NCBI GenBank assembly: GCA_024408105.1
Contig: JAKSVG010000002.1
Span: forward strand, 1 to 64,000
Source: Bacilli bacterium
GTDB taxonomy: Bacteria > Bacillota_I > Bacilli_A > RFN20 > CAG-826
Length of the DNA stretch: 64,000 bases
Direction of reading: 5' to 3'
Below are positions 1 through 64,000 of the stretch, piece after piece. The notes beneath the pieces were generated by a model. It saw nothing but the letters and a program-made list of their open reading frames with translations, ran no database searches and had not been told where the DNA came from. Every line of letters begins with the position of its first letter. Position 1 is the first letter of the stretch. A program made the position numbers and the translations under genes.

Positions 1-2
1 AA

Positions 3-230
3 TTAATCTTGCATGTATGGTAATAAGCCCATAAAGCGAGCGTTTTTAATAGCCTTTGCTAACTCTCTTTGGTACTTAGCACATGTACCTGTGCTGTGAC
101 GTGAAGCTATCTTACCATTTGGAGTGATGAACTCTGACAAGAGTTTAACATCCTTGTAGTCGATATATTTAATTTTATTTTTTGTAAAATAACATACCTT
201 CTTGTGTGGTCTAATTTTCTTGTATCCCAT
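3..230 (-). CDS. rpsR: 30S ribosomal protein bS18
   Basis: The 75-residue product is the small-subunit protein bS18, which pairs with bS6 on the 30S platform and binds 16S rRNA. Recognisable features are the basic N-terminus, the IDYKDVKLL segment, the ITPNGKI segment, and the C-terminal stretch with [12 protein letters not shown] and a final LLPY. Length is typical of the family. The gene is complete: its TAA stop lies three bases from the window edge. It is third in the conserved rpsF-ssb-rpsR operon, 14 bases after ssb. No terminator is visible because the window ends. Confidence 0.97.
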
Positions 231-244
231 ATTTAGTATCCTTT

Positions 245-667
245 CTAGAACGGAAGGTCGTCATCAGTGACATCAATTGAATCTAAATTCTTGCTGTCAT
301 TTGCTGGTTCTTCATCTAGTGGAATTTCCTCGTTAGGAATTTCTTTTGATTTTGGTTCAAGGAATTGAACTGAATCAGCAATTACTTCAATGACTGAGGC
401 CTTAGTTCCGTCTCTTCTTTCATAGGTTCTTTGACGGATTCTTCCATCAACACCTACAAGTGAGCCTTTACGGCAAAATTTTGCAACATTATCTGCGGAT
501 TGATTCCAAACAGTGACTCCAATAAAAGTTGTTGTCTTTTCTCCGTTTGCATCTTTGACGCGGTCATCAATCGCGAGAGTGAATGAAGCGACTGCAATGT
601 CGCTTGTTGTTCTTCTAAGTTCTGGATCGCGAGTAAGTCTACCCACGAGAACGATTCGATTCATCAT
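245..667 (-). CDS. ssb: Single-stranded DNA-binding protein
   Basis: This 140-residue protein coats single-stranded DNA in replication, recombination and repair. Residues 1-105 form the OB fold (start [17 protein letters not shown], with GVTVWNQ and GVDGRI). A short acidic, low-complexity linker follows, and the protein ends in the acidic tip DDDLPF that recruits partner proteins. Two ATG codons sit together at the start; the second fits the family N-terminus as well as the first. Its place between rpsF and rpsR is the standard bacterial arrangement and couples replication with ribosome synthesis. Confidence 0.97.
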
Positions 668-684
668 AAATGAATTCCTCCTTA

Positions 685-972
685 TTAGTCTTTATCGACC
701 GTAATTAAATGACGTACAACGTTTTGGTCAATCTTAGCTAAACGAACAAACTCTCTTAAGGCTTCATTTTCTGCTGTTACTTTAATAACAACATAGTAGC
801 CTTTAAGCATATCGTTAATTGGATATGCAAATGTGCGTAAGCCCCATTCATTAACATTAGTAACTTTTGCACCCTTACCTGTTAGAATGGCGTGAAGTTT
901 TTCGATCTCACTCTTTCGGGCTTCTTCATCTAAATCAGCCTTTAAGATATACATGATTTCGTACTTTTTCAT
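685..972 (-). CDS. rpsF: 30S ribosomal protein bS6
   Basis: The 95-residue product is bS6, the partner of bS18 on the small subunit. It starts MKKYEIMYIL and has the family pattern of two beta-alpha-beta units, including WGLRTFAYPI and GYYVV. A strong GGGAGG ribosome site lies 8-9 bases before the ATG. It is the first gene of the rpsF-ssb-rpsR operon and has its own promoter and a hairpin-rich leader upstream, so autogenous control by the bS6:bS18 complex is plausible. Confidence 0.97.
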   Translation of the reverse strand: MKKYEIMYILKADLDEEARKSEIEKLHAILTGKGAKVTNVNEWGLRTFAYPINDMLKGYYVVIKVTAENEALREFVRLAKIDQNVVRHLITVDKD

Positions 973-1045
973 ATAGGCACCTCCCTTTGGTCTTCTGGCT
1001 AATATTTTCTATTAGCAGAGAGAAACGCGATTTCTCGCGTAGATA
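973..1045 (-). promoter_or_regulatory. Structured 5' leader of the rpsF operon
   Basis: Read on the minus strand, the leader holds two perfect small hairpins: a 6-bp ACGCGA/TCGCGT stem closed by a GAAA tetraloop (about 1023-1038), then GCTAATA/TATTAGC closed by GAAAA (about 1000-1018), followed by the GGGAGG ribosome site. An S6:S18-binding leader RNA is known in many bacteria. I cannot match the characteristic bulged CCG of that motif with confidence, so the assignment is only probable. Confidence 0.5.
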
Positions 1046-1073
1046 ATTATATTATAGTTTAACCATAATTCAA
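1046..1073 (-). promoter_or_regulatory. Promoter of rpsF-ssb-rpsR
   Basis: On the minus strand there is TTGAAT, a 16-base spacer and TATAAT (the second of two overlapping TATAAT copies). This leads into the rpsF leader, with the ATG about 75 bases downstream of the -10. Confidence 0.75.
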
Positions 1074-1170
1074 GTTTATTCGTATACGTAGCACGTCTAC
1101 TGGGATACATGACACCTCCACTATTTAGTAGATAGCTTAAAGAAATATATATTTATCATTATGAGACAAT

Positions 1171-1195
1171 AAAAAACGATTCCTTAAGGAACCGT
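1171..1195 (-). terminator. Rho-independent terminator after lysS
   Basis: On the minus strand, an 8-bp stem (ACGGTTCC with GGAATCGT, one G-T pair) with a TTAA loop is followed by TTTTTT. It lies 15 bases after the lysS stop. Confidence 0.85.
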
Positions 1196-1209
1196 CTTAA
1201 ATTTTGAGA

Positions 1210-2700
1210 TTATTTATTCGCATCTCTCATGCAAGGGAAGAGAATGACTTCACGAATGCTTTGTTGATTTGTCATAAGCATAACAAATCTATCAATACCA
1301 ATACCTATTCCACCACATGGAGGCATGCCATATTCAAGAGCTTCGAGGAAATCTTCATCCATTTCGGATGCTTCCTCATCACCTCTATTTTTGGCTTCGA
1401 GTTGTTTTACTAATCTATCTTTTTGATCGATTGGATCGTTGAGTTCGCTATAAGCGTTTCCGTATTCCATTCCACCAATAAATAGTTCAAATCTATCAGT
1501 AAACATTGGATTATCTTTGCACTTCTTTGTTAAAGGTGAGACCTCAATTGGGTATTCATGAACAAATGTTGGGGTTTGAAGTAAATCATCACATTTTTCT
1601 TCAAAGAAAGCATTAAGAATATAGCCAACACTATTCCAGTGTTTTTCTAACTTGATCCCGTGTTCTTTTGCTAATGCAACTGCTTCTTCCAAGGTTGTTA
1701 CTTTATTAAAGTCAACACCAGTGGCTTCTAAGACACATTCTTTCATTGTTTTCCATCCGAATGGCTTGCCTAAATCAAGAGTGCCTTCGCCATAAGGGAT
1801 TGTTGTTGAGCCAACAACTTTTAATGCTACTTCTCTAAAGAGATTTTCAGCAAATTCTCTCATATCTTGAAGATCGCCATATGCTTGATATAGTTCAATT
1901 GTTGTAAATTCTGGATTGTGTTTTGTGTCCATTCCTTCATTACGGAATAAGCGACCAATTTCATATACTTTTTCCATTCCGCCAACAATGCATTTTTTAA
2001 GATTAATTTCTGTAGCAATACGTAAATAGAAATCTTTGTCTAAAGAATTGTGGTGAGTAATAAATGGGCGAGCAGATGCTCCACCTAAAATAGGAGAAAG
2101 AATGCTTGTTTCAACTTCAGTAAAACCGAGTTTATCGCAATAATTTTGAATCGCACGAATAATCTTTGGTCTATTAATTGCAATCTTCATCGATTCATCA
2201 TTCATGATTAAATCGACATAGCGATGACGGTATCTTTCTTCAACATCTGTTAAACCATGGAATTTTTCTGGTAATGGTCTAAGTGATTTTGCAAGGTGAG
2301 TATATTTTTCTGCGCGAATTGTCATTTCTCCGGTTCTCGTAAGCATGACTCTACCATACACTCCAACGATATCTCCGATATCTGCGAGCTTGAAGACATT
2401 ATATGTTTCCTCACCCACAACATCGATGCCCATATAAACTTGAATATTTCCTGAAACATCTTTGATGTTCATAAATGATGCTTTGCCCATACGTCTTAAA
2501 GACATAATACGGCCAGCAACAGTAACATAAACTTTGTTTGCGTCTAATTCTTCATTAGTTTTACCTGAGCATTTTTCACGAATTGATTTTACTGAATCAC
2601 TTCTAACAAATTTTTGCCCATATGGCTCAACGCCTAATTCTAAATATCTAGCAAGTTTATCTCTTCTTGCTTGTTCTTGGTCTGTTAATTTTTCTTCCAT
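1210..2700 (-). CDS. lysS: Lysyl-tRNA synthetase, class II
   Basis: This enzyme charges tRNA-Lys with lysine using ATP. The N-terminal OB-fold anticodon-binding domain covers roughly residues 45-150 (VAGRIMSLRRMGKASF). The class II catalytic core follows, with motif 2 around FRNEGMDTKHNPEFT and motif 3 GIGIGIDRFVMLMT near the C-terminus. At 496 residues it has normal length. I place the start at the ATG at 2700 because GAGG lies 8 bases before it; an in-frame TTG at 2706 would be only 2 bases from that site. It is last in a unit with the lipoprotein gene and dusB, and a terminator follows. Confidence 0.97.
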   Translation of the reverse strand: MEEKLTDQEQARRDKLARYLELGVEPYGQKFVRSDSVKSIREKCSGKTNEELDANKVYVTVAGRIMSLRRMGKASFMNIKDVSGNIQVYMGIDVVGEETYNVFKLADIGDIVGVYGRVMLTRTGEMTIRAEKYTHLAKSLRPLPEKFHGLTDVEERYRHRYVDLIMNDESMKIAINRPKIIRAIQNYCDKLGFTEVETSILSPILGGASARPFITHHNSLDKDFYLRIATEINLKKCIVGGMEKVYEIGRLFRNEGMDTKHNPEFTTIELYQAYGDLQDMREFAENLFREVALKVVGSTTIPYGEGTLDLGKPFGWKTMKECVLEATGVDFNKVTTLEEAVALAKEHGIKLEKHWNSVGYILNAFFEEKCDDLLQTPTFVHEYPIEVSPLTKKCKDNPMFTDRFELFIGGMEYGNAYSELNDPIDQKDRLVKQLEAKNRGDEEASEMDEDFLEALEYGMPPCGGIGIGIDRFVMLMTNQQSIREVILFPCMRDANK

Positions 2701-2770
2701 TTTCAAAACCTCGTTTCAAATATTAACATAATTGATTCGTTATAAACAACTGAATCATTATGATTGTTAA

Positions 2771-3736
2771 TTATTCAATCTCATTAAGAATCTTGTACAA
2801 AGATTCCTTTGTAGTCAATGATTGCGCCATTGCATTCTTTTGCGATTTCAATGAAGGATAATTATTTAAAAATTTAGGTGCTATTCCTCTAAGTATAGTC
2901 ATCGCTCTATATTCGCCTTTTTCTTCAATCATCATATCTGCTAATTTTTTAAGATGTTCAATATTGTCTTTTAAGTTTATATTTGGCAATTTTTCGCCAG
3001 TTAAAAAATAATGGTTTATTTGAGTAACTAAATGAGGATTTCCGACTCCGCCACGAGCAACCATAACTGCTGTTGCTTTTGTGACTTCGATTGCTTTAAT
3101 TGCGTCTTCCAAAGTAAATATATCTCCACTTATTATAAGTGGAACACTCATTGTTTCACCTAAATTTTTAATAATTTCATAGTTTGCTTTTCCGGAGTAG
3201 CCTTGCGCTACTGTTCTCGCATGAATCGCAATTGCAGAAACACCTGCATTTTCTAAAGCTTTTACGTTTTCAAAAACATTGATTGAATTCTCGTTCCAAC
3301 CAAGTCTAATTTTTGCAGTAACTGGTTTAGGAGAATGCTTAACAACTTCCCTAATAATTTCTTCAAGTTTTTTTGGATCTTTGAGCAAAGACGATCCTGC
3401 ACCAGTTTTAGTAACCTTTGGAACTGGGCAACCTAAATTGATGTCAAAAATTTCAATACTATTATTATGTTTCAATGCAACGTCAATTGCTTTGCAAAGC
3501 GTTTCACTTGAACTGCCGAAAAGTTGAACAGCACATGGACGATCAATACCACTTGTTTTTATGTAATCAAGTGTGGCTTTATTGTTATAAATCAATCCAC
3601 AGTCGCTAACCATTTCAGTCACAGATAAACCGACGCCAAATGGTTTCATAAATTCTCGATAGGAAAGGAAAGTTACGCCCGCCATTGGGCCTAACACGAC
3701 ATGCGATTCAATTTTGATGTTGCCAATTTTCCACAT
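2771..3736 (-). CDS. dusB: tRNA-dihydrouridine synthase
   Basis: This is an FMN-dependent enzyme that reduces uridines in the D-loop of tRNA. The TIM-barrel domain fills residues 1-240. The hallmark LGCPVPKVTKTGAG segment contains the catalytic Cys, and AIHARTVAQGYSG and SGDIFT supply substrate and FMN contacts. It is 321 residues, typical for DusB. Neighbours fit: dusB precedes lysS in Bacillus too. Its start overlaps the stop of the upstream lipoprotein gene (TAATG), so translation is probably coupled. Confidence 0.93.
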   Translation of the reverse strand: MWKIGNIKIESHVVLGPMAGVTFLSYREFMKPFGVGLSVTEMVSDCGLIYNNKATLDYIKTSGIDRPCAVQLFGSSSETLCKAIDVALKHNNSIEIFDINLGCPVPKVTKTGAGSSLLKDPKKLEEIIREVVKHSPKPVTAKIRLGWNENSINVFENVKALENAGVSAIAIHARTVAQGYSGKANYEIIKNLGETMSVPLIISGDIFTLEDAIKAIEVTKATAVMVARGGVGNPHLVTQINHYFLTGEKLPNINLKDNIEHLKKLADMMIEEKGEYRAMTILRGIAPKFLNNYPSLKSQKNAMAQSLTTKESLYKILNEIE

Positions 3737-6519
3737 TATTCAGTAATTTTGCGGTAGATTTCAATGTCATATCCGGCATTAGATTGAGCAACAAACTTAT
3801 TTGAATCAATATTCATTGAAACATAATATCCATTTCCAGCAAGCATAAAATAGTCACCTGTAGTACTGTTGATAGTGACACTGAAAACTGTAAAGCTATC
3901 ATCTGCCTCGTCAACAAGTTTTAAAGAGCCTTTTTTCGAGCCATCAACAGCTAGATATTTTCCAACATTTTCTGAGTGGGTAGTATCTTTGATACTGCTT
4001 ACTTTAAATCTCCATGATGGGTAGTCAAATTTTTCAACTTCGAAAACTATTTCACCAACTGGTAAAGAATAATAAGGTGTAGATTGATATCCATCGTAAA
4101 TCATTTCTCTATTATTCGCGGCGAAAGTAACTTTCATCCCAGCGGTAAGATATGTCGTCAATTCAAATTCAGGTTCTGTAACATTTACAGCGTAAGAACT
4201 AGTCTTTTCTTTGTATGTAATTGTGATTTGAGTTGTCGAAGATTCAATAATCGTTGGAGAAACTGTATATCCTTTTACGTCATTAATAGTTATATAATCC
4301 TCCGCAATGGGATCTTCATAATGAGCGTCAACAATTAAATTTGTAACATCAACTGTATCACCCACAAAATAATCAGTTTTTACACCTACTGTATTTAAAC
4401 TAATAGACAATATGCTGTAATGAGTAATGGTTAGGCCATCAACTTCGACATATCGTTCTTCTCCATCAACTTCGACATGACCAAAGATTGAATAAGCCAT
4501 ATACATATCGTCCCATATAACTTTCGATGTAACATCAACCTTGATATCACCAAGCGATGATGTATAAACAGCATAGATAGTTAATCCGGTTGGATCAAAT
4601 GGCTCATCGTAATTGTATTTAGTTTTTACTAATGTACCGCTAACTTCCATTTCTTTAAATGTAGACACAGCCTTTAAATCAACTTTATTCGAGCTTGCAT
4701 CTGTAACAATCCAAGGATTTGATGCATTAATTCTCGTTAAATAATATGTTTTAGAATCAACGGTAGTAGATAAAATAAATTGTCCAGACGATGGGGCAAC
4801 AGTCCAACAAACCTTATCTGTTGTTAAAGAAATACGTGCTTGACTTGGCTTATTGCATTTTAGATACTGCGTTCCATTTGAAATGTAGAATGTATTATCT
4901 CCTTCGTAAGCTTTGATAAAATCAAAATAATTTGTTAAATCAGAAACATTTAAATTTTCACCATCTTTAGCAGTTGATGGAATAATATAGTTGTTTCCAT
5001 AAGTAATTGCATATTTTCCTTCGTCGATGTCATATGAATAACTTTTTGTATGAACATTTAGAGTTGCTGTTCTTGAAATTGAACCATCACTTGCAACACA
5101 AGTAATAACAGCATTACCTACGCTACTAGATGCAGTTAATTTAGCGTTTTTAGTTGTGCCAGCAACAGAAACAATTGTTGGGTCAGACGAACTCCAAACA
5201 AACGAAGTTGGATTAAATCCATGAACATTAACTGAAATGTCTTTTTCTGTTTCAGTTGACATAGTGATTTCTGTGTCATCAAAAACAATTTGTTCTTTTC
5301 CGGAATAATACTTATATAGATCAACTTCACTCACAACGGAAGTCGCTTTATATGAACCAAATAATGTATTATTATGCTTCAAATAAACTTTCTGAGAATC
5401 ATACGTACTAATGGATTCAATTTTTGTGTCTCCTCCATTAATTTGAATACTCCATGAGGTTGATTCATTTAATGTTGTTGATTTTGGTAAATCATTGCTT
5501 CCATTAGATTGAAGATATTCGTTGTTATATAAAAATGCATAACTACCAGAAGTATGGCCTTCAACAAGTTTAACTGTTCTTATGGTAGTGCCAACAACAT
5601 TATTGATAAGTGAATCATCAGAACTATCTCTAGTTACTTCAAGTGCACGAGGCTTCTTTGAAGAATATTCAACACCTAACGCTTTGTCAGCAGTGCGAGA
5701 TACAACAATGTATCTTTCTCCAGTGACAATTTCACTCATCGATGTGACTTTTTTATAGACCATTGGCAGAGTCAAATCAAAATCTGGTTCAACATGAACA
5801 TTAACAGAAGCTTTTTTGGAACTATCTTGCTTAGATGTGGCAGTTAAGACTACATCTCCGGGAGCTTCCGCCTTTACATTAATTGAGTTTCCCGTTCCAA
5901 AAGAAATAATTCCTGCAGGAGAAGAAGACCAATCAACATTCTTATTTATTGTTCCTTTTCCAGTCACTGTTGCACTAATTGAAAAAGTGTCATTGTTCTC
6001 AATATTTATTGTTCCAGTTTTTGATAATGAAACAGTTTCAACAAATGGATCAAGCACCTCTATTTGTATTGAATCATATTTTGTTGAATCTCCGTTTGCA
6101 GTTGCAGTTAAATTGACAACACCAGTTTGTAACGCAACAATATAATTGTTGTTTTGATGTTCTTCATACGATACCACTCCTGGGTTATCGTCGCTCCATG
6201 TAACATATTTATTAAAATCACCAGTGCCAGAAACAGTTGCTCTAACATTAATATTTTCACCAACATAAAGAGTCTGTTTAGAACTTGGATTTAATGAAAC
6301 TCCAGTAATTGTAGGATCAGGAATCGGCTCGGTTGTTGATGAGCTTGAAGTGCTACTACTTGTTGAAGAGGTTGAACTACTAGATGATTCACTTGTTGAC
6401 GATGAAGTAGAGCTCGATGAGGAACTACTACTTGATTGACTTGAGGAGGTGGTATTTCCAGATCCACAACTAGCAAGAAGTAATGATGCTATACCAACTA
6501 TTAATAATCTTTTTTTCAT
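3736..6519 (-). CDS. Large lipoprotein with bacterial Ig-like domains
   Basis: This 927-residue surface protein begins with a lipoprotein signal (basic MKKR, hydrophobic stretch, lipobox LASC with Cys18). A Ser/Thr-rich linker follows (about 22-66) that probably spans the wall. Behind it are at least three BIG_2-type Ig repeats (about 70-155, 158-245 and 420-495; each ends near VTWS/VDWSS/FVWSS and a conserved Gly-rich turn) and two BIG_3-like repeats (about 640-790). Between and after them are lectin-like beta segments with YIVVSR and YLAVDG motifs that I cannot name. There is no enzyme motif. A role in adhesion or polymer binding is inference. It is translationally coupled to dusB, an odd partner, and lies after the ftsH terminator. 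Confidence 0.75.
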   Translation of the reverse strand: MKKRLLIVGIASLLLASCGSGNTTSSSQSSSSSSSSSTSSSTSESSSSSTSSTSSSTSSSSTTEPIPDPTITGVSLNPSSKQTLYVGENINVRATVSGTGDFNKYVTWSDDNPGVVSYEEHQNNNYIVALQTGVVNLTATANGDSTKYDSIQIEVLDPFVETVSLSKTGTINIENNDTFSISATVTGKGTINKNVDWSSSPAGIISFGTGNSINVKAEAPGDVVLTATSKQDSSKKASVNVHVEPDFDLTLPMVYKKVTSMSEIVTGERYIVVSRTADKALGVEYSSKKPRALEVTRDSSDDSLINNVVGTTIRTVKLVEGHTSGSYAFLYNNEYLQSNGSNDLPKSTTLNESTSWSIQINGGDTKIESISTYDSQKVYLKHNNTLFGSYKATSVVSEVDLYKYYSGKEQIVFDDTEITMSTETEKDISVNVHGFNPTSFVWSSSDPTIVSVAGTTKNAKLTASSSVGNAVITCVASDGSISRTATLNVHTKSYSYDIDEGKYAITYGNNYIIPSTAKDGENLNVSDLTNYFDFIKAYEGDNTFYISNGTQYLKCNKPSQARISLTTDKVCWTVAPSSGQFILSTTVDSKTYYLTRINASNPWIVTDASSNKVDLKAVSTFKEMEVSGTLVKTKYNYDEPFDPTGLTIYAVYTSSLGDIKVDVTSKVIWDDMYMAYSIFGHVEVDGEERYVEVDGLTITHYSILSISLNTVGVKTDYFVGDTVDVTNLIVDAHYEDPIAEDYITINDVKGYTVSPTIIESSTTQITITYKEKTSSYAVNVTEPEFELTTYLTAGMKVTFAANNREMIYDGYQSTPYYSLPVGEIVFEVEKFDYPSWRFKVSSIKDTTHSENVGKYLAVDGSKKGSLKLVDEADDSFTVFSVTINSTTGDYFMLAGNGYYVSMNIDSNKFVAQSNAGYDIEIYRKITE

Positions 6520-6544
6520 AATTTTATCACTTTTAATTTATTAA

Positions 6545-6571
6545 AACCTCGCGCAGCAATTACGCGAGGTT
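6545..6571 (-). terminator. Rho-independent terminator after ftsH
   Basis: A perfect 9-bp stem, AACCTCGCG with CGCGAGGTT, around a 9-base loop lies directly after the ftsH stop. On the minus strand it is followed by a modest T-rich tail (TTAATAAATT). It falls inside the short gap before the lipoprotein gene. Confidence 0.75.
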
Positions 6572-6575
6572 ATAT

Positions 6576-8573
6576 TTATTCAGCTTTGTCAGCTTTTTCA
6601 GTTTTTTCTTCGCTAACAGTTTCGACTTTAGCTGTTTCGCTTGAAAGCTTTCCTTCTTTTAGAAGAGTGCCAATTTCTTCAGCAGTAATTGTCTCGTTTT
6701 CAAGAAGTGTTTTAGCGATGAGTTCGACTTCAGATTTGTTATCAGTAATGATCTTAATTGCTTTTGTGTGAGCTTCATCAATTATTTTTCTCACTTCTGT
6801 ATCGATTTCAAAGGCAATTTGAGTCGAGAAGTTCTTTTGGGTTGAGGTATAGTCTCTTCCTAAGAAGACTGAGCCAGAATCTCTTTCATATTGAATTGGT
6901 CCAAGAGAACTCATTCCATATTCTGTAACCATTGAACGAGCGATTCTTGTTGCAACTTCAATGTCGTTTTGAGCACCGGTAGTAACATCATTAAAGAAAA
7001 TCTCTTCTGATGAGCGTCCGCCTAAATAACCAATAATTTTCGCTTCTAGTTCAGCTTTGCTAAGAAGGAATCTATCGTCTTCAGGAGTCATTAAGACATG
7101 TCCACCAGTTCTTCCACGAGGAATAATTGTGATTTTTTGGACTTTGTCACTATGCTCAAGTTTTAATCCAATAATCGCGTGACCAGCTTCATGGAATGCA
7201 ACACGTTTTCTTTCTTCTTCATTCATTCCTTTTGATGATTTTGCTGGACCAGCAATTCTTCTATCAATTGCTTCATCAATATCTTTTAAAGTAATCATTG
7301 GTTCGTTTTGTCTAACTGCAAGAATTGCAGCTTCGTTTAAGATATTTTCAATATCTGCACCAGAAAAACCAACTGTACGCTTAGCAAGTGCTTCAAAATC
7401 AACTTTTGGATCAATGAGTTTTCCACGAGCGTGAACTTTAAAGATTGCTTCACGACCTTTTTTATCAGGAAGATTGACTGTTATTGTTCTATCAAATCTG
7501 CCTGCACGTAATAAGGCTGGATCAAGGACATCGTCGCGGTTTGTTGCAGCGATAACAATGATTCCGGAATTATCTTCGAAACCATCCATCTCAACGAGCA
7601 ATTGGTTAAGTGTTTGTTCACGTTCGTCGTTTCCACCACCTAAGCCTGCTCCACGTTGACGACCAACAGCATCGATTTCATCGATAAAAATTAAGCAAGG
7701 TGCGGTTTGTTTAGCTCTTCTAAACATATCTCTAACACGACCAGCACCAACGCCAACGAACATTTCGACAAAGTCAGAACCTGAAATTGAATAGAACGGA
7801 ACGCCAGCCTCTCCAGCAACAGCTTTTGCAAGTAATGTTTTACCTGTTCCAGGATTACCGACAAGCAAAATACCTTTTGGTAATTTAGCTCCATATTTAG
7901 AGAATTTTTGAGGTTCTTTTAAGTATTGAACAACTTCTTGCATCTCTGCTTTTTCTTCGTCACAACCAGCAACATCAGAAAATCTTACTTTGCTAGTATC
8001 AACTCTTCTAGCACGTGACTTGTTGAAGTCCATAGCACGATTATTCGTGCTATTAACTGAACTTGATAACCTAGAGAATAGGAAGATTGCAATGATCAAA
8101 GTGACCGCGGCAATAATGATTGTTGGTCCCCATTGATCAAACCAACTAACTTCAAATGCATAGTGATCACTCATATATGCATCAGCAGCTTTGGTTGGAA
8201 AATCAGTTTTATATTTTTCAATAGCAACCTTGAATAATGAACGATATGATGCGTGTTCTGGTGTAGATGGATCAGCATCATGGTCAAATGAATAATTAAA
8301 CCATGCTGTATCGCAAGTAAACGTATAACGTTTTTCAGCATTTTCTTTATTGACATAAATACCTTCGACAGTAACAACTGTGTCTTTGTCATAAATGTCA
8401 GCTGTCTTAATATGATTATCAACTAATTGGGTATCGATATTGGACGTGTTCCATGTAGTAACATTTTTCATGTTCATTGAAACAATAAGTGCAATAAAAC
8501 CACCTATAGCTAAAGCTATTAAGATATAAGGGAGGATAACTCCTAACAAACTTCTTCTTGGTCTTTCTTCCAT
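6576..8573 (-). CDS. ftsH: ATP-dependent zinc metalloprotease FtsH
   Basis: This is a membrane-anchored AAA+ protease that extracts and degrades membrane and unstable cytosolic proteins. One transmembrane helix (about 9-32), an extracytoplasmic domain and a second helix (about 150-168) come first. The AAA module has Walker A GNPGTGKT (239-246), Walker B LIFIDEID and the SRH arginines (LLRAGRFDR). The zinc protease domain has HEAGH. At 665 residues it has the family's usual length; the C-terminus is charged. A GGAAG ribosome site precedes the ATG. The 133-base gap upstream (8574-8706) holds only AT-rich DNA with no clear promoter. Confidence 0.97.
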
Positions 8574-8706
8574 AATTTTATCTTCCTTTTTTTATTTCTA
8601 TATTTATCACAACAATAATTATTAAATAATTTTTGCTGTATGTAATAATAACAAACTTCTTTTACGAATACACGCGAAAAGCACTTATTTGTTGAAATGT
8701 CGCTAA

Positions 8707-9933
8707 TTATTTAAGCTTAATGAAAAATTTTGATGTATGGTTATCAATGAATTTTTTTCTATATCTAGGTATGTAAATAATCGCGCCATTTTTATTAACG
8801 ATAACAGGCCAATCTTGACGTAAGTGCCAAGGCATTTTCCAATCTAAAAATAATCGAGAAACACTCTTTGTATAATTTTTAATTATATATTTGTCGTTTT
8901 TATTAGAATTTCTGATTATTAAAGGGTAATCAGCTTCTTTAATGTTTCTATCTTCCGCATTAGTGAAATCTAAATCAAATTCATCAAAGGAATACACGCC
9001 AGGTTTTTCAAGTAAATAAGAATATTTTCTTTTAGTCTCATAAATTGTTATTTCACCATATTCTTGGCAATAAAATATCGTGTCAGATAGTTTTACTTTA
9101 ATGTTTGACTTATTTGAATTTACAAGATTTTTTAAGGATTCAATTTTATTTTTTGAAATCGAGTAAATTCCATATTTATTCACAAATTCGAATAGAACAA
9201 AACTAAATTGTTTAATGTCTAACTTATCTATTTCGCTAGTTGAAATCGAATCTCTGCCGTCAATAAATGCTTTAGCAAATTTTCTATCAGAACATAATGA
9301 TATATTTTTTTGTCTAATTTCATCCAAAATCTTTTGCTTTTCTTCTAAAGATAATTTTTCTATGACGGAATGTCTTATTTTATTTCTAGTGTACAAATCT
9401 GTTAAGTTTGATGAATCAATAGAATATGGAACGTTGTTCTTAAGATCATATTCTTCAAGTTCTTTTTTAGAATAATCCAACAATGGTCTAAATATTTTCA
9501 TCCCATAGTTAAACGATTCTTTTTCTAAACCGTAAGATGAAACATATGCATTTCTTTTCTTTTGAATTAAATATGTCTCAAGTAAATCGTCTAGTTGATG
9601 CGCCACAAACAAGCCTGATGCTCTGTATTTTAAATATATTTTTTTAAAAAAAGCATACCTAACATCTCTTGCATAAGCTTGAAAATTAACATTACTAGAT
9701 GGCTTTTCCAAATTAGACGTATCAAGACATTCAAATTTTATATTTAATTTATTGCAATATTCTTTAAGTGACTTTTCTTCGAAATTAGACACATCGCCAC
9801 GCTTATGATAATTAACATGACAAACAACAAAAGAAACATTTTCCTTTCTAAGCATATCAAATAACGCCATTGAATCTGGCCCAAAAGAACAAGCAAGTAA
9901 ATATAACTTAGTTTTATCAATATTTAGGTTCAT
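8707..9933 (-). CDS. tilS: tRNA(Ile)-lysidine synthetase
   Basis: TilS attaches lysine to C34 of the tRNA-Ile that reads AUA codons and is normally essential. The N-terminal PP-loop ATPase domain (1-190) contains ACSFGPDSMAL where the family has SGGxDS, so the first Gly is Phe here. AHQLDDLLETYLIQ and RPLLDYSKKELEEY are typical, and the C-terminal TilS domain ends near the conserved WKMPWHLRQDWPVI segment. I prefer ATG 9933 (8 bases after GGAG, TGATG overlap with the upstream stop); an adjacent GTG at 9936 is also possible. It is the last gene of the pth-mfd-rqcP-tilS cluster. Confidence 0.93.
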   Translation of the reverse strand: MNLNIDKTKLYLLACSFGPDSMALFDMLRKENVSFVVCHVNYHKRGDVSNFEEKSLKEYCNKLNIKFECLDTSNLEKPSSNVNFQAYARDVRYAFFKKIYLKYRASGLFVAHQLDDLLETYLIQKKRNAYVSSYGLEKESFNYGMKIFRPLLDYSKKELEEYDLKNNVPYSIDSSNLTDLYTRNKIRHSVIEKLSLEEKQKILDEIRQKNISLCSDRKFAKAFIDGRDSISTSEIDKLDIKQFSFVLFEFVNKYGIYSISKNKIESLKNLVNSNKSNIKVKLSDTIFYCQEYGEITIYETKRKYSYLLEKPGVYSFDEFDLDFTNAEDRNIKEADYPLIIRNSNKNDKYIIKNYTKSVSRLFLDWKMPWHLRQDWPVIVNKNGAIIYIPRYRKKFIDNHTSKFFIKLK

Positions 9934-10175
9934 CACTTGATCTCCAAAAACATTGTTTTAGCTTTCTCTTCGGTAGCGTACTCAAAAATATTAAGAATCT
10001 TATATCTCGACTGTTTGTCTTTTAAGGAAATTGTTATCACATCATCAACATTCACAATCGAAGATGCTTTAGCAATTTTGTCGTTTAGTAAAACATGACC
10101 TTTATCAACATATTCTTTTGCAACGGTTCTTCTTTTTATGATGCGACTAACTTTCAAAAACTTATCTAATCTCAT
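9933..10175 (-). CDS. rqcP: S4-domain RNA-binding protein, RqcP/Hsp15-like
   Basis: This 80-residue protein consists mostly of an S4 RNA-binding fold (MRLDKFLKVSRIIKRRTVAKEY, GHVLLND). In Bacillus the homologue RqcP (YabO) acts with RqcH in ribosome-associated quality control, binding 50S subunits that carry stalled nascent chains. It sits between mfd (2-base gap) and tilS (overlap), matching the Bacillus mfd-yabO-tilS neighbourhood. The function is by family and context. Confidence 0.85.
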   Translation of the reverse strand: MRLDKFLKVSRIIKRRTVAKEYVDKGHVLLNDKIAKASSIVNVDDVITISLKDKQSRYKILNIFEYATEEKAKTMFLEIK

Positions 10176-10177
10176 AT

Positions 10178-13100
10178 TTATAGTTTATCATTTCTTTTAG
10201 AAAAATCACTATATAAATTACATATTACGTGTGTGACCGTGTCTAACGTCAATAACCAATTATCTTTTTTGAATACTTTAATTTTTAACATTTTTTGAAC
10301 ATATGAAACTTGAATTTTATCCAAAACAGGAGAAAGTGATTCAAACAATAATGAGCCGATGCCATTGTAACTTGAGTAACTTTTTGATAAGGCTAACAGA
10401 ATATAGTCTTCATACTCGCTAACATTATCAAAGCATTTATTTTCTAAATTGATATCAATCTCTCTTTTCTTAAATAGCAAGTTAACTTCTTCAGGCAATC
10501 TACCAAAAATATCACGCATTTGTTTCTTAACATCTTTGAGTTCTGCAGGGTTTTTTGCATTTTCTATCATTTGATATAACTGGATTTTATCTTCTTTAGA
10601 TGCATAATCACCAGGAATGTAGGCATCAAGTTGGAATAATTTTACTGGTTTAGGTGGAACTACTGGTTTGCCAGTTTTTCTTTCTTCCATTACTTCGTTA
10701 AGCATCTTTAAATATAAATCAAGACCAACAGAATCAATAAATCCTGCCTGCTCTGGCCCAAGTATGTCTCCTGCCCCACGTATCATTAAATCTCGTTGAG
10801 AAATTTTGTAGCCACTTCCGAGTTCGGCAAAATCTTGAATTGCTTTTAGTCTTTTTTGAGCAATTGAAGTTAACATTTTTTGTTCTTTATAGAATAAATA
10901 TGCATATGCGATTCTATCGCCACGACCAACTCTGCCTTTTATTTGATATAGTTGTGATAATCCAAAATGATCTGCGTCTTCTACAATCATTAAATTGGCA
11001 TTAGGAACATCTATTCCGTTTTCAATAATAGATGTGGCCACTAAAACATTAATTTCGCCTGAATAAAACTTCATCATTACGTCTTCGATGTCATCTTTTA
11101 GCATCTTCCCGTGGACAACTCCTATGTTTGCATATGGAACTAGTCGTTTAATTTTCATCGCTCTAGTAGTAATTGATGAAACATTATTAAACACATAGAA
11201 AACTTGTCCGTTTCTTGATAGTTCTCGTTCAATTAATTCTTTAATAATTTCTTCTTTGTATGGAGCAACATATGTTTGAATAGTTGATCTTTCATTTGGA
11301 GGTGTATTTATTTGAGAAACAGGCCTAACTCCAATAAGTGAAAGTTGCAATGTTCTTGGAATTGGAGTGGCTGAAAGAGAAAGAACATCAATATTGTTTT
11401 TTAGTTCCTTGATAAGTTCTTTTTGTTCCACTCCAAAACGTTGTTCTTCATCAATAACAAGCAACCCTAAATCTTTAAATTGAAAGTCTTTACTCAAAAG
11501 CCTATGTGTACCAATTACTAAGTGAATTTTTCCGTCTTTTATATCTCTGATATATTCTTTTTGTTTTTTCTCAGGTACCAAACGTGAAATAACTGCAATA
11601 TTTACCCCAAAGTTTTTAAATCGTTCTACTGCATTTTCATAATGCTGTCTTGCTAGCAAAGTAGTGGGACATAATAATGCCGCTTGCTTGCCGCTTGATA
11701 TGCATTTAAATATTGCTCTAAATGCAACTTCTGTTTTTCCAAATCCAACATCTCCACATAGCAATCTATCCATAGCAATGTTAGATTCCATGTCTTTTTT
11801 TATTTCATCCAATGATTTGATTTGATCTTTTGTTAATTCGTATTCAAACTCACGTTCAAACGATGCTTGTAATTCATCATCTTTTTGAAAAGAGAAACCT
11901 TCTGTTCTTGCTCTCTCGCTATAAAGTTTATAAAGTCGGTCTGCTAACAAATTAACTCGTTCTTTTATTTGAGCTTTTGTCTTTTCCCAACCACCTGTAT
12001 TTAAATTAGATAATTTTGGTGCAGCACCTTCTCTACCAGAGTATTTTCTTACTAGCCTAAATTGATTAAGCGGAACATATAAAATATTCTCACCCGCGTA
12101 TTCTATATAAAGATAATCGCGATGCACTCCATCAATTTCGATTGTTTTTACATCAACAAATTTACCTATGCCATAATACTCATGAACTACATAATCGCCA
12201 GGCTTTAAATCTTCATAATTTTTAATAATAGTAGCTTCTTTAAAACGACTGATATATCTAGACGATTTGACGTGATAACCAAAAAGCTCTTTTGATGAAA
12301 TATAACAAATCTTATAATCAGGTAATTCAAAACCTTCTTCTAATGAGAATAAGGTAATTCCTATTTTTCCTCTTGGAAGTTCTAATTCTTTTAAATTTTC
12401 AAATTTGTATTTTAAATCTTTTAAATTACTAACTACCAATTCATATTGTTGTTTATTCGATACAGAAATAATAACTTTCTCGTTACTATTTAAGTAAGAT
12501 TCAAGCACCATTTTTAATTCAGATATGTTAGTTTTGCTGACAATTAAAGGGTGAGTATTAAATACAATGTCATCCAAATCTTGTTTGAAATTGTTCCCGT
12601 AAAGAAGGTGCTTAATATTTTTTAAAACACGTTGTTCATCAAGATATAGTTCAAGATGAGATAATAGTTTTCCATGATTAAATAACTCGTTTAGGTAATC
12701 TCTAGATTCTTTAATAAGAAATTCAATAGTTGAATTAAACTGTTTTTCATTCGTAATAAAAGAAATATCAGATTCAAAATAATCCATCACCGAACAAACA
12801 TTATGCTTTATATATCTAAAATATTTATATGTTCTTGGAGAATAGATTCGATTTGAAATTTTATCAATATCATTACTTACATTACTGGTTAAATCAGAGC
12901 CTAATAAATCACCTAATAAATCAACATCTTTTTCTAGTTGTTTATAAACATTGACTTTAAACTCATTAAGTTCGTCTTCATTTATAAGTAAATCATTGCC
13001 AGGAAGCAGTGTTGCTGAATCTAAAGATTCAGAACTTGTTTGATTTGCTATATCAAAGAAATGAATTGATTCGACTTCGTTGTCAAAAAATTCAATGCGA

Positions 13101-13660
13101 ATTGGCTTATCATAATTAATGCTAAAAACATCAAAAATATCGCCACGGATTGCATATTCTAAACCTTGATCAATCTTATTGGTTCTAACATATCCAGATT
13201 GAGTTAAAGTTATTTGTAATTTTTCCCTATCAATTATGTCTCCAACTTTAAGACTAACAATTGAATCCTCAAATTCATTTTTTGAAGGCAATGGTGTTAA
13301 CAATGCAGAGGCATGTGTGACCAAAATAAACGAATCTTTTTTTCTTATTTCATTTAGGACAAAAAGCCTTTGGGCAAGAAATTCCTTCGATGCGGAAAGA
13401 AGCTCGCAACGCAAGATATCATCATATGGAAAAAGAAGAACATTATCACTTCCAATAAGTGAAGAAAGTAGCCCAACTATCTTTTGTGCACTAAATAAAT
13501 TTGATGCAATAATAGTATATTTTCCTGGTTTTTTTGAGAAAATCCCTGCAAAAAGCAAGGAAACGCCAATTGTTTCATCAACGACAAAATTCCCTTTTTT
13601 TGAAAGAAGGGAGGTAGCAGGATTAGAGTTCGCAATCAGTTTTAATAAATTTTCATTCAA
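10178..13660 (-). CDS. mfd: Transcription-repair coupling factor Mfd
   Basis: Mfd removes RNA polymerase stalled at DNA damage and recruits UvrA. The 1160-residue protein has the UvrB-like N-terminus, the RNA polymerase interaction domain ([15 protein letters not shown], about 485-560), and the RecG-like translocase with Walker [23 protein letters not shown] and SATPIPRTL. The C-terminal TRCF domain follows. The start is a TTG that overlaps the pth stop (TTGA); an internal ATG there is out of frame. GGTGG at the end of pth may act as a ribosome site. Length matches the family. Confidence 0.96.
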
Positions 13661-14223
13661 CTAGCACCACCACCATTGTACTTACTCATTGCATTTTGAA
13701 AATCATGAATCAAATATTCTCTTATTGCAAGAGCTGCTCTTTCAATAGCATCATCAATAAGTTTCTTTTCATCGCCACTAGGTTTTCCTAATACGAAATC
13801 AATTGCACCAAATTTTGGTTCGCCTATTCCAACGCGAATTCTTTTTATCTCTTCAGTTGATAGGTTATCAATGATGTTTTGCATTCCTTTTTGACCACCA
13901 GAGGAACCATTTATTCTCAATCTAATATCACCTGGTTTGATAGCCATGTCATCATAGATGACAAGAATATCATTTGTCTTAATTTTGAAAAAATGTGTAA
14001 TTTCTTGCACTGCATTTCCTGACAAATTCATAAAAGTCATTGGTTTAAATAAAATAATTTCTTCATCATCAAGTTTGAATTTGGCATATACACCCTTAAA
14101 ATCTTCACGAGAAAAATCTACATCAACCATATCAGCGAATGCATCAAGAACTCTAAACCCGCAATTATGACGAGTTAGTTCATATTCTTTTCCAGGATTT
14201 CCTAAGCCTACAATTAATTTCAT
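13657..14223 (-). CDS. pth: Peptidyl-tRNA hydrolase
   Basis: Pth releases tRNA from peptidyl-tRNAs that drop off the ribosome. The 188-residue protein has the family N-terminus MKLIVGLGNPGKEYELTRHN with the catalytic His, then PMTFMNLSG, VIYDDMA and GSSGGQKGMQNI. Its length is normal. It is the first gene of the pth-mfd-rqcP-tilS cluster. Its promoter lies only 12 bases upstream of the ATG, so the mRNA leader should be about five bases long and cannot contain a ribosome site. Confidence 0.97.
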   Translation of the reverse strand: MKLIVGLGNPGKEYELTRHNCGFRVLDAFADMVDVDFSREDFKGVYAKFKLDDEEIILFKPMTFMNLSGNAVQEITHFFKIKTNDILVIYDDMAIKPGDIRLRINGSSGGQKGMQNIIDNLSTEEIKRIRVGIGEPKFGAIDFVLGKPSGDEKKLIDDAIERAALAIREYLIHDFQNAMSKYNGGGAS

Positions 14224-14235
14224 AATAGCATTGTG

Positions 14236-14244
14236 ATTATATCA
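14236..14244 (-). promoter_or_regulatory. Extended -10 promoter of pth
   Basis: TGATATAAT on the minus strand is a perfect extended -10. A convincing -35 is absent, as is common for extended -10 promoters. The -10 ends 12 bases before the pth ATG. Confidence 0.7.
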
Positions 14245-14277
14245 CATACTTATTGGGTTAATAATATTATTTTCTTA

Positions 14278-14286
14278 TGATACAAT
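14278..14286 (+). promoter_or_regulatory. Extended -10 promoter of the DUF368 gene (leaderless)
   Basis: TGATACAAT is followed by exactly six bases and then the ATG at 14293, so the expected transcription start is the A of the start codon. No ribosome site is present. Confidence 0.7.
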
Positions 14287-14292
14287 ACACTC

Positions 14293-15225
14293 ATGAAAAA
14301 ATTCTTAAGCATATTGAAAGACGGTCTAGTTGGCATGGCAATAGGTGCCGCCGCAATTATTCCTGGCATTTCAGGCGCAACAATAGCATTAGTTTTTGGA
14401 ATATTTAAAAAAATTGTTAATGCGGTTAGCGGCTTATTATCAAAGAAATTTGTTAAAAACTTTTTGATTCTTTTGCCAATCGGCATTGGCGTTTTAGTTG
14501 CAGTTATTGCATTAATAAAACCTTTCCAACTTGCATTTGAATATTGCATGTTTGCGATAGTGTGTTTGTTCGCAGCATTCATTATTGGTTCATTCCCAGG
14601 CATCATTAAAAATGTTAAGGGTCAAAAACCAACAAAAATTAATATTATTGTATTGATTTTAGGCTTTTGCTTAGCAGCCGCAATAGGCGTTTGTTCAGTG
14701 TGCTTCAATCTCAATGCAGTTGTTGAAAAATTGTTTAATGAAACACCGTTTTATTTGTATTTAATCCTTTTAGGATTAGGTATATTATCTGCAAGTGGAT
14801 TAACAGTCCCGGGATTTTCTGCTTCAATGCTTCTATTAGTTGTTGGATTTTATAAGCCAATATTGAATCTTGTTCATATTGACGCGATAAAAGAAAATCC
14901 GGGTAGATTTTTTGGATTGATTGGCACATTTGCTGGTGGTGTTATCATCGGATTCTTCTTATTCTCATTTTTAATGAGCTATTTACTAGAAAAACATACA
15001 TTATCAACTCATTACACTATTCTAGGTTTTGTTGCTGGATCATTGGTATCAATTTTTGTTAATTCTGATATGTTCACATACCTTGGTTCACTTTCATCTA
15101 GGGATGGAGTCTTGCGATACCTAGACTGGATATTAGCGCCGATATTTATTGCTATTGGTTTAGTTTTAGCATTCCTTTTAATAAAATACGCGAAAAAGAG
15201 TGAAGCAAATGCCACGAACGAGTGA
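14293..15225 (+). CDS. popT: DUF368 membrane protein, likely undecaprenyl-phosphate translocase
   Basis: The 310-residue protein has about eight to nine hydrophobic segments and no signal peptide. It carries the duplicated DUF368 hallmark: IIPGISGATIAL near residue 25 and GLTVPGFSASMLLL near residue 170. DUF368 proteins (PopT) were shown to return undecaprenyl phosphate to the cytoplasmic face for reuse in wall synthesis, in parallel with DedA proteins. That role is taken from the family, not from this sequence. It implies a lipid-II-type wall. The start has no ribosome site and coincides with the predicted transcription start. A TetR gene overlaps its end. Confidence 0.85.
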   Translation: MKKFLSILKDGLVGMAIGAAAIIPGISGATIALVFGIFKKIVNAVSGLLSKKFVKNFLILLPIGIGVLVAVIALIKPFQLAFEYCMFAIVCLFAAFIIGSFPGIIKNVKGQKPTKINIIVLILGFCLAAAIGVCSVCFNLNAVVEKLFNETPFYLYLILLGLGILSASGLTVPGFSASMLLLVVGFYKPILNLVHIDAIKENPGRFFGLIGTFAGGVIIGFFLFSFLMSYLLEKHTLSTHYTILGFVAGSLVSIFVNSDMFTYLGSLSSRDGVLRYLDWILAPIFIAIGLVLAFLLIKYAKKSEANATNE

Positions 15226-15766
15226 ACAATTTAAACAAATGAAAGTTGAAAGGCGTGATTCAATTTTAGAATCTGCCTTAGTTCTTTATTCATTGCATGG
15301 AGATAAAATTACTATTGACCAAATTGCAGATAAAGCAAAATGCTCACACGGAATTGTTTACCACTACTTTAAAAATGTAGATGAAATCATTGCTAAATTA
15401 TTGAACTCGAAATTCTACATAGAACTTAATAATTCATTGAATAAATCATATGCAAATATCAAAGCTGAAAATGCGATAAAATCAATTGTTTTAACTTTGT
15501 TAAATTTGAAAACAACAAAAGAAATTGCGTACGGAAATATATTAATTTCTGAGCGTAATAAAAAATCACTATATAACAATCTTTATAATCTTGTTTTGCG
15601 AGGACAAAAAGAAGGGGTTATTACAGGTGGTAATCCAGTTGATATAGTTGAAACATTCTTTTTTACTTTAAAAGGCATTTATTTAAATTCATTATTAAAA
15701 AAGACGGTCGATAATTCTAGACCATCTTTTGATAACGTTTACGAGATATTTAGGAAACGATTTTAA
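15209..15766 (+). CDS. TetR/AcrR family regulator
   Basis: The 185-residue protein has a TetR helix-turn-helix in its first 60 residues (SILESALVLYSLHG, ITIDQIADKAKCSHGIVYHYFKN) and an all-helical ligand-binding half. I choose ATG 15209 because a GAGTGAAG-like site lies before it; an ATG at 15200 is also in frame. It overlaps the end of the DUF368 gene by 17 bases and is probably co-transcribed with it, so control of that membrane gene is plausible but not shown. No ligand can be predicted. Confidence 0.85.
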   Translation: MPRTSEQFKQMKVERRDSILESALVLYSLHGDKITIDQIADKAKCSHGIVYHYFKNVDEIIAKLLNSKFYIELNNSLNKSYANIKAENAIKSIVLTLLNLKTTKEIAYGNILISERNKKSLYNNLYNLVLRGQKEGVITGGNPVDIVETFFFTLKGIYLNSLLKKTVDNSRPSFDNVYEIFRKRF

Positions 15767-15789
15767 AATAATTTTTACTTACTCATTAT

Positions 15790-17355
15790 TCATTTTTTAA
15801 TGTTTTTTCTATCAAATTCTTTTATATCTTTGTAAATGTTTTTAAGTTTCGGATACATTTTCATATAGACATGTTCAAATAGATAATCATATTTTTTATG
15901 GTTCTCCATATTAGGTTTAAACTCGATTGATTGATGAACCATTGCGTCAACTGCTTCATCAACTGTTTTGAATTCGCCTGCAGCAATAAATCCAGCCATA
16001 GCTGCACCTAAAGATGATGTTTCAAATGTTTGAACTCTGCTAACTGGTAAACCAAAAATATCTGCTGTAATTTGACATATTGCATCACTTTGCGATCCTC
16101 CGCCAGATATTCTTATTTTGTCTACTTTGTGGTGAAGTCTTTTATTTTCAAATAATTCAAGTCCTTCACGCAAACAATACGCAATACCTTCAATAATTGC
16201 TCTATATAAATGTACACGCGTATGTACATCCGAGAAACCTATAATTGCGCCTTTAGCAAGTGGTCTTCTCAGTCCTGCACCCCAATATGGTTGGAGAACC
16301 AAGCCATCACATCCAGGCTCAATTTTCATCATTTCGTTATTAAGTAATTCTAATGTTAATTTATTTTGAATTTGCGCTTCGAGAGTTTCACTTGCACCGA
16401 ATTCTTTTGAGAACCAATTTAACATCCAATATCCACGATAAACTTGCACATCAAGGTTATAATAACCTTTAACAACGGAAGGATAAGCAGGAAGGAATGG
16501 TTCGGCATCAGAATATTTCTTTGATGATACTTCTACTGTGCAAGCAGTTCCATAAGAAACCGAAGCAGTCTTTCCATCCATTGCTCCAAGTCCAAGAGTT
16601 TCACAAGATTTATCGCTTCCAGCAGCGAATACTTTTAAGCCTTTTGGTAGGCCAGTTTTTTTACTAGCTTCTTCAGTGATTTCACCCATTACTTCGCCAA
16701 CAGGCACAAGTTCACAAAGCATTTTTCTTGGCACTCCAAAAATTTGCCCTTTCAAGTGAGTGTCTTTCTTATACCATTGTCTCTTTTTAAAATCTATTGG
16801 TGCATGACCAGCTTGTGCAGCTGGTGAATCAACATATTTTCCAAGGAGTTGTAAATTGATGAATGTTGAAATCATCATAAACTTATCTGCTTTTGCCCAG
16901 TTTTCTGGTTCGTTTTCTTGTAGCCATACAGCCATTGAACGTTTTCTATTTAAATCAATAGTCGCGCTCATACCAACAAGCTTAAAAAGAAAGCGTGAAA
17001 TAAGAGGAAGTTTTTTCTTTCCTTCAGCGCGTCTTTCGTCAAGCCATAAAATAGCTGGTCTAATAACATTATTTTCTTTATCTAAAATGACAATTGAATC
17101 TCTGAAAAATGTTATACTCATTCCGAGCACATTTTCCATTAAATCACCATGTTCTGTTACTAATTTATTAGTAACATCACACATACATTCATAGTAATAG
17201 AATGGGTCTTGTTCAGCATAACCATTTTTTGGTGAATGATAAGGTGGATCATATGGTTTTTTATATAAGCAAATAATTTCGCCTTTTTTATTAAATATTG
17301 AAGCTCGAACTGATTGTGTTCCAAAGTCTACTGATAGCATTAATGGTTCTTTCAT
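15790..17355 (-). CDS. FGGY-family carbohydrate kinase
   Basis: This 521-residue kinase phosphorylates a sugar or polyol; which one cannot be read from the sequence. The N-terminal ribonuclease-H-like ATPase fold starts LSVDFGTQSVRASIF and has ILWLDERR. The C-terminal half has SYGTACTVEVSS and the phosphate-binding ISGGGSQSDAICQITADIFG. I place the start at ATG 17355, 8 bases after AGAGGA; an upstream TTG at 17376 is less likely. It is monocistronic, divergent from ppdK, and has no transporter or isomerase next to it, unlike typical xylulokinase or glycerol kinase loci. Confidence 0.85.
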   Translation of the reverse strand: MKEPLMLSVDFGTQSVRASIFNKKGEIICLYKKPYDPPYHSPKNGYAEQDPFYYYECMCDVTNKLVTEHGDLMENVLGMSITFFRDSIVILDKENNVIRPAILWLDERRAEGKKKLPLISRFLFKLVGMSATIDLNRKRSMAVWLQENEPENWAKADKFMMISTFINLQLLGKYVDSPAAQAGHAPIDFKKRQWYKKDTHLKGQIFGVPRKMLCELVPVGEVMGEITEEASKKTGLPKGLKVFAAGSDKSCETLGLGAMDGKTASVSYGTACTVEVSSKKYSDAEPFLPAYPSVVKGYYNLDVQVYRGYWMLNWFSKEFGASETLEAQIQNKLTLELLNNEMMKIEPGCDGLVLQPYWGAGLRRPLAKGAIIGFSDVHTRVHLYRAIIEGIAYCLREGLELFENKRLHHKVDKIRISGGGSQSDAICQITADIFGLPVSRVQTFETSSLGAAMAGFIAAGEFKTVDEAVDAMVHQSIEFKPNMENHKKYDYLFEHVYMKMYPKLKNIYKDIKEFDRKNIKK

Positions 17356-17497
17356 AGCTATGTCCTCTTTCTTCAAAATAATATCACAAAATTTTTTGTT
17401 TTCTTAATCAATTATATGAACATGAAACCGCTTAAATATCAAAAATTATAAATTTTTATTGCTAATAAGAGCGTTTTTTTATATTCTTTTTTTGCGA

Positions 17498-17530
17498 GTG
17501 TTAAAACGCTAACACAACAATTATTGTTGT
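17498..17530 (+). promoter_or_regulatory. Two inverted repeats before ppdK (candidate operators)
   Basis: GTGTTA-AAACGC-TAACAC (17498-17515) and the perfect 17-base palindrome ACAACAAT-T-ATTGTTGT (17514-17530) overlap by two bases and end 16 bases before the ppdK ATG, just upstream of AGGAGG. A tentative promoter (TTATTG, 18 bases, TATATT at 17480-17485) would put both in the early transcript. They could be repressor sites or RNA hairpins; I cannot name a regulator. Confidence 0.5.
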
Positions 17531-17546
17531 CAATTAGGAGGAAAAT

Positions 17547-20189
17547 ATGGCAAAACAATACGTATTTAACTTCAAGGATGCTTACGGTTTAGGTAAGGAA
17601 CTCCTCGGAGGAAAAGGTGCTGGTCTTGCTGAAATGACACATATTGGTGTCCCAATTCCAGAAGGATTTACCATCACCACCGAAGCTTGCACCCTTTATT
17701 ATGAAAGTGGCAAAAAGCTTCCAGAAGATCTCGTAAAAGAAATCTATGCCGGTATCGCTAGAGTTGAAAAAGAAACAGGCAAAAACTTTGGCGGTTCTGC
17801 AAAACCTCTTCTTGTTTCAGTTCGTTCAGGCGCACGTGTATCAATGCCAGGTATGATGGATACCATCTTAAACCTTGGTTTAAATGATACAACTGTTGCA
17901 GCATTAATTAACGAAACCAAGAATGAGAGATTTGCTTGGGATAGTTACCGTCGTTTTATCTTGATGTTCACAAATATTGCTAAAGGTCATCCACGTACAG
18001 AAATGGACAAAATGCTTGATGACTTAAAAGCATCTAGAGGCTATAAACTTGACACAGAAGTCACAGCTCCAGAACTCAAGGAATTAGTTGCAAAATATAA
18101 AGCATATTACAAACAAACATTCGGTGAAGAATTCCCTTCAGATCCAAAAGTTCAATTAATTGAAGCTGTTACAGCAGTCTTCCGTTCATGGGATAACCCA
18201 CGTGCAAACGTTTATCGTATGCAATATTCAATTCCATATTCATGGGGAACAGCTGTTAACGTTCAATCAATGGCATTTGGTAATAAAGGTGAAACATCTG
18301 GAACAGGTGTTGCATTCTCAAGAAATGCAGCCACAGGTGAAAAAGCAATTTCTGCTGAATATTTACCAAACGCACAAGGTGAAGACGTCGTTGCAGGTAT
18401 TCGCACACCACTTCACATTGACGAACTTAAAAGACGTATGCCTGATGTCTATAGACAATTTGAAGAAACAATTAAGAAAATGGAACTCCATTACCGCGAT
18501 ATGCAAGATATGGAATTCACTGTCGAAGAAGGAAAATTATACTTCTTACAAACACGTAGTGGTAAACGTACACCAGCCGCAGCCTTAAAGATGGCTTGTG
18601 ATATGGTGGATGAAGGTTTAATCACAGAAGAAGAAGCAGTCTTAAGAATTGATCCAGTATCATTTGATAAACTCTTACTTCCTAATTTCGATAAAGACGA
18701 TTTAGCAAAAGCTAAATCACGCAAACTTGCCGAAGGCAACCCTGCAGGTCCAGGAGCTGGCACAGGTAAGTTAGCATTTACTGCAGAAGAAGCAGAAGCC
18801 AGACACAATGCTGGTGAAAAAGTTATTCTTGTTCGTGCAGAAACATCACCAGAAGACTTAATCGGTATGATTGCTTCAGAAGGTATTCTCACAAACCGCG
18901 GAGGTATGACAAGCCATGCTGCTGTCGTTGCTCGTGGTATGGGTAAATGCTGTGTCACAGGTTGCGCAGCTGCGTTAATTAATGAAGATGCAAAAACTTT
19001 AACAATTAACGGAAAAGTATTTGGACCAAACGATGTTATTTCACTTGATGGATCAACTGGATCTGTTTACGAAGGTGACATCAAGAAGGTTGCACCAGAT
19101 TTATCATCAGGTAACTTCGGTAGATTAATGAAATGGGTTGATGAAGCTAGAACATTAAAAGTTCGTGCAAATGCTGATACTCCAAGAGATGCTCACCAAG
19201 CAAAAGTCTTTGGTGCACAAGGCATTGGATTATGCCGTACAGAACACATGTTCTTTGACAAGGACAAAATCTTCTCATTCAGAAAGATGATTCTTGCTGA
19301 AACAAAAGAAGAAAGAGTCGCTGCTTTAGCAGAAATCGAACCATTACAACAAAAAGACTTTGAAGGCTTATTCGAAGAAATGGGAGAACTCAATGTAAAT
19401 ATTCGTTTACTTGATCCACCACTACACGAATTCCTTCCACAAGAAGAAGACAAGATCGCTGAACTTGCAAAAGCAACAGGACATTCTGTCGAATTCATTC
19501 ACAAACGTATTGATGATTTACACGAATTTAACCCAATGATGGGTCACCGTGGATGTCGTCTTGCTGTTTCATATCCTGAAATCTGTGAAATGCAAACAAC
19601 AGCTATTATTAAAGCTGCAATTGCTGTTTCAAAGAAACTCAATATCAAGATTGAACCAGAAATCATGGTACCACTCGTACTCGAAGTTAAAGAACTTCAA
19701 TTCGTTAAGAATTTAATTGTCACAACAGCCGATAAACTTATCAAAGAGGCTGGTGTTAACATGAAGTACCATGTTGGCACAATGATCGAAATCCCGAGAG
19801 CAGCATTACTCTCAGATGAAATCGCAAAAGAAGCTGAATTCTTCTCATTTGGTACAAATGACTTAACACAAATGACATTTGGTTTCAGCCGTGATGATGC
19901 TTCAAAATTCTTGCCAGATTACTACAAGAGCAAGATTCTTGAAGAAGATCCATTCAAAACACTTGATGCAAAGGGTGTTGGTAAACTTGTTAAGATGTCT
20001 GTTGCAGACGGAAGACGTACAAGACCAGATCTTCACATTGGTGTTTGCGGCGAAACAGGTGGCGAACCAAACTCAATCGACTTCTACCATAATGCAGGAC
20101 TCGATTATGTCTCATGTTCACCATTCCGTGTTCCAGTTGCTCGCTTAAGCGCTGCTCAAGCTGCAATTAGAGCAAAAGCAAAAAAATAA
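17547..20189 (+). CDS. ppdK: Pyruvate, phosphate dikinase
   Basis: The enzyme interconverts ATP + phosphate + pyruvate and AMP + PPi + phosphoenolpyruvate, giving PPi-dependent glycolysis or gluconeogenesis in many anaerobes. The 880-residue protein has the N-terminal ATP-grasp domain (LLGGKGAGLAEMT; RSGARVSMPGMMDT), the swivelling phosphohistidine domain with TSHAAVVARGMG (His457), and the PEP/pyruvate TIM barrel ending in GVCGETGG (Cys834). Both catalytic residues match the well-studied clostridial enzyme closely in position. An AGGAGG site precedes the ATG. Codon choice is visibly more biased (many CCA, ACA, CTC/CTT) than in neighbours, suggesting high expression. It runs opposite to most genes on this side of the origin. 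Confidence 0.98.
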   Translation: MAKQYVFNFKDAYGLGKELLGGKGAGLAEMTHIGVPIPEGFTITTEACTLYYESGKKLPEDLVKEIYAGIARVEKETGKNFGGSAKPLLVSVRSGARVSMPGMMDTILNLGLNDTTVAALINETKNERFAWDSYRRFILMFTNIAKGHPRTEMDKMLDDLKASRGYKLDTEVTAPELKELVAKYKAYYKQTFGEEFPSDPKVQLIEAVTAVFRSWDNPRANVYRMQYSIPYSWGTAVNVQSMAFGNKGETSGTGVAFSRNAATGEKAISAEYLPNAQGEDVVAGIRTPLHIDELKRRMPDVYRQFEETIKKMELHYRDMQDMEFTVEEGKLYFLQTRSGKRTPAAALKMACDMVDEGLITEEEAVLRIDPVSFDKLLLPNFDKDDLAKAKSRKLAEGNPAGPGAGTGKLAFTAEEAEARHNAGEKVILVRAETSPEDLIGMIASEGILTNRGGMTSHAAVVARGMGKCCVTGCAAALINEDAKTLTINGKVFGPNDVISLDGSTGSVYEGDIKKVAPDLSSGNFGRLMKWVDEARTLKVRANADTPRDAHQAKVFGAQGIGLCRTEHMFFDKDKIFSFRKMILAETKEERVAALAEIEPLQQKDFEGLFEEMGELNVNIRLLDPPLHEFLPQEEDKIAELAKATGHSVEFIHKRIDDLHEFNPMMGHRGCRLAVSYPEICEMQTTAIIKAAIAVSKKLNIKIEPEIMVPLVLEVKELQFVKNLIVTTADKLIKEAGVNMKYHVGTMIEIPRAALLSDEIAKEAEFFSFGTNDLTQMTFGFSRDDASKFLPDYYKSKILEEDPFKTLDAKGVGKLVKMSVADGRRTRPDLHIGVCGETGGEPNSIDFYHNAGLDYVSCSPFRVPVARLSAAQAAIRAKAKK

Positions 20190-20210
20190 TAGTTTAAACT
20201 ATTAATAAAA

Positions 20211-20262
20211 AGGGCTGTTTGTTTACCCGTAATTGTTTGGGTGAGAAACAGTCCTTTATTTT
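20211..20262 (+). terminator. Long terminator after ppdK
   Basis: A long stem with a small internal mismatch (AGGGCTGTTT...TTTACCC with GGGTGAG...AAACAGTCCT) is followed by TTTATTTTTT. On the other strand the stem is followed by TTTTTATT, so it can also end the ispE operon coming from the right. Confidence 0.88.
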
Positions 20263-20278
20263 TTGTTAAATAATTAAA

Positions 20279-20536
20279 TTATTTTTTCATTAATGCTTTT
20301 GACTCAAAACAGATGTCGTTCGAGCCATTAACATAACCACCTGGAACATTGTTAACGTAAATTTCTCCGTTGTCTTCTATATATCCAATATATTCACTAT
20401 TAAGATATATTTCTCCGTCTTCAGTTAATTCGCCAAATCTATGTCCGTTCGCATACATAGAACCTTCAGGTGAAATATAACCGACAAGTTCATCATCGAT
20501 ATATACATTTTTTCCGTAGCAAGAAATCCAAAGCAT
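20279..20536 (-). CDS. Small beta-repeat protein of unknown function
   Basis: This 85-residue protein is built from four to five repeats of about 11-20 residues with a recurring pattern: an aromatic/aliphatic strand, then GYI or GEL, an acidic turn with Gly, and a new strand (DDELVGYISPEG, GHRFGELTEDG, SEYIGYIEDNG, NVPGGYVNGS). It resembles small beta-flower or propeller-like proteins of gut bacteria, but I do not recognise a specific family. There is no signal peptide or catalytic motif. Its ATG lies one base after the ispE stop, so it is translationally linked to ispE and is the last gene of the jag-to-ispE operon. Confidence 0.7.
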   Translation of the reverse strand: MLWISCYGKNVYIDDELVGYISPEGSMYANGHRFGELTEDGEIYLNSEYIGYIEDNGEIYVNNVPGGYVNGSNDICFESKALMKK

Positions 20537-20537
20537 G

Positions 20538-21386
20538 TTATTTTAAAGTCTTAGTTAAATAAACTTCTAAGCCTTTCTTTTCATATTTTTTAAACATACT
20601 TCTAGCTAACTGCTTATCGCGAGTCAATGCGTAAACAGCAGAACCAGAACCACTCATAAGAACCATTTTAAAACCGTCATTCCTGAGCATGCTCTTAACA
20701 TCGGAAATTTCTTCGACCATTGAAAGTGATGCTTTTTCAAGTGAATTAAACATTGAAGATGCAAGCAATTCGTCATCGCCATTTTTCAATGCTTCAACAA
20801 CATTCTGAATGTTGCCATGTTCTAATTCAATTGTATCAGCCTTTTCAAAAACACGCTTCGTTGATAAACCGCGTTTTGGCTTCACAATTATGACAAAATA
20901 TTCGTATTTTAAAGGGATTTCTGTAATTTTTTCGCCGATTCCTTTTACAACTGCTGGTTTATTCTTAAGACAAAATGGCACATCAGCACCAAGCGTTTTA
21001 GCTATATGATTCAATTCTTCATCATTAATATTTAATTTAAGAATTTTATTTAAAACATTCAGCATAACAGCAGCGTTTGAAGAACCTCCACCAAGTCCAG
21101 CTTGAATAGGAATTTCTTTATGAATGTTGATGTTAAAATTATCTTTGAATTTATAAATTTCTCTAAGTTTATTAATTGTTAGATTAATGAGATTGTATTT
21201 TGTTTCCTGTAAATCGACATGATCACAAGTTATGTAGCTGTCGCCTAAATATGAAAGATTTTCGACTTCAATTGAGTCGTGTAATTCCAAAGGAAGCATG
21301 ACCATTTCCATTTCATGGTATCCATCTTCTCTTTTACCAATTACATCAAGATACAAATTGATTTTTGCATGAGCTTTAATATACAT
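20538..21386 (-). CDS. ispE: 4-diphosphocytidyl-2-C-methyl-D-erythritol kinase
   Basis: IspE phosphorylates CDP-methylerythritol in the non-mevalonate isoprenoid pathway, which supplies undecaprenyl phosphate. The 282-residue GHMP kinase has AHAKINLYLDV at the N-terminus, the ATP-binding PIQAGLGGGSSNAAV (about 93-107) and the C-terminal LMSGSGSAVYAL glycine motif. AAGGAG lies 8 bases before the ATG. It follows rsmA, the usual rsmA-ispE order in Bacilli. No other pathway gene is in this window. Confidence 0.95.
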   Translation of the reverse strand: MYIKAHAKINLYLDVIGKREDGYHEMEMVMLPLELHDSIEVENLSYLGDSYITCDHVDLQETKYNLINLTINKLREIYKFKDNFNINIHKEIPIQAGLGGGSSNAAVMLNVLNKILKLNINDEELNHIAKTLGADVPFCLKNKPAVVKGIGEKITEIPLKYEYFVIIVKPKRGLSTKRVFEKADTIELEHGNIQNVVEALKNGDDELLASSMFNSLEKASLSMVEEISDVKSMLRNDGFKMVLMSGSGSAVYALTRDKQLARSMFKKYEKKGLEVYLTKTLK

Positions 21387-21397
21387 ATATACGCTCC

Positions 21398-22219
21398 TTA
21401 CATTATTTTATTTATGAAGTCATACGACTTCAAGATATTTAATAAATTAATATATTGATCGATTGACAAATGTTCTGGTCTTTTCATCAAATCAATTTGT
21501 GATTTTTCTAAAATTTTAGTAGCTACTTCCTTATCTCCAATAAGTTTTGTTAAATTGTTTAATATAGTTTTTCTTCTATAAAGAAAGAGCTTGCACATTA
21601 GTTTATATAAAAGATTGTTTTGTTGATCTTTAATGTTGCTATTTGGTGTTATAACAAAATACGCAGAATCAACATGAGGAACAGGGGTAAAATTATTTCT
21701 CCCAACAACGCACATCGATGAAATATCGGCGACATAATGCAAAAGAAGTGATAGCGGCGAAATTTCATTTTTGTCAGTTAGTTTTAAATAGACTTCTTTT
21801 TGGACCATTAAAACTATTAATTTGCTGTTAATGCCATCAAGGAGAATTTTTTCAATTATACTTGAAGTAATGTAGTAAGGTAAATTGCCAATAATTTTGG
21901 AATAAACTGATAAATCAGTTTTTAGAATATTTTTTCTATATATATTAACGTTTTTATATGATGAAAACTTATTATTTAGTTCATTGACCATATTATCATC
22001 AACATCTATCAATGAGATTTGAGCATTATTTTTCACTAAAAAATACGATAACGAGCCTAAACCAGCACCTATTTCTAGAACACTATCTTCTGGTTGAACT
22101 TTTAAAGCATTAGTAATTTTTTCTGCAATATCTTTTGAACAAAGAAAATTCTGTCCAAGAGATTTATTTGCAAGAAATTTATATGTTTTTATATCATTAA
22201 AAAATTGTTCACTATTCAT
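21398..22219 (-). CDS. rsmA: 16S rRNA dimethyladenosine transferase
   Basis: RsmA (KsgA) dimethylates two adjacent adenosines near the 3' end of 16S rRNA, a late step in 30S assembly. The 273-residue protein has the family entry SLGQNFLCS, the SAM-binding VLEIGAGLGSLSYFL, and the catalytic IGNLPYYITSSII. A small helical C-terminal domain follows. The start overlaps the end of rnmV by 8 bases; rnmV-rsmA is a common pair in Gram-positive bacteria because both enzymes mature rRNA. Confidence 0.96.
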   Translation of the reverse strand: MNSEQFFNDIKTYKFLANKSLGQNFLCSKDIAEKITNALKVQPEDSVLEIGAGLGSLSYFLVKNNAQISLIDVDDNMVNELNNKFSSYKNVNIYRKNILKTDLSVYSKIIGNLPYYITSSIIEKILLDGINSKLIVLMVQKEVYLKLTDKNEISPLSLLLHYVADISSMCVVGRNNFTPVPHVDSAYFVITPNSNIKDQQNNLLYKLMCKLFLYRRKTILNNLTKLIGDKEVATKILEKSQIDLMKRPEHLSIDQYINLLNILKSYDFINKIM

Positions 22220-22745
22220 TTAGAAGTTCCTCGATTTTATTCTTTGAAATATTAAGAGAATTTAGCCTTTTATATAATGTCTTCGCATTTACATAACCAA
22301 GAGATAGTTTATAAGATAGTTTGTTTCTCAATTCTTTAGAATTGTTACAGCCAATCAAGTTTAATTCATAAAGATCTGAATATGAAATTGATTCAACGTA
22401 CTCTTTTTTTAAAACAAACATATTGTCTAACGCTTTAAATATTTCATTTATTTCACATTCAGCCACTCCAACCTTCCCGTTTTTAATAGCAAATTCTTTT
22501 CTTATAAAGCAATGTTTTAAGCCGTTAATATTCTGGTCAAGAATATCTCTTATTCTTTTGCCTGGAGAATCAGGATCAACCAATACAACAACTTCTTTGA
22601 CTTCTTTAATTTTCTTAATGTAATTAATAGTTTCGTCAGATATTTCAGAACCATTAGTGATAATAAATTCTGCATCAATATAATTAGAAAGATAGGAAAC
22701 ATCACTTTTTCCTTCGACAACTAAAACACAATCAAGTTTTTTCAT
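22212..22745 (-). CDS. rnmV: Ribonuclease M5
   Basis: RNase M5 makes the final cuts in 5S rRNA maturation in low-GC Gram-positive bacteria. The 177-residue protein has an N-terminal TOPRIM domain with VVEGKSDVSYL (catalytic Glu) and VVLVDPDSPGKRIRD (metal-binding Asp pair), then a C-terminal helical domain. Length matches the family. It overlaps tatD by four bases and rsmA by eight, so the three genes are tightly coupled. Confidence 0.93.
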   Translation of the reverse strand: MKKLDCVLVVEGKSDVSYLSNYIDAEFIITNGSEISDETINYIKKIKEVKEVVVLVDPDSPGKRIRDILDQNINGLKHCFIRKEFAIKNGKVGVAECEINEIFKALDNMFVLKKEYVESISYSDLYELNLIGCNNSKELRNKLSYKLSLGYVNAKTLYKRLNSLNISKNKIEELLNE

Positions 22746-23509
22746 AAATTAAATAAATTAAGAAAATTATTTGTAGTGTCTTCTTCAACATCGCTAGGAG
22801 AAATGTTTTTCAAACTTGCTATTTCATCCCTAATAAATTTTAAATATTTAGAATGATTTAATTCACCTCTATGAGGTGTGGGTGTTAAATACGGTGCATC
22901 TGTTTCGAGAACGTATTTTGTACGATCTACAATTTTTGCAACTTCCTTTGGCCTAAAAGCATTTTTAAAGGTAACTGTTCCTCCTAAACCAAGAAGGAAA
23001 CCTAGTTCAGTAAAACTTTTTACCATTTCAGGAGAACCAGAATAACAATGAATAATGCCCTTGCGTTTTAGTTTATGCTTTTTCAAGATTTCCAAAGTGT
23101 CATTGTATGCTTCACGACAATGTATTGAAACAGGCATATTGTATTTATTAGCCAAATTAATTTGTTTAATAAAATATTCTCTTTGAGAATATTTTAAATC
23201 TTCTTCTTTATCCCAATAGTAATCGAGACCAATTTCGCCAATCGCAATTACTTTCTTTGACTTAAGTAACTCTTCAATTTTTTCTAAATCGCCATTCTTA
23301 GTATTTTTTACTTCAGCTGGAATAATACCTACCGCAGCATAGACACCATCAAATTGCTCTGCGATTTTAACAGCGTTAATAGAACTTTCTAAATCATAGC
23401 CAACAACAAGCATTATTGAAACATTAGAAGCCTTTGCTTCATCAACATATTGTTTTGGATTATTTAGATATACAGGATCATTGATATGGCAATGCGAATC
23501 TATAATCAT
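22742..23509 (-). CDS. tatD: TatD family metal-dependent DNase
   Basis: TatD proteins are metal-dependent hydrolases with 3'-5' exonuclease activity, linked to repair and DNA turnover. The 255-residue TIM barrel shows all metal sites: DSHCHIND at the start, GEIGLDYYW, SIHCREAY, HCYSGSPE and ETDAPYLTP. It starts two bases after the mnmE stop. TatD followed by RNase M5 and RsmA is the standard order in Bacilli. Confidence 0.94.
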   Translation of the reverse strand: MIIDSHCHINDPVYLNNPKQYVDEAKASNVSIMLVVGYDLESSINAVKIAEQFDGVYAAVGIIPAEVKNTKNGDLEKIEELLKSKKVIAIGEIGLDYYWDKEEDLKYSQREYFIKQINLANKYNMPVSIHCREAYNDTLEILKKHKLKRKGIIHCYSGSPEMVKSFTELGFLLGLGGTVTFKNAFRPKEVAKIVDRTKYVLETDAPYLTPTPHRGELNHSKYLKFIRDEIASLKNISPSDVEEDTTNNFLNLFNL

Positions 23510-23511
23510 TT

Positions 23512-24825
23512 TTATTTACCAACACAGAATCTAGAAAATATTTCATCTGTTAAATCATTTTTATTGCTCTCACCCAGTAAATCGAGAGCGGAATTGTATG
23601 CAAGCATTATGCTTGTAGACACCAAATCTATCGGTTCGCCTTTATTAGCATCATCAATCGCATTTTTGAGATTAAAAACGATGTTTTGTAATAACCCTAA
23701 CTGTCTTTCATTATTAAATGATGGCTTAATTTGCAAGTCGCCAATATCCATCACATCTTTAATCTTATTGATAAGAGGTTCTATATCTTTATTAAGAGCA
23801 GAAATATAAATTTCGCCTTCTATTTTTTTCGAAGTAATGTCGGCTTTATTATTTACAATAATATGTTTTTTAGTTTTGATTTCGTCGTATAGTTTGCTAT
23901 CAATACCGGAATTATCAACAACAAAAATAATTAGGTCAGCTTTTTTAATATACTCTTTTGCTTTAGTAATTCCGATAGACTCAATTAAGTCATTTGATTC
24001 ATGTAAACCTGCAGTGTCAAACAAATGAACTGGGACACCTGAAATCGATGCTTCTCCTTCAACAACATCTCTTGTTGTTCCGGCAATAGGAGTAACAATG
24101 GCTTTTTCTTCATTGATAAAAGCATTCAATAAAGACGATTTACCGACATTAGGTTTGCCAACAATAGCAATATTAATACCGTTGCGGTAAATCTTATCTT
24201 TTTCTCCCTGCTTAATTAAGTCGTTTAACTTATCGATGATATTACTGCATACATTCACAACTTTTAAGCGTGATACTTCTTCAATGTCTTCATATTCTGG
24301 GTAATCAATATTCACTTCAATTTGAGATAAAATCTCCGCAATTTCTGTTTTAATTGGATAAAATAACTTTGAATTCTCTCCTTTTAAAGCAAGCATTGAA
24401 AGATCTTTTGATTCAACTGTAGTAGCGTTAATCATGTCATTAATTGCTTCTGCTTGAACTAAATCAATTTTGCCATTTAAAAATGCTCTTGAAGAAAATT
24501 CTCCATTAGTTGCCATTCTTGCTCCATTGCTAAGCAATAGTTTAATTATTTCTTTGCAAATTAAAACAGAACCATGACATATGATTTCTACGCTATTTTC
24601 ACCAGTAAAACTATGCGGTGAAACATACGTTAATAAAACCACTTGATCAACTTCTTTACCATTATCAAGAATATAACCATAATGGATGTCGCGCTTTGTG
24701 ACATTTGAAATATCTTTACTAAATATCTTTGAAACAACTTTAAAGCAATCATCACCGCTTAAACGGATGATGGCTAGGGCTGATTTTAATGGTGGGGTTG
24801 CAAGTGCAACAATTGTTTCAAACAT
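23512..24825 (-). CDS. mnmE: tRNA modification GTPase MnmE
   Basis: MnmE works with MnmG to modify uridine 34 of several tRNAs. The 437-residue protein has the tetrahydrofolate-binding N-terminus (FETIVALATPPLKSALAIIRLSG), a helical domain interrupted by the G domain (GKPNVGKSSLLNAF, DTAGLHES, NNKAD) and the C-terminal FCVGK with its essential Cys. I place the start at ATG 24825, where family similarity begins; an in-frame extension to 24900 would overlap jag by 47 bases. A hairpin lies between jag and this start. Confidence 0.96.
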   Translation of the reverse strand: MFETIVALATPPLKSALAIIRLSGDDCFKVVSKIFSKDISNVTKRDIHYGYILDNGKEVDQVVLLTYVSPHSFTGENSVEIICHGSVLICKEIIKLLLSNGARMATNGEFSSRAFLNGKIDLVQAEAINDMINATTVESKDLSMLALKGENSKLFYPIKTEIAEILSQIEVNIDYPEYEDIEEVSRLKVVNVCSNIIDKLNDLIKQGEKDKIYRNGINIAIVGKPNVGKSSLLNAFINEEKAIVTPIAGTTRDVVEGEASISGVPVHLFDTAGLHESNDLIESIGITKAKEYIKKADLIIFVVDNSGIDSKLYDEIKTKKHIIVNNKADITSKKIEGEIYISALNKDIEPLINKIKDVMDIGDLQIKPSFNNERQLGLLQNIVFNLKNAIDDANKGEPIDLVSTSIMLAYNSALDLLGESNKNDLTDEIFSRFCVGK

Positions 24826-24837
24826 ATGAATATTAAA

Positions 24838-24858
24838 AATAGAGTATAAAACTCTATT
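24838..24858 (-). terminator. Hairpin across the jag stop
   Basis: AATAGAGT and ACTCTATT form a perfect 8-bp stem with a 5-base loop. On the minus strand it is followed by TTTTTAATATT. It overlaps the jag stop codon and could be a weak terminator or attenuator before mnmE. The stem is AT-rich, so full termination is doubtful. Confidence 0.4.
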
Positions 24859-25459
24859 CTTCAACGTATTTGATTGTAACGGCTCTTCTACGACCTTCAC
24901 CTGAAGACTCTGTTTTGATGTGTGAGAAATTGGCTAGAGCGTTGTGCACAACTCTTCTTTCATCACTTGGCATAGGATCGAGCGTAGCATCTTGCTTTGT
25001 TCTTTGAACTTCTTTAGCAGTCTTTCTAGCTATAAATGCAACACGAGAATATTTGTTGTCTTTATAATCGCCAATATCGAGAAGGATTCTAAATCTTCTT
25101 CTAAATTTTCCGCTTACAGCTAAACGAGCAATTTCGTTAAGCGCTTGAAGTGTGACTCCATTTTTGCCGATCAAAATTGGATTATGATCAGAATCAATTT
25201 CAATTCTAATTATGTCGTCTTCTAAAGATGCTTTTGTTTTGACATCTCCAATTCCTAGAGATTCAATAACATTCTTTAGATATTCTTGAGCATATTCGAT
25301 AGCGTCTGTTAATTCATAAACTGAAATAACTGCTTTCTTTCCAAAAAGACCTTTTTTCTCTTCTTCAACAGAGAAGATAACGTCTTCTTCTTTGATGCCT
25401 AATTCTTGCGAAGCAAGAGTTACGCATTCTTCAATAGTTTTTCCACTATATTGTTTCAT
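24854..25459 (-). CDS. jag: RNA-binding protein Jag/KhpB
   Basis: The 201-residue protein has the Jag N-terminal domain (1-50, MKQYSGKTIEECVTLA), a KH domain around ILIGKNGVTLQALNEIA, and an R3H domain near the C-terminus (DPMPSDERRVVHNAL). Jag (KhpB/EloR) binds RNA, partners with KhpA and influences cell elongation and sRNA-mRNA pairing in Gram-positive bacteria. It lies 13 bases after yidC, the conserved yidC-jag pair, so it probably shares the rpmH promoter. Confidence 0.95.
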   Translation of the reverse strand: MKQYSGKTIEECVTLASQELGIKEEDVIFSVEEEKKGLFGKKAVISVYELTDAIEYAQEYLKNVIESLGIGDVKTKASLEDDIIRIEIDSDHNPILIGKNGVTLQALNEIARLAVSGKFRRRFRILLDIGDYKDNKYSRVAFIARKTAKEVQRTKQDATLDPMPSDERRVVHNALANFSHIKTESSGEGRRRAVTIKYVEE

Positions 25460-25472
25460 GTTTTATAAACTC

Positions 25473-26993
25473 CTAATTTTTATGTTTTTTTCTACCAACA
25501 ATAGCTTGTGTGACCAATGATTGTACTAATGAGAAAATAGCACCAACAAACCAGTACACACCCATTGCTGCTGGTAATGTAAAGCCCATAACAATAATCA
25601 TGACGAGCATTACATAACTAATGATATTCATTGTCTTATTTTGAGATTTTTGGGCAGGATTAACTCCTAAACGAGCAATCCTTTTATTCTTAGCTTTTTG
25701 TATCCATTGAGGAATCTTCATTGATAAGAATTGAGCAACAGACATCAAAATAAATAACACTAAAGCTGTCCACCAACCGTTCATGTTGCTTGGAAGTCCG
25801 TTAGTATTTTTTAACGCATCGAGAATTGATGTCGAAAGATTGATATTAAGGAATCTACCGGTTGAGAGAACCGCAGAACCTGTCATTGCGCCCCAAACAC
25901 CAATAAATATTGGGAATTGGACAATAAGAATAAGCAACTGTCCAAGAGGATTGACTTTATGCTTCTTGTAAAGTCGCATCTGTTCTTCAGACAATCTTTG
26001 TTTTTCTGATTGACTTGAATTTGCGTTTGGATATTTTGCTTGAATTTTAGCAAGTTCAGGTTGAAGTGCTTGCATTTTTTGCTGACTAAGAGTCGACTTG
26101 AATGTTACTAAGAATATAAATAATCTAACGATTATTGTAACAATAACAAGAGCTAAAAGTTGAGGCCAGCCATTTGCGTATGCATCAAGATTTCCACCAC
26201 CGATGCCGGCTGAGAATGTATCAACAAGCCAAGCGACAGGGAAAACAATTAGACCAGAAATTGGTCCTTTGGACCAAGCATATCCCCAGTCTTTCGCATC
26301 CATTGTTACAGGTATCGAATATTGGCCATAAGCGCCATATTTTCCCTCTGTAATAGCAATGCATGATTTTGTTCCACTAACAGCTGAGTCCATTGTTGAA
26401 CGGTATGTCTTGACAAAATCAACAGATGGGCAATCTTCGGCACCTATTTCATAGGCTATTTCACCATTAATTTTTTCATAGTTTGACCACAATTGATCGT
26501 TTTCACCATAAAATTTTAGATATCCTTGTTCTTCTAAAACACTGTAGGCTTGATCAGGTGTCATTGTTGCTTCGCTTACGCGAGCATCAATGTGGTTATC
26601 ATTGTAACCAGCAATACCCATTGTTAAAATCTTTTGGTCCATCTTCATCAAATATTTGATTGTAGGACAAGTAAAATACTTATTTTTGCAAGAAGAAACA
26701 ATTGATGAGAGTTGGTTAGATTTAGTGTATTTGCCGTTATTATCTACTTCAACTCTTCTCCATAAATTTGGATTTGTTTCGAAAACTTGCTCATAGGTAT
26801 ATGTATATCCTTCTTTAGGATCTTTCTTTGCTTCTTCTTCAGAAGAAAAGTATTCAGAAACGCCTGGTTCGATAGCAAAAAGAATTCTGCTTTTTTCAAT
26901 ATTTTTGCAGAAGTTTGAAGTACAACCAGATGCTACTGCGGCAGTTAATATTAAGAAACCGCCAGTTAAAGCTATTTTTAATGATTTTTTCAC
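25473..26993 (-). CDS. yidC: YidC/Oxa1 membrane insertase with large extracytoplasmic region
   Basis: YidC inserts and folds membrane proteins alone or with SecYEG. The 506-residue protein has a lipoprotein signal (ASGC, Cys24) and a conserved C-terminal core of five membrane segments (about 244-500), including WPQLLALVIVTIIVRLFIF with the hydrophilic-groove Arg, the cytosolic LQPELAKIQAKYP hairpin and the basic tail GRKKHKN. Between them lie about 220 extra residues (25-243) with several Cys. Gram-positive YidC such as SpoIIIJ is near 260 residues, so this region is an unusual addition. The start is a GTG overlapping the rnpA stop by one base. Confidence 0.93.
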   Translation of the reverse strand: MKKSLKIALTGGFLILTAAVASGCTSNFCKNIEKSRILFAIEPGVSEYFSSEEEAKKDPKEGYTYTYEQVFETNPNLWRRVEVDNNGKYTKSNQLSSIVSSCKNKYFTCPTIKYLMKMDQKILTMGIAGYNDNHIDARVSEATMTPDQAYSVLEEQGYLKFYGENDQLWSNYEKINGEIAYEIGAEDCPSVDFVKTYRSTMDSAVSGTKSCIAITEGKYGAYGQYSIPVTMDAKDWGYAWSKGPISGLIVFPVAWLVDTFSAGIGGGNLDAYANGWPQLLALVIVTIIVRLFIFLVTFKSTLSQQKMQALQPELAKIQAKYPNANSSQSEKQRLSEEQMRLYKKHKVNPLGQLLILIVQFPIFIGVWGAMTGSAVLSTGRFLNINLSTSILDALKNTNGLPSNMNGWWTALVLFILMSVAQFLSMKIPQWIQKAKNKRIARLGVNPAQKSQNKTMNIISYVMLVMIIVMGFTLPAAMGVYWFVGAIFSLVQSLVTQAIVGRKKHKN

Positions 26994-27322
26994 TATTTGT
27001 TTCCTACTTCTTTTAATAACGTAACGATATCAGCAGATATTTTTGTTTTATTTTCGATATCGTAGCTTTTGCGAGCTATAAAGATTAGGTCAAAGCCAAT
27101 CCCTAAATCTAGTTCTTTCGCCAAAACTGCTCGGATTTGTCTTTTAATTTTGTTGCGGACAACAGCATTTCCACTTTTAGTTGGAATGGATATACCAACG
27201 CGTGCATATCCAAGTTCATTTTTTAGAAAATAAAGAGTTAAGAAGTCCGATCTAAGAAGCTTACCTTCATGAATGACTTTTTCAAATTCGTTATATTTCT
27301 TAATTCTATTCTTTACTTTCAT
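26993..27322 (-). CDS. rnpA: Ribonuclease P protein component
   Basis: RnpA is the protein subunit of RNase P, which removes the 5' leader of pre-tRNAs. The 109-residue basic protein has the signature VRNKIKRQIRAVL and the N-terminal KVKNRIKKYNEF. I prefer ATG 27322; a TTG at 27328 would give two more residues. No ribosome site is evident, and the gene starts 9 bases after rpmH, so it probably relies on coupling. The rpmH-rnpA-yidC-jag order is conserved next to bacterial origins. Confidence 0.95.
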   Translation of the reverse strand: MKVKNRIKKYNEFEKVIHEGKLLRSDFLTLYFLKNELGYARVGISIPTKSGNAVVRNKIKRQIRAVLAKELDLGIGFDLIFIARKSYDIENKTKISADIVTLLKEVGNK

Positions 27323-27331
27323 GAACAAAAA

Positions 27332-27466
27332 TTAAGCAGATAATTTTGCTCTTCCTTTAGCACGACGAGCTGCTAAAACTTTGCGACCATTCTTTGTAGA
27401 CATTCTTGCACGAAAACCATGAACGTTGCGTCTATGGGTCTTGCTTGGTTGATATGTTCTTTTCAT
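27332..27466 (-). CDS. rpmH: 50S ribosomal protein bL34
   Basis: This 44-residue basic protein reads [18 protein letters not shown]..., continues with [20 protein letters not shown] and ends KLSA, a clear match to bL34 in length and sequence. AAGGAG lies 9-10 bases before the ATG. It is the first gene of the rpmH-rnpA-yidC-jag run and has a consensus promoter in the origin region. Confidence 0.98.
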
Positions 27467-27503
27467 ACTGATAATCTCCTTGTGTATTTAACACGCGATA
27501 GAG

Positions 27504-27532
27504 ATTATATATGCATATGTGCGAATAGTCAA
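27504..27532 (-). promoter_or_regulatory. Promoter of rpmH-rnpA-yidC
   Basis: On the minus strand, TTGACT, a 17-base spacer and TATAAT form a near-consensus vegetative promoter. The -10 ends 37 bases before the rpmH ATG. Confidence 0.9.
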
Positions 27533-27973
27533 AACATTTTATTTGCGAGTGCGCACGTGAACTTCTTTAATAATTATAATAATTTTACTAATAAAAAGTT
27601 TTCCACAATAATAATTACAAGATACAGTGTTCAAACGTAGTATTTGTTCACAAAATATTATAAATCCACACAATGTGATTTTATAGATGTGAAAAGTAGT
27701 AATCTATTTAAATATATTCGATAAAATCGAATATCAATACAATTTTTGTTTGTGAATAACACAACCAGCATGTTGATAAGTTATTTCGTTGTTTTCCACA
27801 GTTTTCCACACACAATAATATTTGTTGATATTTTATGTTGATAAATAGCCGTTTATCGCTATTATTTTTCACAATTTTTATACATTTTTGTGTAAAATTA
27901 TTAAAAAGTTGATTTTTTTATTTTCTTTTATTGATATAGATAGTATACTTTGTTTACAAAAGGGGATATTAAT
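27533..27973. other. Replication origin region upstream of dnaA
   Basis: This 507-base gene-free stretch (27467-27973, less the rpmH promoter) is very AT-rich and holds many DnaA-box-like 9-mers. TGTGAATAA at 27751-27759 is a perfect TTATTCACA on the minus strand. One-mismatch TTTTCCACA occurs at 27599-27607, 27792-27800 and 27802-27810 (the last two one base apart), with TTGTTCACA at 27644-27652. Weaker sites include 27662-27670, 27689-27697, 27865-27873 and 27889-27897. The dnaA promoter is probably around TATACT at 27944-27949, without a good -35. It forms the upstream half of a two-part oriC, as in Bacillus. Confidence 0.85.
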
Positions 27974-29332
27974 ATGGCAGAAACTATATCTGAACTTAAC
28001 CACACATGGGCAAAAGTTCTTGGAATTTTAGAAACAGCTATCGACGATCGCCACTTTTTTGATTCTTTTTTAAGAGATTCAGCAATCCATTCAATCGATG
28101 GAAATAACATGACAATATCTGTTAACTCGTCTTTGGCCGTAACAATTTTAACGGCAAAATATCACAATGCGATTTCTGAGGCAGTTAAAGAGGTTATAGG
28201 TCAAAGTTATAAAATTAAAATCGAGAATGCTGACAACCTTAAAACTGTCGTAAAAACTGAAGCAGAAAATATAAAATATTTTAAATACTCAACAGTAAAT
28301 CCGTCGTTATCATTTGATAACTTTGTGACAGGTTCATGTAACTTAGAAGCAAAACAAGCAGCGATTCTAATTGCTCAAAATCCTGGTGCAAGAGATTATA
28401 ACCCACTATTTATTTATTCAGATTCTGGGTTAGGCAAAACTCATTTGCTTTCAGCAATATATAATCACATTAATAATTCAGCATCCGGGAAAAAGGCATT
28501 ATATGTTTCTGGAACAGATTTTCTTGAAGAATATATGCTCGGTGCAACAGGTGAAATTGGAATGAATCAACTATCAAATTATATCGTTAGCCACGATTTA
28601 CTCTTAGTTGATGATGTTCAAATGATTTCATACAAAGAAAAAACAACCGACTTCTTGTTCCAGATTTTTACTAAGATGTACAATCACGGAAAACAAGTGG
28701 TTATCACAAGTGATAAACACCCAAGTGAACTTAAGGGATTTGATGAAAGACTTAAATCTAGGTTTGCTAGCGGATTAACAATTTCGATAGCTTCGCCAGA
28801 TGTGGCCACATGTGTATCGATTTTGAAATCAAAAATTAATGCTGGTCCAATCGAATTGAGTGCATTTGAACCTGACGTTCTTGAGTTTATTGGGCAAAAG
28901 TTTTCTAAAAATATTAGAAACATCGATGAAGCGTTACATAAATTGGTTTATTACACAACTCAATTCAAACCAACTAAACATATTGATATGGAGACAACAT
29001 TAGAGGCTCTTGGACCATTACTAGATGTTCGTGCTGAAAAGCAAAAATTGTCTGAGCAAAAAATAATTAATGTTGTGTCAGATTACTATAGCTTAACACC
29101 ACTACAAGTTATTGGTAGCTCAAGACAAGGTCAAATTGCATTAGCAAGGCATATCGCAATGTATCTTATTAGAACAATGCTTGATGTTCCATTTACAAAA
29201 ATTGGTTTAACTTTTGGTGGTAAGGATCACTCAACAGTAATGAACGGTGTAGAGAAAGTGGAAAAAGAGTTGAAAACAAACACCAAAATGCAAGAGGCAA
29301 TAACCGAGTTGAAAAAACGCCTCAAATCATAA
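27974..29332 (+). CDS. dnaA: Chromosomal replication initiator DnaA
   Basis: DnaA binds DnaA boxes and opens the origin. The 452-residue protein has the N-terminal interaction domain, a linker, the AAA+ domain beginning at SFDNFVTGSCN with Walker A SDSGLGKTHLL and Walker B LLLVDDVQ, and the C-terminal DNA-binding domain with the signature FGGKDHSTVMNGVEKV. I choose ATG 27974, 9 bases after AGGGG; a TTG at 27950 lies upstream of that site. Its boxes lie on both sides of the gene, which fits autoregulation. Confidence 0.98.
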   Translation: MAETISELNHTWAKVLGILETAIDDRHFFDSFLRDSAIHSIDGNNMTISVNSSLAVTILTAKYHNAISEAVKEVIGQSYKIKIENADNLKTVVKTEAENIKYFKYSTVNPSLSFDNFVTGSCNLEAKQAAILIAQNPGARDYNPLFIYSDSGLGKTHLLSAIYNHINNSASGKKALYVSGTDFLEEYMLGATGEIGMNQLSNYIVSHDLLLVDDVQMISYKEKTTDFLFQIFTKMYNHGKQVVITSDKHPSELKGFDERLKSRFASGLTISIASPDVATCVSILKSKINAGPIELSAFEPDVLEFIGQKFSKNIRNIDEALHKLVYYTTQFKPTKHIDMETTLEALGPLLDVRAEKQKLSEQKIINVVSDYYSLTPLQVIGSSRQGQIALARHIAMYLIRTMLDVPFTKIGLTFGGKDHSTVMNGVEKVEKELKTNTKMQEAITELKKRLKS

Positions 29333-29374
29333 TTTTTATTAAATATAAAATGTTATACAAGCGTGTTAGTGTTG

Positions 29375-29383
29375 TGATACAAT
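29375..29383 (+). promoter_or_regulatory. Extended -10 promoter of dnaN
   Basis: TGATACAAT lies 20 bases before the DnaA boxes of the dnaA-dnaN gap. Transcription from it would run through the origin unit into dnaN, so DnaA bound there could limit dnaN expression. No clear -35 is visible. Confidence 0.6.
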
Positions 29384-29403
29384 TAAATTGCAAAAATATA
29401 GAC

Positions 29404-29440
29404 TTATCCACACTATCCACAGACATTATTATTACTATTA
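29404..29440 (+). other. oriC: Origin unwinding unit: two DnaA boxes plus DnaA-trios
   Basis: TTATCCACA (29404-29412, perfect consensus) directly abuts CTATCCACA (29413-29421, one mismatch). After GACA come TTA TTA TTA CTA TTA (29426-29440). On the complementary strand, read 3' to 5', these are AAT AAT AAT GAT AAT: five consecutive DnaA-trio units. Boxes followed by trios define the basal unwinding system described for Bacillus subtilis, where DnaA filaments are guided onto a single strand. This is the likely melting site of the chromosome. Confidence 0.85.
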
Positions 29441-29462
29441 ATATTTAAAGGGAGAAAAATAA

Positions 29463-30569
29463 ATGAGATTTACAGTAAATCGCGAATACTTATTAAAAGC
29501 ATTAGCAATGGTTTCTAAAGCTGTTCCTCAAAAAGCTGAATTACCTATTCTTCAAAATGTAAAAATGTCACTAAACGAAAAAGGTTTGGAACTCACAGGC
29601 AGTGATAATAGCATGACAATAAAAACAACCGTTCCGTATATGAACGGCGAAGTTGAGTTGATCAAAAATTTCAAACACGGCGAAACATTGGTTCAATGCA
29701 AACTACTATTTGAAATAATCAGACATTCGGAAAGTGAGTATATTGATTTTGAACTCATCGATAACTCAATTTTAAAAATTTCATATGGTGACACAGTGAA
29801 CAAACCTGTAACCATTAGAGCCGATGAGTATCCAGAAATTGATTTAAGCCTAAATGGGGCCTCTTTTGATGCTAAGGCGAGTGATATATCAAAATTAGTA
29901 GAACAAACCGCATTTGCCGCTTCTACAAAGGAAACTAGGCCAATTCTCACAACCGTGAACCTTAATGCTCATGCAAATATTTTGACTGCCACAGCAACCG
30001 ATACAGCAAGATTGGCAAGAAAATCAATCGACATCGATAGCGATGCATCATTCTCCGCTAATATTCCTGCCAAAAAATTGCTCGATATTATTCATTCATT
30101 TGAAGGCGAAGATGTTGTCAATATCGCTATAAGCGATAAAAAGGCGGTTTTCTCATTTGGCAACACCGTCATTTCAACACGTTTAATCAATGGAGAATAC
30201 CCGAACACAAAAAACATTGTGCCGAAGACTTTTAACTACTATTTAGAAGTTAATTCTCGCGAGTTTTTATCAGCAATGGATCGTGTCTCTTTGTTTGGCG
30301 GAATTATAAAACTTGTTATGACTGAAGATGAGGTTGAACTAATCTCAAGGTCATCTCTTGCTGGTTCAGCAAACGTTAAATTATCAACATTCCAATTTTC
30401 GGGAGAACGTTTAGAAATTTCGTTTAATTCTCAGTTCATGACAGATGCAATTCGTGCTGTTGGAAGTGAGGATGTGACTATTGCATTTATCGGCGAAATG
30501 AAGCCGTTTGTTGTAAAAAATGTCAAAGATGAGAGCATCGACATGCTTGTCACGCCATTGCGCTCATAA
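29463..30569 (+). CDS. dnaN: DNA polymerase III beta sliding clamp
   Basis: The 368-residue protein folds into three similar domains (about 1-118, 126-245 and 246-368) that form a ring dimer around DNA and tether the replicative polymerase. It starts MRFTVNREYLLKALAMVSKAV and ends with MLVTPLRS, the usual C-terminus that shapes the partner-binding pocket. GGGAG lies 9 bases before the ATG. It follows dnaA and the unwinding unit, and a terminator follows it. Confidence 0.97.
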   Translation: MRFTVNREYLLKALAMVSKAVPQKAELPILQNVKMSLNEKGLELTGSDNSMTIKTTVPYMNGEVELIKNFKHGETLVQCKLLFEIIRHSESEYIDFELIDNSILKISYGDTVNKPVTIRADEYPEIDLSLNGASFDAKASDISKLVEQTAFAASTKETRPILTTVNLNAHANILTATATDTARLARKSIDIDSDASFSANIPAKKLLDIIHSFEGEDVVNIAISDKKAVFSFGNTVISTRLINGEYPNTKNIVPKTFNYYLEVNSREFLSAMDRVSLFGGIIKLVMTEDEVELISRSSLAGSANVKLSTFQFSGERLEISFNSQFMTDAIRAVGSEDVTIAFIGEMKPFVVKNVKDESIDMLVTPLRS

Positions 30570-30606
30570 AAGGCAAAAATTAGCATTATAAAGCATATTA
30601 CAATTC

Positions 30607-30637
30607 AAGGGAATTAATTATTCCCTTTTATTTTTAT
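30607..30637 (+). terminator. Rho-independent terminator after dnaN
   Basis: AAGGGAAT and ATTCCCTT form an 8-bp perfect stem with a TAATT loop, followed by TTTATTTTTAT. A new promoter for the S4 gene lies directly behind it. Confidence 0.85.
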
Positions 30638-30640
30638 ATA

Positions 30641-30649
30641 TGATAAAAT
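30641..30649 (+). promoter_or_regulatory. Extended -10 promoter of yaaA-recF-gyrBA
   Basis: TGATAAAAT lies 26 bases before the yaaA ATG and just behind the dnaN terminator. It probably drives yaaA, recF and the gyrase genes. Confidence 0.6.
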
Positions 30650-30675
30650 GTATTTCGTGGCGAGAAAATCTTTTT

Positions 30676-30894
30676 ATGAATAAAAAAACATTATCAGTAA
30701 AAATATCTTCTGAATACATTACTCTTGGCCAATTTCTTAAGTTTGCCGACATCATTCAAACTGGCGGAGATGCAAAATCATTTCTAGCAAGCAATGTTGT
30801 TAAAGTTAACGGGGAAAACGACAATCGCCGTGGTCGAAAACTTAGAGTCAATGATGTTGTTGAGATTCTTGGTAATGTCTATGAAATTAATTAA
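30676..30894 (+). CDS. yaaA: S4-domain protein YaaA
   Basis: This 72-residue S4-like RNA-binding protein (YITLGQFLKFADIIQTGGDAK, VKVNGENDNRRGRKL) is found between dnaN and recF in most Bacilli. Bacillus YaaA is a ribosome-associated S4 protein; its precise job is unclear. I choose ATG 30676, which fits the family N-terminus; an in-frame ATG at 30640 overlaps the promoter. It ends two bases before recF. Confidence 0.85.
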   Translation: MNKKTLSVKISSEYITLGQFLKFADIIQTGGDAKSFLASNVVKVNGENDNRRGRKLRVNDVVEILGNVYEIN

Positions 30895-30896
30895 AG

Positions 30897-33976
<3,080 letters not shown>

Positions 33977-33992
33977 CGAAAGGAGATTAATT

Positions 33993-36554
33993 ATGGCAGA
34001 CGAAAAGAAAGTTAACGAAGAAATCGTTGATGAAAATCAAGACGCTGAAATTGAAGAAGGCATTGTTCCTCAATTAACAGACACAGACCTTGCAAAAGAA
34101 GTTCAAAATAGCTTCCTTGACTATGCAATGTCAGTTATTGTTTCACGTGCTATCCCAGATATTCGTGATGGCTGTAAACCAGTTCATAGACGTGTCATCT
34201 TTAGCATGTTCCAAACAGGCATTTTCCCAGGATCTCCTCACAAAAAATGTGCACGTATCGTTGGTGATGTCATGGGTAAGTTCCACCCTCATGGTGACCA
34301 AGCAATTTACTCAACATTGGTTCGTTTAGCGCAACCATTTGCAATGAGATACACTCTCGTTGATGGTCATGGTAACTTCGGTTCTGTTGATGGAGACGAA
34401 GCTGCTGCTATGCGTTATACGGAAGCAAGAATGACCAAATTAGCAATGGAAATGGTTAGAGACATCAAATGTGACACAGTCGATTTTGTTGATAACTATG
34501 ATGGCACCGAACAAGAACCAGCCGTTCTTCCATCACGTTTCCCTAACTTATTAGTTAATGGTTCAAACGGTATTGCTGTTGGTATGGCAACATATATTCC
34601 AACTCATAACTTAGGAGAAACTATTGATGCTGTTGTTGCACTCGCAAAAAATCCTGCATTAACTCCACTTGAAATTATGCAAAACTATCTATTTGGACCA
34701 GACTTCTCAACAGGAGCCATGATTCTTGGCAGATCAGGCATTCGTGAAGCATATGAAACCGGAACAGGTTCAATCATCATACGCTCGCGCGCATATATTA
34801 AAGAAAATGAGCATTCGGGCAAAAAACAAATCATTGTTACTGAGATCCCATATCAAGTTAATAAAGCAACATTGGTTGAAAGTATTGCTCATTTAGTTAG
34901 AGACAAAATTATCGAAGGAATTACTGATATTCGTGATGAATCCTCAAAAGGTCAAGTCCGTGTCGTTATTGACATCCGTCACGATTGCATTCCTGAAGTT
35001 ATTTTGAATCAACTCTACAAATTGACACAACTTCAAACAAGCATGGGCATCATTATGCTTTCCTTGGTTGATGGAGCGCCAAAAATTCTTCCAATAAACG
35101 AAATTCTTCTTAAATATTTAGATTTCCAAGTTGAAGTCGTTGAAAGAAGAACAAAATTTTTGCTAGCTCAAGATGAAGCTCGTTTACATATTGTTGATGG
35201 TTTATTAAAAGCAACCGCAAACATTGATGATATCGTTCATATTATTCGTCACTCAGATTCACCAGAGCAAGCCGCTCAAAGTTTAAGTGAAAGATATGGA
35301 TTTGATGATCTTCAAACTGCAGCCATCTTGGCGATGACTCTTCGTAGACTCACAGGTCTAGAAGAAGGTAAGCTAAAAGATGAAAAGGCTGAACTTGAAG
35401 CAAACATTGCAAGATATCACGCTATTTTAGCATCACGCGAAAGTGTCACAGAAGTTGTTGTCCAAGAATTACTTGAACTTAAAGAAAAATACACTGATGA
35501 AAGACAAACAGAAATTTCTGATGAAGCAGCAACAATTGAAGATGAAGATCTCATTCCTCAAAAGGATATTGTTATCGTTCTCACAACAAATAACTATGTT
35601 AAGAGAATGACCACAGAAACATTCCGTACACAACATCGTGGTGGACGTGGAGTTCGCGGCATGGCTACAAACGGAGAAGACTCTGTAAATTTAATGGTTC
35701 ACACAAGAACGCACACAGACATATTGTTCTTCTCAAATCTTGGCCGTGTCTATCGTTTAAGAGGATATATGGTTCCTGAAGAAAGTAGAACATCCAAAGG
35801 ACTACCAATTCAAAACCTTTTAAACCTAGAAAAAGGCGAAAAAGTTGTTTCAATTCTTCCTCTTGATGATTACAATCCAGAACATTTCTTGTTCTTTGCT
35901 ACTAAAGAGGGTGTTGTTAAGCGTACAAAACTCAGCGAGTTCGAATCCATTCGTCGCAATGGTAAGATTGCAATTATTTTGCGTGAGACAGATGCGTTAT
36001 TAGATGTTAAACGCACTGATGGCACAGCGTTAATTGGACTTGCATCAAGCAAAGGCAAAATGGTTAAGTTCCCTGAAGTGGACGTTCGCCCAATTGGCAG
36101 AACAGCATCAGGTGTAAAAGGTATGGACCTTGAAGAAGGGGCACAACTTATTGGCTTAACCACTTCACTCGAAGGAGATAATATCCTTGTTATCACCCTT
36201 TATGGATATGGCAAAATGTCTCCACTTGAAGATTATCGTCAATCTCATAGAGGCACAAAAGGCGTTATCACTCTTAACGTTACTTCCAAAAATGGTCGCA
36301 TTGTTGCCATGAGAGCTGTCAAAGGTGATGAAGACTTAATGATGATCACTAATGGTGGCACAGTTATTCGTATGCCGCTTGACCAAATCAAGATTGTTGG
36401 TCGTAACACACAAGGCGTTAGAGTCATTCGATTAGATGATGAAAAACAAAGAGTTTCATCCATCACAATTATTCCTCATGAAGATATTTCTGGGGAAGAA
36501 GAAGTCTCTGAAACACCTGTAGTTGAAGAAGAAAACGCTGCAAAAAGCGAATAA
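33993..36554 (+). CDS. gyrA: DNA gyrase subunit A
   Basis: GyrA is the DNA-breaking half of gyrase. The 853-residue protein has the winged-helix active site with catalytic Tyr142 (AAAMRYTEARM), the coiled-coil tower, and the C-terminal beta-pinwheel with the GyrA box QHRGGRGVRG, which marks it as gyrase rather than topoisomerase IV. Numbering runs 20 ahead of Escherichia coli. At the two classical quinolone-contact sites it has Gln103 (Ser83 in E. coli) and Ser107 (Asp87), in HGDQAIYSTLVR. AAGGAG precedes the ATG. It follows gyrB by 16 bases. Confidence 0.97.
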   Translation: MADEKKVNEEIVDENQDAEIEEGIVPQLTDTDLAKEVQNSFLDYAMSVIVSRAIPDIRDGCKPVHRRVIFSMFQTGIFPGSPHKKCARIVGDVMGKFHPHGDQAIYSTLVRLAQPFAMRYTLVDGHGNFGSVDGDEAAAMRYTEARMTKLAMEMVRDIKCDTVDFVDNYDGTEQEPAVLPSRFPNLLVNGSNGIAVGMATYIPTHNLGETIDAVVALAKNPALTPLEIMQNYLFGPDFSTGAMILGRSGIREAYETGTGSIIIRSRAYIKENEHSGKKQIIVTEIPYQVNKATLVESIAHLVRDKIIEGITDIRDESSKGQVRVVIDIRHDCIPEVILNQLYKLTQLQTSMGIIMLSLVDGAPKILPINEILLKYLDFQVEVVERRTKFLLAQDEARLHIVDGLLKATANIDDIVHIIRHSDSPEQAAQSLSERYGFDDLQTAAILAMTLRRLTGLEEGKLKDEKAELEANIARYHAILASRESVTEVVVQELLELKEKYTDERQTEISDEAATIEDEDLIPQKDIVIVLTTNNYVKRMTTETFRTQHRGGRGVRGMATNGEDSVNLMVHTRTHTDILFFSNLGRVYRLRGYMVPEESRTSKGLPIQNLLNLEKGEKVVSILPLDDYNPEHFLFFATKEGVVKRTKLSEFESIRRNGKIAIILRETDALLDVKRTDGTALIGLASSKGKMVKFPEVDVRPIGRTASGVKGMDLEEGAQLIGLTTSLEGDNILVITLYGYGKMSPLEDYRQSHRGTKGVITLNVTSKNGRIVAMRAVKGDEDLMMITNGGTVIRMPLDQIKIVGRNTQGVRVIRLDDEKQRVSSITIIPHEDISGEEEVSETPVVEEENAAKSE

Positions 36555-36557
36555 AAT

Positions 36558-37547
36558 ATGAAAATTTGCGTCTATTTTCAACCTAAAGAAAAAGACAATA
36601 TTTTCGAAGGCGCCCGTTTAAGAAAATCAATTAAAGGAGCTCTTGAGGAAAACAATATTGTCTATGCCAAAGATATTATTGACACCTACGATTTGATTCA
36701 TTTCATTTCGTTGGATGATGAGTTGAAAATAAATGACGCAAAAGAAGAAAGGATTCCTATTGTCTTTTCTGCGCTTAATTGTGAATCAGATAACAGGGCA
36801 AAAATCCTTACTGAAAAAGACGGCATATATATTCTTTCTCCAAAAGCAATCAGAACATTAAATAAAGCTGATGTTGTTCTTGTAAGTGATAATGATTCCA
36901 AACTTCTTTTAGAAGAAAATGGAATTGTGACAAAAATTGAAATCGTATCACCTGGTGTTAATCTTAAAAGATTTCAGTTTAATGATAAACTTGAGGAAAA
37001 CATTTTCTACAATTACTATCAGTTAGAAAAAGACCAAAAATTTGTCACTATTATTGGAACATATAAAGACCAAGAGTTGAGAAAGGAATTAATTTCTATT
37101 GCTGAACTTTGTCCTGATATACATTTCTTCTATTTCGGAAATGCGCGCATTGGAAAAGTTATGCGTATGATGAAATCTATACCAAACAATCTTAGATTTT
37201 GTCCATTAACTGATAACGAAATATATTGTTCAATGATGAAATGTGCATCGATATATTTGTCGCTTGATAACTCTCATCATTGTCCAATTACACTTCTTGA
37301 TGCTGCAGCAAGCAAAACTCAAATCGTTGCACTTGAACCAACTAAGTTAAATAAAGAAATGTTAAAAAAATTAAATGCTTATATTGGAGATAATCCTAGT
37401 GCTGTTGCAGAAATTATCAATAAATTGATAAAAGGTGAACTTGAAAATAAAGCAGATCTTGCATATGAATACGCAAAAGAAAATTCACTAGAAAACGTTG
37501 GAAAAAGACTTGTTGAAATTTATCAAAGCCTTATCGGAGGTAAATAA
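36558..37547 (+). CDS. Glycosyltransferase family 4-like protein
   Basis: The 329-residue protein looks like a GT-B glycosyltransferase. It has an N-terminal Rossmann-like half (MKICVYFQPKEK...), the linker motif VSPGVNLKRFQF that corresponds to the PNGVDxxRF of GT4 enzymes, and a C-terminal nucleotide-sugar half ending in LLDAAASKTQIVAL. The usual E-x7-E pair is weak, so the activity is uncertain. It sits between gyrA (3-base gap) and serS (2-base gap), an uncommon place. It might make a glycolipid or wall polymer; this is inference. Confidence 0.7.
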   Translation: MKICVYFQPKEKDNIFEGARLRKSIKGALEENNIVYAKDIIDTYDLIHFISLDDELKINDAKEERIPIVFSALNCESDNRAKILTEKDGIYILSPKAIRTLNKADVVLVSDNDSKLLLEENGIVTKIEIVSPGVNLKRFQFNDKLEENIFYNYYQLEKDQKFVTIIGTYKDQELRKELISIAELCPDIHFFYFGNARIGKVMRMMKSIPNNLRFCPLTDNEIYCSMMKCASIYLSLDNSHHCPITLLDAAASKTQIVALEPTKLNKEMLKKLNAYIGDNPSAVAEIINKLIKGELENKADLAYEYAKENSLENVGKRLVEIYQSLIGGK

Positions 37548-37549
37548 AA

Positions 37550-38833
37550 ATGATTGATCAAAAACTTATTATTGAAAATCCTGAATTAATTAAAGAAAAA
37601 TTGGCTCGTAAAGGATGTGTTGTTGACTTTAAACCATTCCTTATGTTGGTCGAAAAAAGAAAAGCACTTCTTTTAAACGTTGAAAAGGCAAAAGCAGAGA
37701 GAAACAAACTATCTGCGTCTGTTCCACAAGTTAAGAAAGAAGGTGGAGATGTTAATGCTATTTTCGCTAAAGTAAAAAGCATCATGGCTGAAGCAGCTAA
37801 AGATGAAGAAGAACTAAAGAAGATTGAAGAAGATATTAATAATTTCCTTCTTCCTCTTCCAAATATTCCTGATGACGATTTACTTCCTGGCGGAAAAGAA
37901 AATAACAAAGTTATCCATGAATTTGGGAAACCTCAAAATTTTCCATTTAAAGTTAAAGATCACGTCGAACTTTGTGAGAGCTTAGGTTTGATTGACTATA
38001 ATCGCGCTGCAAAAATGAGCGGTCATGGTACATGGGTTTATACAGGCTTAGGAGCTCAACTTGAATGGGCATTACTCAATTTCTTTATTTCAGAGCATCT
38101 AAAAGATGGATATACATTCATGCTCCCTCCTCACATTCTCAATTATGAATCAGGCTTTGTAGCAGGACAATTTCCTAAATTTATCGATGATGTATTTTCG
38201 TTAGAAGGTGTTTCTCCAAGAAAGTTTATTCTTCCAACCGCAGAAACTGCTTTAGTAAACTTCCATAGAGATGAAATTCTTAATGAAGAAGAGCTTCCAA
38301 AGAAATATTTTGCCTTTACTCCTTGTTATAGAAAAGAAGCAGGTGCATATAGAACAGAAGAAAGAGGCATGATTCGTGGCTATCAATTCAATAAAATTGA
38401 AATGTTCCAATATACAACCGAAGAAGGCGACCAGCCAGCTTTTGAAGAATTAGTCAAAAAAGCTTGTTCACTTGTCGAAAAACTTGGCTTAACATTCAGA
38501 GTTAGTAAATTAGCAGCTGGCGATATTTCTGCATCGATGGCTAGAACATACGATATTGAAATTTATATTCCTAGTATTGGAATATTTAAAGAAGTGTCAT
38601 CTGTTTCCACTGCTCATGATTATCAAGCTCGTAGAGGCATGATTCGCTATCGCGATAAAGCCACTGGAAAAGTTAAATACGCAAGAACATTAAATGGTTC
38701 AGGCTTAGCCACATCAAGAATATTCCCTGCATTAGTTGAACAAATGCAGCAAGAAGACGGAAGCATTAAGATTCCAGAAGTACTTCGCCCATGGATGGGC
38801 GGGCTAGAATATATTAAGCCAAAGCAAAAATAG
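37550..38833 (+). CDS. serS: Seryl-tRNA synthetase
   Basis: SerRS charges tRNA-Ser (and tRNA-Sec where present). The 427-residue class II enzyme has the N-terminal coiled-coil arm that grips the tRNA long variable arm (about 25-100), motif 2 around FAFTPCYRKEAGAYRTEERGM, and motif 3 NGSGLATSRIFPALVEQ. It starts GGAGG..ATG, two bases after the glycosyltransferase, and is followed by a terminator. serS near the origin is common in Bacilli. Confidence 0.97.
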   Translation: MIDQKLIIENPELIKEKLARKGCVVDFKPFLMLVEKRKALLLNVEKAKAERNKLSASVPQVKKEGGDVNAIFAKVKSIMAEAAKDEEELKKIEEDINNFLLPLPNIPDDDLLPGGKENNKVIHEFGKPQNFPFKVKDHVELCESLGLIDYNRAAKMSGHGTWVYTGLGAQLEWALLNFFISEHLKDGYTFMLPPHILNYESGFVAGQFPKFIDDVFSLEGVSPRKFILPTAETALVNFHRDEILNEEELPKKYFAFTPCYRKEAGAYRTEERGMIRGYQFNKIEMFQYTTEEGDQPAFEELVKKACSLVEKLGLTFRVSKLAAGDISASMARTYDIEIYIPSIGIFKEVSSVSTAHDYQARRGMIRYRDKATGKVKYARTLNGSGLATSRIFPALVEQMQQEDGSIKIPEVLRPWMGGLEYIKPKQK

Positions 38834-38842
38834 TATTTGATA

Positions 38843-38875
38843 AGCGATCGACAAAAATCGGTCGCTTTTTATTTT
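38843..38875 (+). terminator. Rho-independent terminator after serS
   Basis: AGCGATCGA and TCGGTCGCT form a 9-bp stem with one T-G pair and a CAAAAA loop, followed by TTTTTATTTT. Confidence 0.87.
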
Positions 38876-38900
38876 AAAAAAATAATGCTATTATAAATAA

Positions 38901-38979
38901 GCCATCGCGATAGGTCTTTACGAACCAGGTCAGGATAGGAATATAGCAGCCTTAAGTATCCGATCTATGTGCGATGGTT
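38901..38979 (+). ncRNA. ffs: Signal recognition particle RNA, small bacterial type
   Basis: The roughly 79-base RNA is closed by GCCATCGC (38901-38908) pairing with GCGATGGT. It holds the diagnostic S-domain: GGTCAGG, a 3-bp stem capped by the GGAA tetraloop, then AGCAGCC. A TATTAT -10 lies at 38889-38894. The RNA pairs with Ffh to target membrane proteins. It is the short 4.5S type without an Alu domain, unlike the long SRP RNA of Bacillus subtilis. tadA starts 9 bases downstream, overlapping the terminal T-run. Confidence 0.9.
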
Positions 38980-38987
38980 TTAAAAAA

Positions 38988-39449
38988 ATGAAAACACTTG
39001 ATGAAAAATATATGCGATTAGCGATTAAAGAAGCTGAAAAAGCTTTTTTAATTGATGAAGTCCCTGTTGGCGCAATTATTGTTAAAAACAATAAGATAAT
39101 TGCTAGAGGACACAATTTAAGAGAAAAAACAAATGATCCAACTGCTCATGCAGAGATAGTTGCTATTAGAAAAGCATGCAAGAAAAACAAATCATGGAGG
39201 CTCGAAGGAGCAACTATTTATGTAACTGTTGAACCATGTTCTATGTGTGCCGGAACAATTTCGTGGGCAAGAATCGAAAGAGTTGTTTATGGCGCAAAAG
39301 ACTTAAAAGGCGGAGCACTTGGCACAACTCTTAATCTTTATGAAACAAAAAATCTTAATCATTATCCTAGCGTTACTGGTGGAGTATTAGAAAACGAATG
39401 TGGAAATATAATTTCCAATTATTTTAAAAATAAACGTAAATCAAAATAA
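38988..39449 (+). CDS. tadA: tRNA-specific adenosine deaminase
   Basis: TadA converts A34 to inosine in tRNA-Arg(ACG). The 153-residue deaminase has the zinc motif TAHAEIVA (His and catalytic Glu) and VEPCSMCAG (two Cys), plus DEVPVGAII. I choose ATG 38988; an upstream ATG at 38967 lies inside the SRP RNA. The ffs-tadA neighbourhood is typical of Firmicutes, but dnaX and recR, which often follow, are absent here. Confidence 0.95.
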   Translation: MKTLDEKYMRLAIKEAEKAFLIDEVPVGAIIVKNNKIIARGHNLREKTNDPTAHAEIVAIRKACKKNKSWRLEGATIYVTVEPCSMCAGTISWARIERVVYGAKDLKGGALGTTLNLYETKNLNHYPSVTGGVLENECGNIISNYFKNKRKSK

Positions 39450-39465
39450 TAAAATTATTTATTTC

Positions 39466-39493
39466 TTTACAGTGTATAAAAAATTAGTATACT
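39466..39493 (+). promoter_or_regulatory. Promoter of the P-type ATPase operon
   Basis: TTTACA, 16 bases and TATACT. The start codon follows 22 bases after the -10, with no visible ribosome site. A second TATACT at 39507-39512 is too close to the ATG to be useful. Confidence 0.6.
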
Positions 39494-39515
39494 TATTTTC
39501 AAAAGTTATACTTTT

Positions 39516-42005
39516 ATGAAACAAGTAAATAAAGAGACAAATAATAACCTATTCGAAATCATTGATTCTGATCCATCTATCGGTTTAAGCGAAGAGCAGG
39601 TTAAGCAAATGAAGAGCTATGGCTTGGTTAATAAAATGCCTAAGACTGTGACCAAGTCGTATTTCAAAATATTTTTTGATAACATTTTTAATTTCTTCAA
39701 CATTATTCTTTTTGGAGTTGCGTTGTTCATGATAATTACAACTGTCACTGGTTTTTCAGATGAGGGCCAACGTGTTTCTGCAGGTGATTTTGTTTTTGCT
39801 TATTTACTTCTAGTGAACATTGCTATCGGATTATTCCAAGATATTAAAGCAAGAATCAAAGTTGATAAACTTAGAGTTATTTCTTATCCAACCGTCAAAG
39901 TAATAAGAGACGGAATAACTATAGAAATACCTGGTAACGAAGTTGTTTTAAGCGACATTCTTTTGCTAAAAAGTGGTGATCAAATTATATGTGACTCAAT
40001 CCTATTAGATGGCAATTTAGAAGTTAATGAATCTTTGTTGACTGGCGAATCACTTAACATAGTTAAACATAAAGGAGATTATATTTATTCAGGCTCTTAT
40101 ATAACAAGTGGCAGCGCAACTGTTCGTGTCGATAAGGTTGGCAAATATAATTTTGCTGCTTCGCTTCAAAACAAAGCCAAAAAATTCAAAAGACCTAAAT
40201 CCGAAATTCTTCGTTCGATAAATAAGATATTTGTTCTTATTGGAATCATACTGGTTGTTTTAGCCTCCGCGATGTTAGCAACCTATCTTATTAGAGGCAC
40301 CTTCCAAAGCAATACTCTTAACTTTACAGGATCAATTGTTGCTATGGTTCCAATCGGAATGTTCCTCCTTGTGTCATTAACCCTAGCTGTAGGAGTTATT
40401 AGATTGGCAAAACGAAGAATGCTTGTTCAAGAGCTTTATTGCATTGAAACTTTGGCAAGAGTTGATACGTTATGTTTAGACAAAACAGGAACTATTACCG
40501 ACGGAACAATGTCGTTAAAACACATAGATATCCTTTCTAGTGATAGCAAAAACGAAATCGATGATATTTTATCTACTCTTGTTAAAGCAACAAAAGATGA
40601 AAATTCAACCGCCCAAGCAATTCTAAATGCTTATAAAGATAATCAAATGTTGCCTTTTACAAAAGCTTTGGCGTTTAGTAGTAGCAGAAAATATTCTGCA
40701 GTCATGCTTAATGATGGAAGAACTTATGTGTTAGGTGCAAGAGAATTTCTTCCACACAAAATCAACAAAATTGATGAAAAATTTATTGAATATGAAAAAC
40801 AGGGTTATCGCGTACTCCTTTTGGGATATTCCAAAATAGGATTAACAGAAAATGATAAAATGCCAGAAGTCACCCCAGTGGCAATTGTTGTTCTAGAAGA
40901 CCATATTAAAGAAGATGCGGTCAAAAATATAGAATGGTTTAAAAATAATGGCGTCACAATAAAAATTATTTCAGGTGATAATCCATTATCAGTTGCCGAA
41001 ATCGCAAGACGTGTTGGCGTGCTTGGAACAGAAAATTATATTTCCCTAGAAGCAATGCCGATTGAAGAAGTAAAAGCTATTGCAAATAAGTACACGGTTT
41101 TTGGAAGAGTTTCTCCAGAGCAAAAAGAAGCACTTATTTCAGCTATGCAAAGTGAAGATCATGTTGTTGCAATGACGGGCGATGGAGTTAATGATATTTT
41201 AGCATTAAAAGTTGCTGATTGTTCAATTGCAATGGCAAGCGGCAGTGATGCTGCGAAATCAGTGGCTCATATTGTTTCAATGGATTCGAATTTTTCCGCA
41301 CTTCCGGATGTAGTTAAGGAAGGAAGACGTGTCATTAATAACCTTCAAAGAACATGTTCAATTTTCTTAATTAAAACGATTTTTGCAATGATTTTAACTA
41401 TTATTTTCTTAATTTCTTCATGGGCTGGCGGTTCGGGATATCCATTTGTTGGAAGAAACTTATTCATTTGGGAATTATTAACAATTGGCTTTGCTTCGTT
41501 CTTTTTATCGCTCCAGCCAAACGATGAAAGAATTAAAAACAGTTTCTTTGCCAATATCATCACCAAGTCTCTTCCTGGAGCAATTATTCAAATTATATTT
41601 ACGATGGTTTATTTTATCATCAGCGCAATCAATCCTTCGTTTTTGCCATTCAACACTGCTGTAACTATGGCTATTATCACATTTACCATCATAAGTTTTG
41701 TTACCTTATTAATAATATCTTGGCCTTTTGATGCATATAGAAAAGTATTATCTATAGGCATTGGAATAATTATGGTAGGTTTCTTTATTATTGATAGATT
41801 CTGTGTTTATAATACCTCTATTACTGCTACCCCAAATAATAGTGGTTTCTTTAATATTGATTACAACACATTAGCTAATTCTAATTGGTGGATAATATTT
41901 ATTGTTATTGCTTTAGCAATACCTGCATACATATTTATGAGCAAACTAGCATTATATATTCAAAATAAGTTTTTTAATAAGGAGAAGAAAGATGAAAATT
42001 TCTAA
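39516..42005 (+). CDS. Cation-translocating P-type ATPase
   Basis: The 829-residue protein is a P2-like cation pump. The actuator domain has LLTGES, the phosphorylation site is DKTGT (in LCLDKTGTITDG), and the hinge is TGDGVNDILALKVADCSIAM. There are about ten membrane helices. Helix 4 reads MVPIGMFLL, so the PEGL of Ca2+ pumps is replaced by PIGM, and the subfamily signature LVQELYCIETLARVD follows. The transported ion cannot be set from sequence; Ca2+, Mg2+ or Mn2+ are possible. It overlaps psuG by 14 bases, so the two are co-expressed. Confidence 0.88.
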   Translation: MKQVNKETNNNLFEIIDSDPSIGLSEEQVKQMKSYGLVNKMPKTVTKSYFKIFFDNIFNFFNIILFGVALFMIITTVTGFSDEGQRVSAGDFVFAYLLLVNIAIGLFQDIKARIKVDKLRVISYPTVKVIRDGITIEIPGNEVVLSDILLLKSGDQIICDSILLDGNLEVNESLLTGESLNIVKHKGDYIYSGSYITSGSATVRVDKVGKYNFAASLQNKAKKFKRPKSEILRSINKIFVLIGIILVVLASAMLATYLIRGTFQSNTLNFTGSIVAMVPIGMFLLVSLTLAVGVIRLAKRRMLVQELYCIETLARVDTLCLDKTGTITDGTMSLKHIDILSSDSKNEIDDILSTLVKATKDENSTAQAILNAYKDNQMLPFTKALAFSSSRKYSAVMLNDGRTYVLGAREFLPHKINKIDEKFIEYEKQGYRVLLLGYSKIGLTENDKMPEVTPVAIVVLEDHIKEDAVKNIEWFKNNGVTIKIISGDNPLSVAEIARRVGVLGTENYISLEAMPIEEVKAIANKYTVFGRVSPEQKEALISAMQSEDHVVAMTGDGVNDILALKVADCSIAMASGSDAAKSVAHIVSMDSNFSALPDVVKEGRRVINNLQRTCSIFLIKTIFAMILTIIFLISSWAGGSGYPFVGRNLFIWELLTIGFASFFLSLQPNDERIKNSFFANIITKSLPGAIIQIIFTMVYFIISAINPSFLPFNTAVTMAIITFTIISFVTLLIISWPFDAYRKVLSIGIGIIMVGFFIIDRFCVYNTSITATPNNSGFFNIDYNTLANSNWWIIFIVIALAIPAYIFMSKLALYIQNKFFNKEKKDENF

Positions 42006-42891
42006 TGAAGTTAAAAAAGCATTGAGCGAAAACAAACCAGTTGTTGCTTTGGAATCGACGATTATTTCCCATGGAATGCCATATCCAAAAAATGTTCAAA
42101 CAGCATTGCTTGTTGAAAAGACAATTCGCGAACATGGTGCGATTCCTGCAACAATCGGAATCATTGATGGCGAACCAATTATTGGTATGTCAAATGAAGA
42201 AATAGAAGAATTCGGAAAACGTAAAGGAATTAGAAAGGTTTCTAGAAGAGATCTACCAATCGTTTATGCAAAAAAACTTTGGGGTGCAACTACAGTTGCT
42301 GCAACAATGATATTAGCGTCACAAGCAGGAATAGAAATATTTGTTACAGGTGGTGTTGGCGGAGCGCACCGCGGTGCCCAAGACACCTTTGATATTTCAG
42401 CTGATTTAGAAGAACTTGGTAAGACAAATGTTACTGTTATTTCAGCTGGTGTTAAAGCAATTTTAGATTTAAATCTAACGCTAGAAATTTTGGAAACTAA
42501 AGGCGTCCCTGTTTTGTCATATCAAAGCGATGAATTTGCTGATTTTTACACTAGACATTCTGGCATCAAAATGGAGAATGTTGTTTCTTCCGCTAAAGAA
42601 ATTGCTGAAATTATTAAAGCTAAAAGAGACAACCATCTCGATGGCGGAATGCTTGTTGCAAATCCAATCCCTGAGGAATTTGCAATGGATGATAAGATAA
42701 TTAATGGAGCGATAGAAAAAGCCCTTAAACTTGCTGATGAGCAAGGAATCAAAGGTAAAGATGTCACACCTTTCTTATTGAAAACCATTGTCGAATTAAC
42801 TAATGGTGATTCTTTAGAATCAAATATTAAGTTAGTTCTTAATAATGCAAAACTCGGAGCCTCTATTGCCAAGGAATTAACTCAGTTATGA
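41992..42891 (+). CDS. psuG: Pseudouridine-5'-phosphate glycosidase
   Basis: PsuG reversibly splits pseudouridine 5'-phosphate into uracil and ribose 5-phosphate. The 299-residue protein has the family sequence ALESTIISHGMPYP, the metal/phosphate region FVTGGVGGAHRGAQDTFDISADL and a catalytic Lys in the WGATTVAATM/KK region. The pseudouridine kinase PsuK, usually adjacent, is not in this window. AAGGAG near the end of the ATPase gene serves as the ribosome site. A TetR-like gene overlaps its stop (ATGA). Confidence 0.93.
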   Translation: MKISNEVKKALSENKPVVALESTIISHGMPYPKNVQTALLVEKTIREHGAIPATIGIIDGEPIIGMSNEEIEEFGKRKGIRKVSRRDLPIVYAKKLWGATTVAATMILASQAGIEIFVTGGVGGAHRGAQDTFDISADLEELGKTNVTVISAGVKAILDLNLTLEILETKGVPVLSYQSDEFADFYTRHSGIKMENVVSSAKEIAEIIKAKRDNHLDGGMLVANPIPEEFAMDDKIINGAIEKALKLADEQGIKGKDVTPFLLKTIVELTNGDSLESNIKLVLNNAKLGASIAKELTQL

Positions 42892-43433
42892 AAATAGAAG
42901 CCAAGTTTCGTGATGGATTAAAACTTCTTATGAAGAGTAAATCACTTGATGAAATCAATGTGGTCATGCTTTGTAATACCGTAAAATCCAATCGCCAAAC
43001 CTTCTACTATCATTATCGTGATATATCAGATGTTATTGAATCGATGTTTCTTAAAGAAAAAATTCACAATTCATCTAGAGTTTTCGAATATGAAAATATT
43101 ATTAAACCTTTAATTGCCTACATTAATGCAAATATCACATTTTTGGTTGCTGTTGGCAGTTCGTTTGCAAGCGATAAACTAGAAAATTTCTTATATTCAT
43201 ATTTTTACCAAAAAGCTTCTCAATATCTTTCGTTTAGTGGAAAGAGTAAAGAACTCACAACTAAGAATCACAACAACGTGTTGAGAGGCTTATCAATCAT
43301 TCTTTCTAAAGAAATGTTCTTTTGGATAATGAACAAATCTAAAGAAAGACAAGCGCATCTTATAAAAAGATTACACGGCGTATGGGTATATTTTATTGAT
43401 ACTTATCCAACCGAATTAAAAGCTATCAAATAA
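42888..43433 (+). CDS. TetR-like transcriptional regulator
   Basis: The 181-residue protein starts with a TetR-type helix-turn-helix (LDEINVVMLCNTVKSNRQTFYYHYRDISDVIE). The remainder is helical and resembles the C-terminal domain of DhaS/TetR_C-type regulators. It overlaps psuG by four bases and lies directly before a promoter flanked by an 11-base inverted repeat, which makes that repeat a natural candidate target. The ligand is unknown. Confidence 0.75.
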   Translation: MKIEAKFRDGLKLLMKSKSLDEINVVMLCNTVKSNRQTFYYHYRDISDVIESMFLKEKIHNSSRVFEYENIIKPLIAYINANITFLVAVGSSFASDKLENFLYSYFYQKASQYLSFSGKSKELTTKNHNNVLRGLSIILSKEMFFWIMNKSKERQAHLIKRLHGVWVYFIDTYPTELKAIK

Positions 43434-43441
43434 AATCTATT

Positions 43442-43498
43442 GATGTCTTAACTAAACAAAAGTGATAGAATTGTAAACAATAAATCGGTTAAGACATC
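43442..43498 (+). promoter_or_regulatory. Promoter flanked by an 11-base inverted repeat
   Basis: GATGTCTTAAC (43442-43452) and its exact reverse complement GTTAAGACATC (43488-43498) flank the extended -10 TGATAGAAT (43463-43471), with 35 bases between the arms. The arrangement suits a repressor acting on the M50-like gene downstream. The arms could also pair in RNA if transcription comes from the TetR gene. Confidence 0.55.
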
Positions 43499-43590
43499 CC
43501 GCTTAGGCGATTAAATGCGAAGATAATGCACACGTTTGATTGGCACTTCGCTAATCGCAAAAAGAGAAAGATTCTCTGAGGAGGGATCTT
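43496..43590 (+). ncRNA. Structured mRNA leader before the M50-like gene
   Basis: GCGATTA (43507-43513) pairs with TAATCGC (43552-43558). Directly inside, GCGAAG (43517-43522) pairs with CTTCGC (43546-43551), leaving a one-sided AAT bulge. TGC (43527-43529) may pair with GCA (43543-43545) after an ATAA bulge. A second hairpin AGAGAA/TTCTCT (43563-43577) abuts the GAGGAGGG ribosome site. ATCCC (43496-43500) could pair with GGGAT (43583-43587) of that site. I do not recognise a known riboswitch. Confidence 0.5.
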
Positions 43591-44739
43591 ATGAAAAAAG
43601 AAGACATTGCAAGTTTTATTGTCTATATCCTAATGATTGCATTAGCAATTATTATCGGATTTACTTTAGTAAAAGACATGTTTACTGCATATAACAATGC
43701 ATATGGAAGTCGCGCACTTAATCCATATGTTTTTGCAATCCTTATTATCTTACTTGGAATTATTCTAAATGCATTTGGATTAGAACTATTTCATGCACTG
43801 GGAGGAAAAATTGGAGGATACTCAATTGTTTCTTTGAATGTTTTTGGATTTTGCTGGTACAAAAAAGACGGAAAATTCAAATTCAAATTTAAAGATTTTG
43901 ATGGATTAACTGGAGAAACAGTTCTTGCTCCAAAGAAAGAAAAAGCCTCTCCAAAGGCATATGTTTGGCTTCCATTATTAATGTATGTTGTTGAATTAAT
44001 AACATGCATCATTCTATATTCAATTGGCTCTAATAAAGATTTAGCAAAAGACGATAATCCACTTATATGGATTGGCACCGCTTCAATCATCTTTATTACA
44101 ATTTCATCAATGATGGCTCTATATAACTTTGTTCCAGTTAAACTAGATTCAATGACTGATGGCTATAGACTCACATTAATTTCTAAGCCTGCAAACATTG
44201 AAGCCTACAACGAACTTATGAGAATCGAAAACCTTCAAAGAGAGGGCAAAGACCTAGATTCTATTAAAGTATTTGATGAGGTGACAGATTTCACTGCACA
44301 AATTAACCTAATGACAGTTTATGAATCTTTGTCTAAAGAGGATTATCAATCTGCTCTTAAACTTATTGATAAAATGTGCCAAACACCAGAAAAGATTTCT
44401 CACGCAACGTTCAATAGACTAATCGCTCAAAAACTTTATATTAAACTTGTTACACTTCCATTAGATGAAGCAAGAAAGTATTATGATGAAGAAGTTAGCG
44501 ACTCTATTAGAAGATTCATTTCAAACGATTTATCAATGGAGTCAATTCGCGCGTATGTATTAATTGCTGGACTACTTGATGATTCACTTGCAGAAGTTCA
44601 ATTTGCTGATTCAAGAAAAGCTAAAGCGATGAAACGCGCTCTTAAAACACGAGCAAAAATTGAAGAAAAATTATATAAATCTGCAATCACGATGGTTAAA
44701 GATACTCATAAAGATTGGGATATGAGCGAAATACAATAA
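43591..44739 (+). CDS. Membrane protein resembling M50 site-2 peptidases, active site degenerate
   Basis: The 382-residue protein has N-terminal membrane helices (about 10-30 and 45-63), then LELFHALGGKIGGYSI, a loop with FCWYKKDGKFKFKF and GLTGETVLAP, two more helices (about 122-143 and 157-178) and a soluble helical C-terminus of about 200 residues. The layout resembles a Firmicutes family of M50-like proteins in which HExxH precedes a GGY turn and a KENGKFK-type strand. Here the first His is Leu64 while Glu65 and His68 remain, so zinc peptidase activity is doubtful. The resemblance is from memory and needs a profile search. It has a strong GAGGAGGG site and its own terminator. Confidence 0.55.
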   Translation: MKKEDIASFIVYILMIALAIIIGFTLVKDMFTAYNNAYGSRALNPYVFAILIILLGIILNAFGLELFHALGGKIGGYSIVSLNVFGFCWYKKDGKFKFKFKDFDGLTGETVLAPKKEKASPKAYVWLPLLMYVVELITCIILYSIGSNKDLAKDDNPLIWIGTASIIFITISSMMALYNFVPVKLDSMTDGYRLTLISKPANIEAYNELMRIENLQREGKDLDSIKVFDEVTDFTAQINLMTVYESLSKEDYQSALKLIDKMCQTPEKISHATFNRLIAQKLYIKLVTLPLDEARKYYDEEVSDSIRRFISNDLSMESIRAYVLIAGLLDDSLAEVQFADSRKAKAMKRALKTRAKIEEKLYKSAITMVKDTHKDWDMSEIQ

Positions 44740-44750
44740 CCAATAAATAA

Positions 44751-44782
44751 AACTCGCTGCCTAATGTGACAACGAGTTTTTT
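44751..44782 (+). terminator. Bidirectional terminator
   Basis: AACTCG and CGAGTT flank a 16-base loop, followed by TTTTTT on the plus strand. On the minus strand the tail is TTTATTTATT. It separates the convergent M50-like gene and the XRE gene. Confidence 0.75.
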
Positions 44783-44793
44783 GTTACGTAATG

Positions 44794-45120
44794 TTAATCT
44801 TTTTCTTCGTAGCGAGAATTGTCTTCGTGAGGATAATCTTCACTGACAGCGCACTCGCTATGTTCTTTTACGTTTCCTAATATAACATGTTTGTTGCTAC
44901 CTGAATCCTTAAGATCAAGAGTTGAATTTTCATCAAGAAAATCATTGATAGCAAAGCCAAATTTTTCACATAAATATTTTACGTTTTCTGGCTTTGGCGA
45001 TAACGATCCTTGTCTCCATTTAGAAATCACGTTTTTGCGGATTCTAAATTTTTTAGCGAATTGTTTTTCGCTTAAATCAAGACGTTTGATTAAATAATCA
45101 ACCTTTTCAACAACTGTCAT
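44794..45120 (-). CDS. XRE-family helix-turn-helix regulator
   Basis: The 108-residue protein has a Cro/CI-type HTH in residues 1-65 (VDYLIKRLDLSEKQFAKKF, RKNVISKWRQGSLSP, YLCEKFGFAINDFL). A polar, acidic tail of about 40 residues follows. It begins one base after the mscL stop, so the two genes form a tight pair. Regulation of mscL or of a stress response is possible but nothing in the DNA identifies its site. Confidence 0.83.
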   Translation of the reverse strand: MTVVEKVDYLIKRLDLSEKQFAKKFRIRKNVISKWRQGSLSPKPENVKYLCEKFGFAINDFLDENSTLDLKDSGSNKHVILGNVKEHSECAVSEDYPHEDNSRYEEKD

Positions 45121-45121
45121 A

Positions 45122-45802
45122 TTACTTTTGTGCTTGTGCTTTTAATAAATCGCGAATTTCACCAAGAATTTCTTTTTCTGTTGGTTCTGGTTTTCCAGGT
45201 TCAACAGGCGCTGGTCTTTCTTCTGGGTGTTTCTTGTAGTAAGCTTCGAGCATTTTTGCGTCAGCTTCTGCTTTCTTAGCTCTTAAGACAGCAGCTGTTT
45301 TAACGATTGCGAATAAAACTAATGCAATGATAATGAAGCTAATTACAGCATTAATCAATGTGCCCCAATCGATGATTGATGACATATTGTAAGTATAAAC
45401 TGTTCCGTGAAGTGTGTACTTTGAAAGAATTGTTGTTTTAATGCTTTCAATTAAATTTGGGTTTGCAAGTACTGTTACTTCACCGTATGTTTGCTTTGCT
45501 AATCCTTCCGCCAAGCCTTGTAAGTTTGCAGCTTCAAATGATTGGCCTAAACCAATTGCAGCGTCCATTCCTCTTTGAGCATCATTTAATGCAGGAAGAA
45601 CTGTAACTAAACCCTTTAAGCCTCCTGGGACAGCCCATGTACAAACGCTTAATAGGATGTTGACTGCAGCTGTGACAATTGCTGAGAATGCACCACCAAT
45701 GACAACACCAACAGCCATGTCGAGAACTGAGCCTTTGCTAATGAATGCCTTAAATTCTGCCCACAAGCCTTTGCCTTTTGCTTTGCCATTTTTCTTTGAC
45801 AT
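45122..45802 (-). CDS. mscL: Large-conductance mechanosensitive channel with expanded loop
   Basis: MscL opens under membrane tension and releases solutes after hypo-osmotic shock. The N-terminus (WAEFKAFISKGSVLDMAVGVVIGGAFSAIV) is the family signature with the amphipathic helix and the Gly-rich TM1 gate. TM2 is IDWGTLINAVISFIIIALVLFAIV, and the tail ends in the conserved EILGEIRDLLK. At 226 residues it is well above the usual 130-150. The excess is mainly an extracellular loop of about 85 residues between TM1 and TM2, against about 30 in E. coli. A GGAGGT site precedes the ATG. Confidence 0.93.
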   Translation of the reverse strand: MSKKNGKAKGKGLWAEFKAFISKGSVLDMAVGVVIGGAFSAIVTAAVNILLSVCTWAVPGGLKGLVTVLPALNDAQRGMDAAIGLGQSFEAANLQGLAEGLAKQTYGEVTVLANPNLIESIKTTILSKYTLHGTVYTYNMSSIIDWGTLINAVISFIIIALVLFAIVKTAAVLRAKKAEADAKMLEAYYKKHPEERPAPVEPGKPEPTEKEILGEIRDLLKAQAQK

Positions 45803-45824
45803 ATTTTAACCTCCGATAAAAATA

Positions 45825-45833
45825 ATTCTATCA
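45825..45833 (-). promoter_or_regulatory. Extended -10 promoter of mscL
   Basis: TGATAGAAT on the minus strand, followed by a GGAGGT ribosome site and the mscL ATG 22 bases after the -10. Confidence 0.65.
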
Positions 45834-45867
45834 TTTTTAATGTAGATTAAGTATAAAAAAATATTTT

Positions 45868-45876
45868 TGATATAAT
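45868..45876 (+). promoter_or_regulatory. Extended -10 promoter of degV
   Basis: TGATATAAT, a perfect extended -10. The degV ATG lies 19 bases downstream behind a GAGGAAA ribosome site. Confidence 0.75.
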
Positions 45877-45895
45877 ATTTGACGAGGAAAAGCTT

Positions 45896-46744
45896 ATGAA
45901 CAAAGTAAAAATTATTGTTGATTCAACAGTTGATTTATCTAAAGAACTATATGAAAAATTTGACATGGAAGTTATCCCTTTAGGAGTAAATTTTGATTCA
46001 GAAAATTATAAAGATGGAGTAACTATTACTCCAGATGAAGTATATGCAAAAGTAAAAAATGGTGCCCCACTACCAAGCACAGCTGCTGTTTCCCCTCAGA
46101 TTTTTGAAGAAACTGCAAGAAAATATGTTGAGCAAGGATACGATGTTATTTATATTGGCATAGGATCTAAACTTTCTAGTGCATTCCAAAATTATCATAT
46201 TGGAACAATGGATATGAAAGATCACGCTTTTGCAATTGATTCTGAAAATCTTTCTAGCGGTAGCGGTCTACTCGCTATGAAAGCTGCAAAACTTCGCGAT
46301 GAAGGAAAATCAGCAAAAGAAATTGTTGAGTTGGTTCAACCACTATCAAAAAAGGTTTCAGCAAAATTTGTTTTAGATACTCTTGATTATATGAAAAAAG
46401 GCGGACGTTGCTCTGCAATGGCAGCACTTTTTGGTCATCTTCTTCACATTCATCCAGTTCTAAAAATGGTTGAAGGAAAACTTATTGTAGAAAAGAAACC
46501 AAGAGGCCCAATTAGAATGGGTTATAAAGAAATGCTCGAAGAATTAAAAAATGATCTTCCAAACATTGATATGGACCATATTATGATTACACACGCCGGT
46601 GTAAATGATGATGATTTAAAATACCTAAAGGATGAAGTTAGTAAACTAGTCGATCCTAGCATAATTAGAGTCACTAGAGCAGGATGCGTTATCTCCTCTC
46701 ATTGCGGCTATGGAACAATAGGTATTTTGTATATCAAAAAATAA
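45896..46744 (+). CDS. DegV family fatty-acid-binding protein
   Basis: DegV (FakB-type) proteins bind one fatty acid and present it to FakA for phosphorylation, feeding exogenous fatty acids into phospholipid synthesis. The 282-residue protein has VDSTVDLSKELYEKF at the N-terminus, a conserved VSPQIFEE region, the IGIGSKLSSAFQ turn, and the C-terminal THAGVNDDDLKYL. FakA is not in this window, so the acid bound and even the FakB role remain family-based. It is monocistronic with its own promoter and terminator. Confidence 0.9.
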   Translation: MNKVKIIVDSTVDLSKELYEKFDMEVIPLGVNFDSENYKDGVTITPDEVYAKVKNGAPLPSTAAVSPQIFEETARKYVEQGYDVIYIGIGSKLSSAFQNYHIGTMDMKDHAFAIDSENLSSGSGLLAMKAAKLRDEGKSAKEIVELVQPLSKKVSAKFVLDTLDYMKKGGRCSAMAALFGHLLHIHPVLKMVEGKLIVEKKPRGPIRMGYKEMLEELKNDLPNIDMDHIMITHAGVNDDDLKYLKDEVSKLVDPSIIRVTRAGCVISSHCGYGTIGILYIKK

Positions 46745-46749
46745 AATAT

Positions 46750-46777
46750 AAGGGAAGCAATGCTTCCCTTGTTTTTT
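46750..46777 (+). terminator. Rho-independent terminator after degV
   Basis: AAGGGAAG and CTTCCCTT form a perfect 8-bp stem with a CAATG loop, followed by GTTTTTT. It lies between convergent degV and tldE and may also slow transcription from the other side. Confidence 0.88.
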
Positions 46778-48101
46778 ACTTACCTGAAATTGCAAGCTTT
46801 TTAATTAATATGCTTGGTGATGATGTTTGCGACATTTCAAGCGAAACATCATTAGCAATTTCTTTGATTGAGTTAAACACTTCAACTAAATTTCCTGCGA
46901 CAGTGATTAGTGATAATGGTTCAGCTAATTTGCCATCTCTAATCATAAATCCTTGCGCTTGGAGAGAAAAGTTTCCGCTCTTAGCGTTCATTCCTGCATG
47001 AAGACCTTCGAGCTCGGTAATATAAACGCCCTCCTTAATCGGAGAAATCATCTCATTAAACGATTTCTTTCCTGGTTTAACATATATGCAACCTAAACCT
47101 GCTTTAACTTTTGCTCCGACAACACCATTTCCAGTTGGCTCAACACCATCTTTTGCCGCTGTTTCTAGAGTATAAATGTATGTTTCAAGATTTCCTTTTT
47201 TAATTAGGAATTTTTTGTTCATAGCAACGCCTTCATCATCGTAGTAACTATAGAAAACATTTTTCTCAAGGTTATTTTCAATAACAGTCAATTTCTTACT
47301 AGCGACAGGTTGATGAAGTTTGCCAATAAACAATGAAGATTGCTTTTGTACTTCTTCAGCATCAAGATTTGATAAATATGCTCTTAACAGAGCAGAAACA
47401 CAATTAGGTTTTAATACTGTAGGATACTTTTTGCTCTTGCATTGTGTTCCACCTAATTTATTAATTGCGTCTTTTGCAACTTCTTCTGCAAATTTATCCA
47501 TATCAAATTCTTTTGGATCAAGTGAAACAAAGACTTTAAATCCTGTTTTGACTTCATCACCTTCTTTAGCAGCAACTTCTGCATAGAAAGCATAGCTTGC
47601 CATTTTACTTTTAAGTTTTAAACCATATGAATTTGATAATGAACTTTCATCAAAACTTTCATCATAACCAACGGTTGCAACTTCGCTGATACGTTTATCG
47701 TAAGCGCGAATTTTGTCTTCTATTTTTTTCAATAGTTCGATTTTTTCATTTATATCAGAAGAAATAACTTCTTTATTAAAGACATTTTTCTTATGATATT
47801 TTTCACTACCTTTATAGATAATGGATGGATTATTAGTTTCAACTAATGATGCACTTCTAATAATTGAATCAACTAGAAATTGAGGTGTATCTTTATCAAT
47901 TTTACTAACAGCAACAGTACCGAATTTTCCATTATAAATTCCTCTTGCTGTTAACGAATAAGAATCACTAACTGTTAGACTATCAACTTCTCTATGGAAA
48001 ATTGAACATGATGTTGATTTAGAATGACTAAAAGATACATCTGCTGCTTCGAATTTATTAGCTAAAGCTAATTCAAAGAATTTTTTCTCATTAAATCTCA
48101 T
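46776..48101 (-). CDS. TldD/PmbA family protein, TldE-like subunit
   Basis: The 441-residue protein is the TldE (PmbA) partner of TldD. In E. coli and archaea TldD and TldE form a heterodimeric zinc protease that trims unfolded peptides and matures some ribosomally made peptides; TldE lacks the metal motif. Consistent with that, no HExxxH is present here, while the family C-terminal region (GLHAGMNAKSGNFSLQAQGFMI) is clear. It starts inside the end of the tldD gene (4-base overlap), supporting a complex. Confidence 0.88.
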   Translation of the reverse strand: MRFNEKKFFELALANKFEAADVSFSHSKSTSCSIFHREVDSLTVSDSYSLTARGIYNGKFGTVAVSKIDKDTPQFLVDSIIRSASLVETNNPSIIYKGSEKYHKKNVFNKEVISSDINEKIELLKKIEDKIRAYDKRISEVATVGYDESFDESSLSNSYGLKLKSKMASYAFYAEVAAKEGDEVKTGFKVFVSLDPKEFDMDKFAEEVAKDAINKLGGTQCKSKKYPTVLKPNCVSALLRAYLSNLDAEEVQKQSSLFIGKLHQPVASKKLTVIENNLEKNVFYSYYDDEGVAMNKKFLIKKGNLETYIYTLETAAKDGVEPTGNGVVGAKVKAGLGCIYVKPGKKSFNEMISPIKEGVYITELEGLHAGMNAKSGNFSLQAQGFMIRDGKLAEPLSLITVAGNLVEVFNSIKEIANDVSLEMSQTSSPSILIKKLAISGK

Positions 48102-49492
48102 TTTAATTCTCCTCCATTTCCTCCAACAAGAATCTCATCTACTCTTATTGTTGGTTGGCCAACATCAGTCGGGATTGAGCCTGATGATGCACCGCACATA
48201 CCTTGAGCTCGTTCAAGGTCATTTCCGACCATGTCGATATGTTTTAAAATTTCTGCGCCAGAGCCAATTAGCGATGCTCCGCGGACTGGTTCACAGATTT
48301 TTCCGTCACGAATAATATATGCTTCGCTACAACCGAAATTAAATTCACCAGTTGCTGGATTAACAGAACCACCATTAAGTGATTTTGCATATAGTCCTAA
48401 CTTGGTTGCTTTAATTATTTCTTCAGGAGTAGAAGTTCCGTTAGCGATAAATGTGTTTGACATTCTTGATGTTGGTTCAAATTTGTATGATTCTCTACGG
48501 CATGCGCCATTACCTTTCATACCCATTCTTCTGCCATTAAAATCGTCTATCAAATATGATTTCAAAATACCATTTTCAATAAGAACTGTTTTTTGAGTTT
48601 TATTTCCTTCATCGTCAATGTTATTTGAGCCCCATGCATTTACTATTGTTCCATCATCATATGCGGTAACAAGTTTGGACGCGACTTGTGTTCCAAGTTT
48701 TCCTGCAAAAACAGATAAATTTTTGCTAACTGCACTTGCTTCTAGACCATGTCCACAAGCCTCGTGGAAGATAACTCCTCCAAAGCCGTTTCCTATAACA
48801 ACAGGCATCTTGCCACTTGGGCATTCTTTTGCCTCTAACATTGTCAATGCAGATGTAGCTGTCTCTTTTCCTAGTTTTACGATATCAACATTCTGCTCAA
48901 AGAATTCAAAACCAGCGCTTGCGCCAGGAGCGTTATGACCAGTTTCAATTTTCTCTCCGTCAATTGCGACGCACATAAGCACTGCTCTGCCTCTTTCTTT
49001 TTCATCTTTAAAGATGAAACCTTTTGAATTTATCAAAGTATTATATTGATTGTAATGAGATAAACCTGATTTTGTTCTAACAATTTTTGGTGAGATTCTC
49101 ATTGCCTCCTCACCCTTCTTTAGATAGGCAATTATCTCCTTAGGATCAACCTCAGCGTGTGGTCTAAGGTGAGGATGGATATTTTTCACTTTTTTCACTT
49201 TTAGATTGTCTATAAATAGTGTTTGTTTCCCACTATAAGACGCAGAAAGTGAATTTGCTAAAGCAAGAAGACCGTTTTTTGATACATCGTTTGTGTATCC
49301 ATATACACTTTGTAGTTCTTTCAGAATTCTAATGCCGGCACCTAAACCAACAGTGTCAGTTACTGCTTCTACTTTCCCATTCTCAATTGAATAGGATGAA
49401 CTATGTGTTTCTTGTATGAATATTTCAGCATAGTCTCCGCCGGTTTTTAATGCGGCATTAAGCACTTCAATTGCTTGTTTTTTACTTAACAT
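48098..49492 (-). CDS. tldD: TldD family metalloprotease, catalytic subunit
   Basis: The 464-residue protein carries the TldD zinc signature HExxxH as His243-Glu244-ACG-His248 in VIFHEACGHGLEAS, followed by the family GRRMGMKGNGACRRESY and the C-terminal MCGASSGSIPTDVGQPTIRV. It should form the active heterodimer with the TldE-like protein encoded next. It overlaps the upstream oxidoreductase gene by 11 bases and tldE by four, so all three are co-translated. No modified-peptide precursor gene is visible nearby. Confidence 0.92.
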   Translation of the reverse strand: MLSKKQAIEVLNAALKTGGDYAEIFIQETHSSSYSIENGKVEAVTDTVGLGAGIRILKELQSVYGYTNDVSKNGLLALANSLSASYSGKQTLFIDNLKVKKVKNIHPHLRPHAEVDPKEIIAYLKKGEEAMRISPKIVRTKSGLSHYNQYNTLINSKGFIFKDEKERGRAVLMCVAIDGEKIETGHNAPGASAGFEFFEQNVDIVKLGKETATSALTMLEAKECPSGKMPVVIGNGFGGVIFHEACGHGLEASAVSKNLSVFAGKLGTQVASKLVTAYDDGTIVNAWGSNNIDDEGNKTQKTVLIENGILKSYLIDDFNGRRMGMKGNGACRRESYKFEPTSRMSNTFIANGTSTPEEIIKATKLGLYAKSLNGGSVNPATGEFNFGCSEAYIIRDGKICEPVRGASLIGSGAEILKHIDMVGNDLERAQGMCGASSGSIPTDVGQPTIRVDEILVGGNGGELK

Positions 49493-51023
49493 AAATTTTC
49501 TCCTTTTCCTTATTTAAATATATAGGCTTATGTTCTTTTTTTAATATGTGTTGGATGGCAAATTTCCCACTCATAAGAGCAATAGGAAGGCCACCTGGCA
49601 TTATTATCCATTGCCCTGATATTAATAAATTGTTTATTCCTTTCACCTTTGAATTATGCATTAGTTGTCTTCCTTTATAAGTGTAAGACCATGGCATATA
49701 TGCCCCTCTATGTGCATTAACATAACGCTTATATGTCATAGGGGTGACAACATCTAATGTTTCGATTTCTCCAAGAGAAGGGAATTTTCTTTCAATTTCG
49801 CCTTTTACAATTGTAGCAATATTATTTTTAACATTTATATAATTTTTATAATCTTTTCTTAATCTTTCCCAATAATAGAAGTCCTTATCTCTTTGATGAA
49901 TTAAGACAGTTATTAATACTTTTCCATCTTTAACAAATGTCTCATCATAAAGGTAATTCCTTATTTTGATAGAATTTTCTTTTTCGTGCGCAATATGTAT
50001 TGGTGAACATTCAAATTCAAATGTTGTTGTAATATTTAAATCTTTTAATTTTTTTGCATCAGCTAAATAGCTGATATAAACACAAGAAGGAGTGGGATAT
50101 CTATCTTTCTTGATAAATCTTTTTGTGAAATGAACATCCTTTTTTGAAGCGATTAAAATTTTTCTTGTCGCTTCAAATACATCACAGCATGTAACAAAAT
50201 AATCACCCTCAACTTTTTCATTGTTTGATAGTAAGATTTCTTTGACTTTTTTATTCTTAACAACGAGTTGTTTTACTTCTTTATTTAAGTGAATTGTCCC
50301 ACCTAAATTTTCATAACGTTTAGCCATTCTTGCAACAAGATGTTCACTCCCGCCTTTAGGTATTCCACCATTGTTCAAAGCAAACGATCCAAAAGCATAT
50401 AAAGTTGTGTATAAATTGCCATCTCCGGGAACTATTTTCGATAACACATAACGTAAATCTTCGGATTTAAATTTTTTAGCAAATTGTTCTTGTGAAATTC
50501 TCGTTGCACGTAGAAAAGGAATAAGATACGGAATCATTGAGCATCCAAATTTTATTAATTCAATTAAATTCAATTGTGATGGAGGTTTCTCCATTGGAAG
50601 AGGCATCTTAGCAAATTTGATTGTATATCTTTTAAGTTTCTTTATTGTTCTTTTATCTTCTGGAGAAATTTCGATTAATTCTTTTTCTAATTTGTCCAAA
50701 TCTTTCCAAAATGTAAAGGTTTTACCTTTATATTCAATAGAGCCAAAATTATCACTATCAATAATATCTTTTTGATCAAACGCATCAACTGTTCGCCACA
50801 TTTTATTGATGTCGTCACCTTCTCTTGTTCCGGTTAACCAATGAATGCAGCCATCTATTTTATGTCCTTTTCTTTCCCAACCTACGCATAATCCTCCTAA
50901 ATTTGGATTTCTTTCAAAAATGTGTGTTTCAAAACCATGGAGTTGACCATAAATGCCTGCACTTAGGCCACTAACCCCACCACCTACAATAATAATTTTC
51001 TTTTTAGGAGTATTTTCGTCCAT
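49482..51023 (-). CDS. CrtI-like FAD-dependent oxidoreductase
   Basis: The 513-residue protein belongs to the phytoene desaturase/carotene isomerase-like flavoenzymes. The N-terminal dinucleotide fold reads IIIVGGGVSGLSAGIYGQLHG with the second-strand acidic residue in HIFERN and GGLCVGWERKGHKID. The C-terminal FAD contact is around LLISGQWIIMPGGLPIALMSG. No carotenoid genes accompany it, so the substrate is unknown; quinone, retinoid-like or lipid substrates are all possible. It leads the operon with tldD and tldE. A TATAAT ends 11 bases before its ATG. Confidence 0.85.
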   Translation of the reverse strand: MDENTPKKKIIIVGGGVSGLSAGIYGQLHGFETHIFERNPNLGGLCVGWERKGHKIDGCIHWLTGTREGDDINKMWRTVDAFDQKDIIDSDNFGSIEYKGKTFTFWKDLDKLEKELIEISPEDKRTIKKLKRYTIKFAKMPLPMEKPPSQLNLIELIKFGCSMIPYLIPFLRATRISQEQFAKKFKSEDLRYVLSKIVPGDGNLYTTLYAFGSFALNNGGIPKGGSEHLVARMAKRYENLGGTIHLNKEVKQLVVKNKKVKEILLSNNEKVEGDYFVTCCDVFEATRKILIASKKDVHFTKRFIKKDRYPTPSCVYISYLADAKKLKDLNITTTFEFECSPIHIAHEKENSIKIRNYLYDETFVKDGKVLITVLIHQRDKDFYYWERLRKDYKNYINVKNNIATIVKGEIERKFPSLGEIETLDVVTPMTYKRYVNAHRGAYMPWSYTYKGRQLMHNSKVKGINNLLISGQWIIMPGGLPIALMSGKFAIQHILKKEHKPIYLNKEKEKIYVK

Positions 51024-51034
51024 AATTATTGCTT

Positions 51035-51040
51035 ATTATA
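51035..51040 (-). promoter_or_regulatory. -10 element of the oxidoreductase-tldD-tldE operon
   Basis: TATAAT on the minus strand, preceded directly by TG (GTGTATAAT), lies 11 bases before the ATG at 51023, so the mRNA leader would be about five bases and lacks a ribosome site. No good -35 is seen. Confidence 0.5.
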
Positions 51041-51064
51041 CACGCGAGCAAAAAAATATAAAAC

Positions 51065-51093
51065 TTGTATTAACAAATTGTTAATGATAAAAT
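51065..51093 (+). promoter_or_regulatory. Promoter of rpmE
   Basis: TTGTAT, a 17-base spacer and TAAAAT, with TGA directly before the -10 (extended form TGATAAAAT). Confidence 0.8.
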
Positions 51094-51099
51094 CACAAA

Positions 51100-51148
51100 T
51101 ACAACTTTCTTTAGGACCTATGATGGCCTAAGGCGGAAGGAGTTAATT
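51100..51148 (+). promoter_or_regulatory. rpmE leader with ribosomal-protein-type hairpin
   Basis: TTAGGACC and GGCCTAA pair around a TATGAT loop with one bulged A (51111-51132), just before the GGAAGGAG ribosome site. Structured leaders binding bL31 are described in Firmicutes; the small size and position fit, but I have not aligned it to that motif. Confidence 0.5.
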
Positions 51149-51352
51149 ATGAAAAAAGGTATTCATCCAGAAACACACAAAGTCACAGTCACATGTGTCT
51201 CTTGTGGGGCAACATTTGAAACACACTCAACAAGTAAATCAATTCACGTTGATACATGTTCAAATTGCCATCCATTTTACACAGGCAAACAACGTTTTGT
51301 CTCTAACGATGGACGTGTAGACCGTTTCAACAAGAAATACGGATTAAAATAA
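51149..51352 (+). CDS. rpmE: 50S ribosomal protein bL31, zinc-binding form
   Basis: The 67-residue protein is type A bL31 of the large subunit. It starts [20 protein letters not shown] and has a second Cys pair in [15 protein letters not shown], so four Cys can bind zinc (the C+ form, typically replaced by a zinc-free paralogue under zinc starvation). It ends with the basic [20 protein letters not shown] lies 7 bases before the ATG. It is monocistronic with its own promoter, leader and terminator. Confidence 0.97.
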
Positions 51353-51359
51353 TAAAGGA

Positions 51360-51383
51360 AAAAGCCCACTTAGTGGGCTTTTT
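51360..51383 (+). terminator. Rho-independent terminator after rpmE
   Basis: AAAAGCCCAC and GTGGGCTTTT form a perfect 10-bp stem with a TTA loop and T-rich 3' side. The following nuclease gene starts only 10 bases later. Confidence 0.9.
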
Positions 51384-51392
51384 ATATGACTT

Positions 51393-52379
51393 ATGAAAAA
51401 ACATATCAAAACTGCAATAATTTTCTCGCTGACAGCTTTGTTGTTGGTCGGCTGTAGCACAAATCAACCAACAACATCATCTACATCATCAAGTAGTTCC
51501 TCTACCACTCATGGGCCTAGACCAACAACCGATACATCAAGTAGTAGTTCCACTTCGCAAAGTAGTTCCTCTTCACAAAGCAGTTCCTCATCCTCTTCGT
51601 GGACATCGACATCAATTACGACAGGACCTTCAGGATATTATGATCGAGCAACTGGAAGTGGAAAGACTTTGCTTGATAACTTAAAAACGATTATTAATGA
51701 TGGGTTTAGTAACCTCTCATATGATGGCCTTTTATCTGCTTATAAAACAACAGATGTTAAAGAAAGTAATCCTTCAGAAATAAATGACTATTATTCAAAT
51801 TCAACACACTGGAAAATATCTGGAGGAGGATCCTGTGGCAGTTATTCAAAAGAAGGCGATTGCTACAACAGAGAACACTCTATCCCTAAATCATGGTGGG
51901 GTGGAAAACCAGATAAGTCTTCTCAAGGAAGCGATGTTTATATGGTCGTTCCATCTGATGGTTATGTTAATAACAAAAGAAGCAATATGTGCATGGGAGA
52001 AGTTAGTTCACCAACATACTCTTCTGACAATGGATATTCAAAGATAGGACCAAACACATTCTCTGGTCACTCAGGAACAGTGTTTGAACCAAACGATGAA
52101 TGGAAAGGTGATTTTGCAAGAATTCATATGTATGCACTTGTGAAATGGAATGCTTGTAGCTGGACAAGCGGCGATGGAGGAGCAATATTCTCTGGCAGCT
52201 ATTCATCATCACATATTGGGTTTACCGATTATGCATTTAACTTATTTAAAAAATGGCATAATCAAGATCCTGTTTCATCTTATGAAAGAAAGAAAAATGA
52301 TGCAGCATACGCTTTACAAAAAAATAGGAATCCATTTGTAGACGACCCATCATTTGCAACTCGTATTTGGGGAATGTAA
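51393..52379 (+). CDS. Lipoprotein endonuclease I family nuclease (first copy)
   Basis: The 328-residue protein begins with a lipoprotein signal (MKKHIKT, lipobox VGC with Cys21), then a Ser/Thr-rich linker to about residue 75. The rest matches the endonuclease I (EndA/Vvn) beta-beta-alpha-metal fold: YNREHSIPKSWWGG with the general-base His, DVYMVVPSDGYVNNKRS with the metal-binding Asn, and KGDFARIHMYAL. It should cut DNA or RNA outside the membrane for nutrient use. No ribosome site is visible and the rpmE terminator ends 10 bases before the ATG, so how it is expressed is unclear; a TTATAT within the terminator tail could be a -10. Confidence 0.85.
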   Translation: MKKHIKTAIIFSLTALLLVGCSTNQPTTSSTSSSSSSTTHGPRPTTDTSSSSSTSQSSSSSQSSSSSSSWTSTSITTGPSGYYDRATGSGKTLLDNLKTIINDGFSNLSYDGLLSAYKTTDVKESNPSEINDYYSNSTHWKISGGGSCGSYSKEGDCYNREHSIPKSWWGGKPDKSSQGSDVYMVVPSDGYVNNKRSNMCMGEVSSPTYSSDNGYSKIGPNTFSGHSGTVFEPNDEWKGDFARIHMYALVKWNACSWTSGDGGAIFSGSYSSSHIGFTDYAFNLFKKWHNQDPVSSYERKKNDAAYALQKNRNPFVDDPSFATRIWGM

Positions 52380-52458
52380 AAAATTCTAACAAACCTCGTG
52401 CTATATAATTGAAAATACATTTAAAATGTACTATTCTTATAAGCAGAGGTTTTTAATT

Positions 52459-53310
52459 ATGAAAAAGCATATCAAAACAATATTAGCATTAGCGACATTG
52501 TCGCTTCTTTTAGCAGGATGTAATGGCGGCTCATCAACTACAACAAGCGGAAGTGAGTCTTCATCATCGTCATCTTCATCAACATCTACGAGTGGCGATC
52601 AAAGACTTGATCCAGGTGATTATTACAATAGTATTTCCGATTCGTTAACAGGCAATAGTTTAAAAACAGCCTTAAATTCATTAAATTCGACAAATCGAAA
52701 AAGAACAGTAGGATATGCTGGATTTAAAAAATTCTTTAAATATTCTGAAATCGACTGGAAAGATCCAACACCTTCTGGGAAGATGGTTAGTTTTTACAAC
52801 AATGTTTATGTTGCTAATGAATGGGACAATGAAAAAACTTGGAATAGAGAACACGTTTGGCCAAACTCTTTAGGTGGCGGAAGCGTTGAAGCAGATGCTC
52901 ACATGGTTCGTCCTTGTGATAAAGGCATAAATGGAGATAGAGGAAACCAATATTATGGAAAGAGTCTCTACGATGCAGGGCAATTTGTTGCTGAATATCG
53001 TGGTATAGCCGCAAGAATTATATTCTATTGCGCTATCGCAAATACATCATTAAAAGTTGTAGATACCAATAGTGGCGACTCTTCGTCAATGGGTAAACTT
53101 AGCGATTTACTTGAATGGAATCTTCAATATGCTCCATCAAAATCTGAAACCGCTCTTTTAGCTTTACGAGTCGAACAAAATAGAAATGTTGTTATTCAAA
53201 AGAACGCTTCAGGACAAGGAAATAGAAACCCATTTATTGATCACCCTGAATATGCATGCAAAATTTGGGGAAGCACAAATTCGAAAACTAAACAAATTTG
53301 CGGAATGTAA
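52459..53310 (+). CDS. Lipoprotein endonuclease I family nuclease (second copy)
   Basis: The 283-residue protein has the same plan as the preceding gene: MKKHIKT, lipobox LAGC with Cys again at position 21, a Ser/Thr linker (to about residue 45), then an endonuclease I domain with TWNREHVWPNSLGGG (His base), EADAHMVRPCDKGINGDRGN and YRGIAARIIFYCAI. The core motif is closer to the family consensus NREHVWP than in the first copy. I choose ATG 52459, 8 bases after AGAGG; an in-frame ATG at 52426 has no ribosome site. A TATAAT at about 52405 may give it its own promoter. Confidence 0.87.
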   Translation: MKKHIKTILALATLSLLLAGCNGGSSTTTSGSESSSSSSSSTSTSGDQRLDPGDYYNSISDSLTGNSLKTALNSLNSTNRKRTVGYAGFKKFFKYSEIDWKDPTPSGKMVSFYNNVYVANEWDNEKTWNREHVWPNSLGGGSVEADAHMVRPCDKGINGDRGNQYYGKSLYDAGQFVAEYRGIAARIIFYCAIANTSLKVVDTNSGDSSSMGKLSDLLEWNLQYAPSKSETALLALRVEQNRNVVIQKNASGQGNRNPFIDHPEYACKIWGSTNSKTKQICGM

Positions 53311-53345
53311 TCAAATATTCACAACTGGAACAAGGAGTACCTCAT

Positions 53346-54923
53346 ATGAAAAACAAGTTCTATATTACTACGCCTATATACTATCCAAGTGCAGAAGCTC
53401 ATATCGGTCATGCATACTGTACAGTTATGGCTGATATTCTCGCTAGATACAAACGCTTACGAGGAATTGAGACATTCTTTTTAACAGGCACTGATGAACA
53501 TGGCGAAAAAATACAAAAGAAAGCATTGGAAAAAGGCGTAACACCGCAACAATATGTTGACGAAATCGCTGCAAAATTCCAAGATTTATGGAAAAAATTA
53601 AGAATTTCTAACGATGATTTCATCCGCACAACTGAGGAAAGACATACAGTTGTTGTGCAAGATATTTTTTCAAAATTATATGCAAACGAAGATATTTATC
53701 TAGGGAAATACGAGGGTTGGTATTGCACCCCGTGTGAATCTTTTTGGACCGACACTCAAGTTGGTGAAGAACATCTTTGCCCTGATTGTCATAGAGAGGT
53801 TCATAGAGCTAGTGAAGAATCATATTTCTTTAAGACTCAAAAATATTTGCCAGACTTATTAAAGTATATGGATGAACATCCAAAATTTATTCTCCCAATA
53901 AATAGAAAAAATGAAATGATGAACACATTCATTAAACCTGGGTTGGGAGATTTATGCGTATCTAGAACATCATTTGATTGGGGCATTCAAATTAAGGAAA
54001 ATCCGAAACATGTTATATATGTATGGATGGATGCATTAACAAATTACATTACAGCATTAGGATATGGTTCAAATGATACTTCAAAATTCCAAAAGTTTTG
54101 GGCTGATGAAAACACTGAAATAGTGCATATCGTTGGAGCTGATATTTCTCGATTCCATGTTATTTATTGGCCTATGTTCTTAAAAGGACTAGGTTTAAGA
54201 TTACCTGATAGAGTATTTGTCCATGGTTTATTAGATTTAAATGGCGAGAAAATGTCTAAGTCAAGAGGCAATGTAGTTTCTCCTCTTCCACTTATTGATC
54301 GTTATGGTGTTGACTCAGTTAGATGGTTTCTTGCGAAAGAATTCTCATTTGGTAGTGATGGTAGATTTACACCTGAATTATTTGCAGAAAGATGCAATGT
54401 TGATTTAGCAAATAATTTCGGAAATCTTATCAATAGAACCACCGCAATGATAATCAAATATTTTAATGGAGTTATTCCTCAATTAACAAAGTTAAACGAA
54501 AAAGATTTAGCGATTAAGGAACTTACCGAAAAAACAATCAATTCGTATGAAATATATATGGATGATTTAAAAGTTAATGAAGGATTGACAGTTGTTACTG
54601 AGTTATTAAATGCTGCAAACAAATACATTGAAGAAACTCAACCATGGGTTCTTTCAAAAGAAGGTAAAGTTGATGAACTCGCGAATGTTATGGCGATTTT
54701 AGTAAATACAATCGTTGTATCAACAAAACTTTTATCACCTGTTCTTGTTGAAACAAAGGAAAAAGTGTTTGCTCAATTTGGAATTAAAAAAGAACTCCAA
54801 GGATACGAAGTTAATCATCAATTCTGTCCATTTAATGGATTAACAGTCAACAAAGGAAATCCGTTGTTTCCAAGGCTTGATGTCGCTACCGAAACAGACT
54901 TTATAAATTCAATATCAAAATAG
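53346..54923 (+). CDS. metG: Methionyl-tRNA synthetase
   Basis: MetRS charges initiator and elongator tRNA-Met. The 525-residue class I enzyme has the HIGH motif (AHIGHAYCTVMADILARY), a zinc knuckle with CTPCES and CPDCHREV, and KMSKSRGNVV. It ends after the helical anticodon-binding domain and lacks the C-terminal EMAP-type tRNA-binding domain found in many Bacilli. I choose ATG 53346, 8 bases after AAGGAG. A terminator follows. Confidence 0.97.
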   Translation: MKNKFYITTPIYYPSAEAHIGHAYCTVMADILARYKRLRGIETFFLTGTDEHGEKIQKKALEKGVTPQQYVDEIAAKFQDLWKKLRISNDDFIRTTEERHTVVVQDIFSKLYANEDIYLGKYEGWYCTPCESFWTDTQVGEEHLCPDCHREVHRASEESYFFKTQKYLPDLLKYMDEHPKFILPINRKNEMMNTFIKPGLGDLCVSRTSFDWGIQIKENPKHVIYVWMDALTNYITALGYGSNDTSKFQKFWADENTEIVHIVGADISRFHVIYWPMFLKGLGLRLPDRVFVHGLLDLNGEKMSKSRGNVVSPLPLIDRYGVDSVRWFLAKEFSFGSDGRFTPELFAERCNVDLANNFGNLINRTTAMIIKYFNGVIPQLTKLNEKDLAIKELTEKTINSYEIYMDDLKVNEGLTVVTELLNAANKYIEETQPWVLSKEGKVDELANVMAILVNTIVVSTKLLSPVLVETKEKVFAQFGIKKELQGYEVNHQFCPFNGLTVNKGNPLFPRLDVATETDFINSISK

Positions 54924-54944
54924 GATGCTTTGCATCCTTTTTTT
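54922..54944 (+). terminator. Rho-independent terminator after metG
   Basis: AGGATGC and GCATCCT form a 7-bp perfect stem with a TTT loop, followed by TTTTTTT. It overlaps the stop of the convergent DUF3810 gene. Confidence 0.88.
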
Positions 54945-56085
54945 ACAAACCAAGTAAGTCAAAATATATCCATAGATAAAGAGCTTGATATCTTGAATAT
55001 GATTGAACGTAATATTTTCCGCCATCTTCTTTTACGTCTATATTGTCTTCGTATGATATTGTGCCCTTATCGCCTTGAAGAAATAAATATATGTTATTAA
55101 TAAATTCTGAGAATTTGCCTAACATATCGTGTTGTTTCCAATAATTGCTTCTAGCAATTGAATCATTGACGCATTCCTTAGAAAAACTTTTTTGATATGT
55201 TTCATAATATTCTTTCACATTTGTGCATGCGACTAAATATGACAAAGAATAGATTGTATAAACATAACCTGAGTATCTTAAATATTCATTTTCTGATGTT
55301 AAGCAAATATAAGCTGCTACAAGATTTGCGTCTTCTTCTTTAATAACCCCTTTTGTGTGAGCTATTTCATGCGCCATTGTAAATGCATATTCTCCAGGAG
55401 TAATTAATGGATTCATATTAGGTTCGCCTGTTGGACCAAATGCGACACCAGTAATTTGAAATTCTCTGTAGAGCCACCCAAAGATGTACATTCTTTTTGT
55501 TTTAGGCGTATAACTAGAAAAATAATCGCTTTCTAAACGTTTATACTCGTCATTCATTATATTAATCAATTCATCGTGAGAATATGGCATGATGAGCATT
55601 CCTGATTCATCATATTTCATATTTTTGGATATATTGTTATAGTCATTTTGGAAATAATTTCCAATATCTTTATAGACCAATGGATTACTTACTAATTCTG
55701 TATGCTGAGGGATATCAACTGGATAGCGATTATATTCCATTCCTGCTGTCCCCATATAAACTGTAATCACTAAAGAAATAACTATTCCAAAATTTAGCCA
55801 ATATTTTGATGATCCTCTAAGTTTGAACCTATGTAGATGCCTAATAAGCAATATTAGCCAGATTAAAACATATACGATCATACAAATAATAAATAACTCA
55901 AATCCTGATATAGGCAACCAACCAAAAATTGTTGATGACACAATTTCTTCCACTCTTGATATTGTTCTTGACCAACCTTCAGAAACAAAAGGAGATAATC
56001 GGATCAGACATAAAAAGCCGAATGCAAAAAGAATGCACCCTAGAGTTATTAATGAAGCGTAGAATGTTTTCTTATATTTATTCAT
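54943..56085 (-). CDS. DUF3810 membrane zinc-peptidase-like protein
   Basis: The 380-residue protein has an N-terminal membrane helix (about 9-29), two more (about 60-84 and 97-115), and an extracytoplasmic domain with the zinc motif HEIAH in FTMAHEIAHTKGVIKEEDANLVAAY, where Glu residues 7-8 positions after the motif could be the third ligand. This is the DUF3810 pattern; substrates are unknown. No ribosome site precedes the ATG. An extended -10 (TGTTAAAAT) ends nine bases upstream, so the leader is about three bases. It is divergent from the hydrolase gene, with only 41 bases between the start codons. Confidence 0.82.
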   Translation of the reverse strand: MNKYKKTFYASLITLGCILFAFGFLCLIRLSPFVSEGWSRTISRVEEIVSSTIFGWLPISGFELFIICMIVYVLIWLILLIRHLHRFKLRGSSKYWLNFGIVISLVITVYMGTAGMEYNRYPVDIPQHTELVSNPLVYKDIGNYFQNDYNNISKNMKYDESGMLIMPYSHDELINIMNDEYKRLESDYFSSYTPKTKRMYIFGWLYREFQITGVAFGPTGEPNMNPLITPGEYAFTMAHEIAHTKGVIKEEDANLVAAYICLTSENEYLRYSGYVYTIYSLSYLVACTNVKEYYETYQKSFSKECVNDSIARSNYWKQHDMLGKFSEFINNIYLFLQGDKGTISYEDNIDVKEDGGKYYVQSYSRYQALYLWIYFDLLGL

Positions 56086-56094
56086 ACGAATATT

Positions 56095-56120
56095 ATTTTA
56101 ACAAATAAATGTGATATGAT
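56095..56120. promoter_or_regulatory. Back-to-back promoters for the DUF3810 and hydrolase genes
   Basis: The 41-base divergent gap holds two extended -10 elements: TGTTAAAAT on the minus strand (56095-56103), 9 bases from the DUF3810 ATG, and TGATATGAT on the plus strand (56112-56120), exactly 6 bases from the hydrolase ATG. There is no room for leaders or ribosome sites. Confidence 0.65.
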
Positions 56121-56126
56121 TACTAT

Positions 56127-57050
56127 ATGATTTTAAAAATACCATTATCACCGATAGTAAAAGCCATGGCAAAAGGCGATCAAAAATACCTAAAAAATCA
56201 CAAAACGTTTGGCACATTTTCTGTTAAAAAAGATTTACCGTATATTGATGATGGAGACGAGTATCACTTTTTAGATATAATTCAGCCTGTTTTAGGACAC
56301 GATAACGGAATAACATTGTTTTATATCCATGGTGGCGCATATCTTTATGGAACAAAAGATATTTCAAGAATTTTTACTTCCTGGTATGCGAACCAAGGAT
56401 TTACAGTTATCGCAATTAACTATAGATTAACAAGTGTAGAAAATCACATTGGTATAAAAGAACAGATTAGTGATGTTTTTGCTGCCTTAAAATTTATCGA
56501 AGATAATAAACATGAATTCGATGTAAAAATGAATAAGTTCTGCTTGATGGGAGATTCGGCTGGAGGTCATTTTTCATTGTTAACCGATATCATTTATCAT
56601 TCAAAAGAAGCTCAAGAATATTTTGATATTAAAGAACTTCCAAATATTGATATTAAATGTCTCGCTCTTAATTCTACAATGTATGACTTTGAAGCGTTGC
56701 TTCCTATGGCAAGAAAATATTTGACTAAACGAAATTGTAAAAAAGTATTATCTGAACATTGCTTCGATAACGAATATATGAAGAAAAATTCACCACGTTA
56801 TTATGTTAAAAATGGAGTTAAACTCCATCCGTTATTTAACTCTACTGCATATCATGATATGTTTATAGACCAATCATTGCTTTTAAAAAACGATGGCAAA
56901 AAATATGGTTTAGATTTAGAGTTCTTGTTAGAAACAAGCCCACGAAAAGAAATCGGTCACGTTTACAACCATTTTGTATTCGAAGATGAAGGACTTAAAT
57001 GTAATGAGGCAATGGTTAAGTTTTTTAAACATCATTGTGATGTTGAATAG
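56127..57050 (+). CDS. Alpha/beta hydrolase, esterase-like
   Basis: The 307-residue protein has the HGGAY oxyanion motif of the hormone-sensitive-lipase-like esterases (YIHGGAYLYGT) and the nucleophile elbow GDSAGGH. The catalytic His is probably in GHVYNHF near the C-terminus. No signal peptide is present, so it acts in the cytosol. The substrate, a short-chain ester or amide, is not predictable. Its ATG coincides with the expected transcription start. The following decarboxylase gene has its own promoter. Confidence 0.83.
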   Translation: MILKIPLSPIVKAMAKGDQKYLKNHKTFGTFSVKKDLPYIDDGDEYHFLDIIQPVLGHDNGITLFYIHGGAYLYGTKDISRIFTSWYANQGFTVIAINYRLTSVENHIGIKEQISDVFAALKFIEDNKHEFDVKMNKFCLMGDSAGGHFSLLTDIIYHSKEAQEYFDIKELPNIDIKCLALNSTMYDFEALLPMARKYLTKRNCKKVLSEHCFDNEYMKKNSPRYYVKNGVKLHPLFNSTAYHDMFIDQSLLLKNDGKKYGLDLEFLLETSPRKEIGHVYNHFVFEDEGLKCNEAMVKFFKHHCDVE

Positions 57051-57071
57051 TTTTACAAAGTAAAATATAAT
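57043..57071 (+). promoter_or_regulatory. Promoter of the arginine-to-putrescine operon (leaderless)
   Basis: TTGAAT, a 17-base spacer and a perfect TATAAT. The ATG follows after only seven bases, so the mRNA should begin at or one base before the start codon. No ribosome site is present. The -35 overlaps the end of the hydrolase gene. Confidence 0.75.
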
Positions 57072-57078
57072 AATCGCT

Positions 57079-59706
57079 ATGAGTAAATTAAATCAAAACA
57101 AAACCCCATATTTAAATGCTCTTAAAAAGTATGTAAATAATGATGTGTTGCCACTTGATGTTCCTGGACATCACATGGGCAATGTCAAAAACGAATTAAA
57201 AACTTTTTTGGGAGATATGTCATTTAGAGCAGATGTTAACGCTCCAATTGGAATGGATAATTTAGCTAATCCAAAAGGAGTTCTTTTAGAAGCTGAAGAA
57301 TTAATGGCAGATTTTTGCCATGCCGAGCATAGCTTCTTTTTAGTAAATGGTACATCATCCGGAATACTTGCTATGATTATGACTGTTTGCCATGCGAACG
57401 ATCGAATCATTCTTCCTAGAAATGTTCATAAATCAATAGTTTCAGCACTTATTCTTTCAGGTGCTTCCCCTGTATATGTTGCACCTAAGTTAGATACTGA
57501 ACTTGAAATTGCTAATCAGCCAACAGTTGATGATTATATTAAAGCAATGCAACGCTATCCAACAGCTAAAGCTGTTTTTGTAATTAATCCAACATATTTT
57601 GGCGCAGTTAATGATTTAAAACGTATTGTTGAAGAAGCACATTCAAGAGGAATGGCAGTTTTGGTAGACGAGGCTCATGGAGCGCATTATTATTTTGATA
57701 AAAACGGTCCTATCTCTGCGATGGATGCAGGAGCAGATATGTCTTCTGTTTCTTTCCATAAAACGGGAGGATCATTAACTCAATCATCAGTATTACTATT
57801 AAATTCGAAATCTATAAGTCGCGAATCTGTTCAAAAATCTCTTAATATATTGAATACAACATCACCTTCATCTATTTTGATTGCGTCTTTAGACGCAGCA
57901 AGGCATTTTGTTGCTTTGAAAGGTCAAGAGAATATGGATAGAGTTCATAAACTATCTGAATATGCTCGTGAACAAATTTCAAAAATCAATGGTTTTGTTC
58001 CTTGCGGAAAGAAACATTTTTTATCAAAAGGCTGTTTCGATTATGATGAAACTAAATTAGTTATTAAATTAGAGAACTTAGATATTAACGGTTTTGAATT
58101 ATATCATCTTTTAAAAGATGAATTTGATATTCAAGTCGAGCTTGCTGAGACCTATGTCATTATGGGTGTCTTAGCCTTAGGAAATAATCAAGCTCAAATG
58201 GTTAGATTCGTCAAAGCATTAAAAGAAATTTCCAAGAAACATTACAACAAGAAATATAAATATCAAAAACACGCTTTTGGAATTGAATTTCCTTTCCAAA
58301 TCATTCGTCCAAGAGCGGCATTTCACGCTCCAGGAAAGAGAGTGCCTTTAGAGAAAGCTGTTAATCAAATTTCTAAAGAATCAATCATGATTTATCCCCC
58401 AGGAATACCTTTGATTGTTCCTGGCGAAGTTTTCACTAAAGAACTTGTTGAAAGAATAGAAGAATATAAGAAACTTAATGTCACTATTCTTAGTGACTAT
58501 GGCGCAGATAATGTTAATGTCATTGATGTTGATCGTTGGAATAGATATCACGTTTATAAAAATAAACTTAATGACTATCTACTTAAAAGAATGTCCAACC
58601 CTCGCGCTGACGGCTTTGAAATGCCGTTTGAAGGCAACAAACATAGTGGCACAATTATTTTGCTTCCATTTAGAAAAGATACATGGAGAAATAATGCTAT
58701 TCCTGCTCAAGCAAACTTTAAACAAGTTATCGAAGCAATCGCAAAATATGAACCAGTATATGTTGGGATTAATCCATCCATATATAACAAAGTTATATCT
58801 GACTACGAGAATAAACACAATATTATTCCAATAAAGATAAAATATGATGACTCATGGGCACGAGATACAGGACCAATTTTTGTCACAAACAAAGGCAAAA
58901 TGCGCTTGGTTGATTTTAGATTTAATGCCTGGGGAGGAGAAGTCGATGGTCTTTATTCGAATTATAAAGACGATGATCTTCTCTGCGGAAAACTCGCTAA
59001 AAAATTCGGAGTCGAACGTTATTATTTAGATGACTTTATTCTTGAAGGCGGAAGTATACATGTTGATGGAGAAAAAACATGTATGGTAACGAAGGCGTGT
59101 CTTCTTTCAAAAGGAAGAAACCCAAGACTTTCTCAACTAGAAATTGAAGAAAATCTAAAAACATATTTAGGCGTTAGTAAAGTTATTTGGCTTGAAAACG
59201 GAATATTTGAAGACGAAACAAATGAACACGTCGATAATATCGCTTGCTTTATTAAGCCTGGGGTAGTTGCTTTATCTTGGACAGATGACAAAAATGATCC
59301 TCAATATAAATTCTCGTCTGAAGCATACAAACTTCTCAAAAACGAAGTTGATGCTGCCGGAAGAAAAATTGAAGTCATTAAAATCAAATTGCCTAAACCG
59401 ATGTATATGAATAAAGATGAAGCTAAAGGCATCAAGACTAGTAGATTTGACGCAAAACCTAGACCAGAAGGCTCTAGACTTGCAGCAAGTTATATAAATT
59501 TCTATCAAGGAGACAAGTTTGTTATTCTTCCTGGGTTTGGAGTCCCTGAAGATAAACTTGCTAAAGCAAAACTTCAAAAACTTTATCCTGATAAAGAAAT
59601 TATACAAATTAATTCAAAAGAAATATTGTTAGGTGGAGGTAATATCCACTGCATTACAATGCAAATTCCATACCAAGAGGAGTTCAAAAAGAAAAATGAA
59701 AATTAA
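57079..59706 (+). CDS. Arginine decarboxylase-agmatine deiminase fusion
   Basis: One uninterrupted 875-residue frame joins two full-length enzymes. Residues 1 to about 490 are a fold-type I PLP decarboxylase of the Orn/Lys/Arg family (DVPGHHMGN, FLVNGTSSGILAMI, VLVDEAHGAHYYF, Schiff-base Lys228 in SFHKTGGSLTQSS; the C-terminal domain includes YPPGIPLIVPGE). From about residue 502 it is an agmatine deiminase that begins like free-standing enzymes (RADGFEMPFEGNKHSGT) and has DDSWARDTGPIF, FNAWGG, LEGGSIHVDG, NEHVDN and the catalytic Cys858 in GGGNIHCIT. Together they would turn arginine into agmatine and then N-carbamoylputrescine. The partner domain argues for arginine over lysine or ornithine as substrate. 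The next gene supplies the third step. Confidence 0.9.
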   Translation: MSKLNQNKTPYLNALKKYVNNDVLPLDVPGHHMGNVKNELKTFLGDMSFRADVNAPIGMDNLANPKGVLLEAEELMADFCHAEHSFFLVNGTSSGILAMIMTVCHANDRIILPRNVHKSIVSALILSGASPVYVAPKLDTELEIANQPTVDDYIKAMQRYPTAKAVFVINPTYFGAVNDLKRIVEEAHSRGMAVLVDEAHGAHYYFDKNGPISAMDAGADMSSVSFHKTGGSLTQSSVLLLNSKSISRESVQKSLNILNTTSPSSILIASLDAARHFVALKGQENMDRVHKLSEYAREQISKINGFVPCGKKHFLSKGCFDYDETKLVIKLENLDINGFELYHLLKDEFDIQVELAETYVIMGVLALGNNQAQMVRFVKALKEISKKHYNKKYKYQKHAFGIEFPFQIIRPRAAFHAPGKRVPLEKAVNQISKESIMIYPPGIPLIVPGEVFTKELVERIEEYKKLNVTILSDYGADNVNVIDVDRWNRYHVYKNKLNDYLLKRMSNPRADGFEMPFEGNKHSGTIILLPFRKDTWRNNAIPAQANFKQVIEAIAKYEPVYVGINPSIYNKVISDYENKHNIIPIKIKYDDSWARDTGPIFVTNKGKMRLVDFRFNAWGGEVDGLYSNYKDDDLLCGKLAKKFGVERYYLDDFILEGGSIHVDGEKTCMVTKACLLSKGRNPRLSQLEIEENLKTYLGVSKVIWLENGIFEDETNEHVDNIACFIKPGVVALSWTDDKNDPQYKFSSEAYKLLKNEVDAAGRKIEVIKIKLPKPMYMNKDEAKGIKTSRFDAKPRPEGSRLAASYINFYQGDKFVILPGFGVPEDKLAKAKLQKLYPDKEIIQINSKEILLGGGNIHCITMQIPYQEEFKKKNEN

Positions 59707-60562
59707 AGTCGCAATTTCACAAATGAAATGTTCTTCAAATTATGAAGAAAACATTAATAAAGCTGTCTCTCTTGTTGAGAAGGCTAAAAACGAAGGAGCA
59801 AATATTATTTTGCTGCAAGAACTATTTTCAAATTTGTATTTTTGCCAAGTCGAAGACTATGACAAATTCGATCTTGCTGAAGTGAGAAGCAAATCCCCTC
59901 TTATTCAAAAATTTAAAGAAATTGCAAAAAAATATAATGTTGTTTTGCCTATATCATTTTTTGAAAAAAGCGGAACAAATTATTTTAATTCTTTAGTAAT
60001 GATTGACGCAGACGGAACAGATTTAGGTCTTTATAGAAAGACACATATTCCTACTGGTCAATGCTATGAAGAGAAGTTTTACTTCTCCCCAGGTGACACC
60101 GGCTTTAAAGTTTTTAATACAAAATTCGGAAAAATTGGCGTTGGAATTTGCTGGGATCAATGGTTCCCAGAAGTCGCACGTATTTTAACTTTAAAAGGTG
60201 CTCAGATATTGCTTTACCCTACTGCAATTGGAAGCGAACCAGTTTTAGTTAGAGATTCAATGCCACATTGGCGAAATACAATGTGTGGTCATGCAGCAGC
60301 AAACATAATTCCTGTTTGTGCATCGAATAGAGTTGGCGAAGAAAAAGCTCAAAACTCATCCATGGTATTTCAAGGATATTCTTTTATTGCAAATCAACAA
60401 GGCATTGTAGTAGAAGAAATGAATAGAACCGAAGAAGGTGTTCGTGTCCATGAATTTGATTTAGCCGAAATAGACAAAGAAAGAGTTTCGTGGGGTGTTT
60501 TCCGCGATCGTAGACCTAATTGCTATAAAGAGATAATTAAATTTTCAGAAGAAGATGAATAA
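59696..60562 (+). CDS. aguB: N-carbamoylputrescine amidase
   Basis: The 288-residue nitrilase-family enzyme hydrolyses N-carbamoylputrescine to putrescine, CO2 and ammonia. The Glu-Lys-Cys triad is visible: Glu in ILLQELFSNLYF, Lys in LYRKTHIP and Cys in GVGICWDQWFPE, and the region around TAIGSEP and MPHWRN fits this subfamily. I choose ATG 59696, where family similarity begins; it overlaps the fusion gene by 11 bases, and AGAGGAG inside that gene may serve it. With the fusion it completes the agmatine route. Confidence 0.93.
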   Translation: MKIKVAISQMKCSSNYEENINKAVSLVEKAKNEGANIILLQELFSNLYFCQVEDYDKFDLAEVRSKSPLIQKFKEIAKKYNVVLPISFFEKSGTNYFNSLVMIDADGTDLGLYRKTHIPTGQCYEEKFYFSPGDTGFKVFNTKFGKIGVGICWDQWFPEVARILTLKGAQILLYPTAIGSEPVLVRDSMPHWRNTMCGHAAANIIPVCASNRVGEEKAQNSSMVFQGYSFIANQQGIVVEEMNRTEEGVRVHEFDLAEIDKERVSWGVFRDRRPNCYKEIIKFSEEDE

Positions 60563-61514
60563 AAACGATAAAAAACGAGATATAAAAAAAGGAAAAGTAA
60601 ACCCGAATTCAATTAAAGAATTTAAGGTTAAAGAGGAGTGTGAACTCCTTCCTTTTTTAATTTCTAAATACCCTCATTTATCAAGAAATAATGTTAAGTC
60701 TCTTCTTTCTAATCATCAGGTCGCTGTTGACGGAGCGCCGGTATCACAATTCAATTTGAAATTAGCAAAGGATGATGTTGTTATTGTTAGCAAAAGAAGA
60801 ATTGCTAAACACGAAAGAAAAAATCTCCCTATTATTTTTGAAAATGATGAATTTATTGTAATAAATAAACCAAGCGGTCTTTTAAGTGTTGCTAGCGATA
60901 ACGAAAAAGGCAGAACTGCATATCGTATGGTTACCGATTTTGTCCAGCAGCAAAATAAACACAACCGTATTTATGTTGTTCATAGATTAGACGAAGATAC
61001 TTCTGGCGTTTTGCTTTTTGCTAAAAATCCAAATATCCGAGACGAACTACAAAAGAACTGGTCTGAAATCGTTAAGTCAAGAAGATATTATGCCATTACA
61101 GACGGCGTTGTTGCTAAGGACAATGATATTTTAGTGAATTATCTAAAAGAAAATTCACTCAATCTTATGTACGTAACAAAAAATTCAAAAGATAAGGACG
61201 CAAAAAAATGTATTACTGAGTACAAAGTTCTTAAAAGGAATGACAAATACTCGTTGCTTGATATTAATATTGAAACTGGAAGAAAAAATCAAATTCGTGT
61301 TCAACTTGGTAATATTGGTTATTTTGTTATAGGTGATGATAAGTATGGTGAGCCATCTGACCCTTTAAAAAGATTAGGGCTTCATTCATACGAATTAAGT
61401 TTTATCCACCCTGTTAGTGGCAAACTTTATAAATTTAAGGCACCAATTCCTATTGAATTTGAAAAGTTATTTGTTAATATTATTAAGCAAATAGGTAAGC
61501 CAAAAAGAAAATGA
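60555..61514 (+). CDS. RluA-family pseudouridine synthase
   Basis: The 319-residue enzyme isomerises uridine in rRNA or tRNA. An N-terminal S4 RNA-binding domain (about 25-85, FLISKYPHLSRNNVKSLL, QVAVDG) precedes the catalytic domain with the signature VVHRLDEDTSGVLLFAK, in which the second Asp is catalytic. The C-terminal GRKNQIRVQLGNIGY and LHSYELSFIHP are typical. Which RNA position it modifies is not evident. It overlaps aguB by eight bases and the DUF1538 gene by four (ATGA). Confidence 0.92.
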   Translation: MNKNDKKRDIKKGKVNPNSIKEFKVKEECELLPFLISKYPHLSRNNVKSLLSNHQVAVDGAPVSQFNLKLAKDDVVIVSKRRIAKHERKNLPIIFENDEFIVINKPSGLLSVASDNEKGRTAYRMVTDFVQQQNKHNRIYVVHRLDEDTSGVLLFAKNPNIRDELQKNWSEIVKSRRYYAITDGVVAKDNDILVNYLKENSLNLMYVTKNSKDKDAKKCITEYKVLKRNDKYSLLDINIETGRKNQIRVQLGNIGYFVIGDDKYGEPSDPLKRLGLHSYELSFIHPVSGKLYKFKAPIPIEFEKLFVNIIKQIGKPKRK

Positions 61515-63082
61515 AAAATAGATATTTAGACGCACTTAAAACATCAGCATTATCAATCATCCCTATGATTGCAATTGTTTTAGTGTTGCATTTCACTAAT
61601 CTTGCAAAGATTACACAAGGTGATTCATTAGATAATATCTGGCTTATTTTGGCTGGAATGGTTGTTTTAGTTATCGGTTTAGCATTATTCCAAATCGGTG
61701 CATCTTCATCATTAACAAAAGTTGGCGAATACATGGGAGCATCGCTTTCTAAGCAGAAAAAAATATTCGTAGTTATTTTATTTTCGTTTGCACTTGGCTT
61801 GCTTATTACATGTGCTGAGCCAAGCATTTTAATTGTTTCTAAACAAGTAACTATTATTCCTGATAACCCTGCTGCTAACGCCATTGTTTTGATTGGCGGA
61901 ATAGCTTTAGGAGTAGGAATATTTGTTGTTATTGGTGTTATTCGTATAACAAAGCACCAATCGTTGAAACTATGGTATTTGCTATTTTATTTCATAACAT
62001 TTTTAATTATTTGTTTAATTGCAATTGACCCTGATAGAAGAAAATTACTTCCATTCATTTTTGATGCTGGTGGTGTTACTACAGGTTCTGCAACTGTTCC
62101 GTTTATTCTTGCTTTAGGCGCAGGTATTGCTGCTGTTCGTGGTGGCAAGAATGCAACCGATGATTCGTTTGGTCTTGTTGGTATGGCTTCTATTGGTCCT
62201 ATTATGACCACCGCTATCTTAATTCTAATTAGATCAAATATCCCTGCTTATATACCTCCTTCATATTATGAGGGATCTGTTTTTATGAAGTTTGTTGATG
62301 CAATGATATTCTCGCCAACAGGTACAGGCTCTGCGATTGAAGTTTTGATTGCGATTGCACCAATTCTAATCATCTTCTTTATTTATAACGGTTTATATCT
62401 TCATCTCCCTAAAAAACGCATTTACAAATTACTCATTGGTTTTGTATATACATATGTTGGTTTAACATTATTCTTATCTGCTACAAATGCAGCAATGTCA
62501 CCAATTGGAAGCATTGTCGGCGGTAATCTTTCATCTCAAAACGATGCTGTTATTATATTAATTTGCTTTGCCATTGGCTTAGTTACAATTCTTTGTGAAC
62601 CAGCTGTACATGTTTTGACAAAGCAAATTGCAGAAATATCTGATGGCCGCATCAAGAAATCAACCGTAGTCATAGCATTATCACTAGGAGTTGGTGTTGC
62701 TATCGCATTAGCTGCAATCAAAGCAATATTTAAAATCAATATTTTATATATCGTTATTCCTGGCTATATCATTATCATGGTTCTTATGTTCTTTACACCA
62801 AAGATTTATACCGCTATGGCATTTGACTCTGGTGGAACAGCCTCAGGACCAATGGCATCATCATTTGTTTTGCCTATGATTATTGGTATTGTAATGGCAA
62901 GAGATGGCGGTACTGAAAATGTTTACGAATATGGTTTTGGCGTTGTTGCATTGATTGCGATGACACCTATTATTGCCATTCAAATCTTAGGATTGTCACA
63001 AAGCATTAAAACGCAAAAAGCTCTCAAGGTTATGCGTGCTCACGTTTACTCAGATGAAGATGCTCAAATCATTCACTTTTAA
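61511..63082 (+). CDS. DUF1538 membrane protein, two-repeat form
   Basis: The 523-residue protein has about 12 hydrophobic segments and two homologous halves. TCAEPSILIVSKQV in the first half matches LCEPAVHVLTKQI in the second, and FDAGGVTTGSATVPF matches FDSGGTASGPMASSF. DUF1538 proteins work in Halomonas as a two-subunit cation/proton antiporter (UmpA/UmpB), to my recollection; here both halves are one chain. The following two PII-like genes suggest regulation by a nucleotide or metabolite. It overlaps the RluA gene by four bases. The transported ion is not certain. Confidence 0.85.
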   Translation: MKNRYLDALKTSALSIIPMIAIVLVLHFTNLAKITQGDSLDNIWLILAGMVVLVIGLALFQIGASSSLTKVGEYMGASLSKQKKIFVVILFSFALGLLITCAEPSILIVSKQVTIIPDNPAANAIVLIGGIALGVGIFVVIGVIRITKHQSLKLWYLLFYFITFLIICLIAIDPDRRKLLPFIFDAGGVTTGSATVPFILALGAGIAAVRGGKNATDDSFGLVGMASIGPIMTTAILILIRSNIPAYIPPSYYEGSVFMKFVDAMIFSPTGTGSAIEVLIAIAPILIIFFIYNGLYLHLPKKRIYKLLIGFVYTYVGLTLFLSATNAAMSPIGSIVGGNLSSQNDAVIILICFAIGLVTILCEPAVHVLTKQIAEISDGRIKKSTVVIALSLGVGVAIALAAIKAIFKINILYIVIPGYIIIMVLMFFTPKIYTAMAFDSGGTASGPMASSFVLPMIIGIVMARDGGTENVYEYGFGVVALIAMTPIIAIQILGLSQSIKTQKALKVMRAHVYSDEDAQIIHF

Positions 63083-63093
63083 TGGAGGTTTTT

Positions 63094-63492
63094 ATGAAAT
63101 TATTTAATATCAACAAACAAGAAAAAAAGACCCCATCAATCGATGCATTGATTGAGAAAAAACTAGTTCTTTTTGTAAGCATTGTTAATGAAGGTCAATC
63201 TAGACCTATCATAAAAATAATGGAGAAATGCGGTTCTTCTGCTCAATTCATTGAAACTGGCGAAGGTACTGCACGAAAAGAAATCAGAAATATTTTGGGT
63301 ATCGAAGACAATAACAAAGAAATCATTTTTTCGTTCGTTACTAACGATAGAATTCCTGAGATTAAAAACTATTTAGATATTTATTTTTCAACAAGAACAA
63401 AAAATGCTGGGATTGGTTTTTCAATTCCGTTAACAAGCATTGTTGGCGTTAAGGTATATCAATTCCTTGCGGATACAATTAAGGAGGACTAA
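63094..63492 (+). CDS. PII-like signalling protein (first)
   Basis: The 132-residue protein has a basic N-terminal extension of about 25 residues, then a ferredoxin-like PII fold: KLVLFVSIVNEGQSRPIIKIMEKCGSSA, a short T-loop region (FIETGEGTARKEIRNIL) and a B-loop/C-terminal strand GIGFSIPLTSIVGV. The classical uridylylated T-loop Tyr is not present. I place the start at ATG 63094, 5 bases after GGAGG; an ATG at 63082 overlaps the DUF1538 stop but has no ribosome site. It probably binds the DUF1538 transporter. Confidence 0.8.
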   Translation: MKLFNINKQEKKTPSIDALIEKKLVLFVSIVNEGQSRPIIKIMEKCGSSAQFIETGEGTARKEIRNILGIEDNNKEIIFSFVTNDRIPEIKNYLDIYFSTRTKNAGIGFSIPLTSIVGVKVYQFLADTIKED

Positions 63493-63494
63493 TC

Positions 63495-63821
63495 ATGGAA
63501 AAGTTCAAACTAATTTATGCTATTGTTAATTCTGGCTATTCAGAAATTGTTATGGACGCAGCTAGAGACGAAGGTGCGAAAGGCGGAACAATTATTCATG
63601 CTCGTGGCACTGGAACAAAAGAAATGGAGCAAAAATACGGTGTTATTATTACCCCAAACAAAGAAATGATTATGATCCTTGTTACCGAAGAGATTTGTGA
63701 CAAAGTATTATCTGCAATTTATAAAGTTGCAGGACTTGGAAGTAAGAGTCAAGGTATAGCTTTTGCTTTGCCTGTTGATGATGTAGTGGGAATTCACCCT
63801 TCTAAGAAAGAAGCTAAATAA
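63495..63821 (+). CDS. PII-like signalling protein (second)
   Basis: This 108-residue protein is a fuller PII fold: FKLIYAIVNSGYSEIVMDAARDEGAKGGTI, the short T-loop GTGTKEMEQKYGVI, ILVTEEICDKVLSAIYKVAG, and the B-loop region GLGSKSQGIAFALPVDDVVGI. It starts two bases after the first PII gene with GGAGG before the ATG. The two proteins differ clearly, so they may form a mixed trimer or sense different ligands. It is not a canonical GlnB, since the modified Tyr and ammonium-transport partner are missing. Confidence 0.85.
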   Translation: MEKFKLIYAIVNSGYSEIVMDAARDEGAKGGTIIHARGTGTKEMEQKYGVIITPNKEMIMILVTEEICDKVLSAIYKVAGLGSKSQGIAFALPVDDVVGIHPSKKEAK

Positions 63822-63847
63822 TATATTAATTGAGTAAAAAATATTGC

Positions 63848-64000
63848 ATGATTGGCGAATACAATTCCGGAACTAAATTAAAAGAAAAAATTAAAATTCG
63901 TTTCTCTTTTTTAAAAGACCCTCACTCATTCTTTTATTATGTTCTTCTTCTAATCGGAATTGGCTTTGCTTTTTTTGGTTTTGCTCTTATAACAGAAAGA
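63848..64000 (+). CDS. Start of a membrane protein, cut by the window end
   Basis: An open frame runs from ATG 63848 (or TTG 63830) off the window edge. It encodes MIGEYNSGTKLKEKIKIRFS, a short polar stretch, then a hydrophobic helix (FYYVLLLIGIGFAFFGFALI). No ribosome site is obvious. It may belong to the DUF1538-PII operon. Too little remains to name a family. Confidence 0.5.
   Translation, partial: MIGEYNSGTKLKEKIKIRFSFLKDPHSFFYYVLLLIGIGFAFFGFALITER

Follow-up and report, generated by a model that had tools for sequence, protein, structure and literature searches.

A candidate RNA switch ahead of an M50-like membrane protein gene, found both in noncoding leaders and in the last codons of an upstream gene

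What is a short structured leader doing between a gene for a TetR-like regulator and a gene for an M50-like membrane protein, and why should it fold back over the ribosome site of the second gene? This is the question raised by positions 43442-43590 of the window, by which we mean the whole 64,000-nucleotide stretch of bacterial DNA that was analysed, and our answer, built on comparison with relatives, is that the leader probably holds an RNA switch, roughly 95-150 nt long and acting in cis, by which translation of the M50-like gene is controlled, a reading to which we would give roughly two chances in three. The same comparison shows that what we take to be one element is read in two ways, either as the leader of the M50-like gene or as the last codons of an alcohol dehydrogenase-like (ADH) gene lying upstream of it. 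From the outside in, the element consists of P0, which pairs an upstream strand with the Shine-Dalgarno region, P1' as the outer stem, S1 as a hairpin stem about 3-9 pairs long, the loop of that hairpin, and S2, which pairs the 3' part of the S1 loop with the strand just after S1. The original prediction for this DNA had named two stacked helices, a second hairpin, an ATCCC strand facing GGGAT in the ribosome site and an inverted repeat, and every one of these is present in the sequence (Table 1 and below).

Table 1. Parts of the window leader and the genes on either side of it, in window coordinates
Feature	Position	Strand	Basis or remark
TetR-like regulator gene, upstream	42888..43433	+	family scores below curated cut-offs
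Anti-Shine-Dalgarno strand, 5' arm of P0, ATCCC-G-CTT	43496..43504	+	pairs with ribosome site in minimum-energy fold; equivalent strand covaries in both contexts
ATCCC	43496-43500	+	complementary to GGGAT in ribosome site
Outer stem P1', 5' arm, GCGATTA	43507..43513	+	pairs with TAATCGC 43552-43558; outer stem covaries among relatives
S1 5' arm, outer part, GCGAAG	43517..43522	+	pairs with CTTCGC 43546-43551; S1 covaries
S1 5' arm, inner part, TGC	43527..43529	+	pairs with GCA 43543-43545; inner S1 pairs seen in alignment A2
Apical loop, ACACGTTTGATTG	43530..43542	+	carries conserved ACACG and the S2 5' arm TGATTG 43537-43542
S1 3' arm, GCA and CTTCGC	43543..43551	+	sequence match
TAATCGC, 3' arm of P1' here and also S2 partner strand (TAATCG 43552-43557)	43552..43558	+	
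Small hairpin AGAGAA-AGA-TTCTCT ahead of ribosome site	43563..43577	+	arms 43563-43568 and 43572-43577
Shine-Dalgarno region, GAGGAGGGAT, 3' arm of P0	43578..43587	+	pairing probabilities
M50-like membrane protein gene, putative target of the element, 382 aa	43591..44739	+	

The minimum-energy fold of 43496-43590 is the very arrangement that had been proposed, with a one-sided bulge between the two stacked helices and with ATCCC/GGGAT closing the whole over the Shine-Dalgarno site. Its energy of -29.2 kcal/mol (z -2.85) was equalled by 1 of 200 shuffles and, in a separate shuffle set, by 6 of 1000, and the longer stretch 43470-43620 gave a weaker result (z -1.97; 9 of 200 shuffles as good). 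Across the first eight bases of GAGGAGGGAT the pairing probabilities run 0.27, 0.83, 0.94, 0.68, 0.01, 1.0, 1.0 and 1.0. The two uses of TAATCGC, as an arm of P1' and as the partner of S2, are mutually exclusive, and in the window S2 is weak (TGATTG/TAATCG, with two G-U pairs), the strand closing P1' instead. No terminator was found in the window leader. Folding alone is weak evidence, and relatives were therefore compared.

The inverted repeat deserves a word of its own, since the prediction had it flanking a promoter, and here only the repeat itself stood up. It is perfect over 11 bases (43442-43452 and 43488-43498) and was reached in 2 of 500 shuffles of the region, but a scan of 43380-43620 for sigma-70-type promoters gave 0 sites (shuffle mean 1.0), so that a sigma-70 promoter within the repeat was rejected; a TGATAGAAT stretch does lie at 43463-43471 despite that null scan. 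The repeat was not seen among the relatives' leaders that were read by eye. Its right arm overlaps the first anti-Shine-Dalgarno bases and, if transcribed, could compete with P0 in the window genome.

Is this simply a known RNA? Rfam 15, run over the whole window at the gathering cut-off, returned only a bacterial small SRP RNA (38899-38983, 57.1 bits), which lies away from the leader. For the leader itself, at E up to 10, the only matches were to tRNA at 15.3 bits (cut-off 29) and to Phage_DGR at 12.3 bits (cut-off 50), and nine related loci gave none at E up to 1. A known Rfam RNA was rejected because nothing scored at the gathering cut-off, and the description of the leader as unrecognised stands, with no Rfam family for it.

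Relatives were easy to come by, with homologues of the M50-like protein in 204 of the 224 genomes of the window's family. The DNA preceding the M50-like gene was read at 109 loci, among them the window's own and two from a single genome, which comprise 29 of the 30 from the first homologue search and 80 from down the ranked list of homologues, some chosen for genus spread; a locus whose gene start is missing (L024) was left out. A motif, ACACG-NNN-R-N-U(U)G or a near variant of it (ACACA in five, ACACC in one), precedes the M50-like gene at 56 of these 109 loci, about 40-100 nt ahead of the start codon, six other loci having been barred before counting as chance occurrences of ACAC. Going by labels assigned from reading frames, 27 of these motifs are in noncoding leaders and 29 are inside the last codons of an upstream ADH-like gene. 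The loop ACAC was a search condition, so that its constancy within the motif set is not evidence by itself; what can be said is that ACACG stands at the motif place in 50 of the 109 loci, against 2, 3 and 0 of 109 in three equal stretches farther upstream. The other 53 loci are without the motif, and the M50-like gene can therefore do without the element. In part of the window's own genus (nine loci) the TetR-like gene abuts the M50-like gene, with neither ADH nor element, a sign that the element can be lost. Three loci without ACACG (L085, L098 and L110) have another sequence in common at the ribosome site, approximately TTAnTAGACGTnTnnTCATTAGGAGG and some 40-20 nt ahead of the M50-like start; this may be the element in a degenerate or replaced form.

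How constant is the architecture around the motif? A covariance model of the hairpin, R1 (accepted at E 0.05 or better per genome), added 32 loci, making 82 distinct sequences across both contexts. In 74 of these the energy of S2 is better than -3 kcal/mol; the remaining eight, in which S2 is weaker, include the window's own. Where S1 and S2 are both strong, the 3' strand of S2 begins between 1 base before and 2 bases after the end of the S1 3' arm in 39 of 54 rows.

The more telling question is whether relatives keep the pairing while they change the bases. Alignment A2 holds 34 of the 53 rows of alignment A1, chosen for a 13-base loop with pairing not considered, and in it S1 is paired in 73.5% of cells, against 55.5% after shuffling, with a covariation score of 0.594 against 0.256 (0 of 500 shuffles; slid controls at or below 0.21). 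All six of its pairs have changed on both sides somewhere among these rows, which are the compensatory changes in relatives that the original prediction had named among its checks. The cleanest partner-swap tests used rows found by the motif alone, with near-copies dropped. In 19 such noncoding rows, S1 scored 4.96 against 1.84 for swapped partners and S2 5.32 against 3.31 (0 of 500 each), P0 9.09 against 6.92 and the outer stem 7.26 against 4.10 (0 of 300 each), figures to be read with the knowledge that swaps leave relatedness in, that the stems differ widely among the noncoding members, and that in short leaders (L031 and L062, for example) the outer-stem test takes in part of P0. In 29 ADH rows the corresponding values were 6.68 against 4.47 for S1 and 6.09 against 4.85 for S2 (0 of 500 each), with 9.92 against 8.10 for P0 and 7.00 against 5.33 for the outer stem (0 of 300 each).

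The outcome of the swaps was unchanged when rows found with R1 were added; the 32 extra loci bias the S1 counts upward, R1 holding S1 itself but little or nothing of the S2 partner, P1' and P0. With those rows the noncoding set numbers 34, of which three (L167, L175 and L177) have an open frame across the available sequence, and the tests were repeated without these and without close copies. In 34 ADH rows placed in one register, two-sided changes are found in 8 of 8 pairs of S1 and 3 of 7 pairs of S2, the S2 count being the cleaner since R1 contains S1 but not the partner strand of S2, and the score is 0.373 against 0.222 (0 of 500), with slid pairings losing the signal. On a stricter measure, the number of pairs that run on from the loop with no break, S1 in the ADH rows did not stand out from its control (mean 3.29 against 2.79, with the largest swap at 3.46), because many ADH members are mismatched next to the loop. 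These comparisons show that the four predicted helices, P0, P1', S1 and S2, are selected as RNA. Homologues with covarying stems, on which the original prediction stood or fell, are spread across a bacterial family, and the suspected masking of the ribosome site has fared just as well, its upstream strand and Shine-Dalgarno pairing being conserved and covarying in noncoding and ADH contexts alike.

Can an RNA really be kept inside the codons of a gene that has its own protein to make? In the ADH genes the motif is mostly read as Gly-Thr-Arg-x-Ile-Gly. The upstream gene that was scanned, that of L003, matches NCBIfam alcohol dehydrogenase models at up to 217 bits, below their curated cut-offs, and the upstream genes of other loci are taken as ADH from their length and sequence. 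When synonymous codons were randomised, with synonyms drawn at the genes' own codon usage, pairing in the 29 motif-found ADH genes was 6.68 against 3.73 for S1, 6.09 against 3.20 for S2 and 10.06 against 8.02 for P0 (0 of 200 each). Over all 47 ADH genes (of 48, one being left out of the anti-Shine-Dalgarno and synonymous tests for want of a recognisable start), S1 fell from 8.52 to 4.21 and S2 from 6.46 to 3.33 (0 of 300), and P0 from 10.91 to 8.41 (0 of 200). The partner in P0 is a local one, since the stretch from -45 to -15 relative to the motif, within ADH codons, gives 10.91 against 9.03 when swapped (0 of 200), the next stretch out, -75 to -45, is marginal (9.21 against 8.63; 11 of 200), and that from -110 to -80 has no signal of a P0 partner (7.62 against 7.76; 134 of 200).

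The codons tell a similar tale. Of the CGN codons at the motif 25 of 27 are CGT, a codon that the same genes use for about 28% of CGN (0.16 of 0.57), and with ACACG as the search condition only its last base is informative; the codon that follows ends in G in 43 of 43 rows, R1-found rows included. The protein does not dictate the motif, since Thr-Arg can be kept without it, as in the ADH genes of L057 and L063, which use other codons (ACT AGA) and have no RNA motif. These two belong to eight loci (with L055, L059, L060, L069, L070 and L073) whose ADH-like genes have similar residues at the motif position (Thr, Asn or Ala, then Arg or Lys) in other codons and with no RNA motif, and which make a natural control set.

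Where, then, does the window leader come from? In two loci of the same genus (L033 and L034) the order is IndA-like, TetR-like, ADH-like and M50-like, then an MscL-like gene on the opposite strand, and the ADH ends carry a variant of the motif (ACACAT) and a decayed form. The window has the IndA-like gene (by Pfam), the TetR-like gene, the leader, the M50-like gene and a short HTH-like gene, again with an MscL-like gene on the opposite strand, the HTH-like and MscL-like labels here coming from reading with no family search behind them. Six same-genus ADH loci were tested for the window's TetR-like protein, and in all six a homologue (E 1.4e-17 or better) is encoded immediately ahead of ADH; four of them have the canonical ACACG. 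Three loci from other genera (L020, L026 and L028) gave no match to that protein. The ADH gene is gone from its place between the TetR-like and M50-like genes in the window. The leader aligns with the ADH 3' ends of close relatives, weakly outside the motif, with the motif kept and, by eye, a stretch beyond it; in that alignment the small hairpin ahead of the ribosome site also looks, by eye, like the ADH 3'-end codons of a sister species. Judged from gene order and alignment, the window leader is most likely the retained 3' end of a lost ADH gene.

ADH-like genes also sit beside M50-like genes in another family of the order (four loci, identified by reading), and for this reason ADH is taken as ancestral. 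In a quick tree of 63 M50-like proteins, built without eight duplicate loci and without proteins shorter than 320 residues, 50 are motif-bearing (34 ADH, 16 noncoding), and their contexts need 11 changes, the fewest possible on this unrooted tree; well-supported branches alone force 11 changes when the noncoding group is set against all other rows. Both contexts occur within one genus, where L041 has ADH and L042 and L043 do not. The direction of change, from ADH to noncoding, we infer, and the comparison shows that the predicted element has been kept repeatedly in genomes from whose place beside it ADH is missing.

How might such an element work? We picture the P1', S1 and loop domain, when folded, as favouring the closing helix P0, which would hide the Shine-Dalgarno site and so turn the M50-like gene off. 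A factor that binds the loop domain, be it a metabolite, an ion or a protein, would shift this balance, and the switching step may be an exchange between the extended S1 hairpin and a pseudoknot containing S2. A long S1 and S2 can hardly both stay complete within a classical H-type pseudoknot, and it is from this geometry and the link of 0-2 nt between the two helices that the exchange is deduced; with so short a link, the three-dimensional form is uncertain. In genomes with the element inside ADH, ribosomes completing that gene would melt the element, and the two genes would thereby be coupled as well. Competition for the anti-Shine-Dalgarno strand by a hairpin lying upstream in leaders generally was also considered and rejected, with 5.52 against 5.49 and 91 of 200 shuffles as high in 29 of the 34 leaders (the other five fell out because the strand exceeds 24 nt or the upstream stretch is too short). 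In individual leaders such as L031 and L174 the ribosome-site sequence does recur upstream, where its pairing with the anti-Shine-Dalgarno strand could release the site, an arrangement that is not general.

What the switch would respond to is a harder matter. The domain that one looks for in a riboswitch is here, ahead of a gene, structured and conserved, its stems covarying and some of its unpaired bases kept. Pairing between the anti-Shine-Dalgarno and Shine-Dalgarno strands, which is selected as far as sequences can tell, may serve as an expression platform acting on translation. It is quite possible, if somewhat short of probable, that this is a new class of ligand-sensing riboswitch, one that resides in the 3' end of the protein gene upstream, where almost every base doubles as part of the last 35-45 codons, and that outlives repeated loss of that gene as a leader.

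The rival that survives best has an RNA-binding protein, a translational repressor or activator, and no small-molecule aptamer, acting at the same place. A short hairpin with a conserved loop and a freely changing stem is indeed typical of such sites, and a single target gene in one bacterial family would fit a lineage-specific regulator. The selection on S2, P1' and P0 as well as S1 means, however, more architecture than a simple protein site needs, and the obvious neighbour, the TetR-like regulator, is a DNA-binder by family and is found beside M50-like genes that have no element; we regard this explanation as rather unlikely. Less favoured is an element for processing or stability that separates the ADH message from the M50 message and survived as the 5' end of the latter. 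It would sit where one should expect it, at the ADH/M50 junction of the presumed ancestral arrangement, but the element is also present where ADH is absent, and processing has no need of the Shine-Dalgarno pairing that is itself selected, which leaves this an improbable reading.

The remaining explanations fare poorly. An RNA thermometer, in which only P0 and the hairpins would matter, agrees with the paired Shine-Dalgarno site in the fold; such a device would be a simple Shine-Dalgarno helix with no call for a conserved loop, yet the loop sequence is conserved and ACACG is far above the control stretches in both contexts, so that a temperature sensor is very unlikely. A DNA operator for the neighbouring TetR-like regulator would draw on the TetR-like genes upstream in the window and in all six same-genus ADH loci tested, and on the palindromic look of the commonest loop, ACACGTGT. 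Many loops are not palindromic, however, and changes in the three variable loop bases are matched by changes in a strand some 10-20 nt off, in pairing register, with G-U allowed and with the signal lost when the pairing is slid, which makes an operator extremely unlikely. Chance folding of a functionless ADH fossil, for which one might cite the way the leader aligns, around the motif, with ADH 3' ends, is scarcely credible in the face of covariation in the noncoding set alone and of synonymous-site selection in the coding set.

Has anything of this sort been seen before? Structured cis-regulatory RNAs are of course a known kind, and this one is absent from Rfam and from the literature text searched. 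What is unusual is that a switch, including the strand that masks the ribosome site of the next gene, is encoded in the last codons of the upstream gene and is kept without that gene. Sequestration of the Shine-Dalgarno site by a compact junction or pseudoknot is the way of the translational riboswitches SAM-III/SMK, SAM-II and preQ1-I, and pairing at the ribosome site is what the present element shares with them; it differs in having no Rfam match and in overlapping the upstream coding region, and to our knowledge the conserved ACACG..TTG is in none of the three. Another comparison is the yjdF motif RNA, which is not known to lie inside an upstream coding gene, and which has no match in the window leader at E up to 10. 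Like our element, the yjdF RNA (the azaaromatic riboswitch) is reported as an orphan candidate whose association is nearly confined to a single gene of unknown function (PMC4793209). The idnO motif is likewise a strong riboswitch candidate found partly in Erysipelotrichaceae, and differs in being described as quite large and in filling the whole manX-idnO intergenic region (PMC11109978).

The pipeline of that paper removes intergenic regions with known coding sequence, and the ADH-embedded form would therefore be missed (PMC11109978). Structured RNAs that overlap coding sequence, as this one does, are treated in PMC8040213, whose main text holds no mention of alcohol dehydrogenase, M50 or Erysipelotrich-, though its tables may list the element; nor is the element mentioned elsewhere in the literature text searched. 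Both pipelines start from intergenic regions and remove coding overlap or set it apart, and an element lying in coding sequence at 29 of 56 motif loci would tend to escape them.

We think that the locus is of interest for several reasons. It amounts to a natural experiment in which the same RNA is held under protein and RNA constraint in some genomes and under RNA constraint alone in others, so that the cost of double coding becomes measurable, and it offers an example of how a leader can be born, with a neighbouring gene lost and the switch in its tail spared. If the ligand-sensing reading is true, it would trace a direct path from coding sequence to 5' regulatory RNA, and a ligand, if found, would both establish a new riboswitch class and hint at what the M50-like protein does.

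How far does the element reach? Of 245 genomes of the order R1 matches 78, every one belonging to the window's family and at least four by chance, with about a dozen chance matches expected at E 0.05 across 245 genomes; in at least four of the 78 (G004, G030, G174 and G244) the matches that were looked at lie away from the M50-like gene. A search of the class matched 24 of 395 genomes, 20 of them in the window's family, and two of the four outside it (L210 and L216) lie inside reading frames. Of the R1 matches away from the listed M50 places eight were retrieved; one (L185, in G108) is again ADH followed by M50, and the other seven are in, or antisense to, other reading frames and were rejected as pointers to other target genes. 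There is one clear target gene, the M50-like one; more than one is usual for riboswitches and is not required.

What, finally, is the protein that this element would control? 'M50-like' is a statement of resemblance, not of membership, as Pfam M50 gave no match at E up to 0.1, Foldseek against the PDB found nothing better than E 0.1 and PDB sequences nothing better than E 0.6. The zinc motif of Peptidase M50 is HExxH, and in 24 aligned M50-like sequences its first His is absent throughout and E65 and H68 are invariant; this is perhaps an altered or dead protease fold. Peptidase M50 is also marked by a multi-pass membrane core with a second motif of LDG type, and here the protein has a conserved LDSMTDGY. 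The structure model has a pLDDT of 89.1, and there is a helical C-terminal domain.
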